64,000 bases of DNA from Planoprotostelium fungivorum (taxonomy: Eukaryota > Evosea > Variosea > Cavosteliida > Cavosteliaceae), in contig MDYQ01000125.1 of assembly GCA_003024175.1 (NCBI GenBank), positions 19,034 to 83,033 on the forward strand. Reading direction: 5' to 3'. The position numbers and the translations under genes were made by a program. Position 1 is the first letter of the stretch, and each line of letters starts with the position of its first letter. The notes under the pieces were generated by a model. The model did not search any database. It was given only the letters and a program-made list of their open reading frames with translations, and was not told where the DNA came from. Below, piece by piece: positions 1 to 64,000 of the stretch.

Positions 1-3000
1 ACAAGAGTGCCTACCCCATCGAGGTGATTCATCCTCTTCTTTCTTCTCCTCTCTCCTCCTCTTCCATCTACTTCTCTCCTTTCACTTCTCTCCTTTCACT
101 TCTCACATTTCTTCTCTTCTCACATTTCTTCTCTTCTCACATTTCTTCTCTTCTCACATTTCTTCTCTTCTCATTCCCTGATCAGGTGTGTGCCGAACTG
201 AGCCGAGATGGTAAACAAGACGTTGCCAACACCGTCCGCTACAACCATCCCTCTCCCGTCCTACCCAACGGTGACATGTCCATACCCCCTGAATTCCTCG
301 AGGCCGGTTTCCTCTTCTTCCGTCCCGTCCCCGACGATGGTGGACAGTACTCTTGGTCCAACGGTATCGACTGCAAGAACATGCAGGCCTCTCGCATCGA
401 TCTCTCCTACTCCTACAAGACCGGTGGATCTCATCAGTACCTGAGGTGTGACATCCACGGAGATCACAACAGCTTCAACACGAGAATGTACACTGTATAC
501 ATCACTGATCCGATGACAATCGATAACTTGCTGCCCTGCGTCCTCGAATACAACATCGTGGGAACGGAAGTCAACGGCTCGGTGAGTCGAGACGTGAGAC
601 GTAAGTGTGATGAAATTTCAGGTGGAATCCCAGACGGTCAAGGCCATCAACGATTCCCCCGCCACGGCGTACAACAGTGTGAGGGTCAAGATTCCAGGAA
701 GTGAGTGGAGTGACACGATCGCATTGGAGCTGGATGAGGGACACTTTACCATACCAGAAGGAGACAGAGAGATCGAGATCTTCTATGAGAGATCACCCAA
801 GCGTGGTGTCTCTACGGTGACCATCTATGCCAAGCACTGGATCATCAACCGCACTGAATTCCAACTTCACATATTCAGTGGAAAGGTGGAGGGTAGCAAG
901 AAGGTCAGTCTTTGCATCACATCGAAAGCTCATCACGATTCGACATCATCACATCCAAATCACATCACGATTCGACATCATCACATCCAACATCATCATC
1001 ACATCGAGAGCTCATCACATCGGTATCTGATCTCCCCTCAGCAAGACCCCACCAAGATCGATCGCCCCGTCGCAGAATGGTCCCCCGATTGGTACGACAT
1101 CGATCGAGTCAACCAATCGACCCCCTTCATCTACTCCACCACCGCCAAACGCTTCGGAGGCCGAGTGGAGAAGGCCCACATGTCCATCAACGATTCAGAG
1201 CGCTCCGAAGGCATTCGATTTGATGTCATCGATGCCGGTGAACTTCAGATCTTCGATCGATCGAAGAGCAGAAACTTCAAGTTGGGCGTACACGTTCGAT
1301 TGGCCGATGGAAAGATGAAGAGAACGAAGATTGTCACCATCACACCTAGAATCATTCTCATCAACAACATGGGAAGGAGACTCTACTTCAAGCAGAGCAA
1401 CACCCAAGAGATCCACTCGATCGAGAATCAAAAGTTTCTGCCTTATCACTTCCTCACCAATGGGCTCGAGCAGATCAACATCTCGTTCGATACGGGAGAG
1501 GAGTGGTCGTGGTCGGGTGGCCTGGAGATCAACACGATCGGGGAGACTTACCTCAAGCTGACGAACAACACGGAGAACGTCGAGTACTTTGTAAGAGTGG
1601 ACATCATGATGCAGAACAACAGCATCTTTGTCGCTCAGTTCAACCCGAAGAGGCTTGGCATCTTCCCCTACCGAATCGAGAATCAGACGAGACAGAGGAT
1701 CACGGTGTGGCAGACGGAGAACGATCAAGTCTCAAAGGTCATTTCGCCCGGAGACCATCTCAACTACGCCTGGGACGAACCATCGAAGCCCAGATTCTTA
1801 CAGATCCAATTCGAGGACGTCAACAAGCCCTTCCAGGTGTCACTGGACCGTGTCGAGTACAATCAATTCCCCGGATCGATCTATGCCGGTGAAGTGACGA
1901 TAGAGAGTAAGACGCGTATTCTGTGGCTGAAGGACTATCGATCACACATGGCTGTCATCGATCGTCAGGCGAGGGATAAGACGGAAGAGAACGAGGTCAA
2001 GATGATGATCAAGATCAAAGTACCTCAGGTGAGACATCGTTGACCCATCGTTGACTCATCGTTGACCTGTCGAATCGACTGACACGTACAGATCGGAATC
2101 TCCATCGTGGATCCCCACCCGAAGGAATTACTCTTCATCTCCATGGAGGGCATGCTCTTGGAATACGATTCGTCTCTATCCAAGACAACGATGAACATGA
2201 GCATTGGACACTTACAGATCGACAATCAGCTGTACATGACTCCCTTCCCCGTACTGCTGGTTCCCAAGGCATCCGAGGAACAAGACAAATTCTTAGAGAT
2301 GAGCTACCGCAGCTCGAACGTGTACGAGACGGTGACCTTCATCGATGGTCTCACCGTGAACGTCAGAAAAGTAGAGGTGAAGTCACATCCATCCACTTTG
2401 ATCTCGCATCCATCCACTTTGATCTCACATCCATCCACTTTGATCTCACATCCATCAGCTGTCTGTCGATGCCCTACTCTTGAACTCTCTCCTTCACCTG
2501 CATCAGTCCGTGATGACTACATCAGAGACTCACATCGAAGATCAAGCGATCGAGATCCAGAGAGACGACATCAAGAAGCCCATCTACCTCAGGCTCTTCT
2601 TCATCTCTCCCATCGCAGCAGAGTTCTCCTTCACTTATCCGGCTTACAAGGCCGAGAAGGAGGATCTACTGAAGATCTGGGTGTCACCACTCATCGGAAG
2701 CTTGCCAGACATCGACAAGAGTGTCTTGGTTCTAAAGCCCATCTACTTAGAGCATCCTGTATACGAGCAGAATCAATTGATTCAGGTACGATCAGTCATC
2801 CATCTCGTTGTATCTGTGAAGAGATATCGTTTATCTCTCCAAACGATGCATTCTATTGAATGAGAAGAGTCACTGAAGAGGAGATAGGTGCTGCAGACTC
2901 ACTACATCAACACGTTGATCAGAGAATCTTACAAGTTGGTGGGTGCCATCGATCTCATTGCGAACCCCTTCCGTTTCATCGGTACCGTGGCAGAGGGTGT

Positions 3001-4430
3001 CAAGGATATCCTTGTCGTCGGACCACAGAAGGTCATGGGCAAATCAAAGAGTGCAAAGGAACACGAGAAGAACGAAGAATTGTAAGTTCATCATGTCCAT
3101 CATCTCATGTTCATCATGTCCATCATCTCGTGTTCATCATGTCCATCTCATCATCTCCATCATCTCCATCTCATCATCTCATGTTCATCATCTCCATCTC
3201 ATCATGTCCATCATCTCATGTTCGTCATCTCCATCTCATCATCTCCATCATCTCATGTTCAACATCATCATCACATCTTCACCTTCACGATCATCTTCTT
3301 ACCCTCCACAGAACGAAAGAAGAAGAAGAACTCGACAAGAACCGCCGCAGCGTGAAAGCCGCCGCACCCCCCGAATACCAACACGCCCTCGAGACCTTCG
3401 AGCGCGTCCCCGGCTTCAAAGAGACCATCGGTGAAGGCTTCTGGGAATTGGGACACGGCTTCGCCACCGGTGTAACGGGCGTAGTCAGGGACCCCGTACG
3501 AGGTGCAAAGAAGGACGGACCTTTGGGACTCGTCACTGGTTTGGGCAAGGGCATATTGGGCATCATCAAGAAGCCAGTCCACGGTATCCACGATTTCGGT
3601 AGTAAGTCGATGAAGGCTATCGCACCGCAGAGCAGAGCGAGAGATGATCAGACGCACAGAAGGAGACTACCCAGGTGAGTGTGATGAGAGGGAGGTAGCT
3701 GATGGAGGTAGATACTTTGGTAACTCGAGGATATTGGAGCCTTACAACTTGGACATGGCCTACGGACAATTCGTCCTCGTTGCCATTTCGGGCGCAGCAT
3801 ACGCAGACGAAGACTGCATGTACAATCTCATCGTTAACGAGAAGCTCTACCTCATCACCGACTTCCGCATCGTCTGTCTCAACCTCGATGACTTTTCCAT
3901 CCGCTGGCAGCTCCCTCACAAGAACATCATCCAGCTCGTCAGAGAGACACCCAACCTCATCCTCGACGAAGGCCACGGTGATGACGTGTGCAAAGTCCAC
4001 CAGTGCGAGTTCTTGGTGGAAGAGTGCAGCTGCAATATACCCCAGGCGGCTAAGACGGGCAGACGCTTCATGATCGAAGCGACGGAGAGAGATTTTGACC
4101 TCTTGTGGGCCTCTACTTTCCGTTGCTGGTCCTTCTGGCACAGAATCGCCACACCCCCCGAGGTGAGAACAGGTCGCATGAGAAGATGTTCTAAAGAGGA
4201 TGCAGTTGCAATTTGATATCCAAGAGAGCAAGTCCGGGGAGACGCTGGTCCATCAGAACTTCATCAAGAGAGAGCTGCAGTTCTTCGGTGCGATGGATGT
4301 CGCACACAAGATCCAGATGGTGAAAGAGGATGAGTTCCAGTCGGCAGTTCAGGCGGGAGACAAACAGGAGACAAGGATCAGACAGTCTGATAAGACCAAC
4401 TCGATGTTGTATCCACAAGAATTGAGATAA
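1..4430 (+). CDS. VPS13: VPS13-family lipid transfer protein, C-terminal part (5' end outside window)
   Basis: VPS13 proteins are very large bridge-like lipid transporters at membrane contact sites. Only the C-terminal region is here, spread over about nine exons (first 1-23; others near 186-580, 622-903, 1041-2028, 2092-2375, 2508-2785, 2896-3081, 3312-3674, 3712-4161, 4204-4430). Seen: a stretch matching the VPS13 adaptor-binding/SHR-BD region (WIINRTEFQLHI; FPYRIENQT), the conserved block GISIVDPHPKELLFISMEG followed by IGHLQIDNQL and FPVLL, the helical HYINTLIRESYKLVGAIDLI region, a glycine-rich GFATGVTGVVRDPVRGAKK segment (ATG-C type), and a terminal PH-like domain (YLITDFRIVCLNLDDFSIRWQL). 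The order matches the family. The stop is TAA at 4428-4430. Introns carry minisatellites. Which VPS13 paralogue this is cannot be told. Confidence 0.9.
102..169. repeat. 17-bp pyrimidine minisatellite in a VPS13 intron
   Basis: Four exact head-to-tail copies of CTCACATTTCTTCTCTT fill the middle of the first visible intron (24-185). The intron ends with a normal TGATCAG acceptor, so the array extends the polypyrimidine tract. Confidence 0.9.
2386..2448. repeat. 21-bp minisatellite in a VPS13 intron
   Basis: Three tandem copies of a 21-bp unit (CATCCATCCACTTTGATCTC plus one base), followed by a partial copy. They lie inside the intron between the IGHLQIDNQL exon and the next coding exon. Confidence 0.88.
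3085..3285. repeat. CATC-rich microsatellite intron of VPS13
   Basis: An intron of about 230 bp (3082-3311) made almost wholly of irregular CATCATCTC / CATGTTCATCATCTCCATC repeats, ending in a short pyrimidine tract and CTCCACAG. The long open frames seen in it are only translations of the repeat. It has the same flavour as many other long introns in the window. Confidence 0.85.
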
Positions 4431-4649
4431 AGAGGATAATTATACGTTCTATCTTGCCTCTCGTCTGTCCTCTTCGTCATCATGTGGGGTGTGGATTGTC
4501 TACAAACGAGTCTGATTCTCAGTACTGATGACTTTGAGGTGACTTTATAGAACATCTCTGACGTCGCAGAGAGAAAACTCAGAGAAGAACACGTCGGTCC
4601 GGAGTGATCGGGTGTTCACACACTCTCTTCTGGACCCAACAGCAGCACC

Positions 4650-5602
4650 ATGGCTCACGGACTCTTCTTCTTCCTCTTGGCTCTCTCTGCTGTAGGTTCT
4701 CTCGCTCAATCCAACTATGGACTAGGACTTACGACGAACACCACGTATGCGAATGCCACGGCTCCAGGTGAAGGGAAGGAGAAGAAGGGGGTTGACATGA
4801 GATGCAGACGTCCTTCTGATCGTACCTAATCTGAGCGTCGGACTCATCAACTTGACTGTGGCCAATTTGGACGTCAAGCTCAACTTGGACGCTGCCGTTG
4901 GAAACCTCGTCACGATCACCGCCGGTGTCTCTGCTTCCATCGGACAGGTACGCCCTCTTGATATGATGACGATACCGACATCGATATCGGATGGTTGATT
5001 TTTGATGTAGGTCTCTTTGATCATCCAAGACGTCAAGGCCGAAGCCGAGCTCCAGGTCCGTCTTAACAACGTCGCCGCCATTGTCAGCCGTGCCTTAGAC
5101 ACCGTAGACAAGAACCCCAACCTCCTCACCGTGAGTCCATCATCCCTCTCATCTTCCATCTCCTTCTTTCGTCTCTGATCCTCTTCTTAGAACCTGGTCA
5201 AGTCCATCTCTGGACTGTTGAACAGTGTTGTCAACACCCTTGGACAGACCGTCACCAGCATCGTCACCGAGAGTGGAGATCTCCTCCAGAAGGTAGGAAG
5301 ACGAAAATGAGAATCACCAACTGAGACGATGTACAGGTCGTCTCCTCCACCGGTGAAGTTCTCTCTCAGAACGTCCTCGGCTCCGTATTAGACCTCCCCA
5401 TCGTGAGTTATCATCATGATCACCTCCCCCCGTCACCATATCACATGGACGCGAATGATTGACTCTCGGACAGATCTCTAACGCCACCAATGCCTTTGGA
5501 CAGACCGTAAGAACCGTTAAGGACACCAGTGGAAACCTCATCGATGTGACCCTCAACTCTGCTGGACAGATCCTCAACGCCCAAGTCAAGGGTGGAAACT
5601 AG
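4650..5602 (+). CDS. small secreted protein of unknown function
   Basis: Not recognised. Six exons can be joined in frame: 4650-4767, 4808-4947, 5011-5130, 5191-5292, 5337-5402 and 5474-5602 (stop TAG). The start gives a clear signal peptide (MAHGLFFFLLALSAVGSLA). The mature part begins with NxT sequons (NTTYANAT) and continues as a Ser/Thr/Asn/Val-rich, regularly alternating sequence with a recurring motif of the form LGQTV, FGQTV, SAGQIL, which suggests amphipathic beta-strand or helical repeats. There are no cysteines in the mature part. All introns are 40-71 bp with GT-AG ends. Secretion is inferred from the signal peptide; no enzyme motif is visible. It could be a structural extracellular or cyst/spore coat protein, but that is a guess. 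Confidence 0.8.
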
Positions 5603-5937
5603 TTCATAAAGACATTCTGTCGTTTACTGTCCAATTGAATGTCTGTTGTCTTTATCGATCACGCAGTTCCGGTGGATGAAATGGTTCAAAGGAAGTAGAA
5701 GATGTAGAGAACTGGCCAAAGGCAGCGAGCGACGAGGGGGATGGACCTTGAGAAGTCATCTCAGCTCGAAGCGCCATGAGATGATCTCTCACCCAACGAT
5801 CTCATCATCCTCGTGAAAACCTCCACTATAGTCTATACCTCTTGAAGGTCACCAGACTCGAGTCTCTGTAATGGATCCAGTATTGGAGAAGCTGAGAATG
5901 GCATGTTCAAAATGACCCAAAGCTGAGTTCAATTAGC

Positions 5938-5984
5938 CTATGCAGATTTCACAGATTGGTTCGGCTGTAGTTCAATCTGCATAG
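5938..5984. other. perfect 11-bp inverted repeat with 25-nt loop
   Basis: CTATGCAGATT at 5938-5948 is the exact reverse complement of AATCTGCATAG at 5974-5984. After one mismatch outside the stem, two to three more pairs can form. It lies in a 1.7-kb stretch between the small secreted protein and EF-1alpha. It is too short and lacks the arms for a tRNA. It may be a hairpin RNA, an mRNA 3' structure, or chance. Confidence 0.6.
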
Positions 5985-6040
5985 ACTGTTGGGTTCGATG
6001 GCAAGGTGTGCAGAAGAGAACAACTAGGACTTCTCTGATA

Positions 6041-6442
6041 TCATCTCGTGTCCCGCTTCAAGTTCAATCTAATAGACAACCACGACCTACCAACCTCCGT
6101 CTCCGACATCTTCTCATCAGGGGATTGTAACTTTACGTATTCACATGATTCATTGCTCTCGATGTAAAGACTCATCCTTGTGGTATGAGACGATAGATGT
6201 GGCTGACGTTCGAATTTATCTCCACGAACGTTTCGTTGGCCGCCAGGATCTTCCTCCCTTTCATGACTGAGATGTGCAGCTACTTCTGGAGTGGGAAGGA
6301 TGTTGAAAGATAGAGAACCCTCATCACTTGACTCGTCCTCGTCTATCCGTGGGCTGATTGTATGCGGTGATCCTCTATCAACTCGATGATGTAACGAATT
6401 TTGTTCGTCTCTATAGATTGCATGAGTGAACCGAATTCTCAC
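6041..6442 (-). CDS. possible short hypothetical gene (low confidence)
   Basis: A 133-codon open frame on the minus strand in an otherwise empty region. The product would be hydrophilic and acid/base-rich (IDEDESSDEGS near residue 33) with no domain recognised and no signal peptide. No intron signals of the local type are needed to keep it open, which is unusual here. Random open frames of this size are rare but possible. The rest of 5603-7306 holds only the hairpin and a G-rich tract. Confidence 0.25.
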   Translation of the reverse strand: MRIRFTHAIYRDEQNSLHHRVDRGSPHTISPRIDEDESSDEGSLSFNILPTPEVAAHLSHEREEDPGGQRNVRGDKFERQPHLSSHTTRMSLYIESNESCEYVKLQSPDEKMSETEVGRSWLSIRLNLKRDTR

Positions 6443-7046
6443 TACACTTTTCTCTTGATGGTCGATGAATTTGTCTTATGTCTGTCTATGCCTTATGTCC
6501 TTCAGATGATGTTTGTAATTTTTGTGTTGGTGATTATGATTGTTGGTAGCAGTGAAGAGATTATCTGCATCGTATATTGATAGATCGGAATGTTTGTACA
6601 TATTGAGATGTTCAAAATGCTTCTGGAATAATCTTTGTCCATACAAAATGGATGCAGGAACACGTCACGTCGATGGCATTTCTTAATAACACAAGTAAAT
6701 GTAGGGAGGATCATTCGAAAATGTTAGAAACAGAGTTGAACATCATGATGTAGAATGATTCTTTATGAAATCAATCGATGCAGTACACACCGACGAGAGA
6801 CCTCTAATCCCGGGTTGATATTATCATCATGTCCTCCGATCGCTCAATCTCTCTGACCGATGTATTACGATGCGATGTGTTTGTTCCACGATCTAACATC
6901 CATCGCAACCCATCTCAAATAAGCCACACCTCTCACACTTCCGCACGTCTTCCATCTTCCCTCCTTTCTCTGGAGGCCATAGTGCCCAAAACTTCAAGTC
7001 ACGTGAGAGGCATTCTGGTCCTGTTCCTCCTTTCGTTGCGGTCGAT

Positions 7047-7098
7047 TTTTTTGGGGGGGGAGGGAGAACGAGAAGAGGGGGGGAGGGAGGGAATCCCC
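7047..7098 (+). promoter_or_regulatory. G-rich tract upstream of EF-1alpha
   Basis: A run of eight Gs followed by GGGAGGGAG and a second run of seven Gs with GGGAGGGAGGG, about 210-260 bp before the EF-1alpha ATG. The spacing of G runs could form G-quadruplexes on the plus strand. A promoter role is inferred only from its position. Confidence 0.35.
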
Positions 7099-7306
7099 GT
7101 TTCTGTCTTTTCTCCTTCATACCGTCGTTGCATCGAAACAGTAAACAGGTGTGTCACTCTCTATGATTCAACCTTCGAAATGTTTCTACATATGAATAAG
7201 AGACACACGATATGGAATAATACAAATGAGACGTTCTTTACATGATAACGGATGGACATACATTGAAGGAGCGATGGAGGATGGAGATTGACCGATAGAC
7301 AGCACA

Positions 7307-8464
7307 ATGGGTAAAGAGAAGGTCCACATTAACCTCGTCGTCATCGGTCACGTCGATGCCGGCAAGTCCACCACCACCGGTCACTTGATCTACAAGTGCG
7401 GAGGTATCGACAAGAGAACCATTGAGAAGTTCGAGAAAGAGGCCAAGGAGATCGGAAAGGCTTCTTTCAAGTACGCCTGGGTGCTGGACAAGCTGAAGGC
7501 TGAGAGAGAGCGTGGTATCACCATCGACATTGCCCTGTGGAAGTTCGAGACTACCAAGTACTACTTCACCATCATCGATGCCCCAGGTCACCGTGACTTC
7601 ATCAAGAACATGATTACCGGTACCTCTCAGGCTGACTGTGCCATCCTCGTCATTGCCTCTCCCACCGGAGAGTTCGAGGCTGGTATCGACAAGAACGGAC
7701 AGACCAGAGAGCACGCCCTGCTTGCCTTCACCCTCGGTGTCAAGCAGCTCATCGTCCTCGTCAACAAGATGGACGAGAAGTCCACCAACTACTCTGAGGC
7801 CCGTTTCAACGAGATCAGAACTGAGGTCTCCTCTTTCATCAAGAAGATCGGAGGTATCGGAACGGTACCCGTCGGTCGTGTTGAGACCGGTATCTTGAAG
7901 CCCGGAGTCTCCGTCACCTTCGCCCCCGCCGGAGTCACCACTGAGGTCAAGTCCGTCGAGATGCACCACGTCCAGCTCCCCGAGGCCAGACCCGGAGACA
8001 ATGTTGGTTTCAACGTCAAGAACGTTTCCGTCAAGGACATCAGAAGAGGATACGTCGCTGGTGATGCCAAGCAGGACCCTCCCCTCGGAACCGACTTTTT
8101 CGTCGCCCAGGTCATCATCCTGAACCACCCCGGAGAGATCCACAACGGTTACGCCCCAGTGCTCGACTGCCACACCGCTCACATTGCCTGCAAGTTTGCC
8201 GAGATCACCTCCAAGATCGACAGACGTTCCGGAAAGGAGCTCGAGGCCCTCCCCAAGTCTGTCAAGTCTGGAGATGCCGCCATGGTCAAGCTGGTCCCCC
8301 AGAAGCCAATGTGCGTTGAGACCTTCACTGAGTACCCCCCTCTCGGCAGATTTGCCGTCAGAGATATGAGACAGACCGTCGCTGTCGGTGTCATCAAAGA
8401 GGTGTCCAAGAAGGCCGCCGCCGGACCCGGAGGTGCCAAGGCCGGAAAGGCTGGAAAGAAATAA
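7307..8464 (+). CDS. EEF1A: translation elongation factor 1-alpha with internal deletion
   Basis: EF-1alpha delivers aminoacyl-tRNA to the ribosome with GTP. The single-exon frame starts [19 protein letters not shown] and shows G1 (GHVDAGKST), G3 (DAPGHRDF) and G4 (NKMD). It then jumps from the end of the G domain (SSFIKKIGG) straight into domain 2 ([12 protein letters not shown]). Family members are about 455-462 residues; this one is 385. Roughly 75 residues are absent, including the G5 SGW region and the start of domain 2, all in frame. The junction is the 9-bp AAGATCGGA at 7844-7852, the sequence expected on both sides of the missing part. Domains 2 and 3 are otherwise complete, and the C-terminus ends GKAGKK, TAA. 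The lack of introns and highly codon-biased sequence suit a strongly expressed gene. It is either a collapsed assembly, a defective copy, or a genuinely deleted gene. Confidence 0.93.
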
Positions 8465-8826
8465 GCTGTTTATGCGCAGCTCGTTGTATTCCACCTTATA
8501 AAGAAACCACGGTATGATAATGGTATGTCTCTCTTCTTTCTTCGTGTGTGATGGTTTGTCTTTCTTTTGAAGTAGCGTGTGGTGGAATGTGAAGGATGTG
8601 ATGCGTTGGTTCATGTGACAAGTTGACGATGAGTTGTTTGTGATGTCACAATTCTTCGATCGAATCACCGATGATCAGGTTGCTCAATCGTACGAATAAA
8701 TCATGCACGCCATATTCACGATACACGGTGAGTCTTCTCTGTGAGAGATGTCTTCTGATGATCCAACAGATCCGCACATCTCTGCGTAGATCTTTTTCAT
8801 CTTCTGAGGTAAGCAAGTGATTCAAC

Positions 8827-11800
8827 ATGCGCGTCTCATCTCTCACACAGCCGACGTCTATACTCGACAGATTAACAGAAGAACAAAAGAGAATCGTCTT
8901 CAGCAAAGAGAAGGGAACACAGACGTTACTCGTCGCCGGTGCAGGAACAGGAAAGACTCACGTTCTCACGGGGAGAATCATCCATCTGATCGATCAATTC
9001 CACAACGAATCATCTTCCATAAGACCCAATGAGATCGTCGGTCTGACGAGCTCTCTGCGAACGAGCGAGAGGATGTCTCACATTATAGATCGAGAGACAT
9101 CACTACATCACCTCTACCCACACATCTCCCTCTTCAACTTTTTCACCAACGATCTCGGGGCCAAATTAGTCGAAAGAGGCCTCATCGAGAGGAAGGGAAA
9201 GAGGGGAGATGCAGGCATACGAGTCGTACCACACACTCAACTCATGTCTTTTCTCAAGAGACAGACGGAAGATCTTCCCCTCAACCGGTGACTCTTCGTC
9301 CCAACGTCCATCACCTCGTGACATTGTCTTAGACATCCGTCCATCACCCATCGTGATATGAGATCCATCATCAACTATCTCAACAATCTGGCCCACCACT
9401 GCATCTCCCCCGAGAGATTTAAAGAACACGCACAGAAGATGGAAGGAGAAGAGAGAGAAAAGTACGAGATGATCGGCACCATCTACGCCAAGATGAGGGA
9501 GGCAAAGAAGAGAGAGGGAGTTTTAGACACGGCAGATCAAGTCGAGCTGTTGCTCAACACACTGAGAGAAAACAAGGAACAAGTTCGTGACATATTACCG
9601 TATCGCTCCATCTTCATCGATGACCTCCAAGATTTCACTCCATTGCAATTAGAGCTCATCAAGGTGAAGGTACGACGGAGATCGATCAGGTGACCATGAT
9701 CAGATGATCACGGAATTAAGAGAGGAGACTGAGCTGTTGGCCGTGGGGGACGACGATCAATCCATCTTCTCTTACCGAGGTGATCATCATCATCCAACGC
9801 ATCTCATCATCACATGATGTCTCATCCATCATCAGGTGCATCACCCTTCATCTTTGAACATTTCATGAGAGAATTTCCGCAAGCCAAGGTGATGCTCGTT
9901 CTCTTTTCTTTATCTCAGCTTACAACTAGGTTGTCACTCTGTCAGAGGACAAGAGAAGTCACAACGACATCACAAGAGCGGCCAGGAATTTAGTCTCACA
10001 CAATTCTCTTCGATTTGAAACTTCTTTTGGTCTACCGAAAATGACGACGGGTCGCATTGATCCCACGGGTGAGTGAAAATCACATCGAGATCACATCGAG
10101 ATCACAACTCATCATGCCGTACAGATGGTAGAGGTGTAGAACACATCGAATACGAATCCATCCGCGACGGTGACATCAAGGTACGTCATCAAACTCCAAC
10201 CATCTCATCACATCCGCAGGTGGCCGACATCATCCATGACATCTGGGGAGAAAACGAGAGGAGAGGGGAGGACCCCTCCAGCATCACCATCATGACTCGA
10301 AGTAATTCTCAAGTTCCCGACATCTGTCACAGACTGCAGCAGAGAGGCATTCGATGTCATTCTGGAATGCATCAGATATTCTCTCTACCCACAGTATCGA
10401 GGATAGTGTCTTTCTTATCGGTGTTGGTCTACCCTTCCGAATCGAAGGACATGTACATGCTGCTGTCTGATGGGTGAGAGAGAGTGAATGAAAAGAAATT
10501 GACGGGAGAAGGTTGGACGCGGAAGATCTGGCGAGGGTGACGGAGTTTCACCTGAAGAGTAGGAAATCGTTGAGAGAGGTGAGTTCGATGGGTCACATCG
10601 ACGATGAGGCGAACGACATCGTAGATGGAGCGTGATGTGATGGATGCAAGCTGATGACGATGTAGGTCATCAAGATGTACAGTCGAACGAGTGGGAGGGA
10701 AGAAGGCATGAGCGCGATATCAGAAGAAGGAACGAAAAAGTTGAGAGACATACAGAGAGACATAGGAGAGTACCAAGAGAAGATGAAGAAAGAGACGACA
10801 CAGCAATTGGTCTATCAGTACCTCACACGTGATGGTACGTTATCTCGACTGATGAAACCATCCACGATGGACGAAGAAGAAGATGCAGCCGGTTTAAAGT
10901 GAGTCTGAATATCTTATCCCATCGTTGTGAGGATGACATCGATTGACGTTCGAGATCTGATCCACTGTGATGCACTTGGATCTAAATATAGAATCACCTT
11001 CGTTGTAGCTCAAACAAAATAGGAAATTCTTCGAATTATTAGAGAATGTGACGGGAGAGAGAGGAAACGAAAGAGAACACCACGTACCCTTCGTCCTCGC
11101 TTCTCTGAGACACACGAGAGACAACGGAGAATTCAAGACCGACTCCGAATTAGAAGGTGAAGCACGACCTTCCTCTACAACCAACTCACTCCATCAGATG
11201 TGGTGGGTCATACGGTGAGAGTGATCACCGTACACAAATCGAGAGGAGAAGAATATGATTATGTCTTTCTCGTGGACGTCAACTCTAGAAATTTTCCTTA
11301 CAGCCACCGAGGAGGCCAGGCTTACGAGATACCACCGTCTCTCTTGTACAATCATCCGTTACCGGGGTGATCGATCGATCTACAACGCTATTTCTCATGA
11401 TATTCTCAGAAAAAATCTGTACAGCTCCCATACCGAGGAAGAGAGGAGAGTGCTCCACGTTGGAATGACGAGAGCGAAGAAAAAAGTATTTCTCGTGTCT
11501 GGTTCGGAGGACAGCTCGCAGCACAGACCCAGTCGATTCATCTACGAGGCGTTGAACAAACCTCATCGTTCACAGAGGGAGAAGAAAGAGACGACGGTGG
11601 AGGTGATCATGATCGCGGACACGATCATCGCGATGATGGATGACAATGATGTAGGAAGTAGAGGGGATTCGAGCGGAAGATATGTTATCCAGGAGAAGTG
11701 CAGGTGAATGAGAGGATCTACACTTGCAATTTGACCGGAATCAGGAGCCAATTTCACGTTGAAAGCGAGTCCACCGAGGGACAAAGTCATCGATTACTCT

Positions 11801-12639
11801 ACCATAGAGAGATACGACACTTGTCCTCTCAAATACTGTTACGCAGACGTCCTCCACGTACCGTTACGACCCAACGAAGAGACTCATCAGCACATGCTAT
11901 CTCATCTCATTAGACATCACAGAGATGTGAGTTGGTTTGTCTTTCCTTTTTCTCACAGGTTCAGAACCTGATGGATGGTCACCACACAGACACAGACGCT
12001 GCGTCCGTCGCATCGCATTCGCAAGTTTCAGAAGTCTTCCGTTCGTTCACTCGAGGGGAGAAGGGGGATCGATCGATCTACAACGCGCCATTTCGATTCG
12101 ATTTCGGTCGTTTTACCTTGCAAGGAAAATTTGATCGTATCGATGAGACGGAAAAGGGAAACATCGTGCGGCAGCTCCATCGTTCGTTGGAGAAGGGGAG
12201 AAAGATTCCCAGCCAACCGAAGAAGGACAGAGACAGTAGCGAGCTCCTCTATTACTCGTGGTGTCACTTGAAGGCAAAGAACCGATTACCATACAAGACC
12301 ATGCAGGAATCCGTTCACTTGACATCGGAGAAGGTGACAATGGAGAATCCGTGGGAAATCGTGGAGAATTGATGGAGAACAGCTGGGAACTACCGGGGCC
12401 ATCGCAGAGATGGTAGAGCCAACGGAGGAGGAGGTGAAGAGGAAGATAGATCCTTGGAGAATGACAGGGAACAGATGAAGCGGTACGAGGGGAGGATGAG
12501 AGAGATCATCAGGGGAATGGATGGTGGAGAGTACCAGGCAGCACCTTCTTATAGAGCTTGCACTCTGTGTGACTTTCGTTCGGTGTGTCCTTCAGTTTAT
12601 AAGAAACCGAGGGGGTCCTCTGTGGAGGAAAATAAATGA
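8827..12639 (+). CDS. UvrD/PcrA-type SF1 helicase with RecB-like Cys-cluster C-terminus
   Basis: An ATP-dependent 3'-5' DNA helicase expected in DNA repair. Motifs appear in order across roughly fifteen exons: Q-motif region (LTEEQKRIV), Walker A (VAGAGTGKT, ~8935), Walker B (IFIDDLQDFT, ~9610), motif III (VGDDDQSIFSYRG, ~9740), motif V (TVHKSRGEEYDYVFLVDV, ~11240) and motif VI (EEERRVLHVGMTRAKK, ~11440). The C-terminal part starts STIERYDTCPLKYCYA and ends CTLCDFRSVCP: one Cys far upstream plus CX2CX5C, the arrangement of Fe-S RecB-family nucleases (AddB, Cas4, DNA2 type). The acidic residue in GKFDRIDE is visible, but the following D/E-x-K is not clear, so nuclease activity is uncertain. 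Exon joins near 12372-12454 are not resolved. The architecture resembles bacterial UvrD-nuclease fusions. Confidence 0.85.
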
Positions 12640-12654
12640 ATCTAAACTCAACAA

Positions 12655-12895
12655 TGGAGGCAAAGAAATTCGATTGTGAGGCGTTTCTGCACCATTCGAA
12701 ATCGGTGTAAGTTCTGACCAACTTATTTAGTTGAACAGCTCGTCTTATTTCCAGGTGAGCGGTGTACTGGTGGTGAGCGTGAAAGCTGCGAACAGAATTG
12801 TCCATCCATCACCTCCGTTTCCCAGTTTGATCGCGGTGGTGAGAAGTATCCTGTTTCGCAGACACAAATGAAGCTCTATCTAAACGTATCTAATA
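12655..12895 (+). CDS. possible short gene between helicase and kinase (low confidence)
   Basis: ATG at 12655 opens MEAKKFDCEAFLHHSKS, followed by a plausible donor (GTAAGT) and acceptor near 12730, then a hydrophobic stretch VSGVLVVSVKAANRIVHPS. No family is recognised. It could be a small protein, a 5' leader of the downstream kinase, or noise. Confidence 0.25.
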
Positions 12896-13044
12896 AGCTT
12901 CAGGTGGATTTCTGTGAACGTGTCATCTTTCATTCATCTTAAATATTGTAGGTTACAAGATCAGGGACAGAAGGGACACCTCGAATTACGCACCCGCGGC
13001 ACCCGCGATATCACTACAAAACATCTTCGATCGCCACAGACACC

Positions 13045-14013
13045 ATGCCCCTCTTTGAAACCATATCCATCGATGATGAACAAATCAGAGGCCTGATCGA
13101 TCAACATTACAGCTTGACTCTGGGAAAGCTCATTCGATCTTCACAGAACAACACCTATCTGGCCACAAAGATCGTAGACGATCAAGAGACAAAGTTCATC
13201 GTCCGTGTTACACCCGATCCAAAGGGAGATCGATTAGCGGGCATAGAACTCGAGATCACTCTTCTCAATGAACTCCAACAACAAGGCCTCACCGTATGTC
13301 CACCCGTCAAGAACAAGCAATCACATTATCACGTTGTCAGTGATTCAGCGACGGGCCCGGTCATTCTTGTCGTCTTCCAGCACGCTCCCGGTGTCCCCAT
13401 AGATTTCTTCTCCTGGAGCTGGCTTCACGAGAAGAAGATGGTTGTCGGCGTGGGCCGATGGCTGTCCAAATTCCACAAGCTCTCCAGACAATTCAGCCAG
13501 AATCATCCCGAGCTCATCAAGAATGCACGACCGTGGACAGCACTCCACGATGGTGTCCTTCAAGGCGCACCCATTACTGCGGAAGACGAAAAGCTATCTC
13601 AATCACCTCAATCGTACGGCATCATCCACGGAGACGTCAACGCGTCCAACTTCTACTGGGACGAAGAGAAGTTGACGGTTCACATGTACGATTGGGACCA
13701 ACTCCAGAGCTGCTGGTTCGCTTACGATCTCGCCGCGCCCATCTGGATGGTCGTAGCATGCAAAGAAGGAGGTAACCCGATGGATCCCACCCAATCTGTC
13801 CCCAACTGTGACCCTCAAGTCTATACCGATTGGTTGTTGGAAGGATACGAAGAGGATGGAGAGAAGGTCGATCGAGATCACCTGAAGAGGATGCTGAGTC
13901 TGAGGAGACTGTTATTGAAGAGGATTGGAGCCAGAGCCGTGAAAGAGCTACCGGAAGATCACCCTATGGCGGCAGCATGCAAACAGATGGACTCTTGGTT
14001 AAATAAAGAGTGA
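13045..14013 (+). CDS. APH/choline-kinase-fold small-molecule kinase, intronless
   Basis: 322 residues in one exon with start MPLFETISIDDEQ and stop TGA. The layout is that of the aminoglycoside phosphotransferase (APH)/SrkA-type fold: N-lobe with NNTYLATK and FIVRVTP (likely the ATP-Lys strand is IVRV), a hinge (VILVVFQHAPG), the catalytic loop HGDVNASNFYW (~residues 194-204) and the metal-binding YDWDQ (residues 214-218) in place of the usual DFD/DWE. It probably phosphorylates a small molecule or Ser/Thr; the substrate cannot be told. The lack of introns is notable among neighbours with up to fifteen exons, which makes bacterial ancestry or retrocopying possible. Confidence 0.85.
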   Translation: MPLFETISIDDEQIRGLIDQHYSLTLGKLIRSSQNNTYLATKIVDDQETKFIVRVTPDPKGDRLAGIELEITLLNELQQQGLTVCPPVKNKQSHYHVVSDSATGPVILVVFQHAPGVPIDFFSWSWLHEKKMVVGVGRWLSKFHKLSRQFSQNHPELIKNARPWTALHDGVLQGAPITAEDEKLSQSPQSYGIIHGDVNASNFYWDEEKLTVHMYDWDQLQSCWFAYDLAAPIWMVVACKEGGNPMDPTQSVPNCDPQVYTDWLLEGYEEDGEKVDRDHLKRMLSLRRLLLKRIGARAVKELPEDHPMAAACKQMDSWLNKE

Positions 14014-14107
14014 ATACGTTCAGGTTAAGTAACATCAGGTCGCACAAATGATGCATGATATCTTCTTTTATGTGCACTGGTCATCGAAGTGGTCTCTCGT
14101 CTGATGA

Positions 14108-14908
14108 TCATTCAAACTTCTCGACGAATGTCTCGATCCATGCGAAGGACTTGTGGAATTGGAGTTCGATCCAATCGTAGGTAATGCTGCCCAGTCTGAA
14201 GCTTGTAGCAACTTGGAAGGCTCGATCGATTGCTATTTCTACCACAACAGACCAGGACGACAACGGGCGTGGCAATCGCATTTCATCGTCATCTAGTTCG
14301 AAGAGATGCATCTTGTTGAATCACCAGGTCCCTTTGCTTTCACGGCGTCGATGAATCCCGCGTGAGATAATTTCAGCCAGATATCCAACTGCCTCTCTGA
14401 AGCGGTGACTAGATATGCAGCAGCGGCCGATATCACCGCTCCCGTCGCCTCTTCATCTGTGATACGTCCAAGATCAGCGAAGATGCCATCTCTTGGGCGA
14501 TCGTTGCGAGTCCACTCAGATAAGAATCGTGTCGAGGTAGGAGCGGCCATCTCAATCGCAGAGTAGAGTTGGATTTGATGATCTCTACGCTACAAGAAAG
14601 TATATCCAAAGATATAGAATGACGAGAGATGGAACTTACTTGATGTCTGAAGAGCTTGTGTTGTTTTTCTTCGTGTTTCGTTCAGCGAGGAAAACTCGCA
14701 CCTGCGAAAGCGATTCAGAACGCTGAAATTGAACACAATGGACAACACCAGACGTTAGGACGATGAACGACGAAGGAGAAGGGATGTCTTCCACGACGGT
14801 GACTCTCTCTGTGGCTGTTTCCATAGATGACGTATAAACTCTTCTTCGCAACCGGCTCATCTTTGCGGATGTGCTCAAGATGTGATGACGAGATGTTTCC
14901 AGACCCAT
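14108..14908 (-). CDS. hypothetical gene with a frame break near its 3' end
   Basis: Not recognised. A minus-strand frame running from ~14908 (MGLETSRHHILS, or from an internal Met MSRLRRRVYTSS) through SGVVHCVQFQRSESLSQVRVFLAERN can be spliced (donor GTAAGT near 14640, acceptor before 14585) in frame onto an exon reading QIQLYSAIEMAAPTSTRFLS and on to AAAAYLVTASERQLDIWLKL. That frame then closes at 14293. A second open frame (MHLFELDDDEMRLPRPL to FVEKFE, 14311-14108) continues immediately in another phase with no room for a normal intron. Either a frameshift (real or sequencing) or two genes. An overlapping frame on the same strand (14715-15026) might supply an alternative first exon. Confidence 0.45.
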
Positions 14909-15133
14909 TCATCCTCCACAGCGTCGCCACTGGAAGCACTCTATCATCCTCTTCGTATATCTCCTGCAACAGCATACCACCCAGCCCCGGAAAGAACGCC
15001 TGGTGCTCTGCTGCCCTCGTAATCACACTCAGGCGCCTCTAAAACACAATTGGAACCTGTCAACCCGATGAAAGGTCCTTCTTGGAACAAAATTTCAGAT
15101 GGCAGGGCGTATTTTATCAGTGAACACCGACGC

Positions 15134-18100
15134 ATGAGGTCTATACTGTTTCTGCTGTGTCTCACGGTGGGATACGGACTGAACGAGACGGAGGTGCTGG
15201 TAGACTTCTTTGGACAGACGGGAGGTATGGGTTTAGGATATGAGAATGTTTTGTGAAACACGTGGATCTCTAATTCACTCGGTTATTCAGGTATCTACTG
15301 GTATAACCACACGAATTGGAATGAAACAGACGCATGCAATTACCACGGTGTCACGTGTCTTAATGGCACCGTCACAGAACTCCATCTCGAGTTCAACCAT
15401 CTGGAAGGCATATTACCAGACGTCATCGGTTATCTGGTCAATCTGAAGACATTGAATCTCAGCAGCAACTTTCTATCAGGATCCATTCCATCTTCATTGG
15501 GGAACCTCTATCATCTTGAACATCTAGATCTCGGTTTCAATCAATTCGAAGGCACACTCCCTGGTGATAGACGATTTCGAATGGGCATTATCAACTGACC
15601 CAAACAGACATTTTTCTCAACAAATACTTCCTCAGCACTATTGTTCTGAGCAATAACCTTTTCAATGGACCCTTACCTCCTACTCTGCTCAACTTACCAT
15701 CTCTCTTGGTTTTAGACGTCTCTATGAATTACTTTGACGGCACATTACCCGAACTCGGTTCCTCCGTCTATTTGGCCTTTCTATACGTCAATCAGAACAG
15801 GTACGATCGTCTTCACATCTCCATCATTTCACGAGAACTCATCACTGACATCATGTTGATGCATCGTAGATTCTTTGGAACGATACCCCTCAGTTGGAGG
15901 AATCTAATCAATATCTATTATCTTCGTATGGACAACAACCAATTAGAAGGTGAGCTCTTGCATCATCCACCCCATCTGAACCTCTCAGGCACGCTGAACG
16001 GATACTTTGAAGAATCCCAAACCTTGCAACTGTGGGCGGCAGGGTGTGTTGCACATCATCACCATCTCCACCTGACATCATCAGTTTCAACTTCTTCAGT
16101 GGAAGCATACCCGACATCTTTAGACACAACGTCTTCATCTTCTACGCAGGTGAATCGATCTACACGACATCATCAGAAATAAAATGAAATAAAATCATCT
16201 CCATCATCATCATCTCCACGACATCACATCTCATCTCGCCGCAGGTTACAATCAACTGACTGGCAACTTACCTCCCTCCTTTTATACCTCTCAGAAGGTT
16301 CAATATCTACTGGTCAACAAGGTGAGCTCTTCGAACATCCTCCATCACTCAGCGCATGAAGAACCGTCTGAGTGGTGAGCTGTCGCCCGACATCGGCAAC
16401 GTGAGCTCCCTCACTCACTTGTGGCTGTGGACGGTGGGCTCGTTGTAGATGGCAGATCTCATCTGACGTGAATCAGAATGACTTCAGCGGTCCCCTGCCC
16501 AGCACATTAGGAAATCTGAAGAGTCTGTCTCAGTTGGCACTGTTCCAGGTGGGCATACGTAACGGAGCGTAACGTAAGGGGTGACAGAACATGTTCTCCG
16601 GACCGATTCCTAGGGAAATCTCTCAGGCGAGGAATCTGACTTACTTTGACATCTACGACAACCAAGTGAGTTGCCTCGTTGTAGATGGTCATCTCATATG
16701 ATTGTAGATGAGCGGACCTTTACCCTCCGAAATCGGCGACATGACGTCACTCCAAGGTACCCATTCATTCTATATCATCTATCTACAACGAGCCATCCCA
16801 CACCATTCGATTCATCCCTGCAGTTTTATCCATCGGCTCGAACAACTTCACATCGACCGTCCCCCTTACTTTTGGTAAACTGTACGGTCTCCTTACCTTA
16901 ACCATCGATTCAAATCCACAATTGAACGGTAGTCTCGACTTCTTCGTCGGCATGTACAGCCTCTACCGGTTCGATGCTTCCTTCTGTGATTTTTCCGGAC
17001 AGATACCCACCTGGGTTGTGAACATGAATATACTGAACGTGAGAGATGAAGAATGAACGTGAATTGAATGAGACAGAGTTTCACGGTCACGAATTGTAGA
17101 TTGACTGGGTACCTACCTGATTTCTCACCTTACGCGAACATCTCACAGATCGACATATGTGAGTGGCTGGTTGTAGATGGAAACTGAATGAAATTCCAGC
17201 GAATAACAATATCACCGGTATATTACCCAAGGTGAATGTTTCAACTTGTAGATTGTAATTAAACTCGAACAGCAACTGGGAACAGATTTGAGAATATTAG
17301 ACGTCAGTCACAACAAGTGAATTCATCACCATCCATACTTTCACTCATTTTCCCGCAGCATCGGCGGTTACATCCGATTAGAATGGAAGAAATATAATAA
17401 CATGACTACACTCTTATTGAACGACAACGACATCGGTAACTCTGGTACCGCCGTCTTAGACAACAACGTGAGGTCATCATCAGATCATCTCATCATGACG
17501 ATGAACAGTTGAGCATCCTCCAATCCCTTCAGAAGCTTCAGATCTTCGATGCATCGAATAATCAACTGAGTGGTACACTCAAGATCGACGCCTTCGACTA
17601 TTCAGATGGTTTAGAAGAGATTCACTTGAGCGTAAGTTTCTCGCTGAGATGTAAAGATTCATTCATCATTCAGGGAAATAACTTGACCGGTTACGTCGTG
17701 ATATCAGCTGGTATGTTAGCTATGCCCAAATTGCGCATATTCGATCTATCAGGTGAGAGTATCGATGATGTGGAGTGACTGATACGAGAAGACAATCGAC
17801 TCGTTGGGTCGTTACCGTTTTATCTGGCATACTGTCCTCTCATCACTTACATCAATATGAGCCGAAACGAGGTGAGAGAATCTATTTTATTTCATTTTAT
17901 TTCGTGTGGCCTGACGTTCGTAGTTGTCGGATGTTTTTCCCACGGTCTACAAATATCTCCGCAATCTGAACACGCTAGACGTGAGATACGTACGTATCGT
18001 ACGTTCATTGAACGTCTGACAGGTGTCGTACAATCGTCTCGTTGGGTCTCTACCTCTATCGATCGGCAGCTGGTACAATCTACAGACATTATGTTTTCAG

Positions 18101-21100
18101 AACAACATGCTGGAAGGTGAAGTCATTCGATTCATCTGAACCTCTTCATTGAAACGATGATAGGACAACTTCCGTCGAGTCTGGGTAAATTGGTGAAGCT
18201 CACCACGCTAGAACTGAGTAACAACAATCTGTCCTCCGATTCTCTATCTTTCATCTCTACCATGCAACAATTACACTCCCTCACCCTGTCGAATAATTCC
18301 ATCTGTGCAGATATCCCAACTGTTTTACGTGAGAGAGTTACATTTATAAGATAAGACTGACCGTGATAGCACCTAACATCCACACATTCGACCTATCGAA
18401 TAACGATCTGTACGGAGTTATACCCGATTCGATCTACTCTCTACACTATCTCGACGTTCTTATCCTCAGGGTATGAAGCATACATCGTTACGTGGTGCAT
18501 CCATTCATCTCGTTACAGAATAATCGATTGAACGGAACCATCAAGAGATTTGTCTCTGATCCGATGGTGAGAAGAACATTTTAATTTCCATCGATTGATG
18601 TACGTCAGACCGTAGATCTATCTCATAATGATCTGACGGGCGATCTATCCTTCTTATCTCAGCTGTCTTCGATATCTGAGTTACGCCTCAATTCGAATTA
18701 TTTATCGGGGACGATTCCATCTTTGGCGGGAAGAAAAAATCTAGCCGTTTTCGATTTGAGTCATAATCTCTTGGTAGGACAGGTGAATTCAAATCGATCT
18801 TTTCAAATTTCAAATGTCTCTACTCTCCGGACGACTCTTTGTGTCGAAGACATCCATCGATGTAGATTGAAACGATTTAGATTCCAGATTTCATTCAGAT
18901 GTTATCTCTGAAAGTTCTCAACGTCAGCTCGAATCTACTCAACGGGTCCCTCCCCCTCTTGACTTGGGATATCTCACTATCCATCTATGATGTCTCACAC
19001 AATAACATACAGTACGCCAGACAGGTGAGGTCACGTGACCCACACTGGCTGACGTGAAAAAGTCAACGATGCTGACGAGCGAGTTGACCTGTCACACGAA
19101 CGGAAATCCATTGAGATGTCCGGTAGCTGACGTCTATCTACAACGCTGTAATTCGACTTGTACCGTCGTGGGCAAGAACGAAGTGGATACTCTGCAGTAC
19201 CACATGGACGGATCAATCGAACGTTTCAATTCGACGAGATTTCTACAAGTGTTAGCCAACCTCAGCGGCATCGATATGGGTCGTCTATCTATTCTGAACG
19301 TCAGGTGATGTCTCATCAATGTCTCTCATCAAATCATGATGTGACGGACGCATCGACGATGTGACACTCGATGTACTGATGCAATTACAGAGAGGGAAGC
19401 GTCATCGCCACGGTACAGATCTCCCCCGCCGATGGAAGGATGACGAATCAAGGCTCCGTGGAAGACAGCATCGACATCTTAAAGTCCATCCCAGAATCAG
19501 TCTACCGAGATAGTGGATATCTATTATTAGATCCCGTCGGTACTCCCATCAGCGTACCTGTATCTACAACGATACTCGATCGCGGCGACGATCGCTCCCT
19601 GGGGCCCATACTGGGTGGAGTACTCAGTGAGTCCCAAATATTTGGGACGGGAAGATGATTGACATCAGGTGGCTTCTTGGTACTCATCGTCATCATGGCC
19701 GTAGTCTTCATCGTGTACCGCCATCACATCAGGAAGGAATCGTTCACGAGACAGTTGATGTTGGTCGATTTGAAGGTACTCAATACCGATATGGTGAAGA
19801 AATCCATCATCAATTATGAAGAGCTGAAGAACATGCAAATGGTGAGTCAAATCATCCATAAAGTCATCAAATCATCCATCATGTCATCAAATCATCCATC
19901 AAGTCATCAAATCATCCATCATGTCATCAAATCATCCATCATGTCATCAAATCATCCATCATGTCATCAAATCATCCATCTTACCATCTTGTCATCGAAT
20001 CACATCGTGTTGATTGATGCGACAGATCGGATGTGGTGCATTCGGCATCGTCTATCGTGCAAAATGGAGAGAGACACAAGTTGCAGTGAGTCAGATGGAC
20101 ACCCAAAATCATCGATGTCTCACATTCATCGCAGGTCAAGCAGATCAAATCTGAATTGATCACACAGAAGCAATTAGAAGCCTTCTTGAAAGAGGTGACC
20201 GCCTTACGTCTTCGTTCAGAAGTGACATGAACAGGTTTTCATCTGGCAAGGACTGAAAGTACATCCAAACATCGTAACCTTCATCGGTAAGTGTTCGAAT
20301 GCATCGTCCATTTGATATCTGAAATCCGTGCAGGTGTTACCTTCCCGCCTCAACCTCTATCCATGGTGACCGGTGAGATATCTTCATTCCTCTCCACGAA
20401 AGAATAAAATAGAATAAAATCATCCGTTCACACTGACCTCCCGCAGAGTTTTGTCACATGGGCTCACTGTACGAACACTTGAGAAAAGTCGAATGCACAA
20501 TGGAGGAGAAATTGAAATTCATCGGTGAAATTGCACTTGGAATGCTTCACCTGCACAAAGAGAAGGTGGAAATCATTCATCCTCTACATTCAACGTGAAA
20601 TAACATCGATCAGGTCATTCACAGAGATTTGGCCGTGAGGAATATCCTGTTGAGTCGACATATGGAAGCAAAGGTGAGAAGAAAAGAGAAGAGACAGCTG
20701 AAGAGAAGTAAAGGTATCCGATTTCGGTCTGTCACGCGAGCAAGAGAACACAGAAGAAGTGTCTCAGACAACATCTTACATCGGCCCGGTCAAATGGATG
20801 GTGAGTCTTTACCATTCAACTCGGTTACGAAACATATTCACCTTCACGTCAGGCACCAGAGGCCATATCTTCTCGTCACTATTCGATCAAATCAGATGGT
20901 GAGAAGAGTGATCCCTCCTTGTCTGATGGGTTCAGTTTATTCTTTCGGCATTGTCATCTGGGAGATCGTGCAAGTGGAAGAGCCGTGGGAGGGAGAGGCC
21001 GCTGTGAACGTGGCGATGAGAGTTGTGAAGGAGGGTGCGAGATTGACGATTCCCGATGGATGTCCTTCTCAATTGTCGGATCTCATGGAGAGTGAGTCAT

Positions 21101-21496
21101 CGTCATCACATCGACATCATCAGATCTTCACCACACCATCATCATCACTATGCCATCATCTTCATCGTACCATCATCATCACGATCACATCATCACACCG
21201 ACACCTCCACAGGATGTTGGAAGACGGACCACACGGAGCGTCCAGACTTCCAAGACATCTGCGATGTCCTCGGAATGACATCCAGCGACGACGAGGGAGA
21301 AGCCATTCACTCTGAGAAGTTCTCTGATGGTTATTTTGTCCCTGATTCAGATGTTCCCCCCACAGATTCGGGTTACATCTTTGCCAAAATCGATGAAGTG
21401 AACGAAGACAAGAGAGGAGAAGGAAAGGAAGAAGAGAAAGCTTCTTATTCACATTCAGAGTACATTGTTCCTGTCATCGAACAGAAAGTCTTGTAA
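15134..21496 (+). CDS. leucine-rich-repeat receptor-like kinase with tyrosine-kinase hallmarks
   Basis: A single-pass receptor. The signal peptide is MRSILFLLCLTVGYGLN. An LRR-N-terminal cap (WNETDACNYHGVTC) is followed by many plant-type LRRs of the form LxxLxLSxNxLSGxIPxxLG in small exons up to ~19300. The transmembrane segment is GGFLVLIVIMAVVFIVY (~19672-19722). The kinase has IGCGAFGIVYRAK (P-loop), VAVKQIKSE (catalytic Lys, after an intron), HRDLAVRN (catalytic loop), VSDFGLS, PVKWMAPEA and SDVYSFGIVIWEI. HRDLAxRN and PVKWMAPE are typical of tyrosine kinases rather than TKL kinases (usually HRDLKSxN). The tail after the kinase holds three spaced tyrosine motifs: DGYFVP, SGYIFAK and SEYIVPV. 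Stop TAA at 21494-21496. At least twenty introns; several carry a recurring TTGTAGAT motif. Exact LRR number is uncertain. Confidence 0.88.
19850..19985. repeat. ~19-20 bp minisatellite in receptor-kinase intron
   Basis: About seven imperfect tandem copies of a unit close to AATCATCCATCATGTCATCA. They lie in the intron between the juxtamembrane exon (SIINYEELKNMQM) and the P-loop exon. Confidence 0.85.
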
Positions 21497-21576
21497 ATAA
21501 ACGAATGGGTGTGAGATGGTACGGTTCTCTTCGAAGACGAGCAGGTGTAAAGTGAATAAAGAGTCAAGTGTGAAGT

Positions 21577-23041
21577 TTACCAATCGCTGTCTGAAGAGGA
21601 GACCTGCTTCTTCTTTTTCTTCTTCTTGTTCGGTGGCTTGGTCGTCTCTTCTTCCACCTTTCTCTTCTTACTCTTCTCTCTCTTCTCTTCTTCCTTTGGT
21701 GTCTCCTTCTTCGGTGTCTCCTTCTTCTTCGCTCCTTCACTCCTCTTCACGGCCATAATCTTCTTTTTTCCCTCCTGCTGCTGCGCCTGCTTCTCCTGCT
21801 TCTGCGCCTTCTTCTGCTGCGCCTTCTTCTCCTGCTTCTGCGCCTTCTTCTCCTGCTTCTGCGCCTGCTTCTCCTGCTTCCGCGCCTTCTTCTGCTGCCC
21901 CTTCACTGGACGATGAATGTCTGACGTAGAGTGTCTCCTCGTGATCATGCTCGATGTGAGAGAGAAGACGTGTCCCATCTCTCTCGCTCTCTGATAGTAA
22001 TCTTCCAACGTCATGTTCTCTGATTCTCCGTTTTGTTCGATCTGATCGAAGACGGATGCATCGGGGAGCTCGCATTCCTGATTTCCGTTCAGAGTGTGTC
22101 GTGATGATGAGATGATGATGATGATGTGGATCAGCAAGGGGATGATTGGATGAATATCAAATGATGTTATGGATCATATTCTCACCTCAAATATGTGTCC
22201 CGACAAACCACAATTGCAGCACGTTCCATCGTAATTCGGTTTGTATCCATTGTCTTTGGACAGAGTGTGCAGTGAATGGTTCATCACGATAGAATCTCTT
22301 CTCTTGTTACGTTCGTTAGATCCTTGGTTTGGTGTCTGATGATGGTCAATCGTCATCAACGTGATGTAATGCGTCGTGACAAAGACACGGAAGGTGTGGG
22401 TGTCTCACCGAAGGCGAAGAATTAGTGTCTCTGTGACACGGATGATAACCGATGGCGCCACATACGATACACGGAAGAGATGAACCATCTTCGGGTGGAA
22501 CGAGTCGAGGGCCGTATTGGAGTTCGATGTTCTGCGTATAACATTTAGAGTGACTCGCGAGTCACATGTGAGATCTCACGCGTTGAAATTTGGATGGCTG
22601 CGTGCGATTTCTGGGGGTGATGACAGACTTTTGCAACCGAAAACTGTTGTTTCGGAACAATTGCTTCTGTTCGTCTGTAAAATAGATGTTGCCGTCTGCA
22701 TCGGTATCATCATCATCACTACTCCCCAATTGGTGGACAAAAGGTTTCGGTTTTGTTGTGCTTCCATTGCTGACCTGGTTTCAATTCAATCGTTTTAGAG
22801 TCCTTCTCTTAAAGGAACTCACTGATGTCTTGGATGATGTCACACTGTTAGTGTTCTTCTTTCCATTCAGAACCTTGTTCTTGATATCCAAAACGAGCTT
22901 GGTAAACTTTCCAGTGACAGACTTTTTGGAATCGTTTCCATTATCGTCATCATCTTCGATCTGATCGAAACACTGTCAGTGACACCGTTGAATCAGACCT
23001 CTCCCCACCGTAATCACGTCCCTCTTTGAGCTCATGGTCAT
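21577..23041 (-). CDS. zinc-knuckle (CCHC) protein with Lys/Gln-rich coiled-coil tail
   Basis: Minus-strand exons join in frame from ATG at 23041-23039 (MTMSSKRDVIT) through CFDQIEDDDDNGND, an acidic exon SSDDDDTDADGNIYFTDEQK, a Cys/His exon (PCIVCGAIGYHPCH), a second exon with CCNCGLSGHIFE and a last exon beginning ECELPDASVF. The zinc knuckle CX2CX4HX4C is formed only after splicing: its last Cys is in the final exon. The C-terminus has a run of KKAQKQEKQAQ-type repeats, then PKKETPKEE and a terminal basic run KPPNKKKKKKKQVSSSDSDW, which looks like a nuclear targeting signal. A nucleic-acid-binding role, probably RNA, is inferred from the knuckles and charge. The final Ser/Asp motif is a possible CK2 site. 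The plus-strand frame over the repeats is a shadow. Confidence 0.78.
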
Positions 23042-23195
23042 CGGGGTTCGCGATATGATCTCGTATCTCAAACAACAACGAGAGAAAAAGGACGGAAATT
23101 GAACGAGCTCATCTCATCCACTTTCTACATCACATCGTAGATTCATCGTCTTCACACAGAATCCATCACGTGCATCATCACATAAATAGAATGTT

Positions 23196-24878
23196 TTATC
23201 CGGATGGTGGTTTCAGCCACCATTGATTCTTCTCTCTATGATCCCACAGACGATTCTGCTCTCTCCACAAGTTTTCTTCCATCTTAATCCAATCTTCTAC
23301 CACATCATCCATGTTGGTCCACACACCTGCAATGTATTAATCTCCGATCGAAATCATCATCTCAGCTCACCCACGTCATACTCTCTCACATTGCACGGTT
23401 GATGTTGCTGCTGCTCTGAGATCATCGTCAACGGTGGTTCATCTTGTCTGTGATTCTTCCTGTTGCTGCCGAGGGGGGCGATGCATTCTACCTTCATGGC
23501 ACAATCTCTCCAGGACTGAATGAGAGGACTGGCCAGGTTGATATCGAAGGCAACGAGACCAGCCGTGCACATTCCAACTTCACTCCACCTGCACGACGCT
23601 TTAGACGTGATGATGAACATCGAGGAGGTGATGAAACTGAAGATGGTGATGGTGATGATGGTGATGGACTGTGATCGGTGACGGTGTTTCACCTCACTCC
23701 CGGCCTGGACTCCTGAGACGGCGTCACGTTGAAATAAACCATCGCGTCTCTGTGTGTCCAATAAGGTAACGGATAACCTGACCTCCATCAGTCACATCAT
23801 CGTCCTCTCATCACCGACCTCTGTGTGGAGAGAAGAAGCCGGGTCTGCCACCTATCCTCCACTGATGGTATACTAGATGTTCCAGTGATAAGAGGTATTC
23901 GTCCGTAATTGCATTACCGCTGTCACTCCACACTAAGAGAGCTCGATTGGACAATTGGTCCTGGCCTCTTGCCAATTTGTTGGACATTTTGGCCCATTCT
24001 TCGTGGATGATAATCGGTTTCCAAGCCCAGTGGCCTGTATCAAGTTTCAATGTCTAACATTCTACACGATCATGTGATGTGATGGTAGAGTGACGCACCT
24101 CTCGTGTATTCTTGTGTCATCTCATCGTAGTTGGAGATGTTGACGTGTCGTGGATAATTTTCGAATTGGAATCTCTCGATGCGTTTGACAAAGTGATATT
24201 CTGGTGTGGGTGCTTTGGATGATTTTCCAGCATGACGTCCGTAGATGATCTTGTCCAGGTCATTCGCTTGTTCTTCCGTTAAGCCTAGGTCGTATATCAC
24301 CACCTATCAATCGTATCAGATGCATTGTGATGTATGGAGTAGAATAATAACTGAAAAAGATGCTGCGAATCACCTCGATCTTCAGGCTCGAAAACTTTCC
24401 CAGGCACTCACCCAGTGCACCCAGGTTACCCCTTCCCCTCGATTTCGGTTTTCCTTCGTTCAAGATCCTTCGCATTCTCAACAGCCAACCTGATTCGAGT
24501 CATTCTTGTTCTCTTGTCTAACGAATCACCTCTCAACGCATCGAAATGATTCGAAGATGCCCCCGTGACGAGAAGTAATGGTAGGACTGGAGGACAGCTG
24601 AAGAAGCGGGTCAGTCGTAGCGAATAGAGAATAGACCTCTCAACTGACCTCGCCGTGGCAGAAGCAACCTCTCTTGGTCTGTGTGACATCATCACAGATA
24701 CAAATCCCACTGCAATGCATGCGGATAATAAGAGGATGATCTTCGCCACCGATCTCTCTTGTCTTCTCTTCGATGGAGGTGGGTCCAAATTGATATCTGG
24801 AGGTGATAACTCCGTTCCATCTGGCACTAGAAACTGAGGTTGTTGTGCCAGTTGATCAAACAGCTTTGGTTTAACCAT
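23196..24878 (-). CDS. type II membrane glycosyltransferase-like protein (DUF1647-like)
   Basis: ATG at 24878 gives a short cytosolic tail, then a signal anchor (IILLLSACIAVGFVSV, residues ~46-61): the type II topology of Golgi glycosyltransferases. The lumenal part has VTGASSNHFDAL, VVIYDLGLTEEQ, FENYPRHVNISNY, GHWAWKPIIIHEEW, LLVWSDSGNAI, and a C-terminal block with CAMKVECIAPLGSNRKNHRQDE. The latter matches my memory of the DUF1647 pattern (YDLGL; AWKP; W.D.G; CI.P.GS.R.NHR.D). About eight exons; the last reads VWTNMDDVVEDWIKMEENLW and stops with TAA at 23198-23196. The donor and acceptor substrates are not predictable. The family name is from recall and would be settled by a profile search. 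Confidence 0.72.
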
Positions 24879-25382
24879 GATCGTCGAGTCAATCGATGGT
24901 CAAATGCAGAACGTGCTGATCCCACGCAGGTCATCTTCAGTGTAGATCGATGGAAATGAAAGAAACCACATTAAAAGGCTCATTGGATTGCGATCGCACT
25001 TCTACGCCACTCCCTCTTTGTCCACTCAGCAATAAACAGAAATAGATTTGCGAACTAGATCCTCCTGTTCTGATATTTAAAGTTGATCTGAGCGTCACTT
25101 AACTCTTCAAAGGGGGAGCAAAAGTTTGTACGCGGTTTTATGCGATGCTCTTGATACTCCAATCAAGGACCCCACACCTTCGGCCTCAGTGCCTTCGTCC
25201 TCTATAGAGGGGACGTGTTGAGACACTCTCTCAGTTATCCAATGAGATTGATTTTGCTCCAGATAGCACAAAGTAAAGGGTGACACTAGATCTACAGATT
25301 CTCCAATCAGTTGGCAGGGGAGAAGGTACGGAGGATTATCGCAGAAACTTTCAAGGGGTTGAGTCACGTAAGACACAGACTC
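24879..25382. promoter_or_regulatory. divergent intergenic region between glycosyltransferase-like gene and C2-GRAM kinase
   Basis: 504 bp between two start codons on opposite strands, so both promoters must lie here. No clear TATA box or repeated element was found. An open frame on the minus strand (25107-25376) has no recognisable coding features. Confidence 0.4.
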
Positions 25383-28300
25383 ATGGTCAGAGCTAAGCTA
25401 TCGGTTGAAGGTGAATGGAGGAAGATAAGACGACTCCTGTTTATTCCGAAAATGATGTCGAATTGAGTGGATATGATACTGATGTGGTGGATAGTGACCG
25501 AGGCGAGGGGATTAGAGCATCCTAATAAGAAGCTGTGTAATCCTTACTGTGTCATCATATGGGGATCGAGAAAAAAGAAAACTAAGACACTGAGAAAGAC
25601 AAACACTCCCAAGTGGGAGGAAAGCTGCTTTTTGTGAGTATTATGAATCAAATCTATCATCATCGGCTTGACAATCCATCGGCTCTCATTTTCTAATCGC
25701 CCAAAGTCAAATCCAGGGGGATCCTTCGGAAGTAGACAATGACCTCATTGTCCAAATATGCAGTCACGGTCTTCTCTCGGACATGAAATTGGGAACTCTA
25801 ACGGTATGCATCCTCAAATGTTCCATCTCTAATGTCTTACAGTTTGCCGTGGAAGATCTACGTAACAAGAGTTTTGTAAAACCCAGATGGTATTCTCTGA
25901 CACAATGTGATGGTGGAGAGATCCTATTGAGCGCCACTTTGCAGGAGACATCAGACAGCGACGATATCTTCACTCCCAAAGCTTCGACTTCTTTCACCAT
26001 CTATCATTCGGAATCAGCTTCCTCGATTGACTCTCTGACCTCTTCTACTTCGGACAATGTAGACTCTCCAGTTTCGAAACATTCACCCAGGGTGATTTCT
26101 CTCTTTCCATCACACGACGTTCATCAGATCAACTCCATCTGATGATGAAAACAGTTTTTGAGTAGTGAAACCTCCACCTCTAGACGAGGCACCGCCATTT
26201 CTCTGGTAATCATCTCACACCATTCCATCCATCATCTCCGATGCAGAAGACATCGTCTAACACATCATCACAGACACCAACCGAGAGCCGAGCCCGCCTC
26301 ACGACTCGTTCTTCCACGAGAAACTTTGACTACGGCGAGATCATCAACGCCGAGAACATCATCGATTACGAGCTCTTAGCCCTCCACACCTTCCCCTGCT
26401 CTCTACGCGGCTCCGGCTCTGGCATCGTCTGTCTGTCCCAAAAGTCAATCACCTTCATCTCCAGGAAAAAAGGTGTAGCTTTTAAATTCGAATTTAAACT
26501 CTAGAATTGGGACTGAACATAGAAGGAATGGAGAAGAAGAACGTGGAGAACATTGTCATCACGATGGATGAGGTGACGCAGATATCGAAGACCAATGTTG
26601 TCCTCCTCGTCCCAAATGCCATAGAGGTGCACACGGAGAATCGAGGAGTGAGTTTTCGGTCCCAATTTGTAGAAAGAAAAGAGATTAAATCATAACAGGT
26701 TTTTTCGTTCTTGGGATTTCATCAGAGAGACGTCATCTATCGCATCATGACTGTTCTCATGACAAATTCAAAGAAGAAGAACACTTCAGTGAGTCTCCTG
26801 TTTCTCTTTCTCTCTTCTATATTTTCCTCTCTCTCTTCCTCTCTACATTTTCCTCTCTTTCTCTTCCTCTCTCCTTCTATTCTCTGTATTCTTCTCTCTT
26901 TCTCTTCCTCCTCTTATTTCTTAACCTCCTCCCCTTCTCTCCCTCCTCTTATTTCTTATCCTTCTCCCCTTCTCTCCCTCCTATCTCTTCTCTCCTTCTC
27001 CCTTTCTCTTCACAAACTGACACAACTCAGTTGAAAGGAGAAACACCACTCTTTGAATCCGTCTTACGAAACGACGCGGCCGAGACAAAGAGGCTGCTCC
27101 AAACGACAAACGATCACGACATCAACCTGCCCGACCATCTCGGCTTCACCGTCCTCCACGTCTGTGTGTCTAGAGAGATGATCGACGGTGCCGTTTTAGA
27201 CCTCCTCCTCTCCTTCCCTGGCATCGACGTGAACTTGAAGAATAAGGATGGAAACACGGCGCTGCATTATTTCTGCAGGTCATACATATCACCGGATGAC
27301 TGTCAGGATCTGTTCTCTACGTTCGTCAGGGTGAGTTTATAGAGAACGATATCGATAGCGATGCATCTGAATCAGATGAATGTTGAATAGACATGAGTGT
27401 AAATCGAGATATCAATCTAGATAGAGATAGATCTAGATAGAGATAGATCTAAACGAGATCCATTTCAATCGATCGAAATAGATATGTAGATCAGATAGAG
27501 ATGAATCGAAACGAGATGAATCTAAATCGAGACAGAGGGGAGCTAACGTGAACGCGGCTAATTCGAACGGTGAGACACCACTGCACAAGGCCATGTTCAA
27601 CAATTCGATTCGTCTGCTACTGGTGGAGCTTCTCTTGGATTGTGGTGCAGCCATCAACTTTGTCAATCAGAGCGGGGAGACGGCCCTCCACTACGCCGCC
27701 AGGTGAGAAATTCTGGCGGGAAAATCGAATTGGGACGGAAATTGAGACGGTACAGGTTCGGTCGCAAAGATTTGGTCCACGCTCTCGTCATGAGAGGAGC
27801 GGACATGTCGTTGAGAGGCACCGGGCAAGATAAAGAGACAGCTTATGAATTAGCCGTGCGCTGGGGCTATGAGGATATGGCATCCCACATTCAACGTCTA
27901 TCGAGTGAGTTTTTGTCATCATCATCTGATCACATCATCACGATCGTCTCACGAACATGTCATGATGCGATCGATCATCCCATCTCATCTTCATCTCATC
28001 TTCATCTCTTTCCACCGACTGAAATTTTTCAGTGCTACGAGACTGGCTGAAGAACATGGAGCTGGAGAAATTCTTCCCTCTCTTCGTATCAGAAGAGATG
28101 TTCCTCGAAGAATGCGAGTACATCGACGATTCGGTACTAGACCGTCTCAACATCACATCAACTGGAAATCGAATCAAAATTTTACGCGCGGCCGCACAAC
28201 TCGGTGCGAACAAGAACGGTAAATCGACCGCGGCTGGAACAGAAGAAGACGAGAAATCGGCGACGAGCTCCATGCATTCTTCTCCCGGAGAAGAGAAGAA

Positions 28301-29605
28301 CAGAGACAGGCTGCTGACCTCATCAGAGGAGAGAGTGACATTGAAGAAGCAGGGAGAGCAGAACATGGTGGATGTCATGGTGGAGCTCCAGGGATCGATG
28401 TCGCAGTGGTTAGAACATTCAGACATCGAGTTCACGAAGAAATTGGGATCAGGAACCAGCGGTGAGATTTTTCTCCCTCCATCGTACGATAGAAACAATA
28501 AAATAAAATAAAATCGATATTGACACAGACGCAGGCAAAGTGTACCAAGGGTTGTATGAAGGAAAAGAAGTCGCGATCAAAGTCCTGAAAGACATCGAAC
28601 AAGAAGAGACGCTCGACGAATTCAAGAAGGAATTCATCATGATGAGGTCCATCGATTCACCACACGTGGTCAGTTTCTACGGTGCCTGCCTCCAGCCCAA
28701 ATTGTGCATCGTGATGGAGTTGTGCTCGAGGGGCTCCCTCTATCAAGTGATGATGAACCGATCGATGAAAATGCATTGGGTTATGTACTTCAAACTCATT
28801 TTGGACATACTCAACGGTATGCACTTTCTACACTCCCACAGTCCACAGATTGTACACCGGTGAGAGACGTTTCGCGGAGAATTGGCGCGTTGTAGATGAG
28901 CTGACGAGGGTAGTGACATTAAATCGCCGAATTTTCTAGTCAACTCGGAGTGGAGGGTGAAGGTCTGTGATTTCGGTCTGTCTAGATTCAACACCGAGGG
29001 CAACAAGACCACACTATCTAAAATCTGCGGCACCGGTGAGTCAAGTCCATCTACAACGATCTCATTCGTACAGTGGCCTACCTGGCGCCCGAAGTGTACA
29101 CTGGAGATATCTTCACGTACAAAGCTGATATCTTTTCACTGGGTATCGTCTTGTGGGAGATTACACACAGACTGATAGAAGGAAAATATCTGTCTCCTTA
29201 CTCAGAGTACAAGTTTCAATTCGATTGGCAGATTTTACTCGCCGCACAGAACAACCAGAAACCCACCGTTCCCGCCAAAACACCCGCGGTAAGACCTCCG
29301 TACAGCTGTACGCTGACGCGTTGTAGATCGTCACTGACATCGTGTCGTCTTGCCTTGAGACGGACCCCGGCGTGAGACCGAACACGGAGATGCTATTGGA
29401 GAGGATTCAGGCTGCTTACAGCCAATACAAGCAGAATCGTGAGGCTTGGGACGAGCTGCTGCCCACCGGAGAGATAGAGGAAGGAACCAAGAGCAGCAGG
29501 AACGCCCTCAGTACTTCTACCATGGCCATGGAAACGTTGAAGATGGACGATGTGAGGTCGTCTTTGGGAACGAAGAGCTCCGAGTCATCGAACGATGGAA
29601 GATGA
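25383..29605 (+). CDS. C2-GRAM-ankyrin-SAM-TKL protein kinase
   Basis: A multidomain signalling kinase assembled from about fifteen exons. A C2 domain comes first (MVRAKLSVE, CNPYCVIIWGSRKKKTKTL, KTNTPKWEE, LLSDMKLGTL, PRWYSLTQCDGGEILL; ~25383-25980). A Ser-rich linker follows, then a GRAM domain (ALHTFPCSLRGSGSGIVCLS, EVTQISKTNVVLLVPNAIEV; ~26370-26650) and ankyrin repeats (GETPLFESVLRND, DHLGFTVLHVCVS, DGNTALHYFCR, NGETPLHKAMFNN, SGETALHYAARFGRKDLVHAL; ~27031-27900). A SAM-like domain (LRDWLKNMELEKFFPLFV; ~28035-28200) precedes the kinase with GSGTSGKVYQGLYEG, VAIKVLKD, HRDIKSPNFLV, CDFGLSR, GTVAYLAPEVY and ADIFSLGIVLWE. C2 and GRAM suggest Ca2+/phospholipid recruitment to membranes. The catalytic loop HRDIKSPN is typical of TKL kinases. 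The tail is Ser/Thr-rich, stop TGA at 29603-29605. Confidence 0.87.
26795..27015. repeat. long polypyrimidine intron of the C2-GRAM kinase
   Basis: An intron made almost only of C and T (TCTCTCTTCCTCTC-type sequence), between the GRAM exon and the first ankyrin exon. Much of it lies upstream of the ACTCAG acceptor at about 27030. Confidence 0.8.
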
Positions 29606-29746
29606 TGATGCGTCGTGATTTTTGAAGAGGGATACGTGTACAATTTGAAGATAAAGGATCGAACGGTTGCGTGTATTATGAAGGTGCAGTTTAAGAGCGG
29701 CCGTGACATCATGATGAACAGAAGACAAAGGTTAAATTTATCCAAC

Positions 29747-32700
29747 TTACAACACAGCGAGGAGTCCGAGGATCACAGCAGCACCAATCGCAGCGGCAGT
29801 CTGTGCAGCCCCAGACTTGACGTTCCCATCAGTTCCCAAGACAGCAGTGTTACTACCAGCAGCCGTCGGTCCACCGGCGTTGGTGCCTGAGGTAGTAGGA
29901 GAGACGATACGACTGGCATCGAGACCGCTGTCAGGAGCAGAGCCAGAGGATACAGTCGCGCTGGAAGTAGAGAACCTCAAATTGTCCACGTAGAGTCCTG
30001 GAGCCGGATCATCCGTGTAGAGGAAGAGACCGTAAGTCAAGTTCCAGCCGCCGAGTTGAGAGAGGGGAATGCGGACCATGTTCCAGTCCAGCGAGTTGGT
30101 GACATAGTTGAAGCTGTTGGTCGCGTTGACGTACGTCTGTACAGAATGAGATGAGATGCAGGCGTGTAATGTCTCACGATATACTGTTGAGAATTACTGT
30201 CTTGTGATAGAACCCACAGACGGGTGGGAATCGACTGAACTGTGGGAGCTCTGGGCTGAATGAGGCGTACGAAGAATTCGAGCGAGTTGTACTGCGTTGG
30301 AACGGACAACTTGTTTGACCACTGAAAGCCAGCTCTTCCTTGAGAAGTATTGAGAGCGACGACACTCTGGCCACACATGGACAGCGATGTGTTGTAGATG
30401 CTTCCGCGGGTCACTGAGACGCTCTTGTAGAGCGTATCGTTGAACAAGTCCATTGTACCGTAAGAGGGCATGCAGCTGACCGTGCCTGACGGAAGAGATG
30501 GGGGAGGAAACTTGTTCTGATTGTTTCCCAAGTTCTGCGAGAGAACCTGCCATCGTGAGAAGAGCAAAAGTATAGAGTCGTCACCAGCTGACCGAAGAGC
30601 CGCCCCTCGACTCGCACTTGTGTGTTGTACAGCTTGTTCCAGAAGTTCAGCGACACGGGTCCGAATCCATTTCCTCCTTGTTGCGAGGCCCACGCGTCTT
30701 CTAAAAGAGTCTTACCCGTCACTTTATCCACGAACGAAATCTACCTTAGGTCAATGACATGTGAAGTATATAAAATGAACTCTCACGGTTAGATTGAGGC
30801 CCGCATTGTGGTAAACTGTAAAATTTAGTCGATGTGATGTGATGATGAACGTCTGTCGCTCACTCTGGTAAGCGAAGGTAGGAACGCCGTAGTATGACTG
30901 AGGGTAGATCTGGAAATTGATCTTACCGCCAATGTTGGGGTTCGTGTTGTTGGGCTGTCGTTCACTCAGTCAAACCATCATCACACGAACAATTCACCGT
31001 GTAGAGAAGACATCCGACACCCTGAAACCTCGCAGCGATGACATCAGAAGGCAGAGAGGGTGTAGAATAAGCGGGCGAGCTGCTGCCAGACATCTGTGCG
31101 TTGATCTGTCCCTGTCAGACCTCATACGAGGCTCTATCCACTCACGATGATAGGTTGTGAGTCTTGTGACCACTGCTTGATCCAATAGAAACCCAGACCA
31201 CCGTAATTGATCTTTCCTCCGTCTGTCGTTGCAAATAGCCACAGGTTCGAGCCGTCCCAGTAGTATTTGTACAGACTCAGATCTTTCACCGAAGTGACCG
31301 GGGTGAAGGTGTGAGTCTCCCAATTGTTCGTGTAAGGGTTGCTATTCGGGTCAATTGTGCTCTAAATGACGCTCGATATCTTACCGGTCCGTCTGGTTGA
31401 TAATGAAGCTGGTGCCGGAGGGGTAAGGGATGGAAAAGACGTGCCAAACACCCAGGGGAGCATCTTCATTCATGGATATCATGAGATTGACCGGTGTCGG
31501 CATGTAAGTTCCGTCAGCGTTCGTGGCTTGGAAGTGCCAGTAGTTGTTCGATGGAATCTTGAAGAGGTAAGACCGGTAGGCGTTCATGACCGCAGACGGA
31601 GCTGCACGGAGTCAATCATCCATCGTGTAACACGATCTCACCCCACACGTAGAGGGCAGGATCACTGGTCAGAGGCCGTAAGAGAGCAGATGGGATACCC
31701 TGTCGCTGATATACGTTCTGATCTGTTGTGGAAGATCCAGCCGTGGGAAACGAGCTCGTCTGTTCACCCTATCGATCGTGTGAACATCTTGTCTTTACCA
31801 AATTTCAACGAGATCGATGCGACTCACCGTGTGGAAGAACACAGGGCTGAAGCTTCCGTGTCGCAGTGGACAGGCGTACTTGTTTCTGGCGATATTATAC
31901 TCACAACCGGAAGCTGCACTCTGCCAGTAAGGTTGAGGACCCGTCTGCCAAGAACCACCGGTCCACTGAGGGTGAGCTGGGAACCCAGTGATGGCACCGT
32001 CGTCGAGTCGAGTGAAGGAGCTTATGTTGTAGATTTGAGGTACCATCAGATTCATCGGTGAGTTGATGTACACGTTGTTATACAGTACGTTGTTGACCGT
32101 GTTCGCCCACTGATCGCCACCTGTCGGGAGGGTCAACATCAGAGGTGAAGCAGATGAAAGACTGACCGGGATGACAGTGAGCAGCCACGTTGGGGCGAGT
32201 GAAGTTGACAAACGTCGTGTTCTGTACGGGTCAATTGCAATATCAGAATGTCCACTCACGATGACTCTGATACCACCATCTACGGGGTAGTTTGTCATTC
32301 CACACACTGGCTTGGTAGGAAATCCACCCGGACCACTACATGCATCAGCTGACAGCCGACATCATTCAGCTCACATGTTTCCAGTGTCTCCAATGATGGT
32401 CAGATTGACGAAGATCTGCCCCGGTGTGGGCTTCACCATGCTGAATGCACAATCGGCGATGGTCATGTTGACGTACATGCCTCCACTGCTGACCCAGATA
32501 CCTCCTGCGAGACCCTTGTACACGACAAAGTTGGACCAGATGTTGGGTACACGGATCGTTTCATCTCCCTGCAATTCATCGTCACGATTTATCCCGTGAG
32601 AATATATCACCAGTCTGGGATCGAACGCTCCGTTGGTTCCCACCGAACGAGAGTTATCGAGACCGAACGAGGCTACACTGTGGGCGGTGTTGTATCCCAT

Positions 32701-34467
32701 TCCTATGTCATCGTTCAGTCGATCTTCGTGAAGTGGTTGATATCACACCTGCGGCTGGAATATTTATGGGTTTCAAGTTTGGATAGAGAGCCTCCGATAT
32801 ACCTCCTGGAGTGAGAGAGAGACCGATCCAGAAGCCAGAGTCAGCACCACTGGCGGCATTGTTATAGAACGTGTTGTTCATGTTTGTGATCCAGAAGACA
32901 GCGGGCGTGCTGTCAGAGTCTAGAATACGTCTCGTTGCGTTCGTGTTGGAACGGACGAGAGAGCCGAGGTTGTGTAAGAACTGGTTGCCCATCTCAGATC
33001 CATCTGTGAACAGTCAATCATCTGAATGCATCATGTAGATTTCGATGCTGACCTTCTAGGAAGTAACAGTGAGAGTAGGTGTTGAAGGCCACGTTGTCTT
33101 GCACGAGGACACCAAAGGAAGCGTGGACGGAGATACATCTCTGATAGTTGTGATGGATGGAACAGTCTGTCACTGAGATGTTCTGTCCAAACACTTGACT
33201 GGAAATCGTGTCAGTGTACCGTCGTTCATCGTACATCACCTCATGTTGTGGAAGTGAATGGGGTATCTACCCAGCAGACCTGCCTGACCTGACTTTGTCA
33301 CCTCTACACCAGACAACACAGCTCCGAAGGCGCCTTTTGTCCCTCTCATTCCGATGTTAGCTCCCCACTGTGTATTGACGGAAGAGTTATCTCCTTGCAC
33401 AACGATGTGGCGAGTCAAGAGTCTGAGCCTCGTCAGTCGAGGGCCTATCGTAGAGATGTCTCACCCGACTTCAGCGTTCGTGGGATAGATACCAAAGTGC
33501 ATGTAAGTGAGTCCAGGAGTGAAGCTGACCGTCTTACCATCGGTAGACACGCTCGTGATGACGCGTGTCTCGTGTTGTTCGGGTAAGCTGCTGTTCCTCT
33601 GCTCTACGTGAGAAGAATATGCCCTATCAAACTCACTTGATCGAAGAAGTCAGTGCTGGCGATCATGATCGTGTCGCCTATCTTCCACGATACGGCGTCT
33701 GTCAGGCGGACTGAAGAGTCACCGGCCCTCGCCGTTGCGCTCAGTGTCGTCCAACTGGGTCCGCTCTTCCAACCGTAGAGCTGCAGAGTACCACCTGACG
33801 CCATCCACAGACCTGGACGAGATGAGAGAGGTGTAGAGGATCGACTTTTCACCCTTATCACCAAAGGCAGTATCGCCGTTGAGAGGATCTCTGCCCATAG
33901 GATTATCGTAGGTTTCTTTTCCATAGAGGGTGATGGTCACCTGCGGGAAGATGTGAGAAGGTGATGCGAGAGTGTAGACAGGAGAATTTCCCGAGTCATC
34001 TAAATTTCATCATCGGATCAAGATGGATATGTATATGGTGGATTGGAAGCAGATGTAAAAGATGACGCTCGGAGTCGAGAATGCGACAGACCTTGGTGGT
34101 GATGGGGCAGGTGAGACTACCTGCTCTCAGCGACCCGCCAGAGGCAACAACAATACCACGAGCCATCAATTCCAGTACAGTGTCCTGGATGACCACATCT
34201 CCTGCGATGTTGATGTAACCCAGCACGACTCCAGGCGACTTGTCTAAGACGTACTTAGAGCCTGAAGGTACGGTGATGTTAGCGCCGACTGTATTCCATG
34301 CACTCTCTGTCTGAGTCAGGCGTGTGAAATGTGGGCGTGAAGAGCTCACGAGAAGACCAAGTTAGATAGCCACTCGCGTCGATACAGCCAGTGGCACCAA
34401 AGACAGCACTGAAAAGTGAGAACACCAACAGCGAGCCCAACAGACGCGACGGCTGTGCTTGAGGCAT
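29747..34467 (-). CDS. G8-domain, parallel beta-helix surface protein with GPI-type tail
   Basis: A large secreted protein of the CEMIP/TMEM2/PKHDL1 (G8) type, read from about fifteen minus-strand exons. The signal peptide is MPQAQPSRLLGSLLVFSLFS (34467 start). The G8 domain follows: glycine-spaced strands WNTVGANITVPSG, VVLGYINIAGDVVIQD and GIVVASGGSLRAGS. Then MASGGTLQLYGWKSGPSWTT, GDTIMIASTDFF and LTRHIVVQGDN. The hallmark block GVEVTKSGQAGLLGRYPIHFHNM matches the family signature around GRYPIHFH. Right-handed beta-helix repeats continue (CSIHHNYQRCISVHASFGVLV; GNQFLHNLGSLVRS). The C-terminus has Ser/Thr/Gly-rich spacer and a hydrophobic end (AAAIGAAVILGLLAVL), so a GPI anchor is likely. 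Vertebrate relatives act on hyaluronan; a polysaccharide-related surface role is inference here. Confidence 0.85.
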
Positions 34468-34766
34468 GGCTGCGAAGAATGACTAAATCTTTCACACTTT
34501 TGGCTCATTGCTCCCAGAACACCTTACGGCGGCTCTGAGAATGACAAACCGACTCTGTACTGCCATACTGCGGTCGAAGTGACCGTTCAGAACAGAGCAT
34601 GGGTAAATATTTATCCAACCGCTACCTCCGCCTTCTCTTGCCCACGCGAACAACTCCTTAGATGAGCCGCTTTCACCTTAGGTGCATGTCTTGTGAGGTC
34701 GTACCGCGAAATTTGGTTCGACGATGCTTTTGATCCCATGCATTTTCTACATCGACCCGGCGAGAG
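34468..34766. promoter_or_regulatory. bidirectional promoter region between G8 protein and AA14-like gene
   Basis: 299 bp between two divergent start codons. An AT-rich TAAATATTTATCC at about 34602-34614 is the best TATA-like candidate. Both flanking genes encode secreted, GPI-type, polysaccharide-related proteins, so shared control is plausible but unproven. Confidence 0.4.
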
Positions 34767-36648
34767 ATGCAGCGACAGCTGTTGCTCCTCTGCCTTATGG
34801 CCTCTTCAGCGGCTCACTACGCGATGATGTGAGATTTTTCCTTCGATGTCGCGGCGGATGTGACCAGCAACCTGATTTTTTTGATAACTTTTATTGATAA
34901 TCATCCAGGCACCCCTCTGTATTCAACATCAATGATACCAAGGGCGACTCATTTCGTAACAACTGTGAGCATCGCATACGGATCGATCAACTCATGTGTC
35001 TCAAGGGCCCATGAGCGGATATAACTTTTCGAACTGGTGGTTCCACGGCAACATCGATTCTCCTCCACCGAAGGGTGTCGTGAGTCGACATCGTCTCCAC
35101 TGTGAAACTGAAGATGATGGAGGTGTTCAACCTTCCAGCCAACGGACAAGTCTACACCACTCTGGTCACCAACATGCCGATGACTCAACCTACGGTGCCT
35201 GACCCTTGGTATCAGTTTGGACGTGAGACGACGTCAGAGTGTCTCACATTGACTCAACTCCATGCAGTTCTTCACACGGACAATCGTAACGACACGAGAG
35301 GTTGTGCCTTGGCCATCGCGTGAGAGCCCATCTGTCACCATCACATCATCTGACGTCAGACAGATACAAGTCTGACCCCAAGCAAGTGACCGTCAAGGAC
35401 TTTGTCGTCTTCTCCGTGAGCAATTCATCGTCCATCTCGAACTCTCGATCTCCCTACTGATGAGCAGCGAACAGGTGGTCCACGACTGCATCAAGCAGCA
35501 AAATCAATCCTTCTCTATTCCCAACCTGCCCAACTGCCCCAACGGTCAGTGCCTCTGCTTCTGGCTGTGGCAGGCTAAAGGACGCTCCGAACAGTTCATG
35601 ACTGCCTTCACTTGCAACGTGACTGGAGCCAAGCCTGATGCTCAGGCCATCGACTACGCCAGAGCCCAACCTGCTAGAAAGTGTTACAATCCGGCTAGAT
35701 GTTATCAGGGACCGAGATATCCTTACTACGTTTACCAACGGGCCGGTGAGAAGCATCATCCCCTGGATCGCAGTGTTAACTTTGTCAGGTAATAACATGC
35801 CAGAGATTCCTCACCAGCCTCCTTACTATTCTATACTGTACGGATGGTCTGAGGGAGCTCAGCACGACATCTTTATCAACACGAATCCCAACACCTTCCA
35901 GCAGGTACCTGTCCCTGCCGAGCAGAGATGTATGAACGCCACAATCAACCCCAACAAGCTCGGATCTCGCGTCATGAGTAACAACGCATCCACTTTCATC
36001 AACGAGAGCAAGTGAGACCAACGACTGTACGTGGATTTAAGGTTTATGCTCTTCAGCACCGGTGGTATCATCTCTCCCAACTGTCAGTACAGGTTCTACG
36101 TGGAGAAAGGCTCCGGCGTCCTGCAGGTCGTCAGCACTCGCAATTCCGTCCAGATGTATCGTATCACTCCCACAGCCTCCGGAAAGAGTCCTTACCAGTT
36201 ACAACTTACCTCTCTCGGTGGCATTCGCCTCAACGGCACGAACGGTACCTACTGGAGCATCGATAACTTAGAGGGCTACGGGCAGGGACCGTTCAGATTA
36301 GACGTCACGGACGATGGAATGTTGGTGATGACGGACAGCATGGGAATGCACAGATGGGAGTCCACTTTCAAGTGAGGGAGGGCAGTATGATAGAGAGACT
36401 GATGGGAGGTAGGGATCAGAGAGAGGAGAATGTCGTCCCGTGGGATGCTGATCCAACCATCTGGAAGACATAGTGAGTCGAGGCGTGTGATGATGGAGGA
36501 TTAAGAGTTTGTCAGCGTCAGCGATGACGTCACTGGGACTTCGAATGGGGCGGGTGCTGGTAAGATGGTGTTGGGTACGTCGACTGGTATTTCCTTACAA
36601 TGCATCGGCCTCATGGTCGTTGCCTTCATCTCTTTGATGTTGATGTGA
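34767..36648 (+). CDS. AA14-like lytic polysaccharide monooxygenase candidate with lectin-like domain and GPI-type tail
   Basis: The signal peptide MQRQLLLLCLMASSAA is followed directly by HYAM. A mature N-terminal His is the first ligand of the LPMO copper histidine brace. Next come HPSVFNI, SNWWFHGNID (second candidate His), PANGQ, DTRGCALAIAYKSD, VTVKDFVVFSV, ACPxGxC-like CPNGQCLCFWLWQA, SEQFMTAFTCNVTG, NNMPEIPHQPPYYSILYG and EGAQHDIF. This succession resembles fungal AA14-type enzymes as I recall them. The following domain (CQYRFYVEKGSGVLQVVST, then GTYWSIDN) is bulb-lectin-like. Later exons give VSDDVTGTSNGAGAG and a hydrophobic end (GLMVVAFISLMLM), stop TGA at 36646-36648: a likely GPI signal. 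About ten short introns. AATAAAG at 36659 is a polyadenylation candidate. Family assignment is moderate; LPMO activity is inference. Confidence 0.68.
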
Positions 36649-36941
36649 TGTATTTCTTAATAAAGTGATGAATACCCCTCTCAATCGAATACATCAGAAT
36701 ATTGTAAGAGAAGAAAATGTGCTGGAGATCAGACCTCGGTTGTTCATGAGCTAAATGTAAACAAAGGCTGCTCATTTATTTGTGTTTCCAAAAAAGGCTT
36801 TCATCGGTTAGGATGGAGGAAGATGCAAAAGGTGGACGATTCTATTCGTAAAGAGACTGATCGATATGTCAGCGTATCTGGCACAGTCTGGACTCTTAGA
36901 TGCATGGTCGTGTGTGTTAATCCAGACGTCACTGATGGCTG

Positions 36942-37715
36942 ATGTTGCTAGACTTTTTGGAGAGGATATTAGAAGAGGGAGCACCTCCAGGCAAAGGAAC
37001 CGTTTTCAAATATGCTGCCAACATCATCGAATCTTACGGTGAGATATGGAGGGAGAGGACTGCGACAAATACTCCCTTGTCATCGAGATCTTATGCATCA
37101 ACACATCAGCTACCAGGTGATTCACAAATGATCGATCCATCTTTGATCTTGTTTGCAGAAGAGCAACCAGTTAGAGCTTCTGTAGATGAATTTCTCATGG
37201 TAGAGGCGAAGGTACGAGAGGCTATGGAACTATCCAAAAGACCTCCTAGCCCAAACGGCTGTGAGTGATGAACATCATCTCCTCGACGTAGATGTGCAGG
37301 GCTTCCCCTCTGAAAGAAAGAACAGATCATTCCCAAGACTCTCAATACGATAACCCGATGACCATCGACGACGATTACGACTTTCCAGCATCCCCAACCA
37401 AATCAGAATTTGATGATCTGTGAGTGGACCAATTTGGCTCTCACTGATCTCCTTCAGAACGAACGACACCCGATACAGAAGCTTATCCAAGGTCAGTTAT
37501 TCATCTGGGGTGAGACGATCCTCATGATCTTGAAGGTCACACGAACAGGTATTCTACGACAATTACGGTAATCCAATAGAGCCCAGCTCACTCGGTGAAG
37601 ATGTCTTGTTCATCGACGAGGATGGTAATGAGATCGAGTCACCGAAGAAGAGCCAATGGGTGAGATCGTGATGAATCGTTGTGATCTCATCGTCTCATTT
37701 ATACAGAGGTTGTGA
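36942..37715 (+). CDS. unrecognised acidic protein
   Basis: No family recognised. Frame from ATG at 36942 (MLLDFLERILEEGAPPGKG) continues to PPSPNGC, then introns lead to exons reading DNPMTIDDDYDFPASPTKS, TNDTRYRSLSKVFYDNYG and DVLFIDEDGNEIESPKKSQ, stop TGA at 37713-37715. The start is uncertain: an in-frame stop lies just upstream, so either this Met or an earlier spliced exon (possible MSAYLAQSG at ~36869) is used. The protein is rich in Asp/Glu and Ser-Pro sites, and a phospho-regulated disordered scaffold is possible. About 300 bp upstream hold nothing clear. Confidence 0.55.
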
Positions 37716-37831
37716 AGACCCTTTCAAGGACGAAAGAATAAATGTACGAATATCCTAACCCACCCGATCTCATCCATCTCATCATTCCATCACATCACAT
37801 CATCACATCGTCATCTCGTGTAGAGGTGTCT

Positions 37832-40800
37832 TTATAGCTCGTCTCTAGCATCCTGAGTGGCCTTGCCTTCCGGTGTCGCTCTCGTGTCTGCCTCCACCAC
37901 AGGCTCTTCCTCCAGGTGAACCTTCTCTTCGCCTCCCGTCGTCTCTGCCTCAACCGTCTTCTCTTCCGACTGAGCTGCCTCTGGCTTCTCGTCCTCTACA
38001 GTTCCATCTGCACCTCGTCAACCACGTTTAAACCCTAAATCCAGCCCACCCTTTGAAAACTTGACGTTCTCAAACTTGAAGTTTTCAGGAATCTCCCCGT
38101 TCTCCCCAAATTTAATGAAATCCTCGGGAATATCGGAATTACCGTCGACCTGATCTCGTCAATCTACAACTCGCCAATTTTTTCCTTCTCACAATGATTT
38201 TGGGTTTGGACACCTTCTTCAGTGCCCTTCTCAGCAGTTGCTTTGCTTTCAACTCTACGGCAGTCCATCGACCCCACACTTGGTCTGAAGTCACGACAGG
38301 TTCGTCCCACAGATCTTGCTTCTCTTGTTCTTCCAATTTTCCTTGCATCCAATTCTTCAAATCGTTGCACTGCTCGAGGTACGAGTCCACCTGAAACATT
38401 GAATTCGATTTTCTCACGTTTCAATGTCTCACCTCTTCTTGCTTGACTTCTCTTCTCTGTGTGATATTTGCCAACTGGCTGTTGGTGTTGTTCATAGCCT
38501 TGTAGACCTTCAACAACATGGAAGGTCGGTCGGTGGCCTCCTTTATCCTGTGGTAGATAGCGTCACCGAGTGCCTTTAAAGAGGACAGTTTGTCTTGATA
38601 AGCAGATGTCTCTGCATCATCTCCATCATCGTAAAGCCATTCGCCCGCGGCAGACAGAGCGGCCGAAAACTCCTCTCTCTGTGCCTCGTTCGAAAACCTG
38701 CGAGACATTTATTTCCTTTTATTGTCGATCTACAACTCACCTCCTGAATTCGTCGTGGCTTTCGACCTTATCTCTCATATCGTAGATGTAAGATTCTAAT
38801 GTGCTCTTTGATTTCTCCTTCGCTCTCTTTGCTTCGATCAGAGTTCGAATCGCCTGCAGTCTGTCTCTCGTTCAGTTCGACGCGGAGAAAAAAAACGCCG
38901 GGAGTGGGAATCGAAACGTGTCCTCACCCTTTTTCGACTTGCTTGAAGGTGGAATGTTTGAGACCCGGGGTGTAGGTGGAGTAGAAGGTGAGGGGAACTC
39001 TCTGTATCCTCTTAACTGGTGCGGCCTGCTCTTCCTCTGTGGTGGATTCAGTGTCAGCGTCTGTCTTTGTCTCGGCAGCCTCGACTGTCTCTTCCTTCTC
39101 TTCTCCCTTCTTCTCGGTCGTCTCTTCTGATGAGAGTGAGATCGAAAAGAGATGTCACACGTGATATCTCACCGGTGGTGGATTTCTTGGTTGTCTTCTT
39201 GGCTGGAGGTCGTCAGGGTACGTACGGTACGTATAGTGGATCACCTTTCGTTGGCACGGTGTAGACGGTCAACTCGGCCTCGGCCTTGTCTAATTCAAAG
39301 ATTCCATTGGAGTTCAATCTAAAATGAACGTGAACCTGAGCTCCCTCCTATTTTCCATCAGTTCTGTGACATGACATCGTCTAAATATAGAACAGCTAAA
39401 TATAGAACGCATACGTGAAATGTACTACAACATCTGTCTACAACTCACCGTCTTCGAATAATTGTACTTGGCGATGGCAGTGTCCACGAGAACCTTCCAC
39501 GATCCAATGTGTCCCTTCTCTTTCACTCTGAATTCGTCGGCCAACTTACCGCTCTTTCCATAATTGGCATCGAGCGTCAAGTCCTACTCATCGTGAGTCA
39601 TCATCATGACCTTCCCTCCCACCTCTTCCGTCGACACAGTCAACGTCTTCTTGTAACCGAAACGAACACCAACGGGGACGATCTCACTCTTCTGATCGAT
39701 GGTTCCGTTGCTTGATTTCGCGTCTATGATGACCTGGAAGGGCGTGGAGTCTCTCGCCTTGATGCCAGAGATGCGGTAGAGGGGGCTCTGTAGAGCGGCG
39801 TAGAAGGCAGCGCCCATGACTGCAGCTTCGTCGCCGTTCACGTGTTTGTCGAGATCTCTGCGAGATTTCAGTGAGATTTCGATGAAATGTCACCCACCTG
39901 CCGAGGTACTCGATCAGTCTCTGCTGTATCTTTGGAACACGAACGCCTGTCATTCTGTCACGTCAAAGTTGACGTCAACACTTCACCTCCACCAAAGAGC
40001 TCGATGTACTGTACGCTCTCTCTCGGTATCTCTTCGTTGTCTTCAAACAACTTGGCCAAAGGTCCCGCAACACGATCGAGCAGATCAGCCGATGCCTCTT
40101 CGAATTGTGCTCTGGTGATGTGACCACGGTAGTCGTAATCCCCGACGAGTCCCTCGATCTACAACGAGTCAATCTCGTTCGAACGAGAATCTTCGGCTCA
40201 CGCTGATGCCAGTCTCGATGTTGGCTGACAAGACTTCCTTGATTTTGATGGATTCTTTCAATATCTTTGCGAATGCTCTCTTGTTGCCTGATGGTGACAC
40301 ATCGAGGTTCTTCTTCGTTTTGACATCGCGGACGATGTGATCGGCGATGCGATGATCGAAATCTCTCCCGCCCAAATTTTCGATGAAAGAGAAGTCTACA
40401 ACGCGGACGGTAGCTGGAGAGGATGAGAAGTTGTGTGGATGTCTTTCAACTCACAGACTGGTGTGCTGCTCGTGCGGTTGACTTTGATGTTGATGATGGA
40501 GGCTGTCGTGGTGGACGCGCCCATGTCATAGAAGATGACATTGTTCTCTCCTTCTAATTCTTTTCTAGCCAGGGCAAAGTTGACACCGACTGGTGAACAT
40601 CATCACGATGGGAAATGAGGTGATGGACTCACGGGCAGTCGGTTGATTGAGGAGACTGAGGACATTGAAACCGGCGATCTTGGCTGCGTCGAGGAGGGCT
40701 TGTCTCTGATGGTGAGTCCAAAATGGTGGTGTCTGTGATACGGTGAATCATCGAATCGAGTGTCGTAATGTGAGGGAAGAAGAGGACTCACGGTGATGAC

Positions 40801-41373
40801 ACAGTCCTTCGTGGTGTGACCGACGTGCTTGTTGGCCAGCTCTCTGATGTATCCCATGATGATTCCGACCATAGCTTCAACGGGTAGGGTTGCGTTCAAA
40901 CCTGGGACGTTGATGGCGTAACCTCCCTCTAAGTCTTCCAGTTCATAAGCGTGGAGTCTGTCCGTGTCAGACGATCACATTTTTAACTTCGATCTCACTT
41001 TCTCTGAGCCTCTACCACTGAATCGCCGTGGGGGTAACCCACCATGGGCCACAAGTGTTTGTATGTGATTTCAGGTTGCTTCGTCTCCTGCGATGAATCG
41101 TTGGCCATGGAACGACTTTAGGAGATCATTATCACTCACCAGATTCTTAGCATCCGTGCCGAATAGGAGGATGTTATCCTTGAAGGTGAAGGCAGCGGGA
41201 GTCTTTCGACTCGAATGTTCGTTCAAGATGATATCACCAGTTCTCCCCCTGAGTTGAGCTACTTTGATCCATTCCGTTCCAAAATCTATACCTAAGATGG
41301 CACCCGTAGCTCCCGCCGCAATGCAGCACAGGAGAACTGCAATGAAGAGTGGTTTGTGTGTCATTGCCCTCAC
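37832..41373 (-). CDS. HYOU1: ER HSP110-type chaperone GRP170/HYOU1
   Basis: Nucleotide exchange factor and holdase of the ER lumen. Signal peptide MRAMTHKPLFIAVLLCCIAA (or starting at MTHKPL, 41364), then GAILGIDFGTEWIKVAQLRG, the family's ATPase start (GTEW instead of the GTTN of BiP). Further exons show VEAMVGIIMGYI, TPPFWTHHQRQALLDAAKIA, LNQPTA, NVIFYDMGAST, NLGGRDFDHRIADHI, YIELFGGG and NGDEAAVMGAAFYAA. A long acidic loop in the substrate domain (EEKKGEKKEETVEAAET type) and the C-terminal helical domain (SNEAQREEFSAALSAAGEWL; YLEQCNDLKNWMQGKLEEQE) match the HSP110/GRP170 layout. The protein ends RDEL with stop TAA at 37834-37832, a KDEL-type ER retrieval signal. About fifteen introns, several with TTGTAG motifs at splice sites. 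Confidence 0.92.
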
Positions 41374-41854
41374 GATCGGTCAGTGTGTGTCACTGATCTT
41401 CTTCTGGGCTTCAAAAATGTAGGGAGAAGACTAGTGTGACGTGCAACCAGGGAATGGTGGCTGGATCACTTTCAGAAATGGGCCCCCGTTTTGTATGGAG
41501 AAAGACGAAGTCATCCACAAACAACGAGACACATTTTATATACCACGTCAGGCCGTTTTCCTTTTTCTACCACGTCTTTTATCTCACTCCTTGTGTGCAT
41601 GATGTCGAATGTTCTCTGGGAAGGCATCAGATATAAACCTGATGAAATCGAGGTCGATCCACAATCGGATCGATCAAAATGTGAATGCTTCCATCTTGCA
41701 TCAGCTTCGAGAAAGCCATCCCTAATCCGAACTCTATTGTGATCGCGATCGTCTTAAATCAAGTTCATTCGAATGCGAAGCGCTGGATGATGTCGATGTC
41801 AAACAGGAAATAAACACAGCAATCGCATCTTCACAATTTCCCTGCCGCGTCAAC
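41374..41854. promoter_or_regulatory. divergent region between GRP170 and repeat-family copy A
   Basis: 480 bp between opposite start codons. The part from ~41740 onward is nearly the same as the sequence upstream of copy C (53962-54110 on the minus strand): both contain GATCGTCTTAAATCAAGTTC and a GAAATAAACACAGCAATCGC stretch. The 5' flank was therefore duplicated with the gene. An ER-stress element was not identified. Confidence 0.45.
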
Positions 41855-44645
41855 ATGCAACAGCAACCTCTCACAAGTGATTACTCTTCTTGACACCTAC
41901 CATGCCAACCCCTGCGCAGCGGGGAAAAATTATAGACACCTTCTGAAGGACTGCCTCGATAATGTCGCAGAGACCGATCGAGTCAGCGACAGCGGTATCC
42001 TAATGATCGAAGGGTCAGCTGGAATCTATATTCATGGTTTTGGTGAAATCGGGTTGCCACTACATCCACTGGTGGTGGCTGAACTGAAGAAGACGGGACG
42101 TAGAGAGAGCGAGCATTTCTATCGTTGGGAGGCAGGCGAAATGCCTCATCAGGTGAAGTCTGTGACTGTGAGAAGCGATGTGAATGGAAGACAGGTATCG
42201 ATCAAAAACAAAGAATGGATCTTAAAAGTGACCAACCAATTGGGGGAGGTGTGACCCGTGTGCCTTCTCTAGCTCATGCGAACAGGTGACGCGTCGTCTG
42301 GGGAAAGAAATGAGGAAAGGAGACCAAATGATAGAACTCAAATGTTTGATGCTAGAAGAGGCGTCTGTAGATCCAGCACGATGGTCGGTAGAGGTAAGCT
42401 GTCATCATGTTGCAGCTCCCGAAAATAAACCGTGGAAAGGCAGGTGTAGGTGCGTTCGCCATTCTGAATGTCATTCTCCCCACATCACACAAAGGTGACG
42501 GAAGAACGAAAGAAGAACTAAAAAGTGAGACAGGTGGCAACACCACAATCTGGAACAATCCAGATAGGGAGTACCAAAACACGAGTGAACAAAGTCCCTA
42601 CGAGCTCCAATATCTCTCTTATTTGAAGGATTGTAAGATAACATCAGAGCCCATCACGGAAGGGTACAGACTGCAATTATCGTTCGCAATCTCCACGAGA
42701 GGTGATGTCATTTCGTGTTCCCCATTTTTTGCGATCTAATGTTCATGTCTTTCTTTTTCCTCACGCAATATATAGAAGGAGTGGCACCCCCTGTGATGTT
42801 CAGAGAAGAAGACTACATCGATGATCTGACAGAGATCGTGAGACAGTGGAAGGCAGAACAAGAGAAGACAGATTGTCTGTGTTATACTCTTTACAGCGAT
42901 GGTATTGTTGCGAGTACACGTAGAAACCAAACGAGATGCAGGATTGCAGAGGTAGAGGACCGGTGATGACGAGTGCTGAACGATGCGCAGACGTTCAAGG
43001 GTCGATTTGGCATCCATTTCAAGGTCTTCATGATCGATCGATTGTGATACAACGCATTTTTTACGATTATGATTGATCGCAGGCAGTGAGAATAACTCGA
43101 ACTACGTCAAGTCATCCACACATCTGGGCAATTTTTGCCTTGAAGGTGACGGGGACATTATGCATCTCTTCGTCACACACGTACAGATTCTTGTTGGGTC
43201 AACGGAATTATCAATCGTCAAGCGTGTTTAATCTTCTCCTTCTTGGATGATGTGTGGACATTGAAAGTGTATTCACCTGATATATGAATAGGAAGAGTTG
43301 GTCTTGCGATATGGTTCGTCAAATGACTACTTTCATTTTCTGTTCAGAAGAGCAGAGTGTCCATCGTCTGGAGTGGAAGGAGATAGAGACAACCTGGGGG
43401 TCATGCAGAGAGTGCCCGATGACATCTTCGACCACATCTTGACTTACTACGTTCCACCTCTAGAGATGAAGGGGATGTACTTGGCATCGAGGAGTTACAT
43501 GGTCAGAGCACGCAGCGTCATCGAGACTGCAGTCGATCGACTGATCAAGGTGATGAGCATCATCTGATCATCCGTCATCTGATCATCCACCTTCTGATCA
43601 TCTGTGACACGATACACGATGTCCATCTGTGATCCTATCCGACCCAACGATGATCTGTTTACCATCGAAATATCTGATGACATCCATCCTGTTCACTTGG
43701 CCTCTATTGACCAAATTTGCCGACAACATGCATGAATATCCATCATTTGAACTCCACGAGGAGTACATCCTCAGCCACATGCCTCCCATGTCCCTCGCAG
43801 ATCTGCATTTAGAACAATGGAGGGAGCTGATGACCTTCTTTCGAGGTCACGTCGTTGCCCCTCACATGATCAACGCAGTTCGCGATCTGATGGCTGGACC
43901 TGATGATGTGAATTGGCAGGAGGCATTCTTTGAGATCATGAACGACGTGTATTGTACCTCGCCTCCAGATAAACCGAATCTGGTGGGTTGCATCCACGTT
44001 CACCCTGTCATCATTGCCATCCATCTTCATCAGTCACCTTCGACTCATTTCTATCAGGCTCACGACGAGATGGTCCAAATGTGGATCAACAAGAGCCGCA
44101 CCGTTCACATGTGGCTCAGCTACCTCCTTGCAGAACATCTGTTCAAGGCGAGGAGATGGGAGGACTTACAGGAAGTCTGGTAGATCTTTCTACAGAGATC
44201 CGAAGCGAATTGGAAGCTGCTCTACCGCATCGGAGAGTACATCGTCAACCGTTTCACCCTCCTTGACAAAGAGGTCACATCACAGAATCCGGTGGTTCAG
44301 TCCATCGTCATAGACGTGATCGCTTTCGGTGAGAGACTCTTGGAGGAGACGGCGAGGATCAGAAGGGAGGAAGAAGAGAGGCGAGAGAGGAAGAGGGAGA
44401 AGGAGATGAACGTCAGGATACAGATGACTGAGCTGCGTTCGATCTTACATCGTCCGAGAGAAGGTCAACAAGATGGAGCCAGAGAGGAGAAAGAAGAGGA
44501 AGAAGAGGAAGAAGAAGAGGAAGAAGAGGAAGAGCAACGGGAGACGGAAGAAGAAAGAAGCAAAGGAGAGGAGAGGAAAGAAAAGAAGAGAAGTGGAGCA
44601 GAGCCTGAACAGCCTTCCACAAAGCATCAAAAGAGATCAGATTGA
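41855..44645 (+). CDS. repeat-family copy A: degenerate 2OG-oxygenase-like / F-box-like protein with poly-Glu tail
   Basis: MQQQPLT is joined over an intron to GKNYRHLLKDCLDNVAETD. An oxygenase-like section follows: GFGEIGLPLHPLVVAELK (like the LPL block of fungal-type 2OG-Fe(II) oxygenases), LNVILPTSHKGD and LKDCKITSEPITEGYRLQLSFAI, where the family would have DxxH and GYR. The expected catalytic His is Lys here, so activity is doubtful. Next come a conserved PVMFREEDYIDDLTEIVRQW exon, an F-box-like VPDDIFDHILTYYVPPLEM, and helical parts (LHEEYILSHMPPMSLADL). An in-frame TAG at 44181-44183 (EVW-stop) replaces the CAG of copy B. Beyond it, the frame runs open into KREKEMNVRIQMTE, a Glu-rich run and KHQKRSD, TGA. 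With the stop, the tail would not be made. Confidence 0.62.
44480..44590. repeat. GAAGAG-type microsatellite encoding poly-Glu in copy A
   Basis: Purine-only GAAGAGGAAGAA repeats encoding about thirty acidic residues; the minus-strand frame reads Leu/Phe-rich and is a shadow. The equivalents are at 47650-47810 (copy B, longest) and 51190-51300 (copy C, complement). Confidence 0.85.
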
Positions 44646-46125
44646 AAGCAAAAACTTTAAGAACCAAAGATTGAAGTTGGAACGAAACAAGAGTTTTCTG
44701 ATTGGTGTCTTTATCTGTGAATGAATTGGTGGGCGGATCTGATCCATGCAGCAGATCATCCACGTTGTGCAGTTTTAGATGAAGAGAGGAACGGCCGAAA
44801 CAAATTCTTGGCGGGAACTGTTGCATGATGTCAAGAGAATAAACACGATCGCATCTTCGCAATTTCAAACGGCCTCAACAGCAACGTCTCACACGTGAGA
44901 GCTCTTCGTTCATCGCACCTATCATACAAACTTTTGCGCAGCGGGGAAAGGTTATCGAGATCTTCTGAAGGACTGCCTCGACAATGTCGCAGAGTCCGAT
45001 CAAGTCAGCGACAGCGAAATCTTATCATTGGATGAGTCAACACCTGGAATCCATCTCTTTGATTTCGGCGACATCGGGCTGCCACTACATCCACTAATGG
45101 TTGCTGAACTAAAGAAGACGGGACATAGAGTGACAAAACATCTTTATCGTTGGGATGCAGGCGAAATGTCACATCAGGTAAGTCTGTGGTTGTGAGAAGC
45201 AATGTGAACCGAAGGCAGGTATCGATCGAGAACGAAGGATGGATCTCAAAGGTGGCCGACCAATTGGGAGAGGTGATGACACGAATGTCTTCTCTTCGAG
45301 CCGCATGGCTCATGTTCGCAAACAGCTCACGAAACGTCTGGGAAAAGAACTGGAACCGCAGGATCTAGCGATGGAGTTCAAATATATGACGTTAGAAGAG
45401 GCGTCTGGATGTGAAATAGAATATCCGACAGAGGTGATGTGTCATGTTACATCATTTGCAAAAGTGAATCGTGAACAGACAGAAGAGAACACGTTCGGGG
45501 TTCTAAAAGTCACACTCCCCACGCTACACAAAGGTGACAGACAAACGAAGAAGATCTAAAAAATGAAACAGGTGGCAACATCACCATCTTCAACGGTCGA
45601 TGTAAGGAGACACACGACACGAGTGAAGAGAGCGGATATGAATACCAATACCTCTCTTACTTCAAAGAATGTAAGATGAAATCGAAGCCCATCACGGAAG
45701 GGTACAGACTGCAATTATCGTTCGCAATCTCCACTAGAGGTGATGTCATTTCCATTCATCGATGTCCTTCTTTCTCCTCACGCATTGTGTAGAAGGAGTG
45801 GCACCCCCCGTGATGTTCAGAGAAGAAGACTACATCGATGAACTGACAGAGATCGTGAGACAGTGGAAGGCAGAACAAGAGGAGGCAAAGTGCCTGTGTT
45901 ACACACTGTCGTTCAACCGCGAGCTTTCAGTCAGAGACCAAACGAGGTCGAAAATCTCAACATTGATCAGAGAACGATTTGGCATCTGTGTTCACGTTGG
46001 GTACATCGATATATCGTGAGATGACGCATCGGCTTAATTTGATGATTGATGTAAGCAGGGGACGGAATATCCGCGCCATGATTCCCGGCCTGGGAAAGAT
46101 TCGTTTTGACGGTAACGATTCATCA

Positions 46126-46245
46126 TGATGTCTCACATCATATCATATCTCATCATATCACATCTCATCATATCACATCATATCACATCATATTACATCA
46201 CATCATATTACATCACATCATTTCACATCACATCGAATCATTGTA
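46126..46245. repeat. CATATCACATC microsatellite in copy B intron
   Basis: Irregular tandem ATCATATCACATC/ATCATATTACATC units. They fill a non-coding stretch between the PVMFREEDY exon and the F-box-like exon, and copies A and C have nothing like it at the same place. Confidence 0.8.
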
Positions 46246-47647
46246 AGCTGATGACGTACAGATCGATATTGGATCAACACGGTCAATCAACATAACTCTT
46301 GTCTGATCTTCTCCTTCTGCGATGATGTGAGAGGACATCGAGATGGTCCGAACCTCATGATGAACAGGAAGAGTTGATCTTACGCTACGGCATGACAAAC
46401 GACTACTTTGATTCTCTGTTCAGAAGAGCAGAGTATCCATCGTTTGGAGTGAAAGGAGATAGAGACAACCTGGGAGTCATGCAGAGAGTGCCCGATGACA
46501 TCTTTGACCACATCTTGACTTACTACGTTCCACCTTCGGAGATGTGGGGGATATGGTTTTCATCGAGGAGTTACATGGAGAGGGCACTCAACGTTGTACA
46601 TACCACAATCGATCGTCTGATCAAGGTGATGTCATCTGCTGATCATCGTCTGATCGTCCATCATCTGGTCATTCATCTTCTGATCATCTGCGATGCACGA
46701 TACACTATCTCCATCTGTGATCCTATCCGACTCAACGATGATCTGTTTACCATCGAACAGAGAGCCTGCCAGATGGGTAACACATCTATCCTGTTCACTT
46801 GGCCTCTATTGGTCCAATCCTCTGACGACATATTCGCATATCCATCGTATCGACTGCACGAGGAGTACATCCTCAGCCACATGCCTCCCCTGTCACTGCA
46901 AGATCTTCGTTCGACGTATTGGAATGACTTGATCGTCCTCTTTGGAGGACACGTTGTAGCACCTCACATGATCGATGCAGTTCGCAAATTACTGAACGAA
47001 TTCGATGACTCGGAGTCGCAGGATGCACTCTACAAACTCATGAATGACGTCAATTGTAACACGCATGGAAAACAACCAAACCTGGTGGGTCACATCTAGC
47101 TCCCTCTCATCTTCATCCTCCTCCTCTCATCATCATCAGTCACCTTTGCCTCATCATAATCATCAAGTCACCTTCAACTCGTCATCTTCACCTCATCTTC
47201 ATCTTCATCAGTCACCTTCGACTCATCTCTATCAGGCTTACAACGAGATGATCCGAATGTGGATCAACATGAGCCGTGATGATGAACTGTGGTTGGGTTA
47301 TAGCCTCACACAACATCTGTTCAAGGCGAGGAGATGGGAAGACCTGAGAGAAGTCTGGCAGATCTTTGTTGCAAACTACGAACACAACCCAAAGGAACTC
47401 TACAACCACGCAGAATGCATTGTCGACTGTTTCACCCGCCTTGACAAAGAGATCACATCATAGAATCCAGTGGTCCGGTCCATTATACTTGATGCAGTTG
47501 TGTTTGGTGAGGCCGTCTTAGAGGAGAAGGTGGCGCTCAGGAAAGAGGAAGAAGAGAGGCTGGAGAGGAAGAGGGAGAAGGAGATGAAGATCAGAACATG
47601 AACGACCCAGCTGCGTTCCATTCTAAATCTTCCAAAAGAACAACAAG

Positions 47648-47815
47648 ATGGAACTGGGGAGGAAGAAGAAGAGGAGGAAGAGGAAGAGGAGGAAGAGGAA
47701 GAGGAAGAGGAAGAGGAAGAAGAAGAAGAGGAAGAGGAAGAAGAAGAAGAGGAAGAGGAAGAAGAAGAGGAGGAAGAGGAAGAGGAAAAAGAAGAAGAAA
47801 GAAGCAAAGGAGAGG
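47648..47815. repeat. GAAGAG-type microsatellite encoding poly-Glu in copy B
   Basis: About 165 bp of GAAGAGGAAGAAGAG repeats. The serine-, leucine- and lysine-rich frames across it on both strands are translations of the repeat, not genes. Confidence 0.88.
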
Positions 47816-48084
47816 AGAGGAAAGAAAAGAAGAGAAGTGGAGCAGAGCCTGAACAGCCCTCCACAAAGCATCAAAAGAGATCAAATTGAAGGCAAAACGC
47901 GCCTGACAGTCTTAATTCACTCACCGTTCACCATACCAAGTCAAATCTTGAAGTGCCAGTCATAAATGAGATTCCATAAACTATACATCTGGCCACAGTG
48001 TCGTTACAGAGTAAACTCTTCATAGAGGTAACGTCCACATCATCCGCATCATCACATCGTCTTTATTTTAACTGGGCGATGGGT

Positions 48085-50613
48085 TCAGTTGATCGCCCTC
48101 TTCTTGAACAAGATCTTTGCTGTCTGATTGGGCAGACAGTGAGCGGAGAACCACATGTCGCTGGGGCGCTGTCCTTCCACTTCGGTCTTCACGTCGTAGG
48201 TCAACAAAACGTGAGCCAGCATGGCCTTCAGCTCATTTGCGGCGAAGAATCGTCCCGGGCTGAGTGGCTGAGTTCAGATGCGGACATGATGCGAGATGAG
48301 ATGGAGTTCAGATGATGGATGGGGGACTCACCATGCGTGTCTTCCGTGTCCGAATGGAAGGTATTCCGTGCTGGTGGCGACCAGTTGATGTTTCTCTCCC
48401 TCTCCTGTCGTCCTTCAGTTCATTCGACCGGTGATGATGTCGATCGTCACCGTCTCCGTCTCGTAGATCTGCGAAGCGGAATGGTTTGAACTCCTCTGGA
48501 TTCTCATATATTTTGGGATCCATGTGAATTCCACCACTCGCCACACCTACATTTCATCATCAACATCAACCTGTTCATGATCGNGTTCAGATGATGGAGA
48601 TGGCGGACATGATGTGATGATGCGAGATGGAGATCAGATGATGGAGGACTCACCATGCGTGTCTTCCGTGTCCGAATGGAAGGTATTCCGTGCTGGTGGC
48701 GACCAGTTGATGTTTCTCTCCCTCTCCTGTCGTCCTTCAGTTCACTCGACCGGTGATGATGTCGATCGTCACCGTCTCCGTCTCGTAGATCTGCGAAGCG
48801 GAATGGTTTGAACTCCTCTGGACTCTCATATATCTTGGGATCCATGTGAATTCCACCACTCGCCACACCTACGGCTCATCATCAACAACATCAACAACAT
48901 CATCATCATCGACATCTACATGATCGTGACGATGATCCACGTCGATGGGAAGAGATCAGATGACCCACCGATGTGATGTCCGTGAGGAACGTGAGTTCCG
49001 TTCGAGAAGGTGAATCCCTCTTGTCTCATCACCCTCCTGTCCATGGTGAGAGCGGAGAGACCGTTGACTCTCTGCGATTCCTTCAGGAAAGAATCGACTT
49101 TTCTCAGGCGAATCATGGACAATTTCGACCAGCCGTGCTCCGTGGTGACCTCCAACACTTCTCTTCTCATGATGTCGGCCCAATCGGGGTGGGCGGCCAG
49201 GGTGAATAATGCTTGTGTGAAGCTCTGGACATGAGTCAGTGTCGGTGATGGTTGATGGAGATCGTGATGATGGAGATCACGGTGATGGAGATTGCGATGA
49301 TGGAGATCACGATGATGGAGATTACGATGATGATCCGATCGCAATTGATTGCGATTGCGATCGTGATGGTGATGTGATGATCACGATGTTGATGGTGATG
49401 AGAATTCTGAAGAGAGAACAGAAGAGAAAAGATTTTGATGAGGGACGCACCATGCTGGACGTGTGGATGGCTGCAAAATTGACGGACAGCATCCTCTGCG
49501 TGACTGCCATCAAGTTGTACTCCTCCGGTACGTTCTCCCGGGCATGCTCCAACAGCCATTGGAGCATGTCGTTCGGTCTCGAACTCTCCGGATTTTCATC
49601 CAGATTTCTCATCCTCTCTTCCACCAACGGACGTAAGAGCTTCTGGCCCATCCTCTCTCCCTCTTTCAGTCCTCTCAAGAGGCGGGCCGCTTGACTGTTT
49701 CGAAATTTAAATTTCGGAATTGGCGGGAAGGACTCACGGTCGGAGGAATTTGGGTACTAATCCTAAGAAGAGGCTGCCTTTGGCGATCTCCATGGTATAA
49801 TTGATGTTCAACTTCTTCCACTCCTGATCTCTACCTTGATGTCGTCAGCGTCGCATTGCATGACAACATCATCACATAATGGAACCCCGACGAAGATTCT
49901 GTTGGTGACTTGAGAGACCACCTGCATGATGGTTTCGAGGGCGGGAACGGAGGCCCAATCGCCGTCGATCTTGGAGGGGATGTGACTCTCAAAACTGACC
50001 CGGATCTCGTCGATGATGTCACCGAAGAGGCCTGTCTCATCTTCAGCTCGTGATGTCTTTAGAAGATGAAATGGTGAAGCGAGGAGAGTGTAGAATTGGA
50101 TAAAATGGACGACCTGGTAAAGCACGAGTGAGTTTGTTACGGATGACTTCAGTGTGCCACATGTTGTCCATCACCGCGTCTCCCATTAAGACGCGCAGGT
50201 CTAATGCTTCTTCCATGGCCGGCATGAAGTTGACGTCTTCGTCGGGGGCCCTTCTGAGTTCTTCAATCATCTTTTGATCGCTCAGAGCCAGATAACTTCG
50301 TCTCATATCAGGCACTTGAAAGTATTTATGCTAGAGGAAAGTCAGACGTGAAAGAGCATGAGCAGAATACCTTCTTGTAGCCTGTGACCACCATATCTCG
50401 AGCTTTGCCCAGAAAGATTAGAGGACCTAACCATGCGGTGAACCATCCGTTGGGTCCGATGTATGGAATCTTAGACTGCCGTCGCTAATCAACATCTAAT
50501 CACATACGAACATTTCGACTCACACTGCGTCGGCCGCTCACATTGAGAGCGAATGCGATGAAGAGGATGGATATCGTAGCGAATAGAACGAACGATTGGG
50601 GAAGGCCGTCCAT
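48085..50613 (-). CDS. cytochrome P450, fungal type
   Basis: A haem monooxygenase. Start at 50613 gives MDGLPQSFVLFATISILFIA, an N-terminal ER anchor, then IPYIGPNGWFTAWLGPLIFL. Further exons: FMPAMEEALDLRVLMGDAVM (B-helix region), the I-helix SVNFAAIHTSS in place of the usual AGxDT, a pattern known in fungal P450s, K-helix ExxR as LKESQRVNG, a PEEFKPFRF PERF-type motif, and haem-binding FGHGRHACPGRFFAANELK, assembled across an intron whose donor follows GGAAGACACGCATG. The C-terminus ends KILFKKRAIN, stop TGA at 48087-48085. The PERF/haem exon is present twice around the N at 48584. The substrate is unknown. It sits between copies B and C of the repeat family. Confidence 0.85.
48324..48550. 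repeat. P450 exon duplication, copy 1
   Basis: This 227-bp block carries the PERF-type exon (SGGIHMDPKIYE, PEEFKPFRF) and the FGHGRHA part. It is repeated at 48646-48872 with three C/T differences found by eye. Copy 1 connects in frame to the terminal CPGRFF exon. Confidence 0.9.
48646..48872. repeat. P450 exon duplication, copy 2, next to an N
   Basis: Second copy of the 227-bp block, beginning 62 bp after the single N at 48584. Flanking bases are also alike, both copies having a GTTCAGATGATGGA motif near the left edge. A functional P450 needs only one of them, so this is probably an allelic copy placed in tandem by assembly. Confidence 0.85.
49240..49345. repeat. GATGATGGAGATCACG minisatellite in P450 intron
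   Basis: Tandem units near GATGGAGATCACGATGATGGAGATTGCGAT. They lie in the P450 intron between the I-helix exon and the exon with ExxR. The His/Arg/Asp-rich frames over it are not real coding. Confidence 0.8.
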
Positions 50614-51115
50614 GTTGTGGTGTTACCTGCTGGATTTTGTTGGGGTATCTTAACGCCCGCGGGCCCTAGCCTCGGTAATATGTCTAAGATAAATTCACCA
50701 CGTTAGTAAGAAAGGTCGCAGCTGTCGAACACTTTTCTCACGATGCATCGTCTCTTCACATTGTTGGAACAGATTTGGGTAGCATTGTCGTCTGATGGTT
50801 CAAAGTTTAGACATGACGATGAAGAGATACAAAGATAGAATCGGATCGATCGTTCGCACTAGTGAGGAGGTGTTTGAGAGAGGTCTCTACATTAGTGGAT
50901 TCGTGGGCCTATGTCTCGATGAAAAATGAGATCATCGTCTTGTGGCGATGATCAACAACGATTTGATCTCTCATCGAACACTTTTCTAGATGATCGTATT
51001 CCGCGTCCCTTCGACGTGATGTGCGAAATTGATCAGGTTCCTATTGAAGAAAACTGCACGAGCCAGTGACAAAAACTGATTTATTTCAATCTCCTTGCCA
51101 GGGCTCTTTTTGCCT

Positions 51116-53961
51116 TCAATCTGATCTCTTTTGATGCTTTGCGGAAGGCTGTTCAGGCTCTGCTCCACTTCTCTTCTTTTCTTTCCTCTCCTCTCCTTTG
51201 CTTCTTTCTTCTTCCGTCTCCCGTTGCTCTTCTTCCTCTTCTTCTTCTTCCTCTTCCTCTTCTTCTTCCTCTTCTCTGGCTCTGTCTTCTTGTTGGCCTC
51301 CTCTCACATGTTCCAAGATGAAACGCAGCTCGGTCATCTGTGTCCACACTTTTTTCTCCTTCTCCCTCTTCTTCTCCAACCTCTCTTCTTGCTCTTTCCT
51401 GATCCTTGTCTTCTCATCCAAGACTACCTGACCATACGCGATCACGTCGATGATAATGGAGCGGACCACTGGATTCCGTGATGTGATGTCGTTGTCATGG
51501 AGGGCGAAACAGTTGACGATGAATTCTCCTTCGTGGAATAGCTTATTCGTATCGTCTCCATATCTCGTGAGATATATCTCCCAGACTTCTGCCAAGTCAT
51601 GCCATCTCCTCGCCATGATCAGATGTTGTGTGAGGCGATAACCCAGCCACAGTTCATCGTCATGGCTCTTATTGATCCACATTCGGACCATCTGTTCGTA
51701 AGCCTGATAGAGATGAGTCGAAGGTGACTGATGAAGATGATGATGATGACTCGAAGGTGACTGGCAATGGATGATGATGAGTCAAACATGGATGATGCTG
51801 GATGATGTCGGATGATGATGATGAGCCGAACGTGAGTGTTCATGAGAGGACAGTTTGACTCACCGGATTCAGTTCATCCGGATGCAAGGTACAGGCGATT
51901 TCGTTCATGATCTCGTACATTGCACACTGCGACTCGATATCATTATATATGGCCAGCAAATTGTGAACTGCATCGACCATGTGAGGGGCAACAACGGGGA
52001 CTCCAAAGATGGCAATCGGATTCTGCCAGCGATCACAGCGTAAATCCAAGGCAGACATGGGAGGCATGTGACTGAGGATGTACTCCTCGTGCAGTTGATA
52101 CGATGGGTAATCGAACACGCCGTCGGCGTGTTTGGCCAATAGAGGCCATGTGAACAGGATGGATGTTTTACCCATCTGGCAGGCTCTCTGTTAGATCGTA
52201 AACAGATCATCGTTGGGTCGGATAGGATCACAGATGGACATCGTGTATCGTGCATCATGGATGATGGATGATCAGATGATCATCACCTTGATCAGTCGAT
52301 CGACTGCAGTTTCGATGACGCTGCGTGCTCTGACCATGTAATTCCTCGACACCAAGTACATCCCCGTCATCTCTAGAGGTGGAATGTAGTAAGTTAAGAT
52401 GTGGTCAAAGATGTCGTCTGGCACTCTCTGCATGACTCCCAGATTGTCTCTATCTCCTTCCACTCCAGACGATGGACACTGTGCTGTGTTCAACAGAAAA
52501 CGAAAGTAGTCGTTTGACGAGCCGTATCGTAAGATGAGATCTTCCTGTTGATATCAAATTTTCAACACGTTCAATGTCCTATCACATCATCGAAGAAGGA
52601 GAAGACCAAACAAATGTGACCGAGAGAAACTCTGTTGATGCAACAAGAATCTGTCATTGTGTGACGAAGAGATGTACGATGACCCGATCACCTTCGAAGC
52701 AAATGTCCCCCAGATGTTCAGATAAATCGATGTCAAAAGTGTTATTCTCCCTGATCACAATCAATCGTATTCGTAAATCGAGCATCGCACCACAGATGAC
52801 TGATCCTTCCAACGTGGTGACAGATGCCAAATCGATCCATCAGCACCTGTACATCGTTCAGCACTCGTCATCATCATTCATTCACCCTCGCAATCTTAAA
52901 TCTCGTTTGGTCTCCTGGAGACAGACCGTAGGAGGAGAGTGTGTAACACAGGCACTTTGTCTCCTCTTGTTCTGCCTTCCACTGTCTCACGATCTCTGTC
53001 AGACCATCGATGTAATCTTCCTCTCTGAACATCACGGGGGGTGCCACTCCTTCTACACAATGCGTGAGAAAAATGAGATTTCGCGGGAAATGAAGGAAAC
53101 AAAAAGACGTCACCTCTAGTGGAGATTGCGAACGATAATTGGACTCTGTACCCTTCCGTGATGGGCCTTGATGTCATCTCACAATCTTTCAAGTAGTAGA
53201 GGTATTGCAATTCGTATGGACTACGGTCACTTGTGTTGTGTTCCTCCCTATCTGGGCCGTTCGAGAATATGATGTTGCCACCTGTCTCACTTTTTAGTTC
53301 TTCTTTTCGTTCTTCCGTCACCTTTGTGTGATGTGGGGAGAGTGACTTTGATAATACCGAAAGCACCTACACCTGCCTTTCCACGGTTCATTTTCGAGAG
53401 ATGCGACATGATGACATCTCACCTCTACCGACCATCGTGCCGGATTTTGAGACGCTTCTTCTAACGTCAGACATTTGAATTCTACCACGTGGTCATCGAC
53501 GCTCAGTTTTTTTCCAAGAGACACCGTAACCTGTTCACATGAGCTAGAGAAGGCACATGGGTCTTAACGTCTGCCAACTGGCCGATCAGCTGTGAGATCC
53601 ATTCTTTGTTCTTGATCGATACCTGTCTTCGATTCACATTGCTTTTCACAGTCACAGACTTCACCTGATGAGGCATTTCACCTGCCTCCCAACGATAGAA
53701 ATGCTCGCTCTCTCTACGTCCCGTCTTCTTCAGTTCAGCCACCACCAGTGGATGTAGTGGCAGCCCGATCTCACCGAAATTGTGGATGTGAATTCCAGCT
53801 GATCCGTCCATTGCGAAGATGTTGCTGTCGCTGACTTGATCGGTCTCTGCGACATTGTCGAGGCAGTCCTTCAGAAGGTCTCGATAATTTTTACCCGCTA
53901 CGCAAGAATTGGCATGATAGAGAGCGATGAAGAGTAATCACTTGAGAGGTTGCTGCTGCAT
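51116..53961 (-). CDS. repeat-family copy C (inverted): degenerate 2OG-oxygenase-like / F-box-like protein with poly-Glu tail
   Basis: The best preserved member. ATG at 53961 gives MQQQPLK, then an intron and GKNYRDLLKDCLDNVAETDQ, NFGEIGLPLHPLVVAELKK, RREKEMPHQ-type region, VKSVTVKSNVNRRQVSIKN, LTLEEASQNPARWSVE, GGNIIFSNGPDREEHNTS, LKDCEMTSRPITEGYRVQLS, PVMFREEDYIDGLTEIVRQW, VPDDIFDHILTYYIPPLEM and LHEEYILSHMPPMSALDL. The last exon, from about 51691, reads on without a stop through KKREKEKKVWTQMTE, about seventeen Glu and KHQKRSD, stop TGA. A TAA (near 52195) lies before MGKTSILFTW but may fall in an intron, since an acceptor-like GCCTGCCAG follows. Its inverted orientation relative to A and B implies an inversion or dispersed copying. 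Confidence 0.65.
51190..51300. repeat. CTTCTTC microsatellite (poly-Glu of copy C, complement)
   Basis: Pyrimidine-only tract on the plus strand, purine on the coding strand. It encodes the acidic run of copy C. Plus-strand Ser/Leu/Phe-rich frames here are shadows. Confidence 0.85.
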
Positions 53962-54210
53962 GTCGATGCGGTATGGAAATTGTGAAGATGCGATTGCTGT
54001 GTTTATTTCCTGTTTGACATGGACGCTCCAGCCAGCAGTTCCCGCCTCACGCTCGAATGAACTTGATTTAAGACGATCGCACTCAAAAGAACTAGTTTGA
54101 CGATCACGATCACAAAATTGTTCAAAGCTGATGCAGAAAGAAGAAGCAATCGAACGATTCAGGATCAATCTCTCACTGTTGTACATCATCTCTGAAACAA
54201 AACTCGTAAT

Positions 54211-55559
54211 TTATAGCTCTTCTTTTGGTTTGGCCGTTGACGTTTTCTGCTTCTGATCCTTCTTCATCTTCTCCTCTTCCGTCTTCTGTGCTTTCTTTTC
54301 CTTCTGCTCCTTGTCCACCTCTTCAAAGGTATACAGCTCAGACTCTATCCACGGTGCGGTGCTGAACACCTGACATGCATCAGTCTGCTTCCGTCATCTC
54401 ATCAATTTCTCACCAGATCCTCAAACTCGGCCAGCTGGCTCATGATCTCCACCACCTCGGCCGACTGCCATCGCATGAGTTTTATCCTCCATCACTCTCC
54501 TCACCTCTCTCGGTGCCTCTTTGTCCAGCGGTAGGACGTCTCTTCCGTTCCAGTTCAACTTGGTTCCTCTCAGATTGAGAGTTCCCTCCGTTGTTCTTCT
54601 TCCAAACTGACGGACGGTTCTCATCGACTCGATGGACAAGTAACTCTTGTCGGACAACCTTGCCGATCCTCTATCACAGAAGAGTCCGCCGCAGAATCTA
54701 CCGGACACGCTCCTCCCCTGACCTCCTTCCATCAGCACTCGCATCATCATGAACCTCCCACCCAATTCTAAAGTCCCCGGGCCGTCTGGTAGGGCTTTCA
54801 CGGTACTGCCTTGAAATTTCGCCTTGATGATTCTCTTGCCCTTGGGGTGGATTTCGATCGTGTTGTCAGTGTGGGTGAAACTGTCGTTGGTCCAACGGCC
54901 GACGTAGCGGAGCCCGGAGGCCATCCTCATCTCTCCCGGACCGTCTCGTTTGTCGTCGAAGAAGTTTCCTTCGTATCTGATGGTGCGACGTCAGGTGATG
55001 GTGATGTTGGATGAAGATGGTGGGGATCGGATGGATGATGGATCATCGGGTGGGTCAGATGACGTGTGATCCAGATGATGGTCGATGGACGATCAAGCGA
55101 GCAATTGATGATATCGTGCACAAACATTGATGTGTTACATCATGATGTGATGTAGGGAATAGTGAGGTATTCACCTGTTATCAGAAAAGCTAGTGTAAAC
55201 TCCTTTTCCGTTTTTCCTGCCGAGCAACCAGCCACCATCGTAGATGGTCTCCCATTTTAAGAACGAACGATCGGGTCCAGCAGCTCTGAAGAAGACTTTG
55301 AACGTCACAGAACAATTGCCTTTCAACAATCAACAGGCTTCAACACATTTTACCAACTCACCTTGACCTGATTTCTCCTCCAATAGAGGATTAAATTTGC
55401 CCCAATCACCCTGATGATGTATTTAGAGAGGAGATGCAGAGGAACGCTGTGACACACCGAACATTCTTGAACGTACGTGTAAGAGAAGAGACCGATGAAC
55501 AGCACGTAGGCGAGAGTGGTCACGATTGTGAACAGCTGGCAGAATCTTCCAACGCTCAT
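54211..55559 (-). CDS. MORN-repeat protein with N-terminal transmembrane segment
   Basis: Start at 55559: MSVGRFCQLFTIVTTLAYVL, a hydrophobic segment that anchors the protein in a membrane. Later exons show MORN repeats: WETIYDGGWLLGRKNGKGVY, RYEGNFFDDKRDGPGEMRMA and LRYVGRWTNDSFTH, plus ALPDGPGTLELGGRF. MORN repeats bind phospholipids or act as scaffolds. The remainder has SAEVVEIMSQLAEFEDL, then IESELYTFEEVDKEQ and a charged Lys/Glu tail ending KPKEEL, stop TAA at 54213-54211. The final KEEL resembles ER-retrieval variants, but whether it works is not known; the topology would need the C-terminus in the lumen. About six exons. Confidence 0.75.
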
Positions 55560-55741
55560 CTCGTTGGATGATGATCGCAGATGTGATTGATTGACACGCG
55601 AATAATTATATTGTCACAAACATGCGATAAGATCATATCACGTCGAACATCCAATGAACTTGTCTTCCCAAAGAGAACGTCCGATGAGGTCAGAAACAAG
55701 TTTGACAAGAGATTTATCTATGTTTACAGCTTTGGACTTTT

Positions 55742-58004
55742 TCAGAAGAAGACGTACTTCTTCTTCTTTGTCGACGGTGTGGTGGCCGTGGTACCTTCTT
55801 CTGGTGTCTGAGAACATCATCAGCTCCATTTCACACACTCGTCTCCGGTGACTCACGAATGATAATGTCATGGCGCTGGGGACTGATCTCCTGTTGGCGC
55901 GGTTCATCTTGGTCTGTGATGCTTTCTTCGCTTCCCTCTCTTGATTCAGTCCTTCCATGCGGTCCTTCAATCGACCGATCTCGTCGGCTTGTCTATTTAT
56001 CGTTAGAATCGACACTGGTATTTCATCTTCTGTGAGACTCACTCGGTCAACAGACTCTGTTTCGTTTTCAGATCGATCATCATTTGATCCTTCTCCTTCT
56101 TCAAAACAACGACGTTCTGCTTCTCCCTGGCCTTCATAGAGTTCTCTTCTCCCAGCCTCTTCTTCAACTTCTGCACCATGTCGTCTCTCTCTCTCTGTAG
56201 CGAATCAGCTCCGCATGCTGTGTCCCATTCACCCTCATCTTCTGCACGAGTTCTAACGCCTCCGCCATCTTCTTCTCTGCCTCAGTTCTCTCTTCTTCCA
56301 CCTTTTTGAACCTCCTGACGGCTTCATCGAACTGAAGAAAATTTCAACTTCTCTCGAATCGAATGGATGTCACCTCAGATTGTCTGGCTTGCAAGGTAGA
56401 CCGCTCTTCCTTTGCGTGTTCCATCTGCAGGGTGATCTCGGCCATTCTGCTCTTCGCTTCGTCGGCCTCGATCTTCTCTTCGGTCATGCGGAGTTGAAGG
56501 TCTCCCATCTCTTCTTCCATTCTGAGGAATGTCAGGCGATCCCGCTCGTCGTCACGATCATCAGCACCTCTCCCTCTCTCGGTTCAACGTGAGCAGACGT
56601 ACGTCATCCTTCTCCTTCATGGCCTTCCTTTCTTCGACTTCGAATCGGAGCGCGTCTAACTCGATGTTCATGGACTTCATCGTCTTGACGGCGTCGTCGT
56701 ATCTCTTCTCTCCCTGCTCGATCTGATTCTCCAAATCCAGGACTCGGCTCTGGTCTTCGCTTGGATCGATCATGACGATCGTCGTCCTCAGCTCTCTCAT
56801 CTCTCTCTTGGACAGCTGAAAGATGCATCAGATCGATCTCCATCTCCATCTTCGCGATCATCACCTCGTTCTCTTGCTCTAATGCTTTTATGCGGTCTTG
56901 GAGCATCTTCATGAGCTGAGCGTCAGCATCACTGTTCTGCATCTTGTTCATGTCTTGTTGTAAACTACGGTAATCTGTCTCTCTCTCCTGCCACTTTTGT
57001 TCCCAAGTCTTTGTCGATTCGGCTTGCTGCGAGGTCAGCTGACTGATCTTCATCTCCAGCTGAGCGATGAGGGAGTCTTTGTCCAGACGTTGAGGCACGA
57101 TGATCTCGGATGGCGTGAGCATGGAGATGCAGGTATACAGTTCGATCTCTCGATCGATCGACTCGCTCTGTAGGAGTTTAGATCGTGAATGACATCATCA
57201 AAAGGTGACAATGATACTGAGAAGAGAGGACAGACCTCCGCGGGGGATAGAATGTAGTCGATCTTGGTGGCGATCATCTTCCATCTCGTCTCGGCGTTCT
57301 CTTCCTTCACTGTTTCGTGAAATTCTTTTCCGATGAGAACGCTCAGGAGGGTTCCATCGTGTAAGCTGAGAGTCGTTGAGTTCGACGTCGAGAGACCACC
57401 GGTGTATCACCTCTGTTCGAACGACTCTTCGGTGATGATGTCGTGGGACTCCATCAGAGTTCTCATCTTATTCCTCAACTCGTTCTTATTCTCGGAGATG
57501 TATCTCTTAACGATCTCTGTCATGAGCCTCCTCATGCATAGGACATCTCCTTGGGCGACGTCTGTTTCGGTCAGAGATGGATCGCATGCGATGTAATCCA
57601 CCTTGTGGACTGACGCAGATCTTGACTCCCTTGGATCGGAACCTCTCCATGACAAGGGACAAGTTGCGTGTGCTGTGAATTGTGAATCTCGGATTGCACT
57701 CGTAGAGGTCCATGTCGATGGCGCCTGACGATGGTGAGAATTTATTTCGTTTTATTGTTTCACTCCTCACCGTACATGTGCTCGTACAGTTGGATCAGGA
57801 CAAGTCCGTTTCTGAGATCACCAGGAAACCTACATCGTCAACACCATCATCTTCGATCCACCTTCATCCTCACTTTTCTACTCTGACTTGAAGAGGGGAC
57901 ATGAAGTGGTTGACCCATGCGACCAGCAACTGTAAACGTTGAGAAGGAGCTGAATCGTCACACCTCACCGAAGTATCAAAAGGGGTGGGACGATGAAGAG
58001 ACAT
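55742..58004 (-). CDS. calponin-homology and coiled-coil cytoskeletal protein
   Basis: Start at 58004 (MSLHRPTPFDTSV). A CH domain is seen over several exons: LQLLVAWVNHFMSPLQVR, FPGDLRNGLVLIQLYEHMYG, then DLYECNPRFTIHSTRNLSLV and FRSKGVKI, the usual layout ending near DVAQGDVLCMRRLMTEIVKR. A further LHDGTLLSVLIGKEFHET segment may start a linker or second CH-like module. The rest is long coiled coil: DSLIAQLEMKISQLTSQQAE, MLQDRIKALEQENEVMIAKM, VLDLENQIEQGEKRYDDA, and IGRLKDRMEGLNQEREAKKA. The last exon reads TPEEGTTATTPSTKKKKYVF, stop TGA at 55744-55742. CH plus coiled coil suggests actin or microtubule binding. A Hook-like adaptor is one alternative, but no Hook-specific motif is seen. Confidence 0.72.
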
Positions 58005-58097
58005 CGTGTCGTCGTGCGTGCGTGCGTGTATACAAATGATATGGGGATGGCTTCTGTTGCTTCGTGATAGACTTTCTCCACTGGAAATGCTAAATCC

Positions 58098-58433
58098 ATG
58101 GAATGGAGGTTTTATTTCTTCCACGAGAGGAATCGCCCTGTGTCTGCTCCAGGCTTGTCATTCTTGACTATCGTTTGCGTTACTGCAGTCAGCTGTCTGT
58201 TTTCCTCCGCGACCCTCTTCCAACATCCATCATGTGAAGGAAAAGAAGAGTCCTGTAGGGTGAGCCCGTGGTCGGATTTAGATGGTCCATTATGTTACAC
58301 TACAGAGGAGAGCTGGTATTCGATTATCCTCTCGACGCTCAGTTCTCGAACAGTGAACGACCTACTATTGAATAACTCTTCTGCAGCCCATACCCCTGGT
58401 ACATCATCTCACAATCCACATCATAATCCATGA
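58098..58433 (+). CDS. possible short secreted or membrane ORF (low confidence)
   Basis: 111 codons with a hydrophobic segment LSFLTIVCVTAVSCLF near residue 22, several Cys and Ser, no recognised domain. It lies upstream of the CH-coiled-coil gene on the other strand and may be only 5' flank. The rest of 58005-58590 shows no coding signal. Confidence 0.25.
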   Translation: MEWRFYFFHERNRPVSAPGLSFLTIVCVTAVSCLFSSATLFQHPSCEGKEESCRVSPWSDLDGPLCYTTEESWYSIILSTLSSRTVNDLLLNNSSAAHTPGTSSHNPHHNP

Positions 58434-58590
58434 AATCATCACATCGGCCCGCCTGTCTGATTAAAAGAGAATCCTCCTACCCCACTTCCTGACACGTCCG
58501 TCAGGCGGTATAAGATTTGCGGCAGGATCAAGTTGTAGTTGCCAAACCTTAATCATACCATCTCATTTTTTTCGCAGCGGCTTCCCGACC

Positions 58591-59488
58591 ATGCTGTCCT
58601 TCCGTATCCTGCTAGTGATTCTCCTCATCACTCTGGCAGTCTCTTTTAGACACAAGACCAAGCACAGCGTATCTGAGAACCCTACCGCCGTCTCCGATCG
58701 CACTCATTCCTGGGATTACCTGCTGTATGTAGCCAGATGGGCCGGAACAGTGTCGGAGGGAAAGAGACTACCCAGGTAGACGTTCGAGCTCACATAATGG
58801 AAGACTGACGATGGTCTCAAGTTACATCGACTCCTGGACTCTCCACGGCATCTGGCCTCAGAGACTCGACGGCTCGTGGCCTTCTTTCTGCTCCAGAGAC
58901 GAGTTCAACAAGACCGTCATCCTCGACCTCTACATGGAGTTGGAGACCGCCTGGTACGACTACAGGGGAGACGGATACCAGTTCTGGAAGCACGAGTGGG
59001 GTGAGATGACCGAGCGAAGAGAAATGCATTCTGATACCATCTTTCAGACAAGCACGGAACCTGCGCCGAAACCGACCCTCTCATCGGAAACGAGAGGGGT
59101 TTCTTCCAAACTGCCATCAACCTCCACAAGCAGATGGCCGTAAAGAAGATGCTCACCTCAAAGGGCATTGTACCATCAGACACCCAGCAGTACCAGACCG
59201 CCGACATCAAGAGAGACATCAAGAGGTGACGACCCTCTTCCATCTTCCGCACGTGCTCACAATACGACAGTCTCTTTGGTGTCAATGCTGTCTTGGGCTG
59301 CAGTAAATCCCACATGGGAAACAGCATCAACGATCTCCTCTTCTGCTTCGACAACACGCTCAAGGTAAGAGACATCAGCACATAACAAGTTTGATCTCAT
59401 TCTGATGCAGCTGATGGAGTGCCCATCGAACGCTAAGCAGGGCAAGCCTTGTGCTTCCTCAATCTACTTCCCTCCCATCCAACATTAA
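58591..59488 (+). CDS. secreted RNase T2
   Basis: An acid endoribonuclease of the T2 family. Signal peptide MLSFRILLVILLITLAVSF. The two conserved active-site blocks are visible: CAS I as SWTLHGIWPQR and CAS II as FWKHEWG spliced to KHGTC, with the catalytic His of each. Exons: 58591 to about 58776, 58821-59002, 59047 to about 59225, a SLFGVNAVLGCSKSHMGNSI exon near 59269-59365, and a last one LMECPSNAKQGKPCASSIYF, stop TAA at 59486-59488. Length is typical for the family. It is expected to act extracellularly or in lysosome/phagosome, where amoebae degrade food RNA. Active-site residues are intact. Confidence 0.9.
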
Positions 59489-59521
59489 CTCCACGAGAGA
59501 TGTGTGGGACTTTTTAAATAA

Positions 59522-59794
59522 ATGAATGGACTTGTACAAGACAAGCACAGGAGCGGTTCCTTTGATTTACACAGACAATTGGTGTCATACATGGAGACCA
59601 TCTTACTCTTTCCAGAATCTGCATCCCCAGCCAGCTCGGTGATGCTGATGAACTTGGACATATCTTACAACAACGGACTCTGCGGTGGGATCTACATCAA
59701 AGACGACATCGATTTGATTCATTTTGATAATGTCACTGGCGTCTACAACGCTGCTTCCACCTACGGAGGTGAACAATTGGGGGCCTCAGAATAA
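59522..59794 (+). CDS. short ORF of unclear status
   Basis: 90 codons starting MNGLVQDKHRSGSFDL, with a section LMLMNLDISYNNGLCGG that looks like an LRR end or its remnant. No signal peptide or intron is needed. Its tail runs into the left arm of the inverted-repeat element at 59790. It may be a fragment of a larger decayed gene. Confidence 0.25.
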   Translation: MNGLVQDKHRSGSFDLHRQLVSYMETILLFPESASPASSVMLMNLDISYNNGLCGGIYIKDDIDLIHFDNVTGVYNAASTYGGEQLGASE

Positions 59795-61207
59795 CCGTCA
59801 GGAATGCTCGCGATGGATTTCGAAATGTAGTTTTTTCAATAAATTTGCGAAGCTCACAACTTTTCAAAATGTATCTTCAATGACGCGAGATCAATGACAA
59901 TCTAACCAAAAGATCCTTTATTTCACAGAGCAGAGCTCTCCAGACTGCAACTCAGCCTCTGGCTCAAGTGAACTGCCCTTGTCTTCTCAAAAATATGCAA
60001 TCATCTGGGCATCCAGGAGAAACATGCTCGTCCCCATCTCCTTGGCCTCAACACAATCCTGCATGCCATCAGATCGTCATGGTAATCACCTCTCAGTTCG
60101 TTCTGACTGGGTGCTGGTCTCCTCAAGCTCACCTATAGCTGCGTTGCTGTAATCATCCTTGGGTCGGACCGTATGTGATTGATTTAATATTTGTGTTCAA
60201 TCCTCTCACCTTTGCAACATTGTTGGCCATTGTTCAGCCAGGCAGCCTCTTTCTCCTTGGAGGAAACCAAAATGCACCATCCCAATCTTGGATCCCTGGT
60301 CAGAGTGCATTGAATCTGTTGTCTCTTTGTTGGACAAGACAGATTGTGACAAAGGGAACCCCTGCGCCACACATCAAGACGCTGAATTGGACCTGAAGTG
60401 TTGATCTACACCTATTAATAGAAGAGAATAAAGTTATTTTTATCCAATCAACATCAACAACAATACAAACAAGCATTACATCCCAAACAGCAGTGAGCTC
60501 CATTAACTCATCAATACACACCTTGTGTTCCTATTTGAGTTGTTGGCTAACAATACATGGGAATCTTCAAAGTGGAAAGCCCTCTTAGTTACAGGTGAGG
60601 ACCCTTGCATTCTGTATCATCTCGTGTGATTTGGGTTTGTTGATTAGACGCCCTCTTTGTTGGTAATGTCATAATCTGATGAATTGCTTTCAACATGCAC
60701 AGGTTGATATAATATTCAGCTTGAGCACCTGAATCAATTGAAAGGTGAGAACGGAGTCTGTCATTCACATGCAACAGACAGCTCACTGATTTTATCTCAG
60801 GTTGACAGTGGCATCAACAGTATTATATTGACAGTACAGACAAGTGAGTCACGTGAGCAGGATTGATCTAATGATGTTGCTGATTCAACTCTGATTATTT
60901 CCAATTAGATCATCCTCTACTGTTGGCTGACAACTGTTGGGACGGCAGCATCCAATGCCTACTGAATAAATTATAAGACTGCCCTGTTATTCATCTTTAT
61001 GCACGTGTCTCCTTTCAAACTGCATATACATTTCGAAACCTGATCATGTAATTTTTGACAACAATTCGAAATGTTAGCTACATTATCAGCTATTTTGAAT
61101 TGCAAGCAGGCTGAATAGACATGGATTTCGAAATGTTTATTAATAGGGGGTGATAAATTGAAAAATAAACTTTTCAAAATCCACTGCAAGCATTCCTAAC
61201 GGTTATT
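59790..61207. mobile_element. ~1.4-kb segment bounded by ~38-bp inverted repeats (possible DNA transposon or MITE)
   Basis: Left arm 59790-59827 begins AATAACCGTCAGGAATGCTC and continues GGATTTCGAAATG. The reverse complement of 61170-61207 begins AATAACCGTTAGGAATGCTT and continues GGATTTTGAAAAG, about 80 percent the same by eye. The motif GGATTTCGAAATG recurs near 61123. No transposase frame is visible inside; the interior is AT-richer than the rest. A non-autonomous element is the simplest reading. Flanking target-site duplication was not established. Confidence 0.45.
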
Positions 61208-61587
61208 CCAAACCCTTAACAATCGTCACTCACATTTTCACAATTGACTCAGTTGTAGGTATGATAAGTCTCCAATTGTACTATTCAAATACATTGGTCA
61301 GCGTGAACAACAGTGTGTTCTATTTGAACATTGCTGCTGCTGGCTCAGGTGCCATGATGGTTCAATTTTTTTGCTCTGAGCACAACAGTTGTTTCAAATT
61401 CCACACGGTGACAAGTTTAACGCCAACCTGACGAAAAAGAGAGACCACTGAGATGCAACAATTTGGGGATTTGAACAAATATTCCATCCTGTAAACAATC
61501 AAAATTTTGAGTTAATTTTCAAATATGTAGTTATTTTTTTACTTACATGCAAACATCAAACAAGCAATAAAATGCAATATTTGAATT

Positions 61588-61848
61588 TTAACTTGTATTG
61601 TGAGGTGTATTAGAGGCACTGACTATTTTTTGTTTTTCCCCCCCCCTTTTCTTAACCCCTGCTGCATCTGACTTCTTTCTCTTTTTTGGTGCCTCTTCTT
61701 CCAAAGATCCATTGTCCTCATCTAAAGGTTTAGGATCTTCATCACTGTCTTCCTGATTGTAGTTTGTTGCTTCATTGCACAAAGAAATACTGGAAGAAGT
61801 ACTTTTCTTCTGAGCTTTCTTCTGAGCTTCTTGGGTGTACTTGAACAA
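61588..61848 (-). CDS. short Lys/Glu-rich ORF (low confidence)
   Basis: 86 codons: starts MFKYTQEAQKKAQKK, middle DEDPKPLDEDNGSLEEEAPK, then a basic KKRKKSDAAGVKKRGG that resembles a nuclear localisation signal. Codon use is AT-richer than the genes to the left. It could be an exon of a nuclear protein or of an element. The rest of 59500-62000 shows nothing firmer. Confidence 0.3.
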   Translation of the reverse strand: MFKYTQEAQKKAQKKSTSSSISLCNEATNYNQEDSDEDPKPLDEDNGSLEEEAPKKRKKSDAAGVKKRGGEKQKIVSASNTPHNTS

Positions 61849-62020
61849 TCAGAGGTGTGTGTAAGACTCTAACAAGTCTAGAGTGGTCTCCTACAAGCAC
61901 TCACTACCTTTCACTACTAAAAGACAAAGACGGCAGATCTGCAGATCAATGATGTGCTTTGAATGCGCGTTTATTATTTAATTCTTTACATCTACAATCA
62001 CCTGTTTACCGATCGATGGT

Positions 62021-62372
62021 TTAGGGTTTTAGGGTTCAACAGTTTTATTACGCGCGATGGCGTGACAGATTAGTGCCACTATGTTGTGTCAGGCCAAATT
62101 CCACTTGGGAAGAAGGCCAGGCGGGGTTTAGGGTTTAGGGTTCAACAGTTTTATTACGCGCGTAGTGGCCTGGCACTAAGGCCAGTTAAGTGTCCCGGGC
62201 TGATAGACCAAAAGGAAAGGCCGGGCGGGTTTAGGGTTTTGGGTTTAGGGTTTAGGGTTTAGGGTTTAGGGTTTAGGGTTCAACAGGGGGGTTTGGGGTT
62301 TAGGGTTTAGGGTTTAGGGTTTAGGGTTTAGGGTTTAGGGTTTAGGGTTTAGGGTTTAGGGTTTAGGGTTCA
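62021..62372 (+). repeat. TTTAGGG telomeric repeats interleaved with a repeated GC-rich spacer
   Basis: Arrays of TTTAGGG at 62021-62036 (with one TTTTAGGG), ~62124-62143, ~62229-62279 and ~62288-62370; the last two have about six to ten perfect units. Between and after them recurs GGTTCAACAGTTTTATTACGCGCG (62036, 62143, 62368) followed by TAGTGGCCTGGCACTAAGGC in two of the three. The array junction is GGCNGGGCGGG or GGGG on the left. TTTAGGG is the plant-type telomere unit, also found in some protists. The array reads toward the right window end but is followed by more sequence, so it is interstitial or subtelomeric. Confidence 0.9.
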
Positions 62373-62532
62373 ACAGTTTTATTACGCGCGTAGTGGCCTG
62401 GCACTAAGGCCAGTTAAGTGTCCCGGGCTGATAGACCAAAAGGAAAGGCCGGGCAATGCGAAGAGCCAAATCTCGGTCCAAAAGGAGTGAGAGGGCAGAA
62501 GTTGCACGTAAAGTGAAGCGTGTGTGTGTACT

Positions 62533-63168
62533 GAGGAGGTGGGCACGTGGCAGCACCAAAGTTGGAGTGGAAGTGAGATGTGATCTGACCTCATGACTCA
62601 ACTTTGTCCTCTTGTGTGACAAGAATGGATCCTCAGGCGTAGAATTGAGCGTAGAATTCGAATCTAGGGTCCTTGAATTGATCTGGAGGGGTCCGACTTG
62701 GTGATGAGAAGATGTGATCTCTCCCTGATGACATCATCACATGTGTTGTCCAAAGAGGGGTTGTCCAGGGGTCAAAATGGGCCTAGAATTCGATCGTGGG
62801 AGCCTCGATTTGATCCAGACATGCAGATGGCGTTGAATGTGATGCTGGTGAATCACATGTTCCATGTGTAATGTGGGAAAAATTCAAGAGGGCACCTCCT
62901 GGCGTAAAACGTGGCGTAGAATGCGATTCTGGTGGTCTCGAGTTGATCCGGTGGTGTCTTGTTGGTGATTGACATCAGATCATATGATGTGATGTGATCT
63001 TGACTTCCAAGAGGTCCAAAAGAGAGCATCCAGGCGAAGAGAATGGCCCAGGCATCGATTTCGAGGCGTTTTGGAGTGGTCTGGTGCAGATGATGGTGAT
63101 GTGTCCACATCACATCTTTCCATCATGTGATTCAGAGGTCCAAAGGGCACATTCTGGCGAAGAAAAAA
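62533..63168. repeat. subtelomeric repeat block, copy 1
   Basis: 636 bp repeated as 63170-63806 with about five single-base differences by eye and separated by one N at 63169. Inside are diverged units starting about 62638, 62769, 62903, 63035 and 63158 (lengths 131, 134, 132, 123). Each unit ends with a GTCCAAA...CNGG-like motif and holds a near-palindrome. No coding function; open frames over it are repetitive. Confidence 0.85.
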
Positions 63169-63169
63169 N

Positions 63170-63806
63170 GAGGAGGTGGGCACGTGGCAGCACCAAAGTT
63201 GGAGTGGAAGTGAGATGTGATCTGACCTCATGACTCAACTTTGTCCTCTTGTGTGACAAGAATGGATCCTCAGGCGTAGAATTGAGCGTAGAATTCGAAT
63301 CTAGGGTCCTTGAATTGATCTGGAGGGGTCCGACTTGGTGATGAGAAGATGTGATCTCTCCCTGATGACATCATCACATGTGTTGTCCAAAGAGGGGTTG
63401 TCCAGGGGTCAAAATGGGTCTAGAATTCGATCGTGGGAGCCTCGATTTGATCCAGACATGCAGATGGTGTTGAATGTGATGCTGGTGAATCACATGTTCC
63501 ATGTGTGATGTGGGAAAAATTCAAGAGGGCACCTCCTGGCGTAAAACGTGGCGTAGAATGCGATTCTGGTGGTCTCGAGTTGATCCGGTGGTGTCTTGTT
63601 GGTGATTGACATCAGATCATATGATGTGATGTGATCTTGACTTCCAAGAGGTCCAAAAGAGAGCATCCAGGCGAAGAGAATGGCCCTGGCATCGATTTCG
63701 AGGCGTTTTGGAATGGTCTGGTGCAGATGATGGTGATGTGTCCACATCACATCTTTCCATCATGTGATTCAGAGGTCCAAAGGGCACATTCTGGCGAAGA
63801 AAAAAG
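63170..63806. repeat. subtelomeric repeat block, copy 2
   Basis: Near-identical copy of 62533-63168. It continues into further ~130-bp units up to the window end (63807-64000). Its start at the N suggests a second haplotype placed in tandem. Confidence 0.85.
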
Positions 63807-64000
63807 CGTAGAATTCGAAGGCGTGGTCGTTGATAGCTGAGGGTCCAGTGTTGTTGATGATTGAAGAGATCCCATCTCTCAATCATGGTCCATCTTCCAC
63901 TTGAAGGGCCCAAAAGCAGTGAACAGGCATAAGAAATAGCGCTGATTCCGAATCTGGCGTAGCCAGGCGAGTCCAAAGCACTTGAGTTGGTGATTGGAGG

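Follow-up and report, generated by a model that had tools for sequence, protein, structure and literature searches.

Three neighboring gene copies of Planoprotostelium fungivorum (A, B and C) join a degenerate 2OG-Fe(II) oxygenase fold to an F-box and a Glu-rich C-terminal region. The domain combination is well supported as real and as new in the sense of a variant, and the window, that is, the whole stretch of 64,000 nucleotides that was analyzed (C62:19034-83033, in a genome of 36.9 Mb and 471 contigs), holds three decayed members of it. On balance, the sequence evidence makes it fairly probable that A, B and C belong to a lineage-expanded family of SCF (Skp1-cullin-F-box) substrate receptors that make use of a dead oxygenase fold, with three of its members decaying at this place.

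Gene structure of the three copies

A preceding sequence-only reading had described three copies, of which A and B lie one after the other on the plus strand and C is inverted on the minus strand, with shared exons and, for A and C, a shared 5' flank. All of this was borne out. The exons were modeled from an alignment of the copies with MAFFT and with a purpose-written splice-aware profile aligner, which may, however, hide lesions inside false introns and yields uncertain C-terminal models in several relatives. The features discussed below are the following:

41855..44645, plus strand: copy A, with exon 1 (41855-41876) in frame and conserved exons and introns up to the F-box exon; probable pseudogene
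~44890..47887, plus strand: copy B, with conserved exons and an approximate 5' end; probable pseudogene
51116..53961, minus strand: copy C, with an uninterrupted frame between exon 2 and its stop codon; probably a recent pseudogene or an N-truncated gene
41792..41873, plus strand (inverted partner 53943-54024): stretch of 82 nt common to A and C at 93%, covering 5' flank and the start of exon 1
43400..43549, plus strand: F-box of copy A, in exon 43292-43549
43550..43690, plus strand: intron region of copy A, donor present and usable acceptor absent
46476..46625, plus strand: F-box of copy B, in exon 46368-46625
52586..53897, minus strand: degenerate 2OG-oxygenase half of copy C, 9 exons with introns of 38-61 nt, as placed by the gene model and by the profile alignment with bacterial 2OG oxygenases
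52287..52436, minus strand: F-box of copy C (VMQRVPDDIFDHILTYYIPPLEMTGMYLVSRNYM...), within exon 52544-52287
51864..52187, minus strand: exon of copy C after the F-box (RACQMGKTSILFTW...), first part of the C-terminal region
51116..51703, minus strand: last exon of copy C, second part of the C-terminal region, with poly-Glu (16 E) and a basic tail to TGA

The exon structure is identical in A, B and C, with short GT-AG introns, mostly of 37-75 nt, and a few longer ones around or behind the F-box exon; several of the small length differences among the copies fall in introns. Once the introns are removed, the order of oxygenase, F-box and Glu-rich tail that had been read from the unspliced letters is retained, with Glu runs of 14 residues in A, 43 in B and 16 in C. 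Some of the residues quoted in that reading turn out to be intronic: the string VKSVTVRSD is an intron that follows EAGEMPHQ and measures 42 nt in A, 41 nt in B and 42 nt in C. Removal of a further intron, inside HK-G|GN, gives the strand LPTSHKGGN, the counterpart of which in the bacterial enzyme described below is LPSxHxGGEL. The intron positions and phases of the three copies are found again in relatives on other contigs, and this recurrence, together with dN/dS values below 1 (see below), indicates that the pattern is more than chance. Between B and C, a 251-nt direct repeat (48318-48568 and 48640-48890, 97%, with an N at 48584) lies within what appears by eye to be a P450 gene and represents a local duplication or an assembly artefact.

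Homology of the N-terminal half to bacterial 2OG oxygenases and loss of the iron site

The family profile of the N-terminal half (10 rows) matches 37 bacterial 2OG-oxygenase homologs over 266 columns (hhalign 99.5%, E 2.2e-23). The bacterial set was collected with the sequence from contig C78 and a generic 2OG sequence as bait, which gave 66 loci, of which 38 were read and 37 aligned, the truncated L107 being left out. The generic sequence, which matches PF13640 at 2.1e-11, finds 7 places in the genome, namely C78 twice (6.5e-9 and 0.13), the family loci on C225 (6.5e-4) and C345 (0.078), copies B (0.085) and C (0.099) of the window, and C189 (1.15).

The C78 locus (L077, C78:1-2606, minus strand) is a relative in which the triad is intact (HRD ... 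CDCLHE); it runs towards the contig end and lacks its 3' part. The family PSSM scores 153 on it, whereas none of 30 shuffles exceeds 60.9. Its phase-1 intron inside H-x-G|G agrees in position and phase with that of the family. Among the matches listed by the genome F-box searches none falls on C78, where the gene is without its 3' part, and a C78 exon used as a genome query finds only C78 itself.

The Fe-ligand triad H, D, H is present in 38/38 canonical rows (the 37 bacterial proteins and C78), a figure that is partly true by construction, as the bait and one search pattern contain triad residues. In the merged alignment, the complete H-x-D...H triad is found in none of the 12 family rows. 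The first Fe position is occupied by W, Y, F or a gap, with a single H (in L012m, which has T at the D position); the second by V, L, S, A, K, T, M or a gap, and never by D; and the distal one by M, L, Y, I or V, and never by H. The oxygenase-like region and its lost His, as proposed from the letters, stand. Since the Fe ligands are missing from the family rows, catalysis by the 2OG/Fe site is very unlikely in every member examined. The C-terminal Arg of the x-G-x-R strand, a 2OG-binding residue in such enzymes, is kept in all 12 rows, and LPTxHxGG is almost invariant across 11 rows. These two conserved elements would fit an oxygenase half that has remained enzymatic by using different metal ligands or a different chemistry; we regard this as extremely improbable, as the Fe positions are replaced differently from member to member, with no sign of a new conserved site.

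The oxygenase half escapes Pfam. None of 11 oxygenase halves matches a Pfam 2OG model, PF13640 included, none of these 11 matches Pfam JmjC, and the 6 places found by PF13640 over the genome include no family locus. Among five pieces of the window scanned against Pfam, no single one reaches an F-box or a 2OG model, and no Pfam family beyond weak matches was found in the pieces scanned. A PDB profile search with the oxygenase half returned no oxygenase; its weak matches to PDZ chains (best 0.56) were taken as chance, and a PDZ assignment was rejected. One bacterial homolog compared with NCBIfam matched no family.

The F-box segment

The segment around VPDDIFDHIL (12-row alignment) was compared with F-boxes from elsewhere in the genome, 20 of which were chosen out of 152 genome matches to PF12937 at E <= 1. 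The F-box-like nature proposed in the sequence-only reading is supported by this comparison (hhalign 93.6%, E 2.2e-7), with a score of 32.2; of 200 column shuffles none was as good, the highest reaching 16.2. When the true F-boxes are divided into halves at random, these score 85.6 on average against each other, which, set against 32.2, identifies the segment as a diverged F-box. The F-box pieces of 4 of the 12 members match PF12937 weakly, with E 0.003 at best, and no other family is matched by as many; the three F-box pieces of the window match no Pfam family.

The low score relative to true F-boxes and the failure of the three window pieces to match an F-box model could also be accounted for by a fortuitous helical LP-motif in a diverged C-terminal oxygenase half. 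Such a coincidence is very improbable in view of the shuffling result and of two further comparisons, in which the segment does not match the C-terminal half of the bacterial enzyme (0.15%) and the oxygenase half does not match the genome F-box set (0.3%). From the first of these it also appears likelier that the F-box was acquired than that a segment of the enzyme was reshaped. A PDB profile search with the F-box piece returned no F-box; a match to a designed repeat protein, whose 1.5e-5 is the sum of several weak repeat matches, was taken as chance and rejected.

In A, B and C the F-box lies behind the oxygenase half, and the spliced models of the F-box-bearing relatives show the same order. 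The genome encodes Skp1 (3 places, best 1.5e-23) and cullin (35 places, best 3.8e-52); the cullin matches on C364 and C391 behave like the locus pairs on probably redundant contigs described below. The F-box repertoire as a whole is very large, with at least 152 matches to PF12937 (F-box-like) at E <= 1 in 36.9 Mb.

The region behind the F-box

An enzyme-type C-terminal module (DW..., C-x-x-C, FLxxP, H) was searched for gene by gene, each time within the stretch of that gene alone and against 40 shuffles. It lies within their own gene in L038a, L038b, L041 and L043, which score 122, 125, 87 and 94 against null maxima of 70, 64, 69 and 71, respectively. The signal is weak or marginal in L012p (86 against 75) and L009 (67 against 64), and the module was not detected by this test in L010, A, B and C, all four of which end in Glu-rich tails. 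With the module behind it, the F-box falls within the span of the former enzyme in these four relatives at least. The family stretch just before the F-box (0.22%) and the region behind it (0.22%) give no profile match to the bacterial enzyme.

Extent of the family in the genome

The family, initially described as one of three copies, is considerably larger: a 108-aa query from the N-terminal half matches 17 places in the genome, one of which is the next exon of B, leaving 16 loci, and all family counts are lower bounds. An F-box exon is present in 14 of these 16 loci, 8 of them found by direct search and 6 by the splice aligner, and the F-box half is absent from the splice-aligner models of C69 and C258. 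Tiny introns are numerous in the family genes and, together with the presence of F-box, Skp1 and cullin genes, mark the genome as eukaryotic. The predictions on C234 (L039) and C304 (L040) are the same; this pair and L012/L013 (C345/C385) each show one predicted sequence on a long and a short contig, and the contigs are probably redundant. A further family piece lies on C343 near 32 kb. The 12-row F-box alignments left out L013 (same prediction as the C345 copy) and L040 (same as L039), and also L042, L044 and L045; in addition to these, the 11-row oxygenase-half alignment was made without L012p and L012m, and the 10-row oxygenase profile for the bacterial comparison without A, B and L012p.

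Decay, constraint and gene conversion

Damage is present in each of the three window copies, and a view of them as working genes is not supported. In copy A, exon 1 is in frame, as it is in L038a, L038b, L041 and L043, but the intron behind the F-box exon has lost its usable acceptor, the sole AG between 43550 and 43730 being at 43556, 6 nt past the donor, and an in-frame TAG occurs at 44181. The start-codon region of copy B is 7 nt shorter than those of A and C and the start is lost; an in-frame TAG (47461) and an in-frame TGA (47599) are present as well. Exon 1 of copy C (53961-53942) is 2 nt shorter than that of A, which breaks the frame. Judged by these lesions, A and B are probably pseudogenes, and C is probably a recent pseudogene or an N-truncated gene.

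Several stops at Gln-like positions had raised a changed genetic code as an explanation. This was dropped, as an EF1A-like ORF in the window (7307-8464, 385 aa) ends in TAA, so that stops are to be read by the standard code, and as an apparent stop in copy C is intronic. The same EF1A-like ORF seems to be about 70 residues short between FIKKIG and GGIGTVPVG when compared with the expected sequence; an internal deletion, an odd paralog or an assembly collapse may be behind the gap.

The family is young only in a relative sense. Exon identity is 80.2% for A-C, 76.0% for A-B and 77.1% for B-C, and dS over all codons amounts to 0.43, 0.63 and 0.46, respectively, which does not agree with the youth suggested earlier. 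Aligned intron columns are closer than exon columns in the three comparisons (0.856 vs 0.802 for A-C, 0.802 vs 0.760 for A-B and 0.789 vs 0.771 for B-C).

The damage bears on an alternative explanation, namely that A, B and C are nothing but pseudogenes and that all family members are relics left by a lost enzyme, which drift and no longer have a function. Besides the lesions of A, B and C, the loss of the F-box half in C69 and C258, the absence of the iron triad from all members and the stops or frame breaks in the models of L010, L043, L039, L012m, L012p and L011, some of them possibly model errors, are in line with it. Constraint on the protein is evident, however: dN/dS is 0.36-0.57 over all codons in nine pairs, 0.22-0.52 in the F-box (eight pairs with any F-box change) and below 1 in each pair and sub-region with changes (0.22-0.68). 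Furthermore, intron phases and the F-box are retained in divergent members, and L009, L038a, L038b and L041 are free of lesions as far as position 520-597 of the 599 profile positions, in splice models in which false introns could mask one. A family made up entirely of relics is thus unlikely.

Two tandem paralogs on C192 (L038, C192:21500-31400) share an identical tract of 252 nt, which takes in the complete F-box and the intron after it and extends 50 nt further; their F-box codons are identical, although dS is 0.42 over all codons. An identical tract amid otherwise diverged sequence indicates that gene conversion is acting on this pair.

Relation to described proteins

The bacterial PF13640-type oxygenases (e.g., L084, with an open frame of 758 aa, and L106, with 827 aa) share the N-terminal half with the family over the matched columns and have the C-terminal Cys/FLxxP/H module in common with four of its relatives. 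They differ from it in that the 37 aligned proteins keep H-x-D...H, in a set whose bait favors the triad, and in that the F-box of the family is unmatched in their C-terminal half. KDM2A and KDM2B combine JmjC and F-box in one chain and are demethylases with CXXC, PHD and LRR parts; the likeness to the family lies in the pairing of a 2OG-superfamily domain with an F-box. FBXL5 likewise pairs its F-box with a metal-binding fold, in this case an iron-binding hemerythrin (PMC10032465); in contrast to this iron binder, the family described here has lost its iron ligands and has a different fold.

The order of domains had been put forward as one without a described precedent, and a protein of exactly this make-up was not found in the open-licence literature on F-box and oxygenase combinations or on F-box expansion. 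An F-box and a 2OG-superfamily oxygenase in one protein are, however, already known from Dictyostelium, where JcdI/Fbxo13 and JcdH have an F-box joined to a JmjC dioxygenase (PMC9485057). These protist proteins are the nearest described design. Their JmjC domain is of the JmjD6 type, JcdI is enzymatically active, the F-box is near the N terminus, ahead of the oxygenase domain, and there is conservation across protists (PMC9485057), whereas the family reported here has a PF13640-type fold, has lost the triad, carries its F-box after the oxygenase and is expanded in one genome. Mutation of the JcdI F-box abolishes co-precipitation of Skp1 (PMC9485057). The O2 effect of JcdI overexpression is independent of the F-box (PMC9485057), which weighs against the receptor interpretation given below.

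The same paper suggests that JcdI is down-regulated through Skp1, and some Fbxo-type proteins may themselves be substrates (PMC9485057), which raises the alternative that the F-box is a true one while the protein is regulated or degraded via Skp1, or is active outside SCF, and does not receive substrates. We consider this rather unlikely for the family, in which no activity would be left to regulate, so that a scaffold or receptor role appears to fit better.

Proposed role and significance

According to the substrate-receptor interpretation, the N-terminal half would be a 2OG-Fe(II) oxygenase that has lost its catalysis and that is related to a PF13640 enzyme of bacterial type. The F-box lies between this fold and a C-terminal region that ends with the enzyme's own Cys-containing module in four relatives and with a Glu-rich tail in A, B and C. 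From its anatomy, the F-box is expected to bind Skp1 and so to make the protein an SCF receptor with a role in a ubiquitin ligase, and the dead fold, with its pocket-side Arg kept and no complete iron site, may present a substrate-binding surface. Birth, death and gene conversion would shape the family, with A, B and C at the death end and relatives without visible lesion elsewhere. Of this picture, the homologies, the lost triad, the order of the domains, the constraint on the protein and the damage in A, B and C are observed, and Skp1 binding, the ubiquitin-ligase role and recognition of substrates by the dead fold are inferred. A more far-reaching version, which we consider improbable, proposes an expanded SCF-receptor repertoire in which the 2OG fold without iron but with the 2OG-site Arg would let substrate binding be gated by 2OG or a similar acid, yielding a metabolite-sensing, iron-free E3 receptor, with the F-box homogenized by gene conversion and the receptor surface diverging as in an arms race over targets.

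The family offers a traceable case of the passage from an enzyme to a putative ubiquitin-ligase receptor, as one genome contains C78 with its intact triad, members that lack the triad but have no visible lesions, and the decaying copies A, B and C, with shared introns as markers. As substrate receptors, its members would widen the range of folds used as substrate-binding parts of F-box proteins and would provide protists, beside their JmjC-F-box proteins, with a dead counterpart of the PF13640 type.
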